The notes under the pieces: generated by a model
What the model saw: the letters and a program-made list of their open reading frames with translations, nothing else
Database searches by the model: none
What the model was told of the DNA's origin: nothing
Position numbers and translations under genes: made by a program
IMG/VR virus record: IMGVR_UViG_3300008450_000174
Span: 1-35,998 of that record
Length of the DNA stretch: 35,998 bases
Source: a virus
Reading direction: 5' to 3' (one strand)
Shown: piece by piece, positions 1 through 35,998 of the stretch
Layout: each line of letters opens with the position of its first letter
How positions within the stretch are numbered: position 1 is the stretch's first letter

Positions 1-771
1 GGTTGTGGTCGTGCTGGCGGTGGCGGAGCGGGCGGATACCGTTCTTCTGTTGGCGGCGAGAACTCTGGTGGTGGCGCTTCCGCTGAACATCAAGCCGCAG
101 TAACCATCGGTTCCTACACCGTGACTATTGGTGGTGGCGGCACTGGCAATACAACAAGTGACGGCAACGGTGTTGCTGGCTCCAACAGCAGTGCTTTTGG
201 TATTACTTCATCGGGCGGCGGTGGCGGTGGTGGTTATCAAAAGAGCGGTCTGAACGGTGGTTCTGGTGGTGGCGCTGGTGGTGACGCAGCGACAAGCCCT
301 GGTACCGGAACATCTGGCCAGGGTTACGATGGTGGTCAAGAAACATCTGGCGCGGGCGGCGGTGGTGGTGGTGCTGGTGCTGTCGGCGCAAACGCTTCAT
401 CTAACACGGCTGGCAATGGTGGTGCTGGTGTAAGCAGTTTGATTACTGGTTCTGCTGTAACCCGTGCTGGCGGTGGCGGTGGTGGTGCGCTTTCCGCTGG
501 AGGAACACCTGGAACTGGTGGTGCTGGTGGTGGCGGCAACGGTTTAGCAAGTCAAGGTACGGGCGGTGCGGGAACCGTCAACACTGGTTCTGGTGGTGGC
601 GGTGTTGACGGACCTAGCGGTACGGGTGGCGCTGGCGGCAAGGGTGTTGTGATTGTTCGTTACCGCACCGACATCGCACGAGGCCGCACTATCACTGGTG
701 GCACGATCACCACCTCAGGTGATTGGACGATTCATACGTTCAATGACACAGGTAGTTTGGTGGTGGCATGA
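1..771 (+). CDS. Glycine-rich tail adhesin-like protein (5' end missing)
   Basis: The reading frame is open from the first base, so the N-terminus lies outside the window. The visible 256 residues are dominated by Gly runs broken by Ser, Thr, Ala and Asn. They include a GGAGGYRSSV-G-E-SGGG-SAE stretch near the start and a GGKGVVIVRY strand near the end, followed by a short cap ending in TIHTFNDTGSLVVA. The same order of motifs occurs twice in the next gene. Gly-rich domains of this type occur in phage tail-tip adhesins, for example the polyglycine-II receptor-binding tips of T-even gp38-like proteins, so a receptor-binding or tail-fibre role is inferred. The stop overlaps the next start (ATGA at 768-771). 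The Gly-rich character is certain; the role is inferred from family and context. Confidence 0.75.
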   Translation, partial: GCGRAGGGGAGGYRSSVGGENSGGGASAEHQAAVTIGSYTVTIGGGGTGNTTSDGNGVAGSNSSAFGITSSGGGGGGGYQKSGLNGGSGGGAGGDAATSPGTGTSGQGYDGGQETSGAGGGGGGAGAVGANASSNTAGNGGAGVSSLITGSAVTRAGGGGGGALSAGGTPGTGGAGGGGNGLASQGTGGAGTVNTGSGGGGVDGPSGTGGAGGKGVVIVRYRTDIARGRTITGGTITTSGDWTIHTFNDTGSLVVA

Positions 772-2519
772 CTCGCGCTCAACGTACCCGTGTTTCCCAG
801 TATGTGAACCGTATGGGCGGCGGCAAAGGCGTCGTGTTGAAAGCGTCTGGTGGTGATGTCACGTTCGTGTATGCGGGCGGCAAGTTGCAGGCTGTTCACA
901 CGTTCAACGACACAGGCACGTTCACACCTACCGAGGCGATGGATGTCGAGTACCTGGTTGTTGCGGGTGGTGGCGGTGGTGGTGGCGAACTGTCATCCGA
1001 CGCAGGCGCAGGCGGCGGCGGCGCTGGCGGATACCGCAGTTCTGTAGTTGGCGAATCGTCTGGTGGCGGCGCGTCCGCAGAATCCAAAGCCTCCCTTGTT
1101 GCGGGCACCGCATACACGATCACAGTCGGTGGTGGCGGTAACGGTGGCGCAGCGAATCCTCGCGGCAGCGGCACATCGGGCACCGATTCGTCTATCGCTG
1201 GAACAGGATTGACAACGATTACTGCTACTGGTGGCGGTGCTGGAACAACTCGTAGCGTGAACGGTTCCACTGGTGGTTCTGGTGGTGGCGCTGGTTTGAG
1301 TTCTACTGGTGGTTCTGGTACCGCAAATCAGGGTCGTGCTGGCGGTAACGGCAGCGCAAGTCATGGTGGCGGCGGTGGTGGTGCTTCAACTGTTGGTGCG
1401 GCGGCTGGTGCGAGCGCTGGCGGTAACGGCGGTACTGGTGTTTCGTCGTTTATTACTGGTTCGTCTGTGGAGCGTGCTGGTGGTGGCGGTGGCGGCAAGT
1501 CTGGTACTGCTTCGGGTGGTGGTGGTGCTGGTGGGAATAACACTGCTGGTACGGCGGGGACTGTAAATACTGGTGGCGGTGGTGGTGGCGGGCATGATAC
1601 GTCGTCTGGTGGTCGTGCTGGTGGTGCTGGTGGTAAGGGTGTGGTTATTGTCCGATACCCAGTAGTAGACGACACGAACGTTGTTCCGCCGTTGAGTGTG
1701 GAGTACTTGATTATCGCAGGCGGTGGTGGTGGTGGTGGTTCAGTCAGTACCCAATGGAACGGTGGCGGTGGTGGTGCGGGCGGATACCGCAACTCTGTCA
1801 GCGGTGAAACAACTGGTGGTGGCGGTTCAGCAGAATCACCACTGAACCTTGTCGCTGGTTCTTACACCGTCACTGTTGGCGGTGGTGGCAACGGCGGTGC
1901 GGCATCAAACGCTGGTTCTGATGGCACCGATTCATCTATTTCAACCATCACTTCAACTGGTGGCGGTGGTGGTGGTGTCAGCGCCGCTGGACGTACTGGC
2001 GGTTCTGGCGGCGGTGGCGCTGGCGGCCCTGCTTCACCAACTCTTGCTGGTGGAACAGCGGCATCCCCAACCCAGGGCTATGCGGGTGGGTCAGGCAACA
2101 ATGGTGGTTTCGGTTCAGGTGGCGGTGGCGGTGCTGGCGCTACTGGCGGAAACGGTTCGGGCAACACTTCTGGCAACGGAGGAAATGGTCTTTCCTCGTC
2201 GATCACTGGCAGCGCTGTCACTCGTGGCGGTGGCGGTGGTGGTGTAAGCGGCGCTACTGGTGGGACTGGTGGTGGTGGTGCTGGAGGCAACAACACCAAT
2301 GGTGGTGCTGGCACTGTCAACACTGGTGGCGGTGGCGGTGGTGCTCAGGGTGACGCGAATCGCAGCGGCGGAAACGGTGGCAAGGGCGTTGTCATTGTCC
2401 GTTACTTGACTGCTACTGCCCTCCGCAACTTCACCACCATTACAGGCGGCACCAAAACCACCTCAGGTGACTACACAATCCACACGTTCAATGACACAGG
2501 TTCTCTGGTAATCTCGTAG
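768..2519 (+). CDS. Glycine-rich tail adhesin-like protein with two tandem modules
   Basis: This 583-residue protein begins with a short non-Gly head (residues about 1-45). Two copies of one module follow. Each opens with a (V)EYL(V/I)(V/I)AGGGGGGG strand, passes through GGGGAGGYR-SV-GE and TVTVGGGGNGG, and closes with GGKGVVIVRY (ending near residues 300 and 545). The C-terminal cap (TTSGDYTIHTFNDTGSLVIS) matches the cap of the preceding protein. An HTFNDTGTF motif also precedes the first module. The likely job is host recognition at the tail tip. The start overlaps the previous stop by 4 bases, so the two are probably co-translated. Repeats this similar at DNA level can recombine, which could change module number. 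Long Pro/Arg-rich frames on the opposite strand are shadows of the GGN codons. Confidence 0.8.
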   Translation: MTRAQRTRVSQYVNRMGGGKGVVLKASGGDVTFVYAGGKLQAVHTFNDTGTFTPTEAMDVEYLVVAGGGGGGGELSSDAGAGGGGAGGYRSSVVGESSGGGASAESKASLVAGTAYTITVGGGGNGGAANPRGSGTSGTDSSIAGTGLTTITATGGGAGTTRSVNGSTGGSGGGAGLSSTGGSGTANQGRAGGNGSASHGGGGGGASTVGAAAGASAGGNGGTGVSSFITGSSVERAGGGGGGKSGTASGGGGAGGNNTAGTAGTVNTGGGGGGGHDTSSGGRAGGAGGKGVVIVRYPVVDDTNVVPPLSVEYLIIAGGGGGGGSVSTQWNGGGGGAGGYRNSVSGETTGGGGSAESPLNLVAGSYTVTVGGGGNGGAASNAGSDGTDSSISTITSTGGGGGGVSAAGRTGGSGGGGAGGPASPTLAGGTAASPTQGYAGGSGNNGGFGSGGGGGAGATGGNGSGNTSGNGGNGLSSSITGSAVTRGGGGGGVSGATGGTGGGGAGGNNTNGGAGTVNTGGGGGGAQGDANRSGGNGGKGVVIVRYLTATALRNFTTITGGTKTTSGDYTIHTFNDTGSLVIS

Positions 2520-2528
2520 GAGGTATTT

Positions 2529-2894
2529 ATGGCGTACATGGCACAACTCGACAACAACAATGTGGTGACCCGAGTTCTCTCGGTGTCCAACACCGACTGC
2601 CCTGATCCGGCACCCGCGAACGAAGCACAGGGCGCAGCGTTCCTTGAAGGCTTGGGCCTGGGCACGGGCTGGAAGCAGACGTCGTACAACGGTTCGTTCC
2701 GTAAGAACTATGCGGGCATCGGCTACACGTATGACGCTGCACGTGACGCGTTCATCGCACCACAGCCATTCGCATCATGGGTTCTTGACGAAGAGACTTG
2801 CCGTTGGGAAGCACCTGTCGCGTATCCGACAGACGGGGGACAGTACACGTGGGATGAAGAAACCCTGTCGTGGGTCGCCGTCTCCGCTGGATAA
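2529..2894 (+). CDS. Small phage structural or tail-associated protein (FRKNYAGIGYTYD family)
   Basis: The 121-residue protein has a strong Shine-Dalgarno (AGGAGG at 2518-2523) upstream of ATG 2529. It contains the pattern MAYMAQLDNNNVVTRVLSVSN, then WKQTSYNGSFRKNYAGIGYTYD and WVLDEETCRWEAPVAYP. This layout is well known from small proteins of unknown function encoded beside tail-fibre genes in many marine and freshwater phages. Its position directly after the Gly-rich adhesins fits a tail-fibre accessory or assembly role, but no biochemical function is established for the family. The C-terminus overlaps the PA14 gene by 25 bases. Confidence 0.8.
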   Translation: MAYMAQLDNNNVVTRVLSVSNTDCPDPAPANEAQGAAFLEGLGLGTGWKQTSYNGSFRKNYAGIGYTYDAARDAFIAPQPFASWVLDEETCRWEAPVAYPTDGGQYTWDEETLSWVAVSAG

Positions 2895-4255
2895 TCTTCC
2901 TCCCCGCAGCAACACTCGCCTGGTTCGCACCAGCAACCGTCAACGCTGACGTCACAAACGGACTGGAATACACAGTCTTTGATAACCGCACTGGTCAGTT
3001 CAACCAGTACAACACATCACCGCCGATCCCACCGACCACACCGATAATCGCTGCAGGACTATCGGAGAACATCGACTACATCTGGGGTGGCGGCCCAGTG
3101 CTCAACGACACCGTTTCTGAGGATGTCGTGGTGCAGTGGACTGGATGGCTGCTGCCACCAGATGACGAAACCTATTACATGTGTGCCGCATCGGACGACG
3201 GGTTCCGTCTGATCTTGGATGGGGTGACAGTCATTGACGACTGGTATGACCGTGGCGGTGGTTGCGGTCAAACAGCAGACGTTGACTTCAGTGACGGCGA
3301 ACCAAAAGAACTGGTCGCCTGGTACTACGAGAACGGTGGTGGCGCACACGCACAACTGCTGTACTTCACTGGTAGCGATTGGGCTATTGTTCCATCCGCA
3401 TGGCTTTGGACAACTCAACCAACCCCGACAACCTCAACGACATCTACCACCACTACCTCATCAACGACTACGGTTCCCGAGACCACTACGACAACAACGG
3501 TGCCAGAGACGACAACCACTCAGGAGTCAACAACTACAACGGTGGAAGAAAGGGCTACTACAACCCTGCCGCCAACTACGACTACCTCTACAACTCAGGC
3601 TCCACCGCCTCCCCCGCCACCACCGCCTCCGCCGCCAACAACGACCGAGCCTGCGACAACTGTTGTGGAGACCACGACAACTGTTGTTGAGACGACGGTT
3701 CCCGTCGAAACAACCACCACATCAGTGCGCCCAGTGCCGCGAACGACAACGACAACAGAACCCCTACCGTCAACCACAGTCGTAGAAACCAGTGCACTGC
3801 CACAGGTTACAGATGTTTCAGTTTTTACCCCTACATCCACAACGGTTGCCGTCAATGAGGTGATCGTGGACCTCGCTGGCGATCTCACCGATGAGCAGGT
3901 GGAAGAGGCAGTAGCCGAGATCTTGGAAAGCGAACCAACCCAGGAGCAGGCAGCCGCTCTTGCCACTAGCCCCCAAGTCCTCGCCACCGTCACCGAGGAA
4001 CAGGCTGAGGCGATTTTTGAGGCGTTGGATGTGACGGCACTGGACGAAACCCAGGTGGAGGAACTGATCGCCGCAGTCCAAGACGCCCCCGCAGAAATAC
4101 GTCAAGCGTTCGAAAGCAAAGTGGACATCTTCAAGACCGCCCTTGATACCTATGTACCAACAGGGTCCAACATTCCTGTCGGTGAACGCCGCGCCCTTAT
4201 CGCTATTGGGGCGGCGATCACAGCAGCGGGGGCTACGACTAGGATTCGACGGTAA
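2870..4255 (+). CDS. Secreted PA14-like domain protein with Thr-rich stalk and C-terminal membrane segment
   Basis: The start is GTG at 2870 and lies inside the previous gene. No other start in this frame keeps the signal peptide. Residues 1-26 form a typical signal (two Arg, hydrophobic core, cleavage after VNA). Residues about 28-175 resemble a PA14 domain: GLEYTVFDN at the start, WTGWLLPPDDETYYMCAASDDGFRL in the core and LVAWYYENGGGAHAQLLY near the end. PA14 domains bind carbohydrate in many adhesins and glycosidases. Residues about 180-330 are a Thr/Pro stalk (repeated PETTTT, then a run of Pro). A helical acidic region (about 340-430) follows, and a hydrophobic segment ends in TTRIRR. 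The layout suggests a protein that is exported and anchored in the host envelope. Its placement at the head of the lysis genes is unusual. Possible roles are an adhesin, a superinfection-exclusion factor or a lysis accessory. Confidence 0.7.
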   Translation: MGRRLRWIIFLPAATLAWFAPATVNADVTNGLEYTVFDNRTGQFNQYNTSPPIPPTTPIIAAGLSENIDYIWGGGPVLNDTVSEDVVVQWTGWLLPPDDETYYMCAASDDGFRLILDGVTVIDDWYDRGGGCGQTADVDFSDGEPKELVAWYYENGGGAHAQLLYFTGSDWAIVPSAWLWTTQPTPTTSTTSTTTTSSTTTVPETTTTTTVPETTTTQESTTTTVEERATTTLPPTTTTSTTQAPPPPPPPPPPPPTTTEPATTVVETTTTVVETTVPVETTTTSVRPVPRTTTTTEPLPSTTVVETSALPQVTDVSVFTPTSTTVAVNEVIVDLAGDLTDEQVEEAVAEILESEPTQEQAAALATSPQVLATVTEEQAEAIFEALDVTALDETQVEELIAAVQDAPAEIRQAFESKVDIFKTALDTYVPTGSNIPVGERRALIAIGAAITAAGATTRIRR

Positions 4256-4425
4256 TGAAACGCCTCCTCGGATACATCACAGAGAACTCGTGGACTCTTG
4301 CAGGCACGGGCCTGGTGCTCATCACCCTGTCTGGCCCCACATTGCGTCAAGCGCTGTGGATTACGGGTGTTGCGCTAGTCTTGCACTCACTACTCACTTT
4401 CACCACAGGGGGAGACAAGGAATGA
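4255..4425 (+). CDS. Small two-helix membrane protein, holin candidate 1
   Basis: This 56-residue frame starts at ATG 4255 inside the stop of the PA14 gene (TAATG) and ends at TGA 4423-4425, overlapping the next start. It encodes MKRLLGYITENSW followed by two hydrophobic stretches (about residues 14-26 and 32-48) separated by a short turn (SGPTLRQ), and ends in GGDKE. Small size, two predicted membrane segments and placement directly before another holin-like gene and the endolysin support a holin or antiholin role. No sequence family was recognised. Confidence 0.6.
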   Translation: MKRLLGYITENSWTLAGTGLVLITLSGPTLRQALWITGVALVLHSLLTFTTGGDKE

Positions 4426-4673
4426 CACGAGTTATGGAAGTTATGAACAAGACGGTGGCGCTTACCCTGGACATTGGGCAGCGTTTGTTCTCCCTGTTTG
4501 TTGCCTCCGCCCTGCCCGCAATCACTGGTGGTGCGGTGATCGGTGTGTCGGTCGCCAAGTCTGCCCTGATCGCAGGTTTCATGGCTGTCGCTGGGGTATT
4601 GCAGAAGTTGGCTGCTGCTTCAACTGATGGTGAGTTGACGAAGGAAGAAATCGCAGAAGCGTTCAAGAAGTAG
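4422..4673 (+). CDS. Holin-like small membrane protein, candidate 2
   Basis: ATG 4422 is preceded by GGGGGAGACAAGG, a good ribosome binding site, and overlaps the previous stop (ATGA). A longer upstream extension of this frame is not needed. The 83-residue product has two hydrophobic segments (about residues 20-40 and 44-63: LFVASALPAITGGAVIGVSVAK and SALIAGFMAVAGVLQKLAA) and an acidic tail (DGELTKEEIAEAFKK). This layout matches small actinophage holins. It lies 2 bases upstream of the endolysin gene. It should form the inner-membrane lesion that releases the endolysin; this is inferred from topology and context. Confidence 0.7.
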   Translation: MTRVMEVMNKTVALTLDIGQRLFSLFVASALPAITGGAVIGVSVAKSALIAGFMAVAGVLQKLAAASTDGELTKEEIAEAFKK

Positions 4674-4675
4674 TT

Positions 4676-5233
4676 ATGGCTGACAAGTATCCCGTAGTCA
4701 AAGTCAAGTTGTGCTCGCATCTGAAGGATGTGAAGCCAGGGGAACTTGACTTCTCTTTGTTGCGTGGCATCGAAGGTAAAGGCAAACTGCATCATTGTGC
4801 AGCGGACGCTTACGAGGCGATGGATGCTGCCGCGAACAAGGATGGGATCGACTTGTCCCCCACGTCGCAGGCTGACACGTACCGTTCGTTGGAGACGCAG
4901 GAGTACGGGTTCTATGCGCGGTACACGGATAAGCCGAAGCCCAAGTTGATGAAGCAAACGCCGCGCATCTACAAGGGTAAGGCGTGGTATCTGAAGAAGG
5001 GTCTGGCTCCGATGGCTGTCCCTGGTACGTCGAACCACAACCTCGGTATCGCTATCGACATTGCGAACGCGAGCGGGAAACGCTTAGAGTGGTTGCTTGC
5101 CAACGCTGCGCGTTTTGGTTTTTCGTGGGAGGTTCAGAGCGAGCCGTGGCATTTGCGTTACGTCGCAGGTGATGAAACGCCGAAGGCCGTGAAGGATTGG
5201 TTGGAAGAAAAGTCCAATCAGTCTGATGACTAA
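4676..5233 (+). CDS. Endolysin, VanY/M15-type D-Ala-D-Ala carboxypeptidase-like peptidase
   Basis: The 185-residue protein carries the M15 zinc-peptidase signature: SNHNLGIAIDI with zinc ligands His121 and Asp128, then SEPWHL with catalytic Glu156 and third ligand His159. The conserved Ser and Arg region (SPTSQADTYRS, about residues 61-71) is where M15 proteins bind substrate. Members cleave peptide stems or cross-bridges of peptidoglycan. Phage members act as endolysins. There is no signal peptide, so it would need a holin, and two candidates sit directly upstream. No separate cell-wall-binding domain is seen; the residues before about 60 may serve instead. The stop overlaps the next start (TAATG). 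Confidence 0.9.
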   Translation: MADKYPVVKVKLCSHLKDVKPGELDFSLLRGIEGKGKLHHCAADAYEAMDAAANKDGIDLSPTSQADTYRSLETQEYGFYARYTDKPKPKLMKQTPRIYKGKAWYLKKGLAPMAVPGTSNHNLGIAIDIANASGKRLEWLLANAARFGFSWEVQSEPWHLRYVAGDETPKAVKDWLEEKSNQSDD

Positions 5234-5520
5234 TGGATGCTAACTGGGCGATCATTGTCGCTGCCGTTGTGACAGCGGTCGGCGGCATCATCGTCGCTGT
5301 TATCCAGCACGCACGCCGTCAGGATTCAGCGGAGCACGGCTTGGTGATGGACATGATTCGACTTATCCACATCTCGCAGAAGCGCACCGAAAACAAACTT
5401 GACAAGGTTGACGAACGACTGTCGCAGCATCTACAGTTCCATGCTTCGGAAGGGATGCTTGACAATCATGGCGCAGTTCACCAAGATGGAGTTGACACAG
5501 ATCGCAGGGTTTCTTCGTAA
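5233..5520 (+). CDS. Single-span membrane protein with cytoplasmic coiled coil, possible DUF2746/holin-like accessory
   Basis: The 95-residue protein starts at ATG 5233 within the stop of the endolysin gene. Residues about 5-24 (WAIIVAAVVTAVGGIIVAVI) form one membrane segment. After a basic stop-transfer stretch (QHARRQ) there is a helical region with KLDKVDERLSQHLQFH. That last pattern is like the conserved end of DUF2746 proteins, which are found beside lysins in mycobacteriophages. It is the third small membrane protein in the lysis group. A role in timing or inhibiting lysis is plausible, but not shown by sequence alone. Confidence 0.65.
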   Translation: MDANWAIIVAAVVTAVGGIIVAVIQHARRQDSAEHGLVMDMIRLIHISQKRTENKLDKVDERLSQHLQFHASEGMLDNHGAVHQDGVDTDRRVSS

Positions 5521-5635
5521 GGTCTATCCAGGCCAAGCGGAACAAGATTCCCTTTGGGGTCTGATCGAAAAAACCGAACAACTACTGAGGGGAAACAATG
5601 GAAGCGACAACCGCAGGCGCGGAGATCGTCAATGA
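5468..5635 (+). CDS. Small hypothetical protein
   Basis: ATG 5468 lies within the end of the preceding gene, and this frame ends at TGA 5633-5635, 38 bases inside the next gene. The 55-residue product (MAQFTKMELTQIAGFLRKVYPG, then DSLWGLIEKTEQLLRG) looks helical and hydrophilic with a basic tail (NRRRGDRQ). No family was recognised. Long overlaps with both neighbours lower confidence, but the frame fills the gap between two real genes and lacks the low-complexity look of shadow frames. Confidence 0.5.
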   Translation: MAQFTKMELTQIAGFLRKVYPGQAEQDSLWGLIEKTEQLLRGNNGSDNRRRGDRQ

Positions 5636-5954
5636 GGCGTACAACCTCATAACGGGGGACCGCCAAAACAGTTACAGCCATCCTGCTGAGGATTATCAGC
5701 GGACAGTGAACATCTTCAACGCAATGACAGGCAACGACCTGACAAGCGAAGAGGGTGTCATGTTCATGGTGGCGATGAAACTGTCCCGTCTCATGCACGA
5801 GATGGACAACGGCATGGATCTGCCCGACAACACGAGGGATGCCATCGGCTACCTCGGTTGTCTGAACATGATCCGCCGTCACTACATGGGTCAGGAGAGT
5901 GAGATGGCTCACATCGCACGCCAGATGCGGAAGGCGGTGCGCGAATGGGCTTGA
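5598..5954 (+). CDS. DUF6378-like phage protein
   Basis: ATG 5598 follows GAGGGGAAACA. The 118-residue protein has the pattern EAYNLITGDRQNSYSHPAEDYQRTVNIFNAMTG, then VMFMVAMKLSRLMHEMDNGMDLPDNTRDAIGYLGCL. This matches the DUF6378 family of phage proteins, in which GDRQ, a Tyr-x-His-Pro motif and a K-x-(S/A)-R-L helix are conserved. Its all-helical pattern with conserved acidic residues recalls MazG-like nucleotide pyrophosphohydrolases, but that link is inference. It begins the DNA metabolism region. Confidence 0.8.
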   Translation: MEATTAGAEIVNEAYNLITGDRQNSYSHPAEDYQRTVNIFNAMTGNDLTSEEGVMFMVAMKLSRLMHEMDNGMDLPDNTRDAIGYLGCLNMIRRHYMGQESEMAHIARQMRKAVREWA

Positions 5955-6175
5955 TGGATGAGATCAGCAAACAGGACAGGTCGATCCGTTACTCCTCCAA
6001 ACTGGCGGAGTTGAAGGACAAACTGTCACCTGAGGATTTCGCAGACTTTATGGTTGCGATCAACAATCCTCGTATCAACCAGACCGCTATCCGCCGCGTC
6101 CTTCAGGCACGGGGGATCATGGTCGGCTCGGGCACGTTGTCTCGTTTGAGGAGTGAACTCAATGAAGTTCGATGA
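5945..6175 (+). CDS. Small basic helical protein, possible DNA-binding
   Basis: Two starts are possible: ATG 5945, with AAGGCGG upstream, and ATG 5954, which would overlap the previous stop as TGATG. The product (76 or 73 residues) has DKLSPEDFADFMVAINNPRINQTAIRRVLQARGIMVGSGTLSRLRSEL. The helix-turn-helix-like spacing (NQTAIRRVLQARGI, then GTLSRLRSE) resembles small phage proteins that decide whether a DNA or substrate site is bound. No named family was recognised. It overlaps the phosphoesterase gene by 14 bases. Confidence 0.65.
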   Translation: MGLMDEISKQDRSIRYSSKLAELKDKLSPEDFADFMVAINNPRINQTAIRRVLQARGIMVGSGTLSRLRSELNEVR

Positions 6176-7226
6176 GGAACTCCAACAGGAACAGGAGTTG
6201 ATGGCACGCGCCGATCTGGTGAAGATGCGCCGTGAACGTGACTCTGCCACCAATGAACTGACCAAGATCAGGGAGCAGTTGGAGGCAGCGAACCGTGCAC
6301 TCTCGGTCGTGTCTTCGATGGAGGCAGCGGAGATCGCCCCACCGAAGTGGCTGTCACCTGCGGCACCGAAGACCAGTGCTGCCACGGTGATGGTGATGCT
6401 TTCGGACACCCACTTCGATGAGGTGGTGTTGCCTGAGGAGGTGGAGGGGTTGAACGCATACAACCGTGAGATCGCCAAGTTGCGGTTGGAACGGTGGGCA
6501 TCGAACGTCATCAAGATCACCCGCCACTATCTGTCAGGTGTGAAGTACGACGGCTGTGTTCTCATGTTGGGTGGTGACCTGTTCTCAGGTGACATCCATG
6601 AGGAGTTGGCGCAGACGAACGAGGACACGATGATCGGGTCGGTGTTGTTCTGGTCGGAGCAGATCGCTGCTGCGGTGGACATGCTCGCCAACGAGTTCGG
6701 CAAGGTGCATGTCGTGTCGGTGGTTGGTAATCATGGGCGCATGTCACGCAAGCCGCGTGCCAAGTTGCGTGTGAAAACCAACTTCGACTGGCTGCTATCG
6801 AAGATGGTTGAGCGTCACTTCGCTAAGGACAAGCGCGTCACGTTCGACATCCCCGAAGGCACCGACGTTCTCGTCAACGTGTACGGGTTCGGTCATCTGC
6901 TGACGCACGGCGATCAGGTGAACGGTGGCGGCGGTATCGGTGGCATCTATCCTCCGATCATGCGTCTCCGTGCACGCAAAGCCCAGCGGTATCTGACCAC
7001 GAACCAGAACTTCAGCACCTTGTGGATGGGGCACTGGCACCAGTACCTACCCACCCCCTACCTGGTGGTCAACGGGTCAACGAAGGGCTACGACGAGTAC
7101 GCATTTATCAACAACTTCCAGTTCGAGCCACCGCAGCAGGCGTTGGCTATCGTGGCACCCAAGCACGGGATCACCTTTCATGCCCCCGTGTTTTGTGCTA
7201 ACGACAGGAAGAAAGAAGGCTGGTAA
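6162..7226 (+). CDS. Calcineurin-like metallophosphoesterase
   Basis: ATG 6162 is chosen because GAGGAG lies 7-12 bases upstream; a GTG nine bases earlier sits inside that ribosome binding site. The 354-residue protein has a coiled-coil N-terminus (residues about 5-50, rich in Glu/Arg). The phosphoesterase motifs follow in order: SDTHFD (Asp82, His84), GGDLFSGDIH (Asp139), GNHGR (Asn190, His191), THGDQ (His249) and GHWHQY (His291, His293). All metal-binding positions of the family are present. Phage relatives are often placed with recombination genes and compared with SbcD/Mre11 nucleases. Its substrate cannot be told from sequence. The stop overlaps the next start (TAATG). Confidence 0.88.
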   Translation: MKFDEELQQEQELMARADLVKMRRERDSATNELTKIREQLEAANRALSVVSSMEAAEIAPPKWLSPAAPKTSAATVMVMLSDTHFDEVVLPEEVEGLNAYNREIAKLRLERWASNVIKITRHYLSGVKYDGCVLMLGGDLFSGDIHEELAQTNEDTMIGSVLFWSEQIAAAVDMLANEFGKVHVVSVVGNHGRMSRKPRAKLRVKTNFDWLLSKMVERHFAKDKRVTFDIPEGTDVLVNVYGFGHLLTHGDQVNGGGGIGGIYPPIMRLRARKAQRYLTTNQNFSTLWMGHWHQYLPTPYLVVNGSTKGYDEYAFINNFQFEPPQQALAIVAPKHGITFHAPVFCANDRKKEGW

Positions 7227-7510
7227 TGGGTTGCCCGTGGTCGCTCGTAGCAGTGCATTGGACTGACGCGTTCGATTCAACGAATGGTTGGGTTGACGTA
7301 GATCACTACGAACCGAAGCCTGCACATGTCGTGTCTGTGGGTTGGTTATGGCCCGACAAACTGGACGGCTACGTGTCGATCACGGGTTCATACATGCCAG
7401 ATGAAATACCCGAAATGGAAACTGTTGGCATGGTGACACACATCCCCAAAGGGATGGTCAACAAGATCGTGATGTTAGGTGAACCTAACTGGGAGCAACT
7501 GATTAGTTGA
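7226..7510 (+). CDS. Hypothetical phage protein
   Basis: The 94-residue protein (MGCPWSLVAVHWTDAFDSTNGW, then VVSVGWLWPDKLDGYVSITGSYM and VTHIPKGMVNKIVMLGEPNW) is Trp-rich and appears to be a small beta protein. Its pattern of a hydroxyl- and Trp-rich sheet ending in IPKGMV is seen in small actinophage proteins of unknown function. It overlaps the phosphoesterase stop by one base. Its last codons carry a 6-4-6 dyad (7474-7489) and the -35 box of the following promoter. Confidence 0.7.
   Translation: MGCPWSLVAVHWTDAFDSTNGWVDVDHYEPKPAHVVSVGWLWPDKLDGYVSITGSYMPDEIPEMETVGMVTHIPKGMVNKIVMLGEPNWEQLIS
7474..7489. promoter_or_regulatory. Dyad GTTAGG-TGAA-CCTAAC, putative operator copy 1
   Basis: This is a perfect 6-base inverted repeat with a 4-base spacer. 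It lies 17 bases upstream of the -35 box at 7507. Near-identical dyads occur at 15054, 17676, 33211 and 34359. Its position upstream of a promoter suits an activator or repressor site. The binding protein is unknown. Confidence 0.5.
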
Positions 7511-7535
7511 CATTGTGACACCGTTCCGTTATGGT
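7507..7535 (+). promoter_or_regulatory. Sigma70-type promoter for the recombination genes
   Basis: A consensus -35 box TTGACA (7507-7512) is followed after 17 bases by TATGGT (7530-7535). Transcription would start near 7542, about 30 bases before the exonuclease start. The leader then carries GAGAAAAGGAGCAAC just before ATG 7573, the same ribosome-binding sequence that precedes several genes of the minus-strand block. Confidence 0.7.
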
Positions 7536-7572
7536 GGATAACAGAACGAATACAACTGAGAAAAGGAGCAAC

Positions 7573-8523
7573 ATGCATTACCTTGTTGAGAAGCCGTTAC
7601 ATGGATCACCTGAGTGGTTGAAGGTGAGATGGAAAACGGAAGAGGGACTGGCACGCATCAGTGCTTCAGTCGCAGCAGTAGTTCACGGGCAGCACCCGTA
7701 CATGTCGAAAGCAGATCTCGCTACCGACCTGCTTGCACCGAATCCGCCCGAGCCTGCGGAGGCGAACCGTGCGATGATGCGCGGCACCACATTGGAACCC
7801 GTTGTTGCTGACTGGGCTGCACGTTTGTTGGGTGTCGAGTTGCAGGAGCCGATCGACATGTTCTGTTGGGATGAACCTGGCGTGCGTTTGATTGCGACGT
7901 TGGATCGTGTGGATCAGAACGACAAGGTGTATGAGATCAAGACCATCTCACGCCATTGGAACGGGACGTTGGAACCGTACTGGTATTGGCAGGGTGTCCA
8001 GCAGTCGATCTGCACAGGCAAGCACGAGATCATGTGGGTGATCTTCGACTCGTCGTTGGACATCCACTTCCACAAGCAGACGGTCACCTCGGATGAGCGT
8101 GCACTGCATCTCACTAAGTGCCGTGAGTTCCTCGCCGCCATCGACATGGGCATGATGCCTGATGATGCGGTGTTGGAGTACAAGCATGTGACGAAGCGGT
8201 TCCCTGTCGGGGAAGGTGGCGCGGATGCAGCCGTGGATCTTGGGCCGTCAGTGCTCGCCATGCTGGAGCGTTACCTGCTGGCGAAAGAGCAGAAGGCTCA
8301 GGCCGAGCAGGTGGAGGAACTTATCAAGGCTGAGATCTGCGCGATGCTTGGCACTGCCGAGTACGGGCTGATGCAGGACGAACTGTTGGTCACCTGGAAG
8401 ACAGCAACACGCACATCGTTTGACACCAAGAAGTTTGAGGCCGAGCATCCTGCTTTGGCTGAGAAGTACAGAAAGCAAACCCAGTATCGGACATTCCGAG
8501 TTCACAACAAGGAGAAAAAGTAA
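7573..8523 (+). CDS. YqaJ-like viral recombinase / lambda-type exonuclease
   Basis: ATG 7573 is preceded by AAAAGGAG, so the longer frame starting at 7531 is rejected. The 316-residue protein shows the PD-(D/E)XK exonuclease layout of the YqaJ family: an early SPEWLKVR and R-x-SASVAAVVHG, then RGTTLEPVV (Glu75), the metal-binding Asp111 (ATLDRVD), E-I-K at 121-123, and the WYWQGVQQSI helix that completes the active site. Such enzymes digest one strand of linear DNA 5' to 3' and feed the single strand to an annealing protein. The next gene is a candidate partner. The C-terminal third is helical, as in relatives. The stop overlaps the next start (TAATG). Confidence 0.9.
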   Translation: MHYLVEKPLHGSPEWLKVRWKTEEGLARISASVAAVVHGQHPYMSKADLATDLLAPNPPEPAEANRAMMRGTTLEPVVADWAARLLGVELQEPIDMFCWDEPGVRLIATLDRVDQNDKVYEIKTISRHWNGTLEPYWYWQGVQQSICTGKHEIMWVIFDSSLDIHFHKQTVTSDERALHLTKCREFLAAIDMGMMPDDAVLEYKHVTKRFPVGEGGADAAVDLGPSVLAMLERYLLAKEQKAQAEQVEELIKAEICAMLGTAEYGLMQDELLVTWKTATRTSFDTKKFEAEHPALAEKYRKQTQYRTFRVHNKEKK

Positions 8524-9287
8524 TGCGATTCAATCTTGACAACTACGAGACAGTCGAGTCACGGCTCGCGAAGTTCTGGGAGGAGTACCCGAACGGGCAG
8601 ATCTTCACTCAGATCCACCACTATGACGACAACAAAGTCGTGTTCAAAGCGGAGGTGTACAAGGACATTACTGATCCCCGTCCTGTTGCGACAGGGTTCG
8701 CGGAGGAGGTGCGTGACGCATCACCTGTGAACCGTACGTCGTTCGTGGAGAACGCAGAAACGTCGGCGATCGGTAGGTGTTTGTCGAACTGGAAGTACCA
8801 GTCGAAGAACGCGCCGCGTCCTAGCCGTGAGGAGATGGCGAAGGTTGCACGCATGACCGAGGTGAAGCAACCTGATCTGGCTGCCAAGTTCCGTGAAGCC
8901 TGCACATCGAAGGGGTTGGATGCGGACAAGATTGCAGCGGAAGCAGGTGTGGATCTGGGGTCGTTGACTGAGGAGAAGATGCCTGCGTTGCGTGACGCTT
9001 TCAAGAAAGCACAGGAACCGAAGCCGACACCTGAGACGTTGGTCGAGCAGGTGACTGCCGCGTTCCCTGGTGCGGTGGAGGAGAAGCCTGAGATCAAAGA
9101 TCCTGAGTCTCCTGCTACACCGTCACAGATCGCGAAGATCCGTGCGATGTTGAATGCGAAGGGTATTCAGCCGATGGGTGAGAAGATCGACAAGTGTGCG
9201 GAGATCATCGACCGTCCGCTGTCTCGTATGGAGAACATCAAGAAGGGTGAGGCTTCGCGCATCATCGAGGTGTTGGAGGTTCGCTGA
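8523..9287 (+). CDS. Putative single-strand annealing protein (ERF/Sak-like)
   Basis: The 254-residue protein has an N-terminal domain (about residues 1-95) with ESRLAKFWEEYPNGQIFT, VVFKAEVYKD, GFAEE and NRTSFVENAETSAIGRCL. The last motif (E-N-x-E-T-S-A-I-G-R) is typical of phage annealing-type recombinases of the ERF class. A charged helical linker (about 100-195) and a small C-terminal helical domain (TPSQIAKIRAMLNAKG to ASRIIEVLEV) follow. A C-terminal module that starts with 'SQIAKI' is common in phage annealing proteins. Coupling to the YqaJ exonuclease supports an exonuclease/annealase pair. Family-level assignment is moderately sure. Confidence 0.78.
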   Translation: MRFNLDNYETVESRLAKFWEEYPNGQIFTQIHHYDDNKVVFKAEVYKDITDPRPVATGFAEEVRDASPVNRTSFVENAETSAIGRCLSNWKYQSKNAPRPSREEMAKVARMTEVKQPDLAAKFREACTSKGLDADKIAAEAGVDLGSLTEEKMPALRDAFKKAQEPKPTPETLVEQVTAAFPGAVEEKPEIKDPESPATPSQIAKIRAMLNAKGIQPMGEKIDKCAEIIDRPLSRMENIKKGEASRIIEVLEVR

Positions 9288-9532
9288 TGGGTAAGCCAAG
9301 AAAGTTTCCGAAGAGCCGTTACTCGACAGACATGCTGATCGCTAGGTTCCCCCATTTGACTCCGACTGTGTTGGCTGACAGGTTGGGGTTGGATAAGAGT
9401 GCTGTGCAGCAGTGGTTTGGTGAGGCGCATTGGTTGGATCAGTGGCAGGCTGATAGGTATGCGACTCGTTTGGGGTTGCATCCTGCTCAGGTGTGGGCTG
9501 ATTGGTTTGAGATCCACAAGGTGAGCGCATGA
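9287..9532 (+). CDS. Small helix-turn-helix protein
   Basis: The 81-residue protein starts at ATG 9287 in the stop of the previous gene (TGATG). It contains FPHLTPTVLADRLGLDKSAVQQWFGEAHWLDQWQADRYATRLGLHPAQVW. The segment TVLADRLGLDKSAVQQWF has helix-turn-helix spacing, and the second half repeats a similar pattern (QADRYATRLGLHPAQVW). Comparable proteins in actinophages lie near recombination and regulator genes. A DNA-binding role is likely. It may regulate the recombination genes it follows. Confidence 0.7.
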   Translation: MGKPRKFPKSRYSTDMLIARFPHLTPTVLADRLGLDKSAVQQWFGEAHWLDQWQADRYATRLGLHPAQVWADWFEIHKVSA

Positions 9533-10002
9533 CTGATGAACGCAAAGGTGAATGTCAAGGACACCACGACCGTTGCTCCGTGGGAGATTGCCCCAAGTAT
9601 GGGCTGCTTGGAAAGGTTGGTCGTGATGGTAAGAGACGGGTCAAGGGTTGTGGCGACCCTGTGGCTCGCGGAAAACGGAACCGTACGAAGGGCGACTCTA
9701 AGGCTCGACGTGCGCGTAAGAAGTTGGGTTTATTTGCGACTGGCAATGCTGGTTCTCGGCACGAGGAACACTGGGTGGGGGCGTTCCGTGTTGAGTCAAA
9801 GGCTGGTGCGCAGGTGTCACCGATTGCTACAAGGTTCTTCGCCGCGAAAGCCCAGTCGGATGCAAGCAAAGCGATTGGTGACATCCGTCCGTTCGTGATG
9901 ATTGCGATGCCTGATGGTACGAGTGAGGGGATTTGTTTGATGACGTTGACTGAGTTCGCTGAGTTGACGGCACTGCTGTCGGCTATGGTGGATGGGCAGT
10001 AG
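9529..10002 (+). CDS. Cys-rich protein with a possible PD-(D/E)XK nuclease core
   Basis: The start overlaps the previous stop (ATGA). The 157-residue protein opens with a Cys/His cluster (CQGHHDRCSVGDCPKYG, then KGCGDPVARGKRNRTKGDSKARRARKKLG). A domain with GSRHEEHWVGAFRVESKAGAQVSPIATRFFAAKAQSDASKAIGDIRPFVMIAMPDG follows. Related actinophage proteins share the H-E-E, F-R-x-E-x-K and ATRF patterns. The Glu...Glu-x-Lys spacing, followed by a helix with Gln and Ser and a VMIAMPDG strand, fits a small PD-(D/E)XK fold such as a Holliday-junction resolvase. This is inferred from motif layout only. Confidence 0.6.
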   Translation: MTDERKGECQGHHDRCSVGDCPKYGLLGKVGRDGKRRVKGCGDPVARGKRNRTKGDSKARRARKKLGLFATGNAGSRHEEHWVGAFRVESKAGAQVSPIATRFFAAKAQSDASKAIGDIRPFVMIAMPDGTSEGICLMTLTEFAELTALLSAMVDGQ

Positions 10003-10542
10003 ATGGATTGGCTGACCCGCCTGATGTCAGGCGTGACCGCTGCCCTTGTGGTGTTGGGCTTGACGGGGGGTTCCAACCCGACCCCTTCCACACCCCCGAT
10101 GAGGGTGGTTGCGTCGATTGTGGAGGCTCCTAGACCCCTCTCCGTGGCTCCTACGACCACCATCCCTGCGGCTGCCCTCTGTCCGCAGTGGTGGGGGTTG
10201 GCTCAGCAGGCTGGCTGGCATGCCGACAACATGCCGACCCTGGACTATGTGATCTACAAAGAATCCCGCTGTAACCCTGCCGCACACAACACGACCCTGA
10301 ACAGGGACGGGTCAGCGGATCTCGGGCTGGTGCAAGTGAATGATCGCAGTTGGTGTTTGCCTACCCGCTGGTATCCGAACGGATACTTGCAATCGGTGGG
10401 TGTGCTGCCTACTGTGGGGTGCGAACAACTGTTCGACCCATTCCTGAATCTGCTTGCCGCGAAAGCGATCTACGACTATGCCCAAGAAACAAACGGGAAC
10501 GGCTGGCAGCCGTGGAAAGTACACCTACATGCAACTTCTTGA
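10003..10542 (+). CDS. Membrane-anchored or secreted lytic transglycosylase / lysozyme-like protein
   Basis: ATG 10003 directly follows the previous stop. Residues 5-22 form a signal or anchor segment. A Pro/Thr-rich linker (about 25-57, including VAPTTTIP) leads to a lysozyme-like domain. The catalytic Glu is Glu87 in VIYKESRCNP, and the SADLGLVQVN motif (104-113) is the usual GLxQ(V/I)N of transglycosylases. Such enzymes cut the glycan strand of peptidoglycan. It lies far from the holin/endolysin group and next to whiB. It could thin the wall from outside during infection or act as a second, secreted lysin. Confidence 0.85.
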   Translation: MDWLTRLMSGVTAALVVLGLTGGSNPTPSTPPMRVVASIVEAPRPLSVAPTTTIPAAALCPQWWGLAQQAGWHADNMPTLDYVIYKESRCNPAAHNTTLNRDGSADLGLVQVNDRSWCLPTRWYPNGYLQSVGVLPTVGCEQLFDPFLNLLAAKAIYDYAQETNGNGWQPWKVHLHATS

Positions 10543-10810
10543 AGAGTTATCACTGGTTGACAAGGACGATTCGTGGATGCTGGACGCAGCCTGTAAGGAA
10601 GCGAACAGCGGGGATTTCCATCCCGAATCCATCTACTCTGCTGGCGCAAAGGCGGCGATCGCTGTATGCAAGACGTGTCTTGTGCGCCGTGAGTGTTTGC
10701 AGTTCGCTGTTACGAACGGTATCGGTGAAGGTATCTGGGGTGGGATGCTCGCCCACCAGCGTAGGAAATACGCGCTCGGCGTACTCACAGAGGATACGTT
10801 GGGGTTATGA
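10529..10810 (+). CDS. whiB: WhiB-family Fe-S transcription regulator
   Basis: ATG 10529 is chosen because GGAAAG lies about 9 bases upstream and the result (93 residues) fits the family length. Earlier starts (10454, 10478) would extend further into the transglycosylase gene. The four iron-sulfur ligands are Cys22 (DAACKEA), Cys47 and Cys50 (VCKTC) and Cys56 (RREC). The DFHP motif and the GIWGGM turn are also present. The C-terminus has QRRKYALG, the basic segment used for DNA or sigma-factor contact. Phage WhiB proteins, such as TM4 gp49, alter host WhiB-controlled genes and can block superinfection. This gene is the strongest host marker in the window. Confidence 0.93.
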   Translation: MQLLEELSLVDKDDSWMLDAACKEANSGDFHPESIYSAGAKAAIAVCKTCLVRRECLQFAVTNGIGEGIWGGMLAHQRRKYALGVLTEDTLGL

Positions 10811-10992
10811 CAGAGAACGACACCATCGTCTATCAGCAATGGCTGAATGATCTTCAGGTCACCGTTGACTCACTGCGTGAGCAACGTGACGAAGACCGCA
10901 TGCGGATTGCGGAACTAGAAAAACAGGTCATCATGTACCGCAGCATGATTGACCGACTAAAGATCGCATTGAGCGAGGGGAGAGAACTATGA
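10807..10992 (+). CDS. Small coiled-coil protein
   Basis: The 61-residue frame overlaps the whiB stop (ATGA at 10807) and ends overlapping the next start. It is almost entirely one amphipathic helix (VTVDSLREQRDEDRMRIAELEKQVIMYRSMIDRLKIAL) with heptad spacing, so a coiled-coil dimer is likely. No family was recognised. Confidence 0.7.
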   Translation: MTENDTIVYQQWLNDLQVTVDSLREQRDEDRMRIAELEKQVIMYRSMIDRLKIALSEGREL

Positions 10993-11210
10993 GTGCTAGT
11001 TGGTACAAACTGAAGGACGGTTCGTGGGGTTGCAAGATACGCCACGAAGGTCTTGAGGGTGAGAAGGTTACGCTCACCAACAAGAAGGGTGAAGCCACTG
11101 ACGTTTATCTGGTGAAGCGTGTCGCCAAGTTTGATGACGCGCAACTGTGGTCGTTCAGCAACGAAGCACCCGCCGATGGTGGGCCTGCGTTTGACGAAGA
11201 ACCTTTCTGA
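10989..11210 (+). CDS. Small beta protein of unknown function
   Basis: ATG 10989 overlaps the previous stop, with GGGGAGAGAA upstream. The 73-residue product (MSASWYKLKDGSWGCKIRHEGLEGEKVTLTNKKGEATDVYLVKRVAKFDDAQLWSF) has the short strand-turn pattern G-x-W-G followed by V-x-(L/V)-x-x-K-x-G. This small domain recurs in actinophage accessory proteins and is often N-terminal to nucleic-acid-binding modules. Here it stands alone, with an acidic tail (FDEEPF). Confidence 0.65.
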   Translation: MSASWYKLKDGSWGCKIRHEGLEGEKVTLTNKKGEATDVYLVKRVAKFDDAQLWSFSNEAPADGGPAFDEEPF

Positions 11211-11220
11211 TTATTCCACC

Positions 11221-11364
11221 ATGTGCGATCACTGTGGTGAGGTCAGTTTGATTCTCACCCAGTGGTCGCCTGAAGTGGTGGCATCATGTAACTGTTGGTG
11301 TCACCCGTATCGTAAAGGTGAATGGTTTGATGACAAACCTAAACGGCGACGCAAAAAAGGTTAG
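11221..11364 (+). CDS. Small Cys-rich protein, possible zinc binding
   Basis: ATG 11221 gives 47 residues: MCDHCGEVSLILTQW, then SCNCWCHPYRKGEW and a basic tail (KPKRRRKKG). Two CxxC/CxCxC-type clusters could hold one zinc. No good ribosome binding site is seen, so the start is uncertain. The end overlaps the next gene by 35 bases. Confidence 0.5.
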   Translation: MCDHCGEVSLILTQWSPEVVASCNCWCHPYRKGEWFDDKPKRRRKKG

Positions 11365-11509
11365 ATGCCTGAACTGTCACGGCATCGTGACACATGATCC
11401 GCGTCAGTTGACGGGCTGCAACTGTGACCCTGACGCACCACAGTGGTGCTACATCGAGAAGGATGGGCGTGTGCGTGGCTGGTCGCTCGCCAAGTGGGAG
11501 GACTGCTGA
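11330..11509 (+). CDS. Small Cys-rich protein, possible zinc ribbon
   Basis: AAAGGTG (11315-11320) positions ATG 11330 as the start; a GTG at 11318 would lie inside that site. The 59-residue product has CLNCHGIVTHD and then GCNCDPDAPQWCYIEKDGR. The Cys pairs suggest a zinc ribbon. The stop overlaps the next start (TGATG). It is one of three consecutive tiny Cys-rich proteins. Confidence 0.6.
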   Translation: MTNLNGDAKKVRCLNCHGIVTHDPRQLTGCNCDPDAPQWCYIEKDGRVRGWSLAKWEDC

Positions 11510-11658
11510 TGCCACGCCAACAGTGGGAATGTCCTGTCTGTAAGCGGCACATCGTGTTGCATGTGAAGCCGTCGTGTCCCCCTGTGTGCACGAACCCTGA
11601 GAAACATTCCCGTCAGCCGACCCCTATGGAGAAGGTAGAGTTTGAACATGGACGATGA
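11509..11658 (+). CDS. Small zinc-ribbon-like protein
   Basis: ATG 11509 lies in the stop of the previous gene, and the frame gives 49 residues. It reads MPRQQWECPVCKRHIVLHVKPSCPPVCTNPEKHSRQPTPMEKVEF. The CPVC plus CPPVC pairs at 16-residue spacing form a zinc-ribbon pattern common in actinophage mini-proteins. A role in nucleic-acid or protein contact is likely; no specific function is known. Confidence 0.65.
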   Translation: MPRQQWECPVCKRHIVLHVKPSCPPVCTNPEKHSRQPTPMEKVEFEHGR

Positions 11659-12025
11659 AGAGATCGAACTGACGCAAGAAGATTACGAGGCTGCCGTTTC
11701 TTTCTTGCAAGAGGTGGGGTTGATCGAAACGTACGGTGTCACTGAGGAGGGGAACGAGTTGTTCCAGTTGGCTGAACCTGTGGTGTCAGCGATCCTCGCA
11801 GATGTGATGACGATAGACCAGTGGCTGGAGTTGGGGCATCGCAAAGGTTTCTGTGGGCCTGCTCTCTGCTACGGGCATGACGGTATGGCGACAAGCCGTC
11901 AAGAGGACGACGACTTCTTCGACGGTGGTGATCCGTGCTTCCATTTCGTACGTTTGTACGATTCGCCTGAGCAGAAGAAGGCGGTTGAGGAGAATCATTC
12001 GCCGTCTGTTTGGCGTGCGCTGTAA
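11648..12025 (+). CDS. Hypothetical acidic protein
   Basis: ATG 11648 is preferred over TTG 11642 because it follows GGAGAAGG at acceptable spacing. The 125-residue acidic protein begins with a helical part (MDDEEIELTQEDYEAAVSFLQEVGLIE). A segment with FCGPALCYGHDGMATSRQEDDDFFDGGDPCFHFVRLYD follows. The Cys, His and Asp residues in that segment are conserved in similar short actinophage proteins of unknown function. It is the last plus-strand gene before the convergent minus-strand block. Confidence 0.7.
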   Translation: MDDEEIELTQEDYEAAVSFLQEVGLIETYGVTEEGNELFQLAEPVVSAILADVMTIDQWLELGHRKGFCGPALCYGHDGMATSRQEDDDFFDGGDPCFHFVRLYDSPEQKKAVEENHSPSVWRAL

Positions 12026-12032
12026 CGAGGTT

Positions 12033-12070
12033 CCCCCGCCATCGGAAAAGGGATAACACAATGGCGGGGG
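12033..12070. terminator. Hairpin between convergent gene blocks
   Basis: CCCCCGCCAT (12033-12042) and ATGGCGGGGG (12061-12070) form a perfect 10-base stem around an 18-base loop. It sits just after the stop of the last plus-strand gene and before the end of the last minus-strand gene, the expected place for a two-way terminator. There is no clear T-run on either side, so strength is uncertain. Confidence 0.6.
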
Positions 12071-12083
12071 GAAACCCCGTCGC

Positions 12084-12365
12084 TCAACGGTGGCGCAGTG
12101 GTGGATGCGCTTTTCTATGACCGTCTGCGAACTTCACCCAGTCTACCTTGACGGGGTGGACGTTTGACAACCCTGACCACATGATCGAGGAGCGGCAGGA
12201 CTGCTCTGTCCCCCACTTGTAGATGAGCGGTAGATGCTTAGTCATTGTCCTGCCCTGCCACTTGTATGGCCCTGCCCAGAACTTGCCGTTGTCGTGACGC
12301 GCTATCCATACGGGCAGTGATGCTCGTGATGGTGGATGTTTGCGCCTGAAGAGGCGCAGCATCAT
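12084..12365 (-). CDS. Small basic hypothetical protein
   Basis: The start codon at 12365 overlaps the stop of the upstream gene (ATGA). The 93-residue product is basic: a Arg/Lys head (MMLRLFRRKHPPSR), then SLPVWIARHDNGKFWAGPYKWQGRTMTKHLPLIYKWGTEQSC and a basic tail. Trp and aromatic residues suggest a small folded domain. No family was recognised. It is the last gene of the minus-strand unit. Confidence 0.6.
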   Translation of the reverse strand: MMLRLFRRKHPPSRASLPVWIARHDNGKFWAGPYKWQGRTMTKHLPLIYKWGTEQSCRSSIMWSGLSNVHPVKVDWVKFADGHRKAHPPLRHR

Positions 12366-12526
12366 GCGCTAATCATCTCCTCGACGTACACATCGTCGTA
12401 GCCGTTGGCACGGTAACTGTCGGCGAGCGTTTCGGCTTGGTCGTAGGTGAGGAAGTGGTTGTTCACTTCCACGTCATTGACGTAGACGCTGTATCGGTGG
12501 CGACTGACCTGCTGCTGCGACATCAT
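12362..12526 (-). CDS. Small hypothetical protein
   Basis: This 54-residue frame runs from ATG at 12526 to TGA at 12362-12364. It reads MMSQQQVSRHRYSVYVNDVEVNNHFLTYDQAETLADSYRANGYDDVYVEEMISA. It has a beta-hairpin (YSVYVNDVEV) and a helix (TYDQAETLADSYRANGY), the layout of small 'DUF1653/KTSC-like' mini-domains, but no family is claimed. It follows the previous stop with one base between and overlaps the next start by 3 bases. Confidence 0.65.
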   Translation of the reverse strand: MMSQQQVSRHRYSVYVNDVEVNNHFLTYDQAETLADSYRANGYDDVYVEEMISA

Positions 12527-12527
12527 G

Positions 12528-12680
12528 TCAGTACCCGCCCTGCTGCTGTGACCACTCCTGTAGCAGAACGTATGCCTGCTCTAGACAGTCGGTGTCTGTT
12601 GCTTGGTTGCCGTCTTGGTTGAGGATGGCGTACAGGTCATCGAGCCATTCGCCATCGGTTTTCGTTTCCGTGAGTGTCAT
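12528..12680 (-). CDS. Small acidic hypothetical protein
   Basis: ATG at 12680 is chosen over far upstream starts because AGAAAAGGAACAGAACA, the leader sequence typical of this block, lies directly before it. The start also overlaps the stop of the upstream membrane protein (ATGA). The 50-residue acidic protein (MTLTETKTDGEWLDDLYAILNQDG, then DCLEQAYVLLQEWSQQQGGY) is two short helices. No family was recognised. Confidence 0.65.
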   Translation of the reverse strand: MTLTETKTDGEWLDDLYAILNQDGNQATDTDCLEQAYVLLQEWSQQQGGY

Positions 12681-12817
12681 TGTTCTGTTCCTTTTCTGTG
12701 TTGGTATGCACGCCGCGTGGCGGTCATGCGCTGTTGTTTGTTGCGCTCTATGTGTATGCCCGTCAATAGTCCGAGGGCGGGAAGTACTGCGACGATCGCG
12801 AGGGTGACCAGTGTCAT
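12677..12817 (-). CDS. Single-span membrane mini-protein
   Basis: This 46-residue frame runs from ATG at 12817 to TGA at 12677-12679, overlapping both neighbours by 4 bases. Residues 3-20 (LVTLAIVAVLPALGLLTG) form one membrane segment, followed by a basic tail (ERNKQQRMTATRRAYQHRKG). The tail codons are also the ribosome binding site of the next gene. Its topology is like that of small phage membrane proteins that alter the host envelope or respond to superinfection. Function unknown. Confidence 0.6.
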   Translation of the reverse strand: MTLVTLAIVAVLPALGLLTGIHIERNKQQRMTATRRAYQHRKGTEQ

Positions 12818-13002
12818 GCGGTGCAGTCCTCGCATTCGTCTGCCTCATCTGTGGGCCATGTCGTCCCGCAGTTTGGGCACTCCTGGAATGTTGCGGTTCT
12901 CTGTATCTCGGCTGCGTGTGAACGTCTGTCACTTGCCGCACGTTTGCGGGGTGATGACAGCAGTTCGCTGAACAGTCGGAACGGTTCGTACTTTTCGGTC
13001 AT
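12814..13002 (-). CDS. Small zinc-ribbon protein
   Basis: ATG at 13002 follows the AGAAAAGGAGCAAGGCA leader. The 62-residue product has a basic helical front (MTEKYEPFRLFSELLSSPRKRAASDRR) and a C-terminal zinc ribbon, CPNCGTTWPTDEADECEDC. It is the first gene after the promoter at 13049-13077. A DNA- or RNA-contact role is possible. Confidence 0.7.
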   Translation of the reverse strand: MTEKYEPFRLFSELLSSPRKRAASDRRSHAAEIQRTATFQECPNCGTTWPTDEADECEDCTA

Positions 13003-13048
13003 TGCCTTGCTCCTTTTCTGTTGTGTCGGTTACCAGCCGACGAATACC

Positions 13049-13077
13049 AGTATAGCACACTTGTCAAGTCTTGTCAA
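13049..13077 (-). promoter_or_regulatory. Strong sigma70-type promoter (minus strand)
   Basis: Reading on the minus strand, TTGACA (13072-13077) is followed after 17 bases by TATACT (13049-13054), close to consensus. The -35 box is part of a tandem repeat ACTTGACAAG-ACTTGACAAG, so a second TTGACA lies 10 bases downstream. That doubling could let a repressor or two polymerase registers use the site. It drives the genes from 13002 down to 12084. Confidence 0.8.
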
Positions 13078-13102
13078 GTATCTTTATTTCACTGGGGTTT
13101 CA

Positions 13103-13336
13103 TTAGTCCTCCGTTTTCGTTTCGTACTCCCACGAAATGATCGAGTAGTACTCGTCGGGCGTGGCTGCTCCGTTCCGTAGTTGTTCGGGTGTCATGTAGT
13201 AGGCGATGCGTATGTCACGCACCCCGTGAGTGTCGGTGTCTGTGTCTTCGTCGTACTCTCCGAACGATACATACACCGTGTGGTTGTGTCCTGTTGTGTC
13301 TTGTACGAGGACGTGCGCACCTATGTTCTGTTTCAT
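13103..13336 (-). CDS. Hypothetical acidic protein
   Basis: The start at 13336 is chosen because it overlaps the upstream stop (ATGA) and has GGAGGGGAAAG just before it. The 77-residue product (MKQNIGAHVLVQDTTGHNHTVYVSFGEYDEDTDTDTHGVRDIRIAYYMTPEQLRNG, then YYSIISWEYETKTED) is a small, acidic, mixed alpha/beta protein. No family was recognised. Its end lies about 25 bases upstream of the 13072 -35 box. Confidence 0.65.
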   Translation of the reverse strand: MKQNIGAHVLVQDTTGHNHTVYVSFGEYDEDTDTDTHGVRDIRIAYYMTPEQLRNGAATPDEYYSIISWEYETKTED

Positions 13337-13524
13337 TCTTTCCCCTCCCATCCACAGTGTGTGCAGCAGCCGTGTTCGACTGAGCCGCGCCGCCGTCTTC
13401 CTGTGATCTGTTGCTTAGTCCAGCACGGGTCGTGCTGTGCGTGGACGGGGCATAGGAACGTGGTCGTTGTCCCGTCTCTGTTGATTGAGCAAGCGCACTG
13501 CGCGTGCTTTGTGTCTGTGCTCAT
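13333..13524 (-). CDS. Small Cys-rich protein, possible zinc binding
   Basis: ATG at 13524 is preceded by AAGGGGGCAACGA and overlaps the stop of the upstream mini-gene. The 63-residue product has seven Cys: CAC near the front, CPVHAQHDPC in the middle and CCTHCGWEG at the end, with several His residues. It probably binds one or two zinc ions. No family was recognised. Confidence 0.6.
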   Translation of the reverse strand: MSTDTKHAQCACSINRDGTTTTFLCPVHAQHDPCWTKQQITGRRRRGSVEHGCCTHCGWEGKE

Positions 13525-13631
13525 TCGTTGCCCCCTTCGTAGCGTGGCGGGTTGTCGATCATGTATCGGCACACTCGTACCGTGCCAAGCACCCAGCCAG
13601 TGAGCGCAAGGAAAGCGATCAGGGGTTCCAT
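13521..13631 (-). CDS. Single-span membrane mini-protein
   Basis: ATG at 13631 lies one base after the stop of the upstream gene and gives 36 residues: MEPLIAFLALTGWVLGTVRVCRYMIDNPPRYEGGNE. The first 20 residues form a membrane segment, followed by a short polar tail. An alternative ATG at 13646 adds five residues. It is too short for a firm call, but overlaps and spacing fit the operon pattern. Confidence 0.5.
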   Translation of the reverse strand: MEPLIAFLALTGWVLGTVRVCRYMIDNPPRYEGGNE

Positions 13632-13632
13632 G

Positions 13633-14001
13633 TCATGCCCACTCATGGTCGATGACGTAGCCTGCACGGTTACGGTCTGCGAACAGTACCGACGAAAGCG
13701 AATACACAAGGTGAAAGCCCATGTCCATGCCGCAGCCACCGACACGAATGACATTCCATCCGTGCAAGTCGCGCGGCTTCTCACCTAACGCGATCGCGGC
13801 GGTGTAGGTGATGTCGCGCAGCGTCCCCTCGTCGTCCACGATTTTTAGCGTGATGTCGCGTGACATTCCCGACTTGGAGACATGCCGCAAGAAGGTGTAA
13901 ACGACTGGCTTACCGTCGCGCCGCTTCTCTGACTTGTCTACGAGTTCACGCAAGCGTGCGCGTGCCTCGTCTCGTTCCTGTAGTTGTGCCTTTGTAGGCA
14001 T
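13633..14001 (-). CDS. Conserved phage protein (LRHVSKSGMSRDI family)
   Basis: ATG at 14001 follows AGAAAAGGAGAAATACACA, the shared leader of this block. The 122-residue protein has a charged helical front and then YTFLRHVSKSGMSRDITLKIV, DITYTAAIALGEK and GWNVIRVGGCGMDMGFHLVYSLSSVLF. It ends in AGYVIDHEWA. The pattern LRHVS-x-SGMSR with GCGMDMGFHLVY is widespread in phages of actinobacteria and other bacteria, but its function is unknown. The strict conservation of Gly-Cys-Gly-Met-Asp-Met suggests an active or binding site. Confidence 0.82.
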   Translation of the reverse strand: MPTKAQLQERDEARARLRELVDKSEKRRDGKPVVYTFLRHVSKSGMSRDITLKIVDDEGTLRDITYTAAIALGEKPRDLHGWNVIRVGGCGMDMGFHLVYSLSSVLFADRNRAGYVIDHEWA

Positions 14002-14010
14002 TGTGTATTT

Positions 14011-14038
14011 CTCCTTTTCTGTTTGTCTTCGGTCGGTA
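14011..14038 (-). repeat. Shared 28-base leader, copy 1
   Basis: These 28 bases, ending in the ribosome binding sequence AGAAAAGGAG, are identical to 14604-14631. They lie directly upstream of the gene starting at 14001. Shorter versions occur before the genes starting at 13002, 12680 and 14910, and before the plus-strand gene at 7573. The repeat extends well beyond what ribosome binding needs. Confidence 0.75.
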
Positions 14039-14125
14039 TCCACCACGGAAACCGTTACCTTGTACCGTAGTCCCGTCTCGCTCGGGATGCAAGCCTTTCG
14101 CCTGTCTACGGTGATCCTGTTTGGA

Positions 14126-14314
14126 CTATTTGTTCTGCCAACTTGGGGCGACGTGGATGTCCCACAACTCGCGGAACATTGCTGCCGACTCGTATTCTTT
14201 GCGTGCCAACTCCTGCCGTGCAGACTCCAAACGTGCTTTCGCTCGCTCGACCTTGCGCTCCAGTGCTTCCATCTCTCTAAGGGTTCGGCAGTACTCGTCG
14301 TGCGTTGTCATCAT
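14126..14314 (-). CDS. Small coiled-coil protein
   Basis: AGGAGGTGGA lies directly before ATG at 14314 (a second ATG follows at 14311). The start overlaps the upstream stop as ATGA. The 62-residue product is nearly one helix (MMTTHDEYCRTLREMEALERKVERAKARLESARQELARKEYESAAMFRELWD) with strong heptad spacing. A coiled-coil dimer is likely. No family was recognised. Confidence 0.65.
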   Translation of the reverse strand: MMTTHDEYCRTLREMEALERKVERAKARLESARQELARKEYESAAMFRELWDIHVAPSWQNK

Positions 14315-14595
14315 TCCACCTCCTCGTCGATGATGATCCACGGGAAGTACACCACCGTATTGTGCTTTCCTGATGCGTCGTAACGGATGTCCGACTCCAT
14401 CATCAAGTCGAGCAACTCACGGAACTTGCGTCCACCCATTCCGAGCCACGCGAACGTGCGCGCCACGTCATCAGTCGTGATCGCTAGACACTCCTCCTCG
14501 TACATTGTGCGTCCCGAGTACGGGCCGGCCTCCCCTAACTGTCCGAGCACGTCGCGGATGTCCGCGAGCGTCTCAGCGTCGAGTTTGTATTTCAC
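14311..14595 (-). CDS. Hypothetical protein with GTG start
   Basis: GTG at 14595 is chosen because AAAGGAGCAAGGACA, the block's standard leader, directly precedes it; longer frames would read through that leader. The 94-residue product has KYKLDAETLADIRDVLGQLGEAG, then YEEECLAITTDDVARTFAWLGMGGRKFRELLDLMMESDIRYD and VVYFPWIIIDEEVE. It appears helical with a terminal beta strand and is acidic. No family was recognised. Confidence 0.7.
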   Translation of the reverse strand: MKYKLDAETLADIRDVLGQLGEAGPYSGRTMYEEECLAITTDDVARTFAWLGMGGRKFRELLDLMMESDIRYDASGKHNTVVYFPWIIIDEEVE

Positions 14596-14603
14596 TGTCC
14601 TTG

Positions 14604-14631
14604 CTCCTTTTCTGTTTGTCTTCGGTCGGTA
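14604..14631 (-). repeat. Shared 28-base leader, copy 2
   Basis: This block is identical over 28 bases to 14011-14038 and lies upstream of the GTG-start gene at 14595. The conserved part reaches from the ribosome binding site up through a TACCGACC motif. Confidence 0.75.
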
Positions 14632-14704
14632 CGCACCACACGCACCGCACCTTGTGGACTGGCGGGGCAACGAACCCCTCGACCCCTACAGGTCACCAGT
14701 CCTG

Positions 14705-14722
14705 CCAGGTCAGGCGACCTGG
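14705..14722. terminator. Hairpin at the end of the first minus-strand gene
   Basis: CCAGGTC (14705-14711) and GACCTGG (14716-14722) form a perfect 7-base stem with a 4-base loop across the stop codon of the gene ending at 14710. There is no T-run, so it may be an attenuator or an mRNA end-stabilising structure instead of a full terminator. Confidence 0.45.
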
Positions 14723-14910
14723 TAAGCCTGCTCCCTCACCTTGTCACGCAGGTCACCCGCCTCCAGCAGCCTACGCACGACGTAGCGTCCCCACTCGAAC
14801 CCGTCCCCCTCCGCTTTCTTGACCTCATCCAGCCAGAACGTGACATCAGCGTCCAGGATCGCCAGCAGGTGAGACACCTGCCCCCTGGTGAGTGTGATCT
14901 GAGTTTCCAT
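14710..14910 (-). CDS. Small helical hypothetical protein
   Basis: ATG at 14910 follows GGAGAAAAGGAGCAAGGG. The 66-residue product is METQITLTRGQVSHLLAILDADVTFWLDEVKKAEGDGFEWGRYVVRRLLEAGDLRDKV and so on, two or three helices with a Trp-rich middle. It is the first gene of the minus-strand block, directly under the promoter at 14962-14990. No family was recognised. Confidence 0.7.
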   Translation of the reverse strand: METQITLTRGQVSHLLAILDADVTFWLDEVKKAEGDGFEWGRYVVRRLLEAGDLRDKVREQAYQVA

Positions 14911-14961
14911 CCCTTGCTCCTTTTCTCCTGGAGGATCCACCACGGAACCTCACTGAACACC

Positions 14962-14990
14962 ACTCTACAGGAACCCCGACCCTTTGTCAA
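14962..14990 (-). promoter_or_regulatory. Sigma70-type promoter of the minus-strand block
   Basis: On the minus strand TTGACA (14985-14990) is followed after 17 bases by TAGAGT (14962-14967). The -35 context (AAGACTTGACAA) is shared with the promoter at 13049-13077. A perfect 6-4-6 dyad lies 10 bases upstream at 15000-15015. Confidence 0.7.
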
Positions 14991-14999
14991 GTCTTTTAG

Positions 15000-15015
15000 G
15001 TTACAGTTGTGTAAC
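15000..15015. promoter_or_regulatory. Dyad GTTACA-GTTG-TGTAAC upstream of the minus-strand promoter
   Basis: A perfect 6-base inverted repeat with a 4-base spacer begins 10 bases upstream of the -35 box at 14985-14990. Size and place fit an activator or repressor site for a dimer. It has the same geometry as the GTYAGG dyads but a different sequence. Confidence 0.5.
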
Positions 15016-15053
15016 AAAAACTAGAACCATTAGTCCCAACACACCCCACCTTT

Positions 15054-15069
15054 GTCAGGCTCACCTAAC
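15054..15069. promoter_or_regulatory. Dyad GTCAGG-CTCA-CCTAAC, putative operator copy 2
   Basis: This site matches the dyads at 7474, 17676, 33211 and 34359, with one mismatch between arms at position 3. It lies about 64 bases upstream of the -35 box of the minus-strand promoter. Flanking TTG/CAA adds two more paired bases. Confidence 0.5.
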
Positions 15070-15088
15070 AAGGCGGCACGTCTCGTGT

Positions 15089-15125
15089 AGGACTTTTCGT
15101 CCTGTTCTGGTTGGACTTGTAGTCC
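15089..15125. repeat. Two adjacent small hairpins
   Basis: AGGAC-TTTTC-GTCCT (15089-15103) and GGACT-TGT-AGTCC (15113-15125) are two near-copies of the same short stem, separated by 9 bases. They could be DNA dyads or RNA stems. No known element was recognised. Confidence 0.45.
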
Positions 15126-15161
15126 TATGGGGGGTGGGGGGTTCTACTTACCAGTCAGTAA

Positions 15162-15212
15162 GTTACTGAACGGTCAGTCAAACTGGGGGTGGGTGGGTTA
15201 CTGAACGGTCAG
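15162..15212. repeat. 16-base direct repeat pair, 35-base period
   Basis: GTTACTGAACGGTCAG occurs exactly at 15162-15177 and again at 15197-15212. The first copy is also the right arm of CAGTAA-G-TTACTG (15156-15168). Between the copies is a G-rich stretch (GGGGGTGGGTGGG). Spaced exact repeats in a non-coding gap are typical of protein-binding arrays at origins, operators or packaging sites. Confidence 0.6.
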
Positions 15213-15648
15213 AAAGTAGGAACGGGGGGTCTGCCGCGCGCACGGGGTGTATGTATATATATAAGCCTCGGGGTGTGTGGTCATTTTTGTGAGTTGGGTG
15301 TCGGTTTGGGGGTTGTGTGTTTGTGACCAGGCTCCACCTTTGGGCTGTTGGCCTGCTTGTTTGTGGGTGGGGGCTTATTGGTTTTTATCCCCCTACTCCT
15401 GCTGGCAGGATTGCTGGCTGGTGGCAAATCTTTTTAGCCCCCCAAGTTCTGTTTTACGTCTGAACCCGTCTGTTCTCAATACCAAAAGAAGACGACAATC
15501 TACGGTCCCCTTTTCAGGCCACTAGTCCATGCGATCTAACCATGCTGCCCTGGCAGTTGTATGCGAGGAGGAATGTAATCGTTTAGGAGAACCGTATTTT
15601 TTGGGTTCGCAACGCTTCCCAGCGTGACGTGTGCGATGAGCATAACAC

Positions 15649-17661
15649 ATGTGGCAGATGGTTTGCAACTATCATGTGATGATTATGGTTGCTGGTCGTT
15701 CGGGGAGACGTCAGATTCCGCCGCAGGATGTGGCACGGTATTGGCAGTCTCGGGCTGCGGGGATGTCTATTCAGGATGCTGCGGGTATCGCTGGGATTCA
15801 TGTGAATACTGCTACGAAGTGGGAGGCGAAGCGGCGGAAGGCGCAGGCTGAGATCCAGTTGGCTGAGGTGGAGGTCGGTCAGGTTGTCAAGAAGCAGGGT
15901 GGCAGGCAGGCGGATGCGTGGAAGTCTGCGATGGAGGTGGCGGATCTTCCTCCTGTGATCCCGTACGACAGGCTTTCCCCTGAGGCGCAGCGCGGTTTGG
16001 AAGATTTCGACTACTTCCGTCGCCGCTATTTGGGTAGGGTGCCGTCCCCGTGGCAGGTGGATGCCGCATACAAGATCGCCCAAATGTTGCAGTCCCCTGA
16101 GAAAGAGTTCATCCTCATCAACTGTCCCCCTGGCGCAGGGAAATCGACACTGTTCCATGATTTCGCGGTGTGGATGATTTGCAGGAACCGCAAGATCCGT
16201 GTGTTGATCGGGTCCGCCACCCAAACCCTTGCAAAAATGTATTCGCGTCGTATCCGCGAAACCCTGGAACGCCCGTTCCCGCTCACCCCAGACCCCATCC
16301 TCGTGGAGAAAGGGCTGGCGTTGAACGCGGAAGCGTGCCTGTCTATCGACTACGGCAGGTTCAAACCGTCATCCTCTGGTGCACTGTGGAGAGCAGAAGA
16401 GTTCATAGTGGAACAGGAAGACTTATCGGGACTGGATAACAAAGAACCGACCGTCTCCTCCTACGGCATCGACTCAGAGTTCATCGGACACCGCGCCGAC
16501 CTGTGCCTCTTCGACGACGTAGCCACCCCAGAGAACGCCAAAGAGTCCGTCGCTAGAGACAAACTGTTAGAACGCTGGGACACTGTGGCGGAAGCCCGTG
16601 TCGATCCAGGTGGCACCCTCGTGGTGATCGGACAGAGGCTCGGACCAGGCGACCTCTACGCGCACTGTCTATCTAAAGTCACTTACGAAGAAGACCCCGA
16701 CGCATACGACGGCTCCGATGTGACAGACGTGTCCGCCGAGGTGGAGCCAGAAAAGAAATCGAAGTACACGCATTTCGTGTACAAAGCCTATTACGAAGAC
16801 CTGGACACGGGAAGAGAGTCCCGACGCACCATCGCACCCCCGTGGCCCAACGGACCGCTACTGGACCCGTACAGGTTGAGTTGGAAAGATTTGTCCTACC
16901 TCAAACACTCCGCCCCCGCCAAGTTTGATGTCATCTACCAGCAGCAAGACCTCGCACAAGGCCAGTACCTGATCGAGCGAGTGTGGGCGACAGGTGGCAT
17001 GGGACCAGACGGTGTGCTCTACCAGGGCTGCATCGACACTGACCGTCGCCCTGGATACATCCCACCCAACCTCGAACCCCCGATCATTTCCATCGCTTCC
17101 GTGGACCCCAGCCCCACAAACTTTTGGGCAATCCAATGGTGGCTTTACCAGCCATCCACCAACCTTCGCTACCTGGTTGACCTGGAACGGACGAAACTAA
17201 CGGCGGAGGAACTTCTCGGATTCAACACGAGCAGCCGCGAGTACGGCGGAATAATGGAGGCATGGCAGAACAGGTCGTTCGAGATGGGCTACCCGATCTC
17301 CCACTGGATTGTTGAAGTCAACGCCGCCCAACGCTTCCTCCTCGCCCACGACTTCGTACGCAAATGGCAAGCCCTCCACGGTGTTCTTGTCGTCCCGCAC
17401 ACAACCTCCCGTAACAAGTTAGATGAGAACCTGGGTGTTGAAGCGCTACTGCCACCGCTGTGGCGCAACGGACAGGTACGCATCCCGACCATGCGTGAGA
17501 ACTGGAAGACGCTTGCCTTCATTGAGGAGATGTCGTCGTGGACACGCAACAAAAAGAACGGGACGGACTTGGTGATGGCTCACTGGTTCGCTGAACTTCA
17601 CATGCCACAACTCGGTCCGATGAAACGACCACCCCGACTATGGCGCCCCTCGTGGATTTAG
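15649..17661 (+). CDS. terL: Terminase large subunit with N-terminal helix-turn-helix
   Basis: The packaging ATPase is recognised by Walker A NCPPGAGKST (about residues 158-167) and Walker B LCLFDD (285-290). A SVDPSPTNFWAI strand (Asp486) opens the RNase H-like nuclease domain. The first 60 residues carry a helix-turn-helix (GMSIQDAAGIAGIHVNTATKWEAKRRK), like the DNA-binding part of small terminase subunits. No separate small terminase gene lies upstream, so this part may supply the packaging-site recognition. The start is uncertain: ATG 15649 is the first after a stop, with ATG 15658, 15679 and 15685 as alternatives and no strong ribosome binding site. At 670 residues it is longer than usual, which the extra N-terminal part explains. 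Confidence 0.9.
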   Translation: MWQMVCNYHVMIMVAGRSGRRQIPPQDVARYWQSRAAGMSIQDAAGIAGIHVNTATKWEAKRRKAQAEIQLAEVEVGQVVKKQGGRQADAWKSAMEVADLPPVIPYDRLSPEAQRGLEDFDYFRRRYLGRVPSPWQVDAAYKIAQMLQSPEKEFILINCPPGAGKSTLFHDFAVWMICRNRKIRVLIGSATQTLAKMYSRRIRETLERPFPLTPDPILVEKGLALNAEACLSIDYGRFKPSSSGALWRAEEFIVEQEDLSGLDNKEPTVSSYGIDSEFIGHRADLCLFDDVATPENAKESVARDKLLERWDTVAEARVDPGGTLVVIGQRLGPGDLYAHCLSKVTYEEDPDAYDGSDVTDVSAEVEPEKKSKYTHFVYKAYYEDLDTGRESRRTIAPPWPNGPLLDPYRLSWKDLSYLKHSAPAKFDVIYQQQDLAQGQYLIERVWATGGMGPDGVLYQGCIDTDRRPGYIPPNLEPPIISIASVDPSPTNFWAIQWWLYQPSTNLRYLVDLERTKLTAEELLGFNTSSREYGGIMEAWQNRSFEMGYPISHWIVEVNAAQRFLLAHDFVRKWQALHGVLVVPHTTSRNKLDENLGVEALLPPLWRNGQVRIPTMRENWKTLAFIEEMSSWTRNKKNGTDLVMAHWFAELHMPQLGPMKRPPRLWRPSWI

Positions 17662-17675
17662 TCTGCTACTCTGTC

Positions 17676-17691
17676 GTCAGGTTTGCCTAAC
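17676..17691. promoter_or_regulatory. Dyad GTCAGG-TTTG-CCTAAC, putative operator copy 3
   Basis: The dyad lies in the 41-base gap between terminase and portal, ending 4 bases before the portal's ribosome binding site. One mismatch at position 3 between arms is the same as in the 15054 copy. A bound protein here could control portal expression. Confidence 0.5.
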
Positions 17692-17702
17692 AACGGAGTA
17701 TC

Positions 17703-19463
17703 GTGCGCTCACTAGATGACATCGTAGAGTTGTATCACCAGCGCCGTCTGGCTGCTGGCCCTGTGCATGAGCAGATGCGTCGCGTCCGCGACCTCGCCAA
17801 CGGAGACGTCGTGGTCCCGCTCAACGAACTTGACCGCAACGCCAAAACGAACGTCGCCAACCTGCTGGTACAAGGTTTGGACCAAATGTCCATGCGTGTC
17901 TCCTCGACGATGCCGCAAGCATTTTTCCCGCCAGTCAAAGAAGGTTCCGAGACGGCGAAAAAAATGGCACGCATGCGTAAGCGTGCACTGAACTCGTTCT
18001 GGGATGAGAACCGCATGCAGATGAAACTGCGTCGCCGCGCACGCCACCTTCTCGGCTACAGCCAGTCACCCGTCTTCATCAAACCCGACTTCGAAACCCT
18101 CACCCCGAAGTGGGTTGTCCGTAACCCGTTGGACACGTTCGCTGCACCGATGGACGAAGACGACGTTGTTCCAGAGAACTGCATCTTCACGTCACGTGTC
18201 ACCGCATCCTGGCTGTTGAAAAACTATGGGCCGTTGGTGTCAGGCCAGTTGCGTATGGGTCGTGTCGATTCCGACTCCCGCTACACACTCCTCGAATACG
18301 TTTGCGCTGACAGCATCCAACTCGCAGTCCTCGGAGCAGAAGACAACCCCGAACTCAACCCCGCCGAACGTGCAGGGCTTGAAGCGATCCTGTTGGAAGC
18401 GATCCCGAACCGTGCAGGCGTCCCGCTTGCTGTCGTTCCGCAACGCATCACGCTCGATAAGGCACGAGGCCAGTTCGACGGTGTGCTCGGCATGTACTAC
18501 ACGCGTGCACGTCTCCAGGCTCTGACGGAGATCGCGATCGAGCGCGGCATCTTCCCCGAAGAGTATTTGGTTGCACGCCCTGGCGAGAACCCTGAGATCC
18601 TCCAGTTGGCTGACGGCAAGTCAGGCATCCTCGGAGTCGTCAAAGGTGGCGACATTCAACAGTTGCAGTTGAACCCTGGCTACAAGACCGACACCGCACT
18701 CGACCGTCTCGAACGCCAAGAGCGTCTCGAAGGTGCGATCCCCGCAGAGTTCGGTGGCGAGTCGGCAACGAACATTCGTACTGGTCGCCGCGGCGAATCT
18801 GTCCTTTCCGCCACCGTTGACTACCGCGTCCAGGAAGCACAGGAAGTTTTCGCGAACAGTCTGCTGCACGAAGACAAGATCGCTATCGCGGTCGAAAAAG
18901 CGTATTGGGGTAACAGGACTAAAAGTTTCTTCATCCCGTCACGCACGTCGGTCGGTCAGGAAACGTATGTTCCGAACAAAGTGTGGCAAACCGACTTCCA
19001 CTACGTCGCGTATTCGGCTGCTGGATCAGACGTCAATAACCTGATCGTCGGCCTCGGACAGCGCATCGGCGCAGGACTCATGTCGAAGGAATCGGCACGC
19101 GAAGCAGACCCGCTCATCGCAGACCCCGAACTAGAGCACGACCGCATCATTGCGGAAGGTGTCGAGGCTGCACTGTTGCAGTCCATTCAGCAGCAGGCTG
19201 CGAACCCTGAAGGCCCGTACCAGCCCGAGGATCTGGCGTTCCTCACCAAGTTGGTTGTCGAGCAAGATGTCCCGCTGTTTGAAGCGGTGCGTCGTACGGA
19301 TCAGCGTGCACGCGACCGTCAAGCATCCGAGGCTCCGCAAGGTTCACCTGAAACTATGCCAGGATTGGCGATGCCAGGAATGGGGGCAGAGGCACCTGCC
19401 GCTCCTCCGACTGGTGGCGGGGCACCGCCGATTGAGGCTCTACTCGCACAACTGGGGGGATAA
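17703..19463 (+). CDS. Portal protein
   Basis: GTG 17703 follows GGAG (17695-17698). The 586-residue protein has the position, size and helical-rich pattern of a phage portal: an N-terminal helical part (RNAKTNVANLLVQGLDQMSMRVS), a core with VVRNPLDTFAAPMDEDD, and TRARLQALTEIAIERG. A long stem helix follows (LNPGYKTDTALDRLERQERLEGAIPAEFGGESATNIRTGRRGESVLSATVDYRVQEAQE). Ala/Pro-rich low complexity closes the C-terminus. It forms the dodecameric ring through which DNA passes at the capsid vertex. Direct placement after the terminase supports the call. The stop overlaps or abuts the next start. Confidence 0.88.
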   Translation: MRSLDDIVELYHQRRLAAGPVHEQMRRVRDLANGDVVVPLNELDRNAKTNVANLLVQGLDQMSMRVSSTMPQAFFPPVKEGSETAKKMARMRKRALNSFWDENRMQMKLRRRARHLLGYSQSPVFIKPDFETLTPKWVVRNPLDTFAAPMDEDDVVPENCIFTSRVTASWLLKNYGPLVSGQLRMGRVDSDSRYTLLEYVCADSIQLAVLGAEDNPELNPAERAGLEAILLEAIPNRAGVPLAVVPQRITLDKARGQFDGVLGMYYTRARLQALTEIAIERGIFPEEYLVARPGENPEILQLADGKSGILGVVKGGDIQQLQLNPGYKTDTALDRLERQERLEGAIPAEFGGESATNIRTGRRGESVLSATVDYRVQEAQEVFANSLLHEDKIAIAVEKAYWGNRTKSFFIPSRTSVGQETYVPNKVWQTDFHYVAYSAAGSDVNNLIVGLGQRIGAGLMSKESAREADPLIADPELEHDRIIAEGVEAALLQSIQQQAANPEGPYQPEDLAFLTKLVVEQDVPLFEAVRRTDQRARDRQASEAPQGSPETMPGLAMPGMGAEAPAAPPTGGGAPPIEALLAQLGG

Positions 19464-19814
19464 ATGGTTCAGCCACAGTTCCGCAATCAAACCTACGGTG
19501 AGGCCGCAGCGCAGGAGAAGCGCGTCCAAGCCATGCCAACTGGTAACGCACCGACCGAGGTTGCTGCACAGCAGGCTGCGCGTCGCGCACGCCCAATGCC
19601 GTCAGGTTCACTCACCGCACCCACGGCACGTCCAATGGAACCGATCACTGCTGGCGCGAACTTTGGTGCTGGCCCCAACGCGTTGGGTGCAGGTATTCCG
19701 ATTATGCCTCCGAACACGGATGATGTGATGGAAGAACTGAAAGCGTTGCTGCTCACTAACTACAACGACGATCTGGCAGACTTGATTGACTCGGCTCTCC
19801 GCGAAGGGTTCTAA
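19464..19814 (+). CDS. Small structural-region protein
   Basis: ATG 19464 directly follows the portal stop. The 116-residue protein is low in complexity, rich in Ala, Pro, Gln and Arg. It has a short conserved-looking C-terminal helix (DDVMEELKALLLTNYNDDLADLIDSALREGF). The stop overlaps the next start (TAATG). The position between portal and the giant protein, and a disordered body with one helix, suit an adaptor or internal head protein. No family was recognised. Confidence 0.7.
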   Translation: MVQPQFRNQTYGEAAAQEKRVQAMPTGNAPTEVAAQQAARRARPMPSGSLTAPTARPMEPITAGANFGAGPNALGAGIPIMPPNTDDVMEELKALLLTNYNDDLADLIDSALREGF

Positions 19815-22800
19815 TGTCAACAAGCCAATGGCCTAATGCGGTAGACGAACAGGACATCCTCGAACAAACAACTGTTGTCGGGAATCGTGCCGATCAGTTG
19901 AAAGCGCAGGCTGACCCTGCGTTGGCGAAGAAGATCGGTGACATTTACCGTCAGAACCCGTGGATGAAACCAGGCGAAATCCTGGCTTTGGCTAAAGGTA
20001 ACGCGTCACCTGAGGCGTTGAACCGTGCATCAGAACTTTCTGCACGCGCAACACAGACACGTCTTGATCCCGACAATCAGCCGAAGTCGTGGTGGCAGCG
20101 CAACGTTGTTGACAAAGTGAAGACGACGACACGTTGGACGTTCGCCGCGTTGAACCTTGCCCCCGAGTTGACAACCAATCTTGGTTCCCAGTTGTTTTCA
20201 TCCACCAATCCTGAAGGGTTCGATGGCTGGTTCAAGTCCACCACTTTCGGGTCGTTGATGGCTGATCCGACTGGTGCGGGTGACGGCTATTTCGTTGGCG
20301 GTCAGGTCGCAGAAAAACAGTCTGAACGTGCCCGTCGTTTCCGTGGCACGATCAACGGACAGGCGTGGACTGTTGGTCGCGGATCAGCCGACGTGTTCTT
20401 CACCCCAGGATCTAAAGAATACAACCTGCTGTCAGGTGTTGTTGATGCCGCTGTCAACGTGTTCGCCGATCCGACGATTGTTGCTGGCAAAGCGTTGGCT
20501 GGAGCGAAAACAGCCCGCGCCGCACTCCCGAGCATTCAGACCGCCGAGGAAATCTCTGCGTTCGCCAAAGCCGCTGAGCGTGGGCTTGCTGGCTTGGATG
20601 AAGCCGAAAAGATCGCATGGAACGGTTCCAAGTTCCGCCAGTTCTTTACCAGCGATAAACGCTCACGCCGTCTTGTTGAGGCGCTAACTGAAAGCGACGA
20701 CGAGTTCGACATCTTGTCCCGAATCTTCGACTACAAGATCGACTTGGATACCGCAATGAAGTTCAAGGATGCCAAGACCACTGACGAAGTGATCGGCATT
20801 ATCGGTCAGGCCGCTGACCGCATGAACAGCGAAGTCGCAGGCATCCTGCCCACCGACATTCGTGACATTCGCGGCGCACGTTTCGGCACGATGGTCAAGG
20901 AAAAAGTTCCTGGCTACAACTCGTGGCGCAACAGCCGACTCTTCACCGATGTCCCAGACCAAGTGCTAGTTGCTGGCTCCACCCAGGACCGCATCAAGGC
21001 GGTCAAGTCGTACGCCAACTATCTGGACACCATCGGAGTAAAGACCGACAGTATTGACGGTCGGAACTTTATGAAGAAGGTGATCGACACCTACCGCAAT
21101 CCGAACGAGATCAACCTCGAATCACTCGATGGAACATTCAACGAACTTGTCACCCTAACCCTGAAGAAAGATCTCGGTGACGACATTGGGGAGATCGCCG
21201 CCAAAGGAATGTTTCAGAAGGTACGTCAGGTGCTCGACCAGACGAAAGCGTATTTCGTTGACGAACTTGGCGAGATGTACGACGGCAACATCATCAAAGC
21301 AAATGTTGACTCAGGCATGATCGACCTGCCAGCCGAAATCAACCCCGCCGACATCGACAAGTGGGTCATGTCAGGCCCAGGTTCCGTTGTCGAAATGATG
21401 GACACAATGCGCGTCCTCCCCGACTTCCGTGGTGTTCGCCGTTTGACCGCCAACCCGTTCGTGCGTCGCGCACTGTCCAACCGTGCAGGCGACCCACGCG
21501 GCGCTATCGCTGTCACCGAGTATCTGCAGAACGAAATCTGGAAGCCGCTCACCCTGGCAACTGGCGGATACATCATGCGAAACATGTTTGACGCCCAGAT
21601 CCGTATGGCAACCGTAGGCAAAGCGTCGTTCTTCCGCCACCCTGTTGACTACATCTACTACGTGATGGGCAAGAAAGCCCCAACCAACATCTTTGGACGC
21701 GACTGGGATACATACGTCCAGAAAGTCATTGACGGGGTAGATGATGACATTGACAACTTCGCTGAAAGCATGTCGTTCGGTTTGCAACGCAACCTCATTG
21801 ACCCAGTGCAGGCATCACGTCGCGCTGTGCGTACGGGCAGTTACAAGATTGTTGACAAAGCCAAAGAGCGCGAACTGTGGGACAAAGGTTTGATTGACGA
21901 ACTGCGTCAGGTCAGCCAGGACACGATTATGAACGCGGTCGCTAAAGGCATCCCGCGTGAAGACATCCTTACCTATCTGCGCGATCCGAAGCGTCCAAAG
22001 GGTGCACGCCAACTGGAGTCGCTGAAGAAGTATTTGCAGAACGGCGTCCCGATCAAGAACAAAGAAACTGGCGAAGCCACCCTTGTCAAGTTCAAGGAAG
22101 TCACCGACGATGTGCTGCTCGACTGGGTTTACCGTCTTGCCGAGCCGCGTGTCGCACTGAAAAGCGGCGGGGATGAGACAATCCGTTTCGCTACCGCATA
22201 CCGCCAGATCCCCAACGGGCCGCGTTCCAGCCTCGACCCGAACGATTTGCTTCCCAAGAACTTTATTGACGGCCCCAAGAACTTTGGTAAGGGCAGCCTG
22301 ATTGAAGTCCCTGGCGAACCTGGTGTCGCAGCAATCATTACCGATGTTGGTGACGGCAGCCGTTACACGATTCAGCGTGTCAGCGGTTTTGACATCTGGG
22401 ATACCCCAGAAGGACGTCAAGAGTTCGCTGAACTTGTCAAGCGTGTCGCAGATACACAGGGTAACCGTCTGCCAAACAAAGTGAAGTATGCCGAACGCGA
22501 AATCCCGAAAGGCACTCTCAGCGCAACAGAAGAGAACGTCATCGGCCTAAAGAACCGTGCAGTTGACTTCTTTTTCGACCGCATCTACGGGACTGCTGTC
22601 CGAAAGTTTGAGCGTTCACCCCTGTTCCGCCAGTCCTACTACGAGAACATCGTCAACAACGCAGATCTTCTGTCCCCATCTGAGGCAAACGCGCTTCTGT
22701 CCCGTCTGACTGCCGCGGCGGACAGCAACGGTGTCAGCATCCAGAACCTTGTCGGCGGAAAAGCCAACTTCAAGAAACTGGAAAAGGCTCTCGCCAACTC

Positions 22801-24325
22801 GAAGGGCACTGGCACGATGGAACAACTCGAAGAGTTCGCCTCCATCAAAGCCCTGAACTTCACCAAAGAAACCCTGTACAACGCAGCAGAACGCAACAAC
22901 CTGGAAGACGTGCTCCGCATCCTCATGCCGTTCGGTTCCGCATACCGAGAAGTAATGACCAAGTACGCAGGCTTCCTCGTAGAGAACCCTGCCCGTATCC
23001 GTCGCGCACAACAGGTTTACACAGGCTTGACTGGTGCCGACCCAGAGAACGACGGTCGCGGATTCTTTTACAAAGACCCCGTAAGCGGCGAGAACATGTT
23101 CACGTTTCCGTTCTCAGGCAAACTCGCGAAACTCGCTACAGGTGTCGAAGCACCGCTGGTTGGTCGCGTCAAGGGACTGTCGATGGGTTTCCAGGTTGTC
23201 CCTGGATTCGGCCCCGCCGTCCAAATCGCAGCATCACAACTGGCGCCCGACACCCCAAAACTTGACGGGCTGCTCGAATACGTCCTCCCATACGGACGCA
23301 AAGGCTTCGGCTCCCTTGTCCCTGGCTACGTGTCAAAGATGACCGAGGCGTTCCGCGCCAACCCCAACAAACTGGACGGCATCTACGCCAACACATACAT
23401 GGAAACCGTGCAAGCGTTGGCAGCAACAGGCGAATACGACCTTGCCGATCCCAACGAAAAGATCCGCCTGTTCGATGACGCCAAACCACGCGCCCGTGTA
23501 CTGACGTTCATGCGTGCAGCATCCCAGTTCATCGGACCGACCAGCGGAACCTCAGAGTTCATGGTCGAAACAAAGGGTGGAGACATGATGGCATCGGTGC
23601 TCGTAGCCGAGTTCCAGCGCCTCAACCGCGAAAACCCTGACACCGCAGTCGAACAGTTCCTCGACATTTTCGGTGACGACGCCTACCTGTACATGTCTGG
23701 CAAGACTCAGGCACAGGTCGGTGGCCTGTCTGCTTCCGACCAGTTCGGTGACTGGGAACGTCAGAACGGTGACCTGTTCAAGAAATACCCTGAGGCTGCC
23801 GCCTACTTCGCCCCCGCTGGCGACGACTTCTCGTATGCCACCTACGAACGGCAGATCCGTACTGGCAAACGGAAGCGTTTGACCGATGATGAGATGGTCG
23901 AGTTGGCTCAGCGTCGTGTCGGATCAGCGATCTACCGCAACCTGAAGCAACGCCTCGGCACCGACCCGACCCCAGAGCAACGCGAATGGCTGGCTAACGC
24001 CCGAAAGGAGATCAACAAGCGCCTGCCAGGGTTCCCTGAGGTGGCCACCTTCACTGTTGGCGAGTTCGATAACACGGTCAAGCAGATCCGTGAGGCAGCC
24101 AGCGACGCCTCACTTGACGGCAACAATGTCGCCAAAGCAGTGCGCGAGTACATGCGTTACCGCGATCAGGCGTACGCAGAAGTGGCACGTGCAGGCAATA
24201 AGGACATCCGTGCCGACAAGTTCGAGAACCTGCGCCAGTGGCTGTACAACATTGGTACGGCTATCGGTCAGCAGGAACCTGGCTTCTTGCGGGTATGGGA
24301 CGAACTATCATCTGAGGTGGACTGA
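19814..24325 (+). CDS. Very large internal virion or ejection protein (1503 residues)
   Basis: This is the largest gene of the window. The N-terminal part has charged helices and a Trp/Phe-rich segment (SWWQRNVVDKVKTTTRWTFAALNLAPEL). Gly/Ala-rich helices follow (DAAVNVFADPTIVAGKALAGAKTARAAL). The last 500 residues hold hydrophobic amphipathic stretches, for example ILMPFGSAYREVMTKYAGFLVENPARIRRAQQVYTG and LLEYVLPYGRKGFGSLVPGYVSKM, followed by GAVYF-like repeats. This layout resembles the large polyvalent internal proteins of short-tailed phages (T7 gp16 or N4 vRNAP-type proteins), which enter the host with the DNA. No polymerase or lysozyme motif was recognised, so a catalytic function is not claimed. 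Confidence 0.75.
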   Translation: MSTSQWPNAVDEQDILEQTTVVGNRADQLKAQADPALAKKIGDIYRQNPWMKPGEILALAKGNASPEALNRASELSARATQTRLDPDNQPKSWWQRNVVDKVKTTTRWTFAALNLAPELTTNLGSQLFSSTNPEGFDGWFKSTTFGSLMADPTGAGDGYFVGGQVAEKQSERARRFRGTINGQAWTVGRGSADVFFTPGSKEYNLLSGVVDAAVNVFADPTIVAGKALAGAKTARAALPSIQTAEEISAFAKAAERGLAGLDEAEKIAWNGSKFRQFFTSDKRSRRLVEALTESDDEFDILSRIFDYKIDLDTAMKFKDAKTTDEVIGIIGQAADRMNSEVAGILPTDIRDIRGARFGTMVKEKVPGYNSWRNSRLFTDVPDQVLVAGSTQDRIKAVKSYANYLDTIGVKTDSIDGRNFMKKVIDTYRNPNEINLESLDGTFNELVTLTLKKDLGDDIGEIAAKGMFQKVRQVLDQTKAYFVDELGEMYDGNIIKANVDSGMIDLPAEINPADIDKWVMSGPGSVVEMMDTMRVLPDFRGVRRLTANPFVRRALSNRAGDPRGAIAVTEYLQNEIWKPLTLATGGYIMRNMFDAQIRMATVGKASFFRHPVDYIYYVMGKKAPTNIFGRDWDTYVQKVIDGVDDDIDNFAESMSFGLQRNLIDPVQASRRAVRTGSYKIVDKAKERELWDKGLIDELRQVSQDTIMNAVAKGIPREDILTYLRDPKRPKGARQLESLKKYLQNGVPIKNKETGEATLVKFKEVTDDVLLDWVYRLAEPRVALKSGGDETIRFATAYRQIPNGPRSSLDPNDLLPKNFIDGPKNFGKGSLIEVPGEPGVAAIITDVGDGSRYTIQRVSGFDIWDTPEGRQEFAELVKRVADTQGNRLPNKVKYAEREIPKGTLSATEENVIGLKNRAVDFFFDRIYGTAVRKFERSPLFRQSYYENIVNNADLLSPSEANALLSRLTAAADSNGVSIQNLVGGKANFKKLEKALANSKGTGTMEQLEEFASIKALNFTKETLYNAAERNNLEDVLRILMPFGSAYREVMTKYAGFLVENPARIRRAQQVYTGLTGADPENDGRGFFYKDPVSGENMFTFPFSGKLAKLATGVEAPLVGRVKGLSMGFQVVPGFGPAVQIAASQLAPDTPKLDGLLEYVLPYGRKGFGSLVPGYVSKMTEAFRANPNKLDGIYANTYMETVQALAATGEYDLADPNEKIRLFDDAKPRARVLTFMRAASQFIGPTSGTSEFMVETKGGDMMASVLVAEFQRLNRENPDTAVEQFLDIFGDDAYLYMSGKTQAQVGGLSASDQFGDWERQNGDLFKKYPEAAAYFAPAGDDFSYATYERQIRTGKRKRLTDDEMVELAQRRVGSAIYRNLKQRLGTDPTPEQREWLANARKEINKRLPGFPEVATFTVGEFDNTVKQIREAASDASLDGNNVAKAVREYMRYRDQAYAEVARAGNKDIRADKFENLRQWLYNIGTAIGQQEPGFLRVWDELSSEVD

Positions 24326-24326
24326 T

Positions 24327-25094
24327 ATGAGCGACTTCAACATCGACGTAGGCGCAATCCCCATGACCCAAAGTGATGGGGGCTATTCGCTGCCCATCAC
24401 CTACCCTTTCCAGCCACGCAAAGTTGCTGTCAGCGAAACTGCCAAGATCGGCACGGAAACGTACGACGAAAAGTATTTCCAACGCAAAGGTCAGGAACTG
24501 TATTACACAGGCCCGAACCTCGTCAACCAGAACGGTGAGATTGAACGCGCACCGTACGGCGGGTCGTCAAGCAAACTGCGTCAAGAGTCCTACCAGTTCA
24601 TTGCCGGCATCACTGACGTCAACGACCGTCGCGCCTTCCTGAACATTCTTGCTGACCGCGGAATGTATGAGGGCGGCAAGCCGTCACGTTCGATGGTGGA
24701 CAGTAAGGACTTGGAGGCTGTCGGCAAGTACCTGTTGACGATGGACCGTTACGGTACAACTGGTCTTGCTGGGTTGGGTTTGTTCCGTGAGGAATACCCT
24801 GGCGGTCAAGCATCTGGCGGTCCAAGTGTTCGCGTCACTGCCCGTGAGGATGTGGAGAAGGTGTTGCGTGACGAGTCGCTGCGTTTGTTGGGTCGTCCGT
24901 TGACTGCTCGTGAGGCTCGTGAGGCTGTCCAGTTTGTGCAACAGCAGCAGGTTCAGCGTGCTGGTTCAGCACAGCAGGCGCCTGCGTTGAGCACTGCTGC
25001 CGCTACTGCGGTGCAGGCTGGACGTGAAGGTGAGGTCGCTGTGCAGGGGGCTGCGCGTGCTGCCGAAGTTCTCGAACGGTTGATTGGACGCTGA
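24327..25094 (+). CDS. Structural or internal virion protein
   Basis: ATG 24327 follows GAGGTGGACTGAT, one base after the giant protein's stop. The 255-residue product has a beta-rich front (DVGAIPMTQSDGGYSLPITYPFQPRKVAVSETAK), then a helical middle. The C-terminal part has EDVEKVLRDESLRLLGRPLTAREAREAVQFVQQQQVQRA and an Ala/Gln-rich tail. The 'LLGRPLTAREA' helix pair also occurs in phage internal proteins. It is likely part of the same ejected or internal complex as its neighbours. Confidence 0.7.
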   Translation: MSDFNIDVGAIPMTQSDGGYSLPITYPFQPRKVAVSETAKIGTETYDEKYFQRKGQELYYTGPNLVNQNGEIERAPYGGSSSKLRQESYQFIAGITDVNDRRAFLNILADRGMYEGGKPSRSMVDSKDLEAVGKYLLTMDRYGTTGLAGLGLFREEYPGGQASGGPSVRVTAREDVEKVLRDESLRLLGRPLTAREAREAVQFVQQQQVQRAGSAQQAPALSTAAATAVQAGREGEVAVQGAARAAEVLERLIGR

Positions 25095-25095
25095 C

Positions 25096-26739
25096 ATGGC
25101 TGCACAGGACGATTTCAATAAAGCGCAAAAAGCCCTGGATGCGGGCGAAAACTTCTTTTATCAGGGCAAGTCGTACACGCCTGCCCAGATTGCAACCCAA
25201 CTTCTTGGCGCGAAAGGTGCTATTACTGCTGCTGTAAAGACTGAAAAGTCAAAGAAGAAAGCAGAGAAAACAGCCACCACTCAGGAACGCAGGTTGGATC
25301 AGCGTGCCAATAAGCAGCGTGAAACAGCGCTGTTCAATGCCAAAGAAGAACTGAAGTTGCTGGAGAACAGCAAGAACTTTTATTTGCGCGGTCTGAACAC
25401 TGGCGAAGTAACTGAAGAAGAGTTCAACACCTACACTGCAACTGTCGGCCAGGTCAAGCGTGACATCAACGCGATGGAGGCTGGCGCTCTCGCTAAGCCA
25501 GTTCTTAGCACGACTGGTTACGGTCGTTATGAAATGTTGGAGACTGGCCTGTCGGCTGGCACCACACCCCAGGCTGTAGACCGTGCCGAGGCTGAGCGCT
25601 TCGGTCAAACGTATTTGGGTCAACGCACGCCCCTTCGCATTACTGGTGTTGCTACACCCGAGGCTGGTGGAGATGGGACTCCTTCGGCTCCTACTGGTGG
25701 TGGAACTGGCGGGGGAGGTGGCGGTGGCGCTGCCCGTCCTGTCACACGTCAGCAAGTTGAAACAGAGTTGGCTTCTTCTGGGTTGGCTGACACGCCACAG
25801 AACCGCCAAGCGATTCGTGCACGTTTAGCCGCAGGCGACAAAGCAATCGCAAACTGGGAAGCAGAGTTCCGTCGCCAGTTCCCGCAATACCAGTACCTCC
25901 TCGACCAGACAGTATTCGGCGCGGACATGACCGCACTGTTGCAGCGTGCAGTGTTGGAGAAGTGGTACGACTCCGACGAACTTGAAACGCTCATGGAGCA
26001 GGGATTCTCGGGAACCGAGTACGCCCAGAACACGACAACCAACCAGCAGAACTTTGACAAACTCACCCCTGGCAACAAGCAGGCGCAGATTGACAAGTTC
26101 AAACTGGAAATCAAGCAGGCGTACGGCAACCTTCAGATCGACGACGCTTCACTGGCGAACCTTGCTACGAAGGCTGCGCGTGACGCCAAGACAGGCAAAG
26201 CGCTTGAACTGTTCATCTATCAGGAAGCGCTTGCGAAGCCTGCTGGCACGAACGTGTATGCGATGCAGACTGCCGCTACCCGTGCACTCACCTCTGGTGA
26301 GGCTGACCGTATCCGTCAGATTGGACGGGACTACGGCTTCCAGTTGTCCAACCAGGAAGTTGAGGACGTTCTCACTGGACGCAAGACCGAGGACGATTTG
26401 CGTCAGTCGTACAAGATCGCGGCACGCCGCTGGTACAAAGGCGTCGCTGAAGACCTTGACGCTGGCCTGACGATCGACCAGATCTTCAAGCCGTACCGTC
26501 AGTACGCGGCACAGATCCTCGAAAAGCCGTTGGACCAGGTTGATCTGGTTGACGCTGGTGGTGCGCCGTCGATTTACTCTGAGGCTCTTCAGGGTCAGGA
26601 TGGCCCGTTGTCGCTGACTGAGTGGGCACAGAAACTAAAGTCTGATCCGAAGTACGGTTACCAGTACACCGCTAAAGCGAATCAGGAAGTGAGTAGCGTT
26701 GTGCGTTCGTTGGAGAAAGCGTTCGGGTTCACACGATGA
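25096..26739 (+). CDS. Large helical virion protein
   Basis: ATG 25096 sits just after the previous stop; the earlier ATG 25084 lies inside the preceding gene. The 547-residue protein starts with lysine-rich coiled helices (KTEKSKKKAEKTATTQERRLDQRANKQRETALFNAKEELKLLEN). It has a Gly-rich hinge near residue 205 and then a helical body (EAEFRRQFPQYQYLLDQTVFGADMTALLQRAVLEKWYDSDELETLMEQGFSGTEY). Long charged helices and a flexible hinge suit an internal virion protein. No named family is recognised. The stop overlaps the next start (ATGA). Confidence 0.7.
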   Translation: MAAQDDFNKAQKALDAGENFFYQGKSYTPAQIATQLLGAKGAITAAVKTEKSKKKAEKTATTQERRLDQRANKQRETALFNAKEELKLLENSKNFYLRGLNTGEVTEEEFNTYTATVGQVKRDINAMEAGALAKPVLSTTGYGRYEMLETGLSAGTTPQAVDRAEAERFGQTYLGQRTPLRITGVATPEAGGDGTPSAPTGGGTGGGGGGGAARPVTRQQVETELASSGLADTPQNRQAIRARLAAGDKAIANWEAEFRRQFPQYQYLLDQTVFGADMTALLQRAVLEKWYDSDELETLMEQGFSGTEYAQNTTTNQQNFDKLTPGNKQAQIDKFKLEIKQAYGNLQIDDASLANLATKAARDAKTGKALELFIYQEALAKPAGTNVYAMQTAATRALTSGEADRIRQIGRDYGFQLSNQEVEDVLTGRKTEDDLRQSYKIAARRWYKGVAEDLDAGLTIDQIFKPYRQYAAQILEKPLDQVDLVDAGGAPSIYSEALQGQDGPLSLTEWAQKLKSDPKYGYQYTAKANQEVSSVVRSLEKAFGFTR

Positions 26740-27824
26740 CGAACATTGACCCATTCTTTTTCGGGCAGGGGACTGATACCCCAACCACTCTTCCCGACTT
26801 CACACCTGTTACTGCTCCTACTGCGCCTGCTGACCCGTTCGACATTTACGTTCCTGAACGGTTTCCGCTGCCCGAAACCACAACCCCTGTCGCCCCAGGT
26901 GCGAATGTCCCGCAGGAAACCCCTGCTGAGCGTGAGGCCCGTCTTCGTCGCGAACTAGAGGAACGGCTCGCAGCCCAGGCTCTTGCACGCCAACAGGAAG
27001 ACGCGTTCGGTCGGCTTCGTGTTCTCTTGTCCCGCATCGGACTTGATGCCCTGGAAACAAACGTCCGTGGCCTGATCGCCCGAGGCATCACTGATGGCGA
27101 CGCGGTGCTGTTCGAACTCCGTGAAACCGCCCCCTACAAACAGCGGTTCGCAGCCAACACAGCCCGTGAAAAGAAAGGTCTGCCAGCACTTGACCCTGCC
27201 ACCTACGTCCAGTTGGAAGAGTCATTCCGCACAACCCTCCGCTCCAACGGTCTGCCGTCAGGCTTCTACGACGAACCCGATGACTTCCGCAAACTGATCG
27301 AAGGCGACGTCTCCCCAGCAGAACTGAACACCCGCGTCCAGCAGGGCTACCGTCTTGTCGCTGACGCCGACCCTGAAGTGAAGCGCCAGATGCAAACCCT
27401 GTACGGGGTAAACGAATCCCAGTTGGCTGCCTACTTCATCGACCCAGAACGGGCAACCCCGTTGCTCACCCGTCAGGCCCAGGCCGCCCAGATCTCTGCC
27501 CGTGCTTTCGAGCAAGGTGGTTTCCAGTTGGGTGTCGGCACGGTGGAAGACCTGGTGGCACGCGGCTACAGCATCGACGAAGCGCAGCAAGCGTTCCAGC
27601 GTGCAGGCCAACTCGCAGGCTTGTACACCGAGATGGCAGGCGAAGAAGCACTCACCGAGCAACAGAAAGTGGGTGCCGCGTTCGGGTTTGACGTTCAGGC
27701 GCAAGAGGCGTTGCAGCGCCGTCAGCGTCAGCGTGTCGCAGAGTTCGAGGCTGGCGGACAGTTCGCCCGTACCACTGGCGCTACTTCGGGTGCTATCGAG
27801 ACTGGATTGGGTGGACCGCAGTAG
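26736..27824 (+). CDS. Helical virion protein
   Basis: ATG 26736 overlaps the previous stop. The 362-residue protein opens with a Pro/Thr-rich disordered arm (about 1-65). A long Arg/Glu helix follows (PAEREARLRRELEERLAAQALARQQEDAFGRL), then repeated short helices that include YKQRF, NTAREKKGLPALDPATYVQLEESFRTTL and FEQGGFQLGVGTVEDLVARGYSIDEAQQAFQ. It ends the run of four large proteins between portal and capsid genes. Its style is like its upstream neighbour, so a shared internal or ejection complex is inferred. Confidence 0.7.
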   Translation: MTNIDPFFFGQGTDTPTTLPDFTPVTAPTAPADPFDIYVPERFPLPETTTPVAPGANVPQETPAEREARLRRELEERLAAQALARQQEDAFGRLRVLLSRIGLDALETNVRGLIARGITDGDAVLFELRETAPYKQRFAANTAREKKGLPALDPATYVQLEESFRTTLRSNGLPSGFYDEPDDFRKLIEGDVSPAELNTRVQQGYRLVADADPEVKRQMQTLYGVNESQLAAYFIDPERATPLLTRQAQAAQISARAFEQGGFQLGVGTVEDLVARGYSIDEAQQAFQRAGQLAGLYTEMAGEEALTEQQKVGAAFGFDVQAQEALQRRQRQRVAEFEAGGQFARTTGATSGAIETGLGGPQ

Positions 27825-27830
27825 TCCCCC

Positions 27831-27858
27831 TTGACAACACCACTCTGTGTGGTACAGT
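27831..27858 (+). promoter_or_regulatory. Sigma70-type promoter for scaffold and capsid genes
   Basis: TTGACA (27831-27836) is followed after 16 bases by TACAGT (27853-27858). The spacer holds an inverted repeat ACCAC-TCTGT-GTGGT (27839-27853) that could be an operator. The start site would fall near 27865, giving a leader of about 110 bases before the scaffold gene. It lies only 6 bases after the stop of the preceding gene, which gives the capsid genes their own supply of message. Confidence 0.75.
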
Positions 27859-27863
27859 GACTA

Positions 27864-27879
27864 CATCCCGTTAGGGATG
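27864..27879 (+). promoter_or_regulatory. 5'-end hairpin of the capsid message
   Basis: CATCCC-GTTA-GGGATG forms a perfect 6-base stem with a 4-base loop at the predicted 5' end of the transcript. Such 5' stems often protect mRNA from decay, which would fit a heavily expressed capsid message. Confidence 0.5.
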
Positions 27880-27934
27880 ACCGTTGGAGAATCCCCGACT
27901 TCAACGTGAAAACAAGGGTGTAATACGCAGCCAT

Positions 27935-27953
27935 CTCAACTCCTCCAGTTGAG
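27935..27953 (+). promoter_or_regulatory. Leader hairpin with anti-Shine-Dalgarno-like loop
   Basis: CTCAACT-CCTCC-AGTTGAG is a perfect 7-base stem with a 5-base loop. The loop and its flank (CTCCTCC) are complementary to the downstream ribosome binding site AGGAG (27965-27969). It could pair with that site or with ribosomal RNA-like sequence in other messages. A sister hairpin with one compensatory pair change lies at 29440-29458. Confidence 0.55.
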
Positions 27954-27975
27954 GTGTGGGCAGAAGGAGTGGGCC

Positions 27976-28425
27976 ATGTCAGATGTCAACGAGTTCGATG
28001 ACGAGACGATGGATCAAGGTCAAGACCCTGTTCGGGCGCACATGCGCAAACTCGAAAAAGAGTTGAAGCAAGAGCGAGCCGCGAGAGCAGAGGCCGAAGC
28101 AGCCAAGCGCGAACTGGCGTTTGTCAAAGCGGGAGTACCGCTCGACAACCCAGTAGCCAAGTACTTCATCAAGGGCTACGACGGCGAGATCACTCCCGAA
28201 GCAATCCGAGCAGCCGCCGAAGAAGCAAACCTTGTTCAGCCCTCCACGCAAGCCGCAGAAAACAAAGCGGAGCAGGAGACTTGGAACAAGATCTCTAAGG
28301 CCCAACGCGCTGGTGAGCAAAGCGAACCCGCCGAGGATTGGTTGACCAAGATCAACAACACTCGCAATCAGGATGAAGTGATGACCCTGCTGGCCCAGAT
28401 GAGACAGCAAGCAAACAACATCTAA
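27976..28425 (+). CDS. Capsid scaffolding protein
   Basis: ATG 27976 follows AAGGAG at 6-base spacing; longer frames would include the leader. The 149-residue protein is highly charged and helical: VRAHMRKLEKELKQERAARAEAEAAKRELAFVKAGVPLDNPVAKYFIKGYDGEITPEAIRAAAEEAN, then a Gln/Glu tail with a C-terminal helix (EVMTLLAQMRQQANNI). This is the typical layout of scaffolding proteins that guide capsid assembly and then leave. Placement directly before the major capsid gene supports it. It shares its message with the capsid gene. Confidence 0.82.
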   Translation: MSDVNEFDDETMDQGQDPVRAHMRKLEKELKQERAARAEAEAAKRELAFVKAGVPLDNPVAKYFIKGYDGEITPEAIRAAAEEANLVQPSTQAAENKAEQETWNKISKAQRAGEQSEPAEDWLTKINNTRNQDEVMTLLAQMRQQANNI

Positions 28426-28434
28426 CCCGCGGGA

Positions 28435-28452
28435 CTCCCGTCCTGTCGGGAG
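28435..28452 (+). promoter_or_regulatory. Hairpin between scaffold and capsid genes
   Basis: CTCCCG-TCCTGT-CGGGAG forms a 6-base stem with a 6-base loop in the 43-base gap between the two genes. The right arm holds the GGGAG that is the best ribosome binding sequence upstream of the capsid start, so the stem could limit or time capsid translation. A weaker AGGTA site lies closer to the start. Confidence 0.5.
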
Positions 28453-28468
28453 AAAGAAATAACAGGTA

Positions 28469-29443
28469 ATGACTAAGACACAAACGAGCGACCTGCTCAC
28501 AGACCAGGTTGCATTTGACAGGCTCGCGTATTTCGCGCTCCGCAGCGAACTTCTGTTCGACGCGGCGGCGGACGTTATGCCCGTCGCACAGGCAATGCCT
28601 GGTTCCTCGGTCAAGTTCACGATCTTCAACGATCTTGCCGAAAAGACCAGCACCCTCGTCGAGGACACCGATGTCACCCCCGTGGTGATGGGTGACAGCC
28701 AGATCGAGGTGACCCTGGAAGAGTACGGCAATGCCGTCAACACGACCGCCAAGTTGCGTGGAACCTCGTTCCTCGATGTCGACTCGGCTGCCGCGAACCT
28801 CGTCGGCTACAACGCTGGCATCTCGATCGACGGCGTGATCCGCGACGTCCTCGCTGGTGGCACGAACGTGGTCTACGGCTCGGGTGGCGCAAGCCTTCCG
28901 AACAGCCGTGCGACGGTCGGTTCGGATGACATCATCAAGGCCAACGACGTCCGCAAGATCGTCGCAGCGCTCCGCAAGGCCAACGCTGTTTCGTTCAACG
29001 GCATGTACATGGGCTACATCCACCCCGACGTGTCGTACGACCTCCGTCGCGAAACGGGTGTTGCTTCGTGGCGTGACCCGCACGTGTACGTCGACACCGC
29101 CCAGATCTACAACGGCGAAGTCGGAGCCTTCGAAGGTGTGCGTTTCATTGAGACGCCGCGCGCGAAGATCTTCGAGAACGCCTCGGATGGATCGGGTTCG
29201 AGCACGGGTTCCTCGGCAACGGTGGACGTGTACTGCACGCACATCATGGGCCGTCAGGCGCTCGCAAAGGCTCACAGCATCACGGATGGAAATGGCGCGT
29301 TCCCGCGTGTCGTCCGTGGCCCTGTGGTCGACGTGCTCCAGCGCTTCCAGCCTGTCGGCTGGTACTGGCTCGGTGGCTACGCACGATTCCGCGAGGCTTC
29401 GCTGCGTCGCATTGAGTCGTCGTCGAGCATCGGCGCAAACTGA
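28469..29443 (+). CDS. Major capsid protein, N4-gp56 family
   Basis: The 324-residue protein has the pattern of the N4-gp56 major capsid family: an N-terminal helical arm (LTDQVAFDRLAYFALRSELLFDAAADVMPV), SVKFTIFNDLAEKTSTLVEDTDVTPVVMGDSQIEVTLEEYGNAVNTT, and DSAAANLVGYNAG. It then has the conserved GMYMGYIHPDVSYDLRRETG and IYNGEVGAFEGVRFIETPRA. The HK97-type fold is expected. Position after the scaffold gene and before a strong terminator supports a highly expressed structural gene. The stop lies inside a 7-5-7 hairpin. Confidence 0.93.
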   Translation: MTKTQTSDLLTDQVAFDRLAYFALRSELLFDAAADVMPVAQAMPGSSVKFTIFNDLAEKTSTLVEDTDVTPVVMGDSQIEVTLEEYGNAVNTTAKLRGTSFLDVDSAAANLVGYNAGISIDGVIRDVLAGGTNVVYGSGGASLPNSRATVGSDDIIKANDVRKIVAALRKANAVSFNGMYMGYIHPDVSYDLRRETGVASWRDPHVYVDTAQIYNGEVGAFEGVRFIETPRAKIFENASDGSGSSTGSSATVDVYCTHIMGRQALAKAHSITDGNGAFPRVVRGPVVDVLQRFQPVGWYWLGGYARFREASLRRIESSSSIGAN

Positions 29444-29458
29444 ACTGATCTAGTTCAG
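29440..29458 (+). promoter_or_regulatory. Hairpin at the end of the capsid gene (sister of 27935-27953)
   Basis: CTGAACT-GATCT-AGTTCAG is a 7-base stem with a 5-base loop that overlaps the capsid stop codon (TGA 29441-29443). It matches the leader hairpin at 27935 except that one pair is swapped (C-G to G-C) and the loop differs. The pair-swap keeps the stem and points to selection on structure. Confidence 0.55.
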
Positions 29459-29467
29459 TAACAAGAT

Positions 29468-29513
29468 GTGGGGGTCGGGCTTTTCCCCCTCGCCCGACCC
29501 CCACTTTCTTTTT
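29468..29513 (+). terminator. Strong intrinsic terminator after the capsid gene
   Basis: GTGGGGGTCGGGC (29468-29480) and GCCCGACCCCCAC (29492-29504) form a perfect 13-base stem with an 11-base loop, followed by TTTCTTTTT (29505-29513). This is the clearest Rho-independent terminator in the window and ends the scaffold-capsid message. Confidence 0.92.
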
Positions 29514-29543
29514 GTTCTGCTATTGTGTTCCACGAGGTAGCCG

Positions 29544-29906
29544 ATGTCGATTTCTAACTACGCCGAAAACAAACTGCTTGACACCCTCCGCAACCAATCG
29601 TTCGCGGTGACGACGGTGTACTGCAAACTTCACACGGGTGACCCTGGTGAAGATGGAACCAGCAACGCTGCCACGGAGACGACCCGCAAGTCGATTACAT
29701 GGAATGCTGCAGCGTCTGGTTCGATGGGCGCGTCTGCCACGTTGGAATGGACGAACGTCGCTGCTACTGAAACGTACAGCCATTTCTCGCTGTGGGATAA
29801 CGCCAGCGCTGGTAACTGTTTGTGGACTGGCTCACTGTCCTCGTCGGCTTCTGTGACTGCTGGAGACACGTTCCAGATCACCGCACTCACCCTCAGCCTC
29901 GACTGA
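29544..29906 (+). CDS. Small tail or decoration protein (LHTGDPGEDGT family)
   Basis: ATG 29544 follows GAGGTAGCCG. The 120-residue protein has LLDTLRNQSFAVTTVYCKLHTGDPGEDGTSNAATETTRKSITWNAAASGSM, then LEWTNVAATETYSHFSLWDNASAGNCLWTGSL and VTAGDTFQITALTLSLD. The pattern LHTGDPGEDGT and ETYSH-x-SLWD is widespread among phage structural genes that follow the capsid gene. It is usually annotated as a tail-fibre or decoration protein, a beta-sandwich on the virion surface. Exact place in the virion is not known. Confidence 0.82.
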   Translation: MSISNYAENKLLDTLRNQSFAVTTVYCKLHTGDPGEDGTSNAATETTRKSITWNAAASGSMGASATLEWTNVAATETYSHFSLWDNASAGNCLWTGSLSSSASVTAGDTFQITALTLSLD

Positions 29907-29911
29907 GTGAG

Positions 29912-29927
29912 GTAGCCGAATGGCTAC
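29912..29927 (+). promoter_or_regulatory. Hairpin around a start codon, copy 1
   Basis: GTAGCC-GAAT-GGCTAC forms a 6-base stem with a 4-base loop that contains the start codon region ATG 29920-29922. The same arms with a 3-base loop occur at 35536-35550. The stem would block or time initiation. Confidence 0.55.
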
Positions 29928-31002
29928 TGGGGTAACGAACTTCACGTTCGGGTACACGGACACGCCTGGTTTCCGTGAGTACGAGGAAGTTCCCGACTAT
30001 TCGTATCGCAAGGTTATCCACTTTGCGTCCCCGTACAAGACAACCCAGGGCTTCTATCGCGGCCTCGTCCCTGTTGAGCGTGAAGCAACCGCGTCAGGCA
30101 CAGGCACACAATCGGCGTCAGGTCTACATGTAGCGCCGCGTACGGCGTCAGCGTCAGGATCAAGTTCATCATCTACCACCACTGTGCTGGTGGCGATCCG
30201 TACGGCATCCGCCGCTGGCACCAGCAACCAGTCCGCTACTGGTGAACGCCAAGTCGAACGCACTGCCACGGCGAGTGGTCAGGGAACCACTGCGGGTGGT
30301 GCGACTGGTTTGCACATTGCGCCGCGCACCGCATCCGCGTCAGGTGTCGGCACCTCTGCAACCGTCGACCTCACCGTCCGTGCCTACACCGCATCCGCCA
30401 CAGGAACGGGAACCCAGACGGCGACGGGGCTGCGAATCGTGCCGCGCACAGCCACCGCATCAGGGACAGGTACACAGACCGCGACAGGGCAGGCGACACG
30501 GGCACGTTTCGCCACCGCCTCGGGGCTGGGGGCTGCTGCCGTCACAAGTCTGCACATCGCGCCACGCACAGCCACAGCCGCAGGCACGGGCACCCAGGTT
30601 GCCACAGGTCTGCACATCGCACCCCGTACCGCGACAGCGGCAGGGACGGGCAGCCAGGTATGTGTCGGTGCACGGATCGAACGGCGCACCGCCTCTGCCG
30701 CAGGCTCGGGAACGTCAGCCACCACAACAGTCAAACTGTTCATCTTCCGCACCCCAGCCACCACCGAAATACGACCTGCGGACCGCAACGACCTGTCAAT
30801 CTCGGGCCGCCTGTTCCGTTACGCAGAACCCACCTACTCTGGAGTCAATCTCTACAAACTCACCGATGGCACCTACACCACCGTCGAGCAACGCGAATAC
30901 GATCGCATCGTCAAGGTTTATTGGGGTGGATCGAAGAACTTTGTGAGTGCAGCAGAGAAGGCTGACCTAGTTGCAGCAGGCTATGGTGAGTACGTCACAT
31001 GA
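29920..31002 (+). CDS. Repeat-rich tail or decoration protein with C-terminal LFR(Y/H)-AAGYG domain
   Basis: The 360-residue protein has a short head (residues 1-52). About eleven repeats of 19-22 residues follow (consensus RTATASGTGTQTATGLHIAP; residues about 52-278), each beginning with RTA-x-(A/S)-(A/S)-G. The C-terminal domain (about 292-360) has LFRYAEPTYSGVNLYKLTDGTYTTVE, then VYWGG and AADLVAAGYGEYVT. The next gene encodes a second copy of this last domain. Short Thr/Ser/Gly repeats of this type build extended beta structures on virions. A role as a fibre or surface decoration is inferred. Confidence 0.75.
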   Translation: MATGVTNFTFGYTDTPGFREYEEVPDYSYRKVIHFASPYKTTQGFYRGLVPVEREATASGTGTQSASGLHVAPRTASASGSSSSSTTTVLVAIRTASAAGTSNQSATGERQVERTATASGQGTTAGGATGLHIAPRTASASGVGTSATVDLTVRAYTASATGTGTQTATGLRIVPRTATASGTGTQTATGQATRARFATASGLGAAAVTSLHIAPRTATAAGTGTQVATGLHIAPRTATAAGTGSQVCVGARIERRTASAAGSGTSATTTVKLFIFRTPATTEIRPADRNDLSISGRLFRYAEPTYSGVNLYKLTDGTYTTVEQREYDRIVKVYWGGSKNFVSAAEKADLVAAGYGEYVT

Positions 31003-31283
31003 GCATCTTTCGCCCACCTACCGACGACTTTGTTCCATTGGCGTTGCCGCCGAAACCAGACGACCCTGAAGAAGTCCGTCTCGCCTACAACCTGTTTCGC
31101 CACTATGGGAACGACCCGCGTGGACGCAACGTGTTCAAACTGACCAACGGCACGTTTACCGAGAACGAACCGAACGACAACACGACTATCGCACGCACAT
31201 ACTTCGGTGGATCAGATAACATCATCAACGACCAAGAAGCAGCCGAACTAACGGCGGCGGGGTACGGCGCATACATTTCTTAG
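30999..31283 (+). CDS. Small virion protein, paralogue of the preceding C-terminal domain
   Basis: ATG 30999 overlaps the previous stop (ATGA). The 94-residue protein has a Pro-rich head and the domain LFRHYGNDPRGRNVFKLTNGTFTENEPNDNTTIARTYFGGSDNIINDQEAAELTAAGYGAYIS. This aligns along its whole length with the C-terminal domain of the preceding protein (LFR, N-x-(Y/F)-KLT-GT-T, GG-x-x, EAAELTAAGYG). Such domains are common in actinophage structural regions. Their function is not established; binding to a virion lattice or to a glycan is possible. Confidence 0.78.
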   Translation: MSIFRPPTDDFVPLALPPKPDDPEEVRLAYNLFRHYGNDPRGRNVFKLTNGTFTENEPNDNTTIARTYFGGSDNIINDQEAAELTAAGYGAYIS

Positions 31284-31291
31284 AGGGGGCC

Positions 31292-31549
31292 ATGAAACAC
31301 CGAGAAACACATCCGAACCTGGACGTTGAAGGCTGCTTCGCGTGCCGCATTTCGCATGTGCGCATGTCTGGTGCAGCGATGCCGACACGCCACAACGTCG
31401 CAGAACTGAACGCCAAAGAGAAAGTGTTGGACAAAGACCTGGATGCGTACAAGCGCATCCGCAAGACAGGTGGGCAGCCAGATCAGATTGACGGCGCGGC
31501 ACGCTTGGAGAAGGTCGCGGATCACAAGGAACAGTTGGGCAAGGGATGA
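31292..31549 (+). CDS. Small actinophage protein with N-terminal Cys pair
   Basis: AGAGGGGGCC precedes ATG 31292. The 85-residue product has HPNLDVEGCFACRISHVRMSGAAMPTRH, a CxxC pair with nearby His, and then a helical part ending in DLDAYKRIRKTGGQPDQIDGAARLEKVADHKEQL. The phrases GCFACRI and Q-x-x-x-IDG-(A/S)-A-x-LEK are widespread in actinophage genomes, always as short proteins of unknown function. A single metal site is possible. The stop overlaps the next start (ATGA). Confidence 0.78.
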   Translation: MKHRETHPNLDVEGCFACRISHVRMSGAAMPTRHNVAELNAKEKVLDKDLDAYKRIRKTGGQPDQIDGAARLEKVADHKEQLGKG

Positions 31550-32253
31550 AACTCACTATCTACATTCCGACATACCAGCGGAACGAACTGGCAGCCTGCC
31601 TGGACTCGATCATGGGGCAGGTCACCGACCAGGTGGAGGTGTACGTTTCGGACAACGATCCGTCAGGGTTTGCCCGTGACATCGTGATGCGTTACGACAA
31701 CATCCAATACAAAGTGAACTCGCTGAACATTGGCTGCGACCCGAACGTGCTATCCGCTCTTGGCAACGGGGTGGGCGAATACTTGTGGGTGTTCGGTGAC
31801 GACGACATCATGCTTCCTGGCGCGATCGACGCGACTCTGAAAATGTGTGACGGGCTTATTGACCGAGTGATTCATTACGCTCCACGCTCAGGCGAAGTGC
31901 CGACAGGTTTCCGTGGACACATGTACGGGATGGCAAATAGGCTGACCGACAAATCTTTCCTTGTCGCATCCACCCTGTGTTCCATGAACGTGTGGCGGCG
32001 CGAACAAATGAACCCGTACTTTGGGCTGACCGCGATGGACACCCGCAACGTCATCTGCTGGGCGGGACTCGCATCCACGTTCATCTCCGTTGCCGAGGCA
32101 CCGTACGTTGAGGTGGGACGCAACAACCAGACCGCGTTCCCAGGGTTCGTGCGCACGATGACCGAATACCTTGAAGTGCTTCAAGCGGTGAACCCGACGA
32201 TGAAACGGTTCGATTTCCAGGATGCGAACCATTGGAACTACAACAACGCATGA
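31546..32253 (+). CDS. Family 2-type glycosyltransferase (GT-A fold)
   Basis: The 235-residue protein begins with the GT2 nucleotide-binding strand (MKLTIYIPTYQRNELAACLDSIM). VEVYVSDNDPSG follows, then YLWVFGDDDIMLPGAI (Asp85-Asp87), the metal-binding DxD-type motif. The C-terminal part carries the acceptor side. It should transfer a sugar from a nucleotide donor. Its place within the tail gene block, with a cytidylyltransferase and a GT4 next, suggests glycan modification of virion proteins or of the host surface. Acceptor and sugar are unknown. Confidence 0.85.
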   Translation: MKLTIYIPTYQRNELAACLDSIMGQVTDQVEVYVSDNDPSGFARDIVMRYDNIQYKVNSLNIGCDPNVLSALGNGVGEYLWVFGDDDIMLPGAIDATLKMCDGLIDRVIHYAPRSGEVPTGFRGHMYGMANRLTDKSFLVASTLCSMNVWRREQMNPYFGLTAMDTRNVICWAGLASTFISVAEAPYVEVGRNNQTAFPGFVRTMTEYLEVLQAVNPTMKRFDFQDANHWNYNNA

Positions 32254-32711
32254 GCGAGATCTTCCACTCGGGCGCTTGGACTATTCGTCCTAAGTTGAAC
32301 GTCTACACGGGTGGCACGTTCGACCTGTTCCACTACGGGCATGTCAACTTCCTACGCCAATGCTGGGAGATCGCCAACGGTGGCGCCGTCACAGTCTCGG
32401 TGAACCCTGACCAGTTCGTCGCCTCCTACAAGGAGCCAACGGTGATGACCCTGGAGGAACGGGTTGCGGTGTTGCAGGGCTGCAAGTACGTCGATGAGGT
32501 GATCGTCAACTGGGGTGGCAAGGACTCCCGCATGGCAATCCTGTCTGTCATGCCGAACGTCGTAGTGATCGGTGACGATTGGAAACAGAAGGACTACTAC
32601 GCACAGATGGGATTCAGCCAGGAATGGTTGGACAGGTACAACATCCAGATTGTGTATGTGCCGTACACGCCGACGATCTCCACCACCCAGATCAAAGCGA
32701 GACTGCGATGA
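32250..32711 (+). CDS. Cytidylyltransferase-like protein (TagD/RfaE type)
   Basis: ATG 32250 overlaps the previous stop (ATGA); the longer frame at 32232 is inside the upstream gene. The 153-residue protein has the nucleotidyltransferase signature YTGGTFDLFHYGHVNFL (the HxGH motif at His28-His31) and the end motif ISTTQIKARL (about 143-152). Family members make CDP-glycerol or CDP-/ADP-activated sugars from CTP or ATP. It would supply an activated donor for the flanking glycosyltransferases. Specificity cannot be told from sequence; glycerol-3-phosphate is one option. Confidence 0.88.
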   Translation: MSEIFHSGAWTIRPKLNVYTGGTFDLFHYGHVNFLRQCWEIANGGAVTVSVNPDQFVASYKEPTVMTLEERVAVLQGCKYVDEVIVNWGGKDSRMAILSVMPNVVVIGDDWKQKDYYAQMGFSQEWLDRYNIQIVYVPYTPTISTTQIKARLR

Positions 32712-33805
32712 ACTATCAGCACTGGTACGGGATCACCGATGGACGGTTTGGCTACGGCTCAATGGTCAACGGGTTCCTCAACAACGTGCCGCGTGGTATC
32801 AAACTGACACCAAAAGCATCGGTCGCCGTCCACATGGGTGTCCCATTCGCCGTCAAAGGATTCCTGGAGGGGCAGCACAAAGTCAACTTCACGATGTGGG
32901 AAACCGACGAGATGCACCCGCGTTTCATCCCGTGGCTAAAAGAGTACGACCAGATCCTTGTCCCCTGCCGCCACAACGTCGAACTGTTTGGTCGCTACCA
33001 CAACAACGTCGCGTTCGTGCCGCTCGGCGTAGACCCGAAAATCTGGGTGAGCCAAAAGCGTACCGCCAACCCACGGTTCCGCATCCACGCAGGCGGATCA
33101 CTGTGGAAACGCAAAGGCTTGGACCTGGTGATCGAAGCATGCAAACGGTTGAAGTTCGACCACGAGTTGCACATCAAACTGGCACCCCACGCCAAAGACC
33201 ACCCCGACTTGTTAGGCATACCTAACGTCACCTTTCACCGCAACTGGATGACACAAGACGAAACCGTTGCCTGGTATGCGCAAGCCGATTGCTGGGTCGC
33301 ACCAGCCCGAGGCGAAGGCTTCGGACTGATGCCCCTCCAAGCAATCTCAATGGGCATCCCCACCATCGCCACCGCCACCTCAGGACAGGCTGAGTGGTCG
33401 CATCTCGCCAACATTGTTGTCCCTCACCGCGCCGTCCCTTCTGGTGGTCCTGGACGTTGGGACCAGGCAGACCCAGTGGACATTGCTGAGGCGATCACCA
33501 AGATCCATGACTCCCATCAAACGGCGTTGGAGCAGGCTGCCAAGTCAGCCCAGTTGGTGCGGGAGCAGTTCACATGGAAGCAGGCTAGCGAGAAACTGGC
33601 GGCAGCGGTCCCGCAAGGGGAACTGTTGACGACCGAAAAGTTTGTGCCTATCGACGTGCAGGTGCGGATCAGGGTGAACCGTAACGTCACCTCGCAGATC
33701 AACGACAAGACGTACAGGTTTGAGAAGGGTCAGGACTACCATGTCGGGGAGGGCGTGTTTCAGGTACTCTGGGACGCAGGTTACGTCGCTAAGGAGCAAC
33801 TGTGA
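32708..33805 (+). CDS. Family 4-type glycosyltransferase (GT-B) with extra C-terminal domain
   Basis: ATG 32708 overlaps the previous stop. The 365-residue protein has a GT-B layout. The N-terminal part has FTMWETDEMHPRFIPWLKEYDQILVPCRHNVELF and VPLGVDPKIW. The C-terminal part has FRIHAGGSLWKRKGLDLVIEACKRL, VAPARGEGFGLMPLQAISMGIPTIATATSGQAEW (the E-x7-E donor-binding region of GT4). Residues about 315-365 form an extra domain (VQVRIRVNRNVTSQINDKTYRFEKGQDYHVGEGVFQVLWDAGYV) that resembles small stand-alone phage proteins. The enzyme is likely to act on the virion or host glycans. The stop overlaps the next start (GTGA). Confidence 0.86.
   Translation: MNYQHWYGITDGRFGYGSMVNGFLNNVPRGIKLTPKASVAVHMGVPFAVKGFLEGQHKVNFTMWETDEMHPRFIPWLKEYDQILVPCRHNVELFGRYHNNVAFVPLGVDPKIWVSQKRTANPRFRIHAGGSLWKRKGLDLVIEACKRLKFDHELHIKLAPHAKDHPDLLGIPNVTFHRNWMTQDETVAWYAQADCWVAPARGEGFGLMPLQAISMGIPTIATATSGQAEWSHLANIVVPHRAVPSGGPGRWDQADPVDIAEAITKIHDSHQTALEQAAKSAQLVREQFTWKQASEKLAAAVPQGELLTTEKFVPIDVQVRIRVNRNVTSQINDKTYRFEKGQDYHVGEGVFQVLWDAGYVAKEQL
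33211..33226. promoter_or_regulatory. Dyad GTTAGG-CATA-CCTAAC, putative operator copy 4
   Basis: A perfect copy lies inside the GT4 coding region (over codons for LLGIPNVT). Its presence within a coding region, away from any start, shows that the motif is not tied to one type of context; it could be a silencing or looping site, or partly chance. Confidence 0.4.
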
Positions 33806-33963
33806 AAGGTCAGAAGAAAGTGCGCAAGGTGATGCGCGAGTTCAAGGCAGGCACTCTGCATTCAGGCAAGGGCGGACCTGTCGTCAAGTCACGTAAGCAG
33901 GCTGTCGCTATTGCGCTGTCTGAGGCTGGGGTCGCCAAGAAGAAGAAGCGCCGTGGCAAGTAA
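33802..33963 (+). CDS. DUF6496-like small basic protein
   Basis: GTG 33802 overlaps the GT4 stop (GTGA), with AAGGAG upstream. The 53-residue product (KGQKKVRKVMREFKAGTLHSGKGGPVVKSRKQAVAIALSEAGVAKKKKRRGK) matches the DUF6496 pattern: KVMREFK-x-G-x-LHSG and VKSRKQAVAIALSEA. Very basic; it probably binds nucleic acid. First of five tiny Lys-rich proteins in a row. Its function is unknown. Confidence 0.75.
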   Translation: MKGQKKVRKVMREFKAGTLHSGKGGPVVKSRKQAVAIALSEAGVAKKKKRRGK

Positions 33964-34111
33964 AAAGAAAGCCTTCTGGGATAAGAAGAATCCCAACAAG
34001 AAGTCGAAGCCGCTGAGCGACCGTCAGAAGTCTGCCGCCAAGAAAAGGGCTGCTGCCGCTGGTCGCCCTTATCCGAACCTTGTCGATAACGCGTGGGCGA
34101 AACGGCAATGA
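33953..34111 (+). CDS. Small Lys-rich protein
   Basis: GTG 33953 overlaps the previous gene by 11 bases and gives 52 residues: MASKKKAFWDKKNPNKKSKPLSDRQKSAAKKRAAAAGRPYPNLVDNAWAKRQ. The AAGRPYPNLVDN end is a recurring motif in phage mini-proteins. It is strongly basic and probably binds DNA or other proteins. The start is not certain because the ribosome binding site is weak. The stop overlaps the next start (ATGA). Confidence 0.65.
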   Translation: MASKKKAFWDKKNPNKKSKPLSDRQKSAAKKRAAAAGRPYPNLVDNAWAKRQ

Positions 34112-34362
34112 CTATCAACTATCGCGGCGAGAAGTTCTCTGGCTACAACAAGCCGAAGCGCACCCCAGGCCATGCTGAGAAGTCGCACGCTGTGTTGGCG
34201 AAGTCGGGTGACCAGGTGAAGTTGATCCGTTTCGGGCAGAAGGGTGTAAAGGGTTCCCCTGAGGGCACGAAGCGGAACAAGGCTTTCAAGGCCCGTCATG
34301 CGAAGAACATCGCTAAAGGCAAGATGTCTGCCGCATACTGGGCTGACAAGGTAAAGTGGTAA
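34108..34362 (+). CDS. Small basic protein with DUF5872-like pattern
   Basis: ATG 34108 overlaps the previous stop. The 84-residue product (INYRGEKFSGYNKPKRTPGHAEKSHAVLAKSGDQVKLIRFGQKGVKGSPEGTKRNKAFKARHAKNIAKGKMSAAYWADKVKW) has the DUF5872-type pattern: K-x-H-AVLAK-x-GDQVKLIRFG, FKARH and GKMSAAYWADKVKW. Relatives occur in phages and large algal viruses. Strong positive charge suggests DNA packaging or condensation; no function is proven. Confidence 0.78.
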   Translation: MTINYRGEKFSGYNKPKRTPGHAEKSHAVLAKSGDQVKLIRFGQKGVKGSPEGTKRNKAFKARHAKNIAKGKMSAAYWADKVKW

Positions 34363-34374
34363 GGTACACCTGAC
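34359..34374. promoter_or_regulatory. Dyad GTAAGG-TACA-CCTGAC, putative operator copy 5
   Basis: The site lies in the 23-base gap between two mini-genes, just before the ribosome binding site AAGGAG (34375-34380). It has the same 6-4-6 geometry; only the third position of each arm differs (A and G). It is the least conserved of the five copies. Confidence 0.45.
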
Positions 34375-34385
34375 AAGGAGCGCTT

Positions 34386-34502
34386 ATGAGCAAGTACAAG
34401 TCGAAAGCCGCCAAGATGCGTCACGAAAAGTCTGAAGGCAAGAAGGAACGCATGATGGAGTACGGTTCCGCCAAGCGTGGCAAAAAGAAGGGAAAGAAGT
34501 AA
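34386..34502 (+). CDS. Small Lys-rich protein
   Basis: ATG 34386 follows AAGGAGCGCTT, a good ribosome binding site. The 38-residue product (MSKYKSKAAKMRHEKSEGKKERMMEYGSAKRGKKKGKK) is about half Lys/Arg. A KHEKSE-KERMMEYG core is a recurring phage mini-protein pattern. Probably nucleic-acid binding. The stop overlaps the next start (TAATG). Confidence 0.6.
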   Translation: MSKYKSKAAKMRHEKSEGKKERMMEYGSAKRGKKKGKK

Positions 34503-34654
34503 TGCCCCTCCCCAAGATGAAGGCTGGCGATCCCAATCAGCCGATGCGCGGCAAGAAGAAGGCCGCTCCGAAGTCGATGGTCGCTAAAAAGTCCAAGCCC
34601 AACAAGCGAGCGAAGAAGGCTGTCAAAGCAGCATACGGGAGTTACGCAGGCTAA
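34502..34654 (+). CDS. Small Lys-rich protein
   Basis: ATG 34502 lies in the stop of the previous gene. The 50-residue product (MPLPKMKAGDPNQPMRGKKKAAPKSMVAKKSKPNKRAKKAVKAAYGSYAG) is very basic and largely disordered. No family was recognised. Last of the mini-protein row; the next gene starts directly after its stop. Confidence 0.6.
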   Translation: MPLPKMKAGDPNQPMRGKKKAAPKSMVAKKSKPNKRAKKAVKAAYGSYAG

Positions 34655-35539
34655 ATGACCACTGTTGCGACGATCCTCAACCGAGCGTCGCGCCAAATGT
34701 TAGCGGGGACCGTTGAAGAGCGGAACAAACTGGCGACGACTATCGACTCAGACGACACGACTGTTGTCTGCAGTTACGATATTGGTGGGCTTCGCACTGG
34801 CACTGTATTTGAGATTGAGTCAGAACTCTTCTACATTTGGGACTCCAGCCCCGCAGCGAAAACGCTCACAGTAGAACGCGGCTACGCGGGCACCACTCCA
34901 GCAGCACATACCTCTGGTGCTGTCATCACTGCATCGCCACGTTTCCCGCGTGTCCAGATGCTTGACGCGGTGAACGCGGAACTGGACGACCTGTCGTCTA
35001 CCGCTAACGGTTTATTTCGTGTTGTCACCGTCGACCTGACTTACAACGGTTCGGATCGCCAGATTGACATCACTGGGTCGGGCACGATCATTGAACTGCT
35101 CGATGTCCGTTTGCGTTACTTGGCTGACGATTATCCCGTCATCCATTCGGCACGTCTCCAGACTGGTTTGCCGACCAGCGACTTTGCGTCAGGGAACACC
35201 CTGGTACTTGACGAACCTGTTATGGCTGGAACGATTCGTGTTCGCTACAAGGCCGCGTTCGCTCGCGCAACCACAGAATCCAGCGATCTCACGAGCGCGT
35301 GTTTCCTTCCTGCCACGTGCGATGACATTGTTGAGATGGGTGTCGTGCTGCGCATGATGGCTGGTCGTGAGATCAAACGGAACTTCACCGAGTCGCAGGG
35401 CGACACCCGCCGCTCAGATGAAGTCCCACCCGCAGCAGTGCTCAACTCTGTTGCCAGCATCCAGCGTCTCCGCCGCGACCGAATCATTGCCGAGGCTGGA
35501 CGTCTCAAAGCGCAGTATCCGATCAAGTTCAGGAAGTAG
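34655..35539 (+). CDS. Head-tail adaptor / tail tubular-A-like structural protein
   Basis: ATG 34655 directly follows the previous stop. The 294-residue protein has an N-terminal helix (VATILNRASRQMLAG), a beta-rich module (TTVVCSYDIGGLRTGTVFEIESELFYIWDSSPAAKTLTVERGYAGTTPAAHTSGAVI) and a helical hairpin (RFPRVQMLDAVNAELDDLSS). Another beta domain and a C-terminal helical arm follow. This layout occurs in phage adaptor or tubular-A-type proteins that join portal and tail in short-tailed phages. Position after capsid and decoration genes fits. Family is assigned with moderate confidence. Confidence 0.68.
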   Translation: MTTVATILNRASRQMLAGTVEERNKLATTIDSDDTTVVCSYDIGGLRTGTVFEIESELFYIWDSSPAAKTLTVERGYAGTTPAAHTSGAVITASPRFPRVQMLDAVNAELDDLSSTANGLFRVVTVDLTYNGSDRQIDITGSGTIIELLDVRLRYLADDYPVIHSARLQTGLPTSDFASGNTLVLDEPVMAGTIRVRYKAAFARATTESSDLTSACFLPATCDDIVEMGVVLRMMAGREIKRNFTESQGDTRRSDEVPPAAVLNSVASIQRLRRDRIIAEAGRLKAQYPIKFRK

Positions 35540-35550
35540 CCGATGGCTAC
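35536..35550 (+). promoter_or_regulatory. Hairpin around a start codon, copy 2
   Basis: GTAGCC-GAT-GGCTAC is a 6-base stem with a 3-base loop holding the first bases of ATG 35543-35545. The arms are identical to those at 29912-29927. Confidence 0.55.
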
Positions 35551-35998
35551 GCTGCTGCGTTTCACTGACGCATACAACCCCGCCACCGCGTTTTACACGG
35601 GTACGGGCGCAACCGAACTTGTTCCAGACATTTTTCCGATCGCCATCAACGGTCGCCCGTACATGCTGGACATGAAGTCGGGACAGTTCACACGCCAGTT
35701 CGATGCCCGTGTCCGTGACTCGGTTGACCAGTCAACGGAACCTGGCGAATCAGCATTGAACCCGCAGGGTCTTTGGCGCAGGTCGCAGTCCTCATGGCAT
35801 TACGGTGCAGGCCAACAGTACGCGGATACCTCGGATGCTGAGCCGTTCCGTTTCTACGGCAGCAAAGGCGTCAACGTTTGGGATAAGGGCCGCCTCACTC
35901 TGTTGAAAGACACGACGAAGGTGTACTCGTCGGCGAACAGCAACCTGTATGCGACCACCGCTGACGGTCGCCTGTACGGGTCGGACGGTCAAAACGTC
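35543..35998 (+). CDS. Tail structural protein (3' end missing)
   Basis: ATG 35543 follows AGGAAGTAGCCG. The frame is open to the window end (152 residues visible). It has MATLLRFTDAYNPATAFYTGTGATELVPDIFPIAINGRPYMLDMKSGQFTRQFDARVRDSVDQSTEPGESALNPQGLWRRSQSSWHYGAGQQYADT. Then FYGSKGVNVWDKGRLTLLKDTTKVYSSANSNLYATTADGRLYGSDG follows, a start of short strands typical of a beta-propeller. The FRSYGSKGV-type opening occurs in large tail proteins (tubular-B or stabiliser type) that follow the adaptor gene. A tail tube or nozzle role is likely. Confidence 0.65.
   Translation, partial: MATLLRFTDAYNPATAFYTGTGATELVPDIFPIAINGRPYMLDMKSGQFTRQFDARVRDSVDQSTEPGESALNPQGLWRRSQSSWHYGAGQQYADTSDAEPFRFYGSKGVNVWDKGRLTLLKDTTKVYSSANSNLYATTADGRLYGSDGQNV

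Follow-up and report, generated by a model that had tools for sequence, protein, structure and literature searches.

A divergent small-gene cluster with tRNA-like elements and a terminase-adjacent structured RNA in a phage probably infecting an actinobacterium

Introduction

In the SAS/ESAS systems of cluster K mycobacteriophages, a short word recurs where several small genes begin, and the ESAS joins an inverted repeat to such a start-associated word (PMC3203893). Type II hammerhead ribozymes of phages are found just upstream of gene starts, and Perreault et al. (2011) proposed that hammerheads occurring in clusters may serve to divide long phage transcripts into mRNAs the length of an operon or a gene (PMC3088659); that report gives a pairing between loop I and the tail for the majority of type II hammerheads, not for all. 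Clusters of small genes are also found in actinobacteriophages such as Microbacterium phage Shocker and Gordonia phage Fury.

Here we describe a locus within 35,998 nucleotides of viral DNA (IMG/VR record IMGVR_UViG_3300008450_000174; the whole stretch is hereafter the window) that resembles each of these systems in part. As with SAS/ESAS, a short word stands at several small-gene starts, partly after a structured repeat, but the sequence differs and the repeat is a tRNA-like three-way junction plus a second hairpin. The 13-bp GGGATAGGAGCCC of cluster K is absent from the block starts, its one match with two mismatches lying outside the block (30048-30060, 0.39 expected). Relatives of the window share with type II hammerheads the full core, the stem arrangement and the place just upstream of a gene start, whereas their slot alternates with a tRNA-like element that the accessible parts of PMC3088659 do not mention, and the window itself carries tRNA-like elements only and no hammerhead. 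The Shocker and Fury clusters likewise hold a relative of our marker gene, g4, among small genes without assigned function, but they belong to other phage lineages and their g4 relatives are only 43-46% identical.

Results and discussion

Twelve small genes form a conserved cluster on the minus strand

The initial annotation had placed a block of eleven genes at 12084-14910 on the minus strand. Span and strand are correct, as is the size range of 36-122 aa, and the block contains the sole clear minus-strand genes by our ORF lists, which stop short of a full gene call; the ORFs, however, number twelve.

12084..14910, minus: block of 12 small genes, from g1 (at 14910) to g12 (at 12084); ORFs, junctions, codon scores
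14710..14910, minus: g1, 66 aa; ORF
14311..14595, minus: g2, 94 aa, GTG start; ORF
14126..14314, minus: g3, 62 aa, coiled-coil-like; ORF
13633..14001, minus: g4, 122 aa, conserved marker gene; PHROG 12365, relatives, predicted structure
13521..13631, minus: g5, 36 aa, hydrophobic mini-protein; ORF
13333..13524, minus: g6, 63 aa, Cys-rich; ORF, relatives in L008 and L009
13103..13336, minus: g7, 77 aa; ORF, relatives in L007, L012 and L017
12814..13002, minus: g8, 62 aa, CxxC...CxxC, zinc-ribbon-like (weak, E 0.011); ORF
12677..12817, minus: g9, 46 aa, hydrophobic mini-protein; ORF
12528..12680, minus: g10, 50 aa; ORF
12362..12526, minus: g11, 54 aa; ORF and comparison with fetched loci
12084..12365, minus: g12, 93 aa, closing the block in several relatives; ORF

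The two membrane mini-proteins and two Cys-rich proteins that had been announced are recognised in the sequence as the hydrophobic g5 and g9 and as g6 and g8. From g1 to g12 the junctions measure 114, -4, 124, 1, -4, -4, 100, -4, -4, 1 and -4 bases, such that eight of the eleven are 4-base overlaps or 1-base spacings, the other three are gaps of 100-124 bases, and the block falls into four modules (g1, g2-g3, g4-g7 and g8-g12). Such ATGA-type overlaps are a layout typical of operons. Measured against the codon usage of 15 plus-strand genes, the minus frame was favoured in 8 of the 12 block ORFs (0.08 to 0.31 per codon) and scored below zero for g6, g8, g9 and g12 (-0.25 to -0.05); five competing plus-strand ORFs over the same DNA (112-149 aa) scored -0.07 to -0.28, and 12 minus-strand ORFs outside the block -0.34 to 0.01. 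The block is a real, conserved phage gene cluster.

Searches of Pfam, PHROGs, NCBIfam and PDB sequences returned no family of known function above the cut-off for any block gene; the roles in host take-over or anti-defence that the initial annotation suggested are hypothetical. A weak match linked g2 to PHROG 14658 (no function assigned, E 0.00023), and the matches of g3 were weak and at chance level. Among the fetched loci, g1 matched only the window and contigs of the same virus; g12 used as a query likewise matched only the window's own virus, weaker relatives of it being present in the fetched loci. The virus is a tailed phage, probably of an actinobacterium, its genome having a WhiB-like gene.

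The marker gene g4 identifies the same cluster in many phages

By profile match, g4 belongs to PHROG 12365, a family without assigned function (E 2.5e-21, 77.2 bits), on which our literature search found no papers. We found 409 relatives among viral contigs, with SGM-R and GCGMDMGFH as invariant motifs. The alignment (A1) comprised 69 of 79 possible proteins, that is the window and 68 of the 78 loci L004-L081, after exclusion of 10 identical proteins; L001-L003 were left out as the same virus. The predicted model of g4 is confident (pLDDT 94.4), no clear structural match to it was found in the PDB (best Foldseek E 0.11, VIA-align Z at most 4.0), and its best viral structure matches are uncharacterised phage proteins. 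An RNase H-like arrangement, considered because endonuclease V and UvrC topped the Foldseek list, was far too weak to use.

Across many uncultured phages the gene serves as a marker of this divergent cluster, and its orientation is conserved: g4 lies opposite the terminase large subunit gene (TerL) in 60/60 loci holding both, at a distance of 1.0-5.2 kb (redundant contigs included). In cultured phages, relatives reside inside the terminal repeat of Caulobacter phage CcrBL10, in the right-end minus-strand cluster of Shocker and in a small-gene cluster with separate orientation in Fury. Because the g4 family is widespread in phages and its structure is predicted with confidence, g4 is well suited as the protein to test first for toxicity or an anti-defence effect.

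Host-type promoters point into the block

14962..14990, minus: promoter upstream of g1, TTGACA-17-TAGAGT, 10/12; promoter scan
13049..13077, minus: promoter upstream of g8, TTGACA-17-TATACT, 11/12, TG before the -10; promoter scan

Both near-consensus promoters claimed for the block exist (13077-13049, 11/12; 14990-14962, 10/12). On their own they are only suggestive, since a 5-kb scan returned 4 sites versus 2.0 ± 1.4 in shuffled sequence. In relatives, promoter sites of at least 10/12 numbered 31 towards the block versus 3 towards the terminase gene (41 non-redundant intervals), in agreement with the proposal of host-polymerase promoters reading into the block and rendering the predicted window promoters convincing. 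Early expression of the block is plausible in view of its position, its promoters and the places of g4 relatives in cultured phages.

tRNA-like elements precede two modules

Two gaps in the block and the terminase side hold structured RNA elements of which our literature searches found no description. The initial annotation made no mention of RNA elements in the gaps or beside the terminase gene.

14650..14702, minus: tRNA-like element TLE1, between g1 and g2, 7-bp acceptor, 5-bp arm, T-like arm, tail ACAAGG; fold, descriptor
14627..14647, minus: g2 leader hairpin, GTGGT loop, 8 bp; leader analysis
14604..14613, minus: shared ribosome-site word AGAAAAGGAG; word count
14058..14112, minus: TLE2, between g3 and g4, an element of the same kind, tail ACAAGG; fold, descriptor
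14035..14053, minus: g4 leader hairpin, GTGGT loop, one mismatch, longest unbroken stem 4 bp; leader analysis

TLEs consist of a 7-bp acceptor stem, a small arm, a T-like arm and the tail ACAAGG, without an anticodon. They resemble tRNAs in the stacking of the acceptor on the T-like arm, in a discriminator-like A and in a T-like 7-nt loop whose position 3 is C and position 4 a purine, but they lack an anticodon arm, folding as a three-way junction only, and carry a CAAGG tail in place of CCA; ARAGORN, applied to the window and to 13 relatives, detected no tRNA. TLE1 folds at -29.3 kcal/mol (z -3.35) and TLE2 at -20.8 kcal/mol (z -3.60), with 0 and 1 of 200 shuffles folding as well.

The descriptor with ACAA gave 59 matches (copies included) versus 0-6 for ten other tetramers. 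When the tail was left free, 15/32 matches on the block strand ended in ACAA and 2/32 in ACTA, versus 0/14 with such an end on the other strand. The paired percentages of TLEs prove nothing by themselves because the descriptor demands pairing; free folds, however, give the acceptor and T-like arm independently of it (2 of 5 with a 5-nt loop). The D-like loops are not conserved. Strict matches numbered 23, and four (L028, L076, L091, L187) were dropped as chance-looking before the leader analyses, which covered 19 TLE leaders from nine genomes, every one of them on the strand of the block.

Downstream of a TLE there usually follows a GTGGT-loop hairpin and then the shared ribosome site. GTGGT is present in 15 of the 19 leaders, the mean hairpin stem is 7.3 bp versus 4.4 bp in shuffles, and the start codon lies 53-67 nt after the TLE in 17/19 (one given as 32, one without assignment). 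The word AGAAAAGGAG has further minus-strand copies at 14917-14926, 14011-14020 and 13010-13019 and a plus-strand copy at 7559-7568, making five in the window versus 0.06 expected, and many relatives have a repeated start-associated word of their own.

Hammerhead motifs share the slot upstream of g4 in relatives

A descriptor search of 2.7 Mb revealed 13 distinct hammerhead motifs in relatives, all on the block strand, versus 0 matches for each of eight altered cores. Their core is complete (CUGAUGA, GAAA and a cleavable UC); of the three stems, I and III are closed and only II is open. In seven loci (L033, L065, L067, L068, L070, L074, L079) the motif lies 24-37 nt upstream of g4, a slot shared with the TLEs: by a strict rule, 9 of 70 g4 leaders hold a hammerhead, 9 a TLE and 52 neither; in several of these 52 a promoter occupies the place, and some carry a variant hammerhead or TLE. 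We call these motifs hammerhead-like by their core and claim no Rfam membership, because Rfam Hammerhead_II scored 29.0 bits for L026 and 25.9 for L007, both below the gathering score of 37; no Rfam hammerhead match at E<=1 was found for L033, L065, L067, L068, L070, L072 or L079. Pairing of loop I with the tail, as type II hammerheads usually have it, shows no clear enrichment (at least 4 bp in 2/13 versus 32% of shuffled tails).

A structured RNA adjoins the terminase gene

15431..15605, minus: terminase-adjacent structured RNA, type I; alignment, covariation
15649..17661, plus: TerL, divergent from block and RNA; PHROG 38, E 1.5e-65

The RNA adjoins TerL in 76/80 related loci, with one type per locus, and exhibits strong covariation. 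Alignment A2 (type IIa) held 32 of 38 sequences (near-duplicates L128, L136, L150, L155, L170 and L171 removed; ten type IIb sequences kept outside), and A3 (type I) 40 of 42 distinct sequences, with the window in place of L001 and without L206 and L221. In a search of 50 sources, model R1, which derives from type IIa, recovered type IIb with 36.9-71.5 bits and missed the type I copy of the window; on the window alone it gave 9.6 bits at 15387-15541 in a shifted frame, which we did not count. We treat types I and II as one family because they share place, strand, mutual exclusion, a GAAA-capped hairpin and a final G run. For type I, the measure of further pair types was reached by 499/500 shuffles, and slid controls favour both structures because these were drawn from the same alignments. 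No Rfam family was found at E<=1 in window positions 11900-15800 or in six loci. The RNA is strongly constrained, has no known family and occurs in a phage group well represented in the viral contigs that were searched, and its function is testable.

In type IIa, G-U pairs outnumber A-C cells 125 to 14, which fits an RNA on the block strand; the same test was uninformative for type I (1 versus 5). Upstream promoters are weak by consensus (mean best 7.6 versus 6.4 shuffled for type I, 8.1 versus 7.4 for type IIa). Among loci with TerL at least 89% identical, 23 carry type I and 3 type II; below 74%, the numbers are 4 and 11.

A model of operon punctuation and its alternatives

We lean slightly towards a divergent early operon, transcribed by the host and cut into modules by TLEs, or by hammerheads in relatives. 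Host RNA polymerase would read the block from the host-type promoters upstream of g1 and g8, and the long transcript would be divided into modules, a TLE preceding each of g2-g3 and g4-g7. Cleavage would probably be by host RNase P on the 5' side of the TLE and by host RNase Z past the A of ACAAGG that resembles a discriminator, enzymes that we propose by analogy since TLEs have neither anticodon arm nor CCA; each module mRNA would then start with the GTGGT-loop hairpin and the shared ribosome site. In relatives the type II hammerhead motif, on the same strand and in several loci just before g4, would cut itself. The terminase-adjacent RNA is a structured RNA separate from these elements. If so, the phage would punctuate a host-transcribed operon with a borrowed tRNA shape or with ribozymes, and a small number of promoters would suffice for numerous small mRNAs, each tuned separately. 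Among the open-access papers on phage hammerheads and on tRNA-like elements acted on by RNase P, as far as their text was accessible, we recognised no description of the present elements.

That TLEs instead stabilise transcripts or bind proteins, as an SAS/ESAS-like leader setting module translation, strikes us as rather unlikely, even though TLE, hairpin and ribosome site do form one leader, the start codon usually following 53-67 nt after the TLE, many relatives repeat a start-associated word of their own and the ESAS offers a precedent: a structure that only stabilises the transcript has no need to preserve tRNA-like stacked stems with a 7-nt loop and an ACAA that never varies, and hammerhead motifs occupy the same slot in relatives. 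Ordinary non-essential small genes with chance or neutral RNA folds would account for g1, g3, g8, g9 and g10 matching no or almost no fetched locus beyond the window's own virus, but the controls on the terminase-side RNA, the TLEs, the hammerheads and the leader hairpins speak against this reading, which we hold to be very improbable. As for the terminase-adjacent RNA, its place, single type per locus and covariation, together with the lack of a recognised small-terminase ORF in the window between the RNA and TerL, where 15605-15649 leaves too little room, recall the pRNA of phi29, also a structured phage RNA. A role in the DNA packaging motor is nonetheless distinctly unlikely: the sequence differs from pRNA, there is no Rfam match and hence none to the pRNA family, and RNA type does not track TerL, the exchange of types between terminase lineages weakening the idea. 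Control of transcription or host functions, for example as an early antitermination, 6S-like or decoy RNA, is a tentative possibility somewhat ahead of packaging in our estimation; the RNA lies upstream of the block and, by the type IIa strand test, on its strand, but promoters belonging to the block itself stand downstream of the RNA, the one preceding the RNA is weak by consensus and type I is silent on strand. In the open-access literature, as far as accessible, we found no matching description of an RNA beside the terminase gene of actinobacteriophages, of a structured RNA upstream of a terminase gene, or of such a packaging RNA. The broadest proposal, that in these uncultured phages TLEs and hammerheads are interchangeable cutting marks of an early operon, accompanied by a new and nearly universal terminase-side RNA family for packaging or host take-over, is one that we would hold only tentatively.

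Further DNA elements flank the block

15144..15215, strand not assigned: three near-palindromes around TTACTGACCGTTCAGTAA, operator- or iteron-like; repeat analysis
12026..12079, minus: strong stem-loop where g12 and a plus-strand gene ending at 12025 converge; -32.5 kcal/mol, z -4.71

A replication origin between TerL and g4 was considered and set aside for the window, which has no exact DnaA box. In relatives, exact DnaA boxes are enriched in this interval (15 in 7 of 41 non-redundant intervals, versus 2 in 335,006 bases outside). Repeats of the form TTACTGA-N4-TCAGTAA, mostly weak, occurred 21 times in 148,539 versus 23 times in 628,376 bases. The stem-loop beyond g12 is a possible terminator.

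A block of twelve small genes opposite the terminase

The region between 12084 and 14910 is tiled on the minus strand by 12 ORFs of 36-122 aa (g1, at 14910, to g12, at 12084), so the mini-gene block described in the initial annotation holds, with twelve genes rather than eleven. The junctions between them, in order 114, -4, 124, 1, -4, -4, 100, -4, -4, 1 and -4 bases, divide the block into four modules: g1, g2-g3, g4-g7 and g8-g12. Codon usage favours the minus frame in 8 of the 12 ORFs (g6, g8, g9 and g12 score below zero), and the plus-strand ORFs competing over the block score -0.07 to -0.28. The module heads have in common the ribosome-site word AGAAAAGGAG, present in the window in five copies versus 0.06 expected: four ahead of g1, g2, g4 and g8 and a fifth ahead of a RecE-like gene. 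At the far side of the block, a strong stem-loop lies between convergent gene ends. The features discussed below are:

15649-17661, plus: terminase large subunit (TerL)
15431-15605, minus (block strand): terminase-adjacent RNA, type I, located between TerL and the block
L133 (a related locus) 3195-3362, minus: example of a type II copy of this RNA

In this virus record of 35,998 bases, the large genes, encoding the terminase large subunit, portal, major head protein, RecE-like exonuclease and a WhiB-like regulator, lie on the plus strand; the last of these hints at an actinobacterium as host. The closest terminase matches are Streptomyces phages at about 26% identity, and a blastn search of window 11500-16000 against 50,697 phage records gave no match; by these comparisons the virus appears to have no near cultured phage. 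The leftmost part of the record (1-2519) encodes very glycine-rich, repeat-like proteins.

Conserved placement and promoters of the block

The marker gene g4 matches PHROG 12365. Viral contigs hold 409 relatives of it, and we fetched the loci around the best 80. In 60/60 loci matching both genes (among these best 80 of 409), g4 and the terminase are opposite in strand, with the g4 start 1005-5206 bases (median 1830) from the terminase match. The g4-terminase intervals contain 50 block-ward versus 4 terminase-ward promoters scoring at least 10/12 in 119,716 bases, compared to 15 such promoters in 409,634 strand-bases on the structural side. In the clustered, non-redundant set of 41 intervals the counts are 31 versus 3, with at least one promoter in 21 intervals block-ward and in 3 terminase-ward. 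On the basis of this conservation of promoters and orientation, the early host-polymerase cluster put forward in the initial annotation is well supported, its early timing being what we infer from the sequence (g4 placement and promoters); an anti-defence role of the block is a guess. Relatives of g4 in cultured phages (40 records, every one below 60% identity and annotated as hypothetical) also have small genes as neighbours: the relative lies within the terminal repeat in Caulobacter phage CcrBL10, on the minus strand close to the right end in Microbacterium phage Shocker, and at the head of a cluster of opposite orientation in Gordonia phage Fury.

Several repeats accompany the block. In L019 the word TAACTAAGTGT occurs at three places in the block and in two of them forms the -35/-10 spacer of a listed promoter, as though the promoter carried an inbuilt repressor site. 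L013 carries the perfect 18-bp palindrome ATGTTCCACGTGGAACAT at three places in the block, and a similar palindrome follows block promoters in L004 and L010. Three to four near-palindromes around TTACTGACCGTTCAGTAA, operator- or iteron-like in appearance, lie in the terminase-block promoter interval at window 15144-15215 and L008 101-240. Exact DnaA boxes, 15 in all, cluster just upstream of the block in 7 of the 41 non-redundant TerL-g4 intervals (e.g. L073, L080, L062), which suggests a replication origin in these relatives; the window holds no exact DnaA box.

tRNA-like elements and hammerhead motifs in the leaders

What was unexpected here is the RNA content, which comprises leaders of tRNA-like type and, in relatives, of hammerhead type, as well as a family-less RNA beside the terminase. 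The gaps ahead of g2 and g4 share one fold, in which a stem of 7 bp is combined with a small arm of 5 bp and another arm of 5 predicted pairs (loop of 5 or 7 nt); its tail is ACAAGG. This tRNA-like element (TLE) resembles a tRNA but is devoid of an anticodon arm, and ARAGORN called no tRNA. A TLE descriptor with the tail ACAA matched 59 places over all fetched loci (copies included) versus 0-6 for ten other tetramers. When the tail was left free, the block strand of L004-L081 gave 32 matches, 15 with ACAA (background 0.52%) and 2 with ACTA, versus 14 on the other strand with neither. The 19 distinct TLE leaders from nine genomes (two from the window's virus, seventeen from relatives) are ordered much alike, with the TLE, ACAAG or ACAAAG, a hairpin, an ACCGA-containing linker, the ribosome site and the start; GTGGT is present in 15/19, and the hairpin stem averages 7.3 bp versus 4.4 in shuffles. 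Since the descriptor partly forces internal pairing of the TLE, the evidence resides in tail, strand, place and shared leader.

In relatives, a core descriptor revealed 13 distinct type II hammerhead motifs, 13/13 on the block strand, and eight altered cores gave 0 matches in 2,713,244 bases. The motif ends 24-37 nt ahead of the g4 start in seven loci. Rfam Hammerhead_II matches at L007 431-485 (25.9 bits, E 0.36) and L026 2383-2437 (29.0 bits, E 0.087) fall below the gathering score of 37. Against the hammerhead reading count the failure of Rfam at E<=1 to report a hammerhead in seven loci with a descriptor-found motif and the lack of enrichment of the loop I-tail pairing expected of type II hammerheads. 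By a strict rule, 70 g4 leaders comprise 9 with a hammerhead, 9 with a TLE and 52 with neither; these 52 include some with a promoter ahead of g4 and near-miss forms (an ACTA tail in L054; by eye also L004, L010, L055 and L069).

Hammerheads with this core are known to self-cleave, and our main argument for reading the TLEs as cutting sites too is that such cores occupy the TLE slot. Host polymerase would start ahead of g1 and g8, where promoters are recognizable, and the transcript would be cut at the TLEs, or at the hammerheads in relatives, into modules that each start with the leader hairpin and ribosome site. By analogy, the TLEs could be cut by the enzymes of tRNA maturation, RNase P and RNase Z. 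The closest precedent in the open-access literature searched is Perreault et al. 2011 (PMC3088659), who report phage hammerheads of type II and suggest that these, where clustered, may split long transcripts.

A structured RNA between terminase and block

Among the 80 loci fetched with a terminase, 76 have the terminase-adjacent RNA (type I in 27, type II in 49, both in 0), and the four others have 37-1690 bases upstream. The RNA lies on the strand opposite the terminase in 27/27 type I and 49/49 type II loci (the latter with matches on minus and terminase on plus). For type IIa (43 drawn pairs, 31 distinct sequences), 95.2% of cells are paired, both sides change in 22 pairs and the covariation score is 0.436 versus 0.154 shuffled and at most 0.073 slid; for type I (22 pairs, 40 sequences), the values are 97.0%, 11 pairs and 0.352 versus 0.121 and at most 0.082, with one measure no higher than in shuffles. 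No Rfam family matches the RNA, and blastn against cultured phages returned nothing for type I and one 28-base, chance-like match for type IIa. The data point weakly to a promoter for this RNA, and its role may be in packaging, transcription regulation or action on the host. The excess of G-U over A-C cells in type IIa (125 versus 14) favours the block strand.

By eye, the space between TerL and this RNA is too small for a small-terminase ORF in the window, and TerL has a helix-turn-helix-like start (15649-15850) ahead of its PHROG match, which begins at residue 57.

Follow-up and report, generated by a model that had tools for sequence, protein, structure and literature searches.

The window analysed here is the whole of the 35,998-base virus record IMGVR_UViG_3300008450_000174, whose capsid protein shares 41-45% identity with those of Streptomyces podoviruses of the Beephvirinae, and 8 kb of which, used as a DNA query against a phage collection, returned no matches. 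The region under study is a predicted message that runs from a sigma-70-like promoter to an intrinsic terminator and encodes a putative scaffold protein followed by the major capsid protein (Table 1). The scaffold gene falls in a protein family without stated function, and its label was given because of its location just 5' of the gene for the major capsid protein, the annotation of the counterpart gene in Streptomyces phage Dennebes as scaffolding protein and an all-helical AlphaFold prediction of low confidence (mean pLDDT 68). When compared with the PDB, this model gave no meaningful match and no RNA-binding fold was apparent; the model speaks neither for nor against RNA binding. In all scaffolds the first predicted helix, in the N-terminal third of the protein, opens with a basic stretch, (D/N)P(V/L)R(A/S/E/T)xx(K/R)xxE, which may be regarded as a candidate place for RNA contact and hence a place to look.

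A preliminary description of this DNA had pointed to two hairpins, one in the leader between the promoter and the scaffold start (core CTCAACT-CCTCC-AGTTGAG, 27935-27953) and another around the capsid stop codon (core CTGAACT-GATCT-AGTTCAG, 29440-29458), at the two ends of a message flanked by a promoter at 27831 and a terminator at 29468. Both hairpins were found in these places and both flanking sites were recovered. Outside that description lay the complementarity between the leader loop and the Shine-Dalgarno (SD) sequence, as well as the structures at 27882-27918 and 28426-28466. For the comparisons that follow, several hundred related loci were collected through four IMG/VR protein scans with capsids of different clades, plus pattern scans. 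In three of the clades the scaffold start codon was located via the capsid gene and not via the motif, and leaders were taken upstream of that start; the capsid of a fourth clade is ~56% identical to that of the window.

Table 1. Features of the scaffold-capsid message in the window.
Feature	Position	Strand	Description
Sigma-70-like promoter of the scaffold-capsid message	27831..27858	+	TTGACA-16-TACAGT, 10/12 matches, TG before second hexamer
Upstream element (candidate tandem)	27882..27918	+	Hairpin CGTTGGAG-AATCCCCGA-CTTCAACG at 27882-27906, then GGG 27916-27918
Leader element (putative operator)	27927..27969	+	Comparative evidence and covariance model
Leader element, outer pairs	G27927-C27961, C27928-G27960	+	
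Leader element, invariant internal loop	AGC 27929-27931 / UGG 27957-27959	+	
Leader element, stem	27932-27941 with 27947-27956	+	10 pairs, one T-G
Leader element, loop CCUCC	27942-27946	+	
Loop bases CUCC, proposed strand of pseudoknot stem 2	27943..27946	+	Complement of SD core
Scaffold SD core GGAG	27966..27969	+	GGAG, or CGAG with matching loop, in all relatives
Putative scaffold gene	27976..28425	+	149 aa; phrog_7813, directly before major capsid gene
Scaffold-capsid intercistronic structure	28426..28466	+	CCCG...CGGG hairpin 28426-28450; CCTGT 28442-28446 complements ACAGG 28462-28466
Major capsid protein gene	28469..29443	+	phrog_1357 major head protein, E 4.9e-82
Stop-codon hairpin	29439..29459	+	ACTGAACT-GATCT-AGTTCAGT, around TGA 29441-29443
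Intrinsic terminator	29468..29504	+	Perfect 13-bp stem, 29468-29480 with 29492-29504, T-rich tail

About 300 related sequences share with the window virus a folded RNA directly 5' of the scaffold gene. The 5' half of its consensus consists of R0 N1 AGCC, a stem of 8-9 bp and a CCUCC loop, and the 3' half of the returning stem, GYGG N5' Y6', 3-10 A-rich nucleotides, the SD sequence GGAG, a short spacer and the AUG of the scaffold gene; the window carries the 9-bp version of the stem, 8 bp being the consensus length. Within three clades, 157 capsid-selected loci have a leader that is genuine and complete; every one of them carries the element, in each case just 5' of the scaffold SD, a 158th locus (L075) having been set aside since its contig begins inside the scaffold gene and its 'leader' is therefore coding sequence. 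In the fourth clade it is found in 60/60 capsid-selected loci, 57 by pattern expression and three by eye, these last showing a further compensated pair (AAGCC...GCGGUC). The element spans in this way four capsid clades with its CCUCC loop and its flanks invariant, and is present in one copy per genome, always before the scaffold gene. Two other readings of the motif were set aside. One scan of cellular genome contigs with the commonest form gave 116 pattern matches, three of them with at least 5/6 stem pairs and none before an SD and start codon; as none of the 116 looks real, the motif appears to be phage-only. An open reading frame through the element appears improbable, the frames and candidate starts that were read differing between relatives.

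The pairing of this element is upheld by changes between genomes. Among 83 distinct sequences, the N1-N5' pair is C-G in 65, U-A in 14, A-U in three and G-C in one, and the R0-Y6' pair is G-C in 69 and A-U in 14, with no exceptions in either case, and the stem is nearly free in sequence, its first six positions holding many different standard pairs. In the stem cells of the same set, G-U combinations far exceed A-C ones (53 vs 7), which identifies the RNA of the + strand as the folding molecule. The covariation score reaches 0.53, vs 0.20 after shuffling and no more than 0.10 when the alignment is slid, with 93.9% of cells paired, where counts are per sequence and not per evolutionary event and the sequences were gathered with the motif in view; a gapped alignment gives a similar result. 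In this regard, both the four-way N1-N5' pair across clades and the identical nested fold recovered by RNAalifold, to which no structure was supplied, are independent of a motif-guided choice of sequences. Moreover, a covariance model made from the relatives, with the window left out, finds the element in the window with 62.4 bits (E 2.2e-16). The minimum free energy of the leader is unremarkable (z = -0.37), so that comparative evidence, not folding energy alone, singles it out. Altogether, the comparisons leave hardly any doubt that the leader forms a conserved RNA fold at the ribosome-binding site of the scaffold gene.

A close-up view of the loop shows complementarity with the SD in all 83 distinct elements in which the SD was counted. 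Only two kinds of element depart from the loop CCUCC. In one of them, the sole loop transversion, CUCG, is matched at the partner base by the sole SD change that was seen, CGAG (L388 plus six further loci); in the other, a loop CUCU with SD GGAG keeps the pairing through U-G. As to the weight of these observations, three of the four loop-SD pairs are invariant, the SD is constrained anyway and the CUCG/CGAG double change represents a single lineage. Scans with the loop variants CCACC, CCCCC, CCGCC, CCTAC, CCTGC, CCTTC and CCTCA yielded only chance matches among those listed, and the isolated CUCC/GGAG duplex is short and of modest stability (-3.7 kcal/mol). These leaders do have a conserved stem-loop immediately 5' of the SD, as an SD-sequestering pseudoknot operator calls for, and we infer an H-type arrangement with the hairpin stem as stem 1, the CUCC/GGAG pairing as stem 2, and the 3' flank plus the A-rich spacer as the third loop, a kind of spacer typical of known H-type pseudoknots. 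It is probable that the loop CUCC pairs with the SD GGAG in an H-type pseudoknot, which would mask the ribosome-binding site. Where the spacer has only 3 nt, stem 2 and the outer pairs may exclude each other. The invariant AGC/UGG bases and the first C of the loop find no explanation in the pseudoknot, which suggests protein recognition or a tertiary contact.

Further upstream, a promoter-like site lies 5' of the element in 82/146 distinct leaders of relatives, vs 1% in shuffled sequence, at distances that cluster at about 20, 47 and 67-70 nt. Another hairpin, with a C-run in its loop and a G-run after it, stands between promoter and leader element in the window. Unrelated complementary sequences take the place of its stem in relatives, and the lengths of the C-run and G-run co-vary, most members of the window's clade combining CCCC with GGG and the other clades CCCCC or longer with GGGG. 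Upstream hairpins of at least six pairs with C-run and G-run occur in 31/68, 33/41 and 3/11 distinct leaders of three clades, vs 0.5-2% of shuffles, and the structure looks like a candidate tandem pseudoknot between loop and downstream sequence. Its absence from a subclade with short leaders (e.g., L014 and L020) indicates that the downstream leader element is independent of it.

At the other end of the message, the stop-codon hairpin gains an outer extra pair over its core (29439-29446 with 29452-29459) and lies 8 nt upstream of the terminator stem. At least six Watson-Crick pairs across the capsid stop are seen in 38/50 distinct ends of the window's clade, vs 2.2% of dinucleotide shuffles, and in a control at the scaffold stop a hairpin of at least six pairs appeared in 1/42. 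The stems are wholly different among relatives (CUGAACU, AACUAACU, CUUCCUGA, ACAGCUAA, CCAACU and others) and the loops variable, from which it follows that the structure is conserved and not the sequence. Other clades often have instead a short hairpin just 3' of the capsid stop, and in the fourth clade (e.g., L208, L221 and L262) a recurrent TTCCGACAAGGAA hairpin-like sequence replaces the stop hairpin right after that codon.

The preliminary description had regarded the two hairpins as one stem with a single swapped pair and had read the swap as selection on structure. The likeness is real in the window genome and does not extend to relatives: leader and stop hairpin match at six stem positions in the window and at four in the genomes nearest to it, whose capsids are 97-98% identical; in a set of 33 distinct stem combinations, the similarity within a genome is 3.27 vs 3.06 for shuffled partners. 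Selection on structure does hold at both hairpins, the leader stem changing by compensation in relatives and the stop hairpin being kept as a structure, the one present in every complete leader and the other in the majority of ends given above; what falls is the argument from the swapped pair, since the real covariation is between genomes. We therefore rejected the idea that the hairpins are copies of one element, because loop and flanks of the leader are invariant in four clades, the stop loops vary, and the stems are unlike each other in relatives. On the sequences compared, these are two unrelated elements of one message, the stop hairpin being clearest in the window's clade, unlike the leader element with its four clades. 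The stop hairpin is a separate element, most likely either a structure for stability or protection of the mRNA 3' end or a translation-termination structure.

Two side observations concern the boundaries of the capsid gene. Directly 3' of the terminator, TGCTATTGT (29521-29529) has the look of an extended -10 promoter that would serve the next gene (29544), and it is seen again in relatives as TGCTATNAT, so that terminator and promoter may overlap. Between scaffold and capsid genes, the ACAGG segment adjoins the capsid start, and the CAGG-like, CCTGT and ACAGG segments allow alternative pairings, as CCTGT could pair upstream or with ACAGG. Support for this intercistronic structure is mixed, as one relative shows compensation (L015, GCTGTGG/CCACAGC) and two others are without the CCTGT/ACAGG pairing (L108 and L114), and it is confined to the window's clade, other clades having a plain SD before the capsid gene.

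A different hairpin was found at the scaffold leader in nine records of Streptomyces phages, several of them identical in this stretch (L081 and L834-L841: Kumquat, Stella, FlowerPower, Dennebes, JXY1, Manuel, Percastrophe, RosePharie and Abafar). It reads GCA(C/U)G AGCGA, stem, UUCCCUAG, stem and C(G/A)UGC, and then the SD CUAGGAG, with an outer helix and a stem that both change by compensation and a loop CCUAG complementary to the CUAGG of the SD. It shares with the window's hairpin its location, outer helix, internal loop, covarying stem and an invariant SD-complementary loop, and differs from it in the invariant letters, UUCCCUAG and CUAGGAG. The covariance model gave no convincing match on the records of Kumquat, ct2KA10 and Bacillus phage Pascal, so the Streptomyces hairpin is called analogous and not homologous. 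The hairpin carries no annotation in the nine records, and we found no prior description of a scaffold-leader hairpin in the Beephvirinae. In Percastrophe (L839, 599), the annotated start of the pre-capsid gene falls inside the hairpin, and the true start looks like the ATG after the CTAGGAG site. In ct2KA10, a C-rich loop lies 5' of a AAGGGUGG stretch, with only three obvious pairs.

Known RNAs offer partial parallels. In preQ1 and SAM-II riboswitches, an H-type pseudoknot takes the SD as one of its strands, and its third loop is A-rich. Both features are shared by the arrangement proposed here, which differs in its bipartite hairpin with an internal loop, its context of a single phage gene and the lack of an Rfam match at threshold. 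Indeed, none of the 4227 Rfam families reached its gathering cut-off, the best in the leader being L31-Firmicutes (15.3 vs 33.3 bits); matches to ar7 and to miRNAs were discarded as they were below cut-off and on the terminator. Capsid and scaffold both go unmentioned in a survey of structured RNAs from the human microbiome. A T4 review presents the pseudoknot of gene 32 as possibly unique among those of viruses in its part in translational autoregulation. As proposed for the window, gene 32 has a phage mRNA leader pseudoknot tied to translational control of the following gene; in T4 this pseudoknot is found 67 nt upstream and serves as nucleation site for gp32, which binds over the ribosome-binding site, whereas in the window the SD itself is the proposed strand, the gene is that of a scaffold, and sequence and fold are others. 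Membership in the gene 32 type, placed before the gene of a single-strand DNA-binding protein and far 5' of the ribosome-binding site, was discarded on these grounds. A pseudoknot under autogenous translational control is also described for the operator of Escherichia coli rpsO, which encodes S15 (PMC3014915); it resembles the window proposal in this respect and differs in belonging to a cellular ribosomal-protein gene and in its structure. For the scaffolding protein of P22, post-transcriptional self-regulation has been proposed, as summarised in a later paper (Wyckoff and Casjens 1985, cited in PMC5744158). P22 is a phage unrelated to the window virus, for which autoregulation is likewise suggested for the scaffold gene, here by inference only; an element specific to the scaffold gene, as control of the P22 kind would have it, is what the genomes contain. 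Genetics revealed the self-regulation of the P22 scaffold decades ago and, to our knowledge, no defined RNA structure has been linked to it. The proposed kind of element, an SD-sequestering pseudoknot operator, is a known one, and the family appears undescribed within openly licensed papers.

What the leader element does can be proposed with graded strength. Its position and its complementarity to the SD make it likely that it controls scaffold translation, and there is a reasonable case that the scaffold gene has a cis-acting translational operator with the hairpin at its core, autogenous control being the likeliest form. The bipartite hairpin, as the comparisons show, forms and ends 3-10 nt 5' of the scaffold SD, and the loop CUCC would then pair with GGAG and hide it, a pseudoknot expected to hold scaffold translation low or adjustable. 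A trans-acting ligand might read the invariant bases of internal loop and loop and shift this balance; should the ligand be the scaffold protein, output would be tied to the pool of free scaffold, and hence to the scaffold:coat ratio. The presence of one element per genome, only before the scaffold gene, favours control by the product of that gene, and this constant location together with the P22 proposal makes the scaffold protein the likeliest ligand, an identification that we hold only tentatively by analogy.

A different ligand might instead block or open the scaffold start, be it one made by the phage (its capsid protein or some RNA-binding protein) or one from the host (a ribosomal protein or a metabolite). 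Protein operators of the MS2 type have invariant loop and internal-loop bases on free stems, a pattern that the leader element reproduces, and the sub-threshold match to the L31-Firmicutes leader points weakly in the same direction; no candidate protein was found, and the single copy before the scaffold gene speaks against it, leaving this reading rather unlikely. Slightly more unlikely still would be a fixed attenuator without ligand, in which the loop-SD pseudoknot sets a low, constant initiation of the scaffold relative to the capsid. The universal loop-SD complementarity agrees with it, and the capsid has its own ribosome-binding region, so that the ratio could be set at each start; yet many different loops and SD registers should be acceptable to a plain attenuator, which also leaves unexplained the invariant AGC/UGG, the covarying outer pairs and the invariant first C of the loop. 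The preliminary description had proposed processing sites, stability elements or binding sites for a regulatory protein. The last of these is the best class for the leader, and stability or processing leads for the stop hairpin and is improbable for the leader. That both hairpins guard the two ends of the message fits their location near the ends of one predicted transcript and a stop hairpin directly before the terminator, conserved as structure only; it is improbable as a common explanation, since an invariant loop, invariant flanks and a set distance to the SD are more than a stem that simply stabilises the 5' end would require, and many relatives have up to ~60-70 nt of leader 5' of the element. 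Palindromes acting at the DNA level, as an operator or a packaging signal, or mere chance, can be practically dismissed: both hairpins are palindromic in DNA, but the arms vary with pairing alone conserved, G-U lies far above A-C, and shuffled and slid controls fall well short.

Returning to the autogenous operator, a tailed phage has to balance its production of scaffold against that of coat. A broader and more speculative proposal, which we put forward with reserve, is that podoviruses related to the Beephvirinae possess a widespread, undescribed class of tandem leader pseudoknots (C-run/G-run and CUCC/SD), by means of which the scaffold protein would repress its own translation and set the scaffold:coat ratio. 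In any case, covariation establishes a specific RNA at the scaffold gene of environmental phages that number in the hundreds; an on/off pairing is predicted for it, and cultured Streptomyces phages have an analogue. The predicted pairing and the Streptomyces analogue make the question of scaffold self-regulation testable by reporter and, if true, the element would join the very few pseudoknots known to serve viruses as translational operators.
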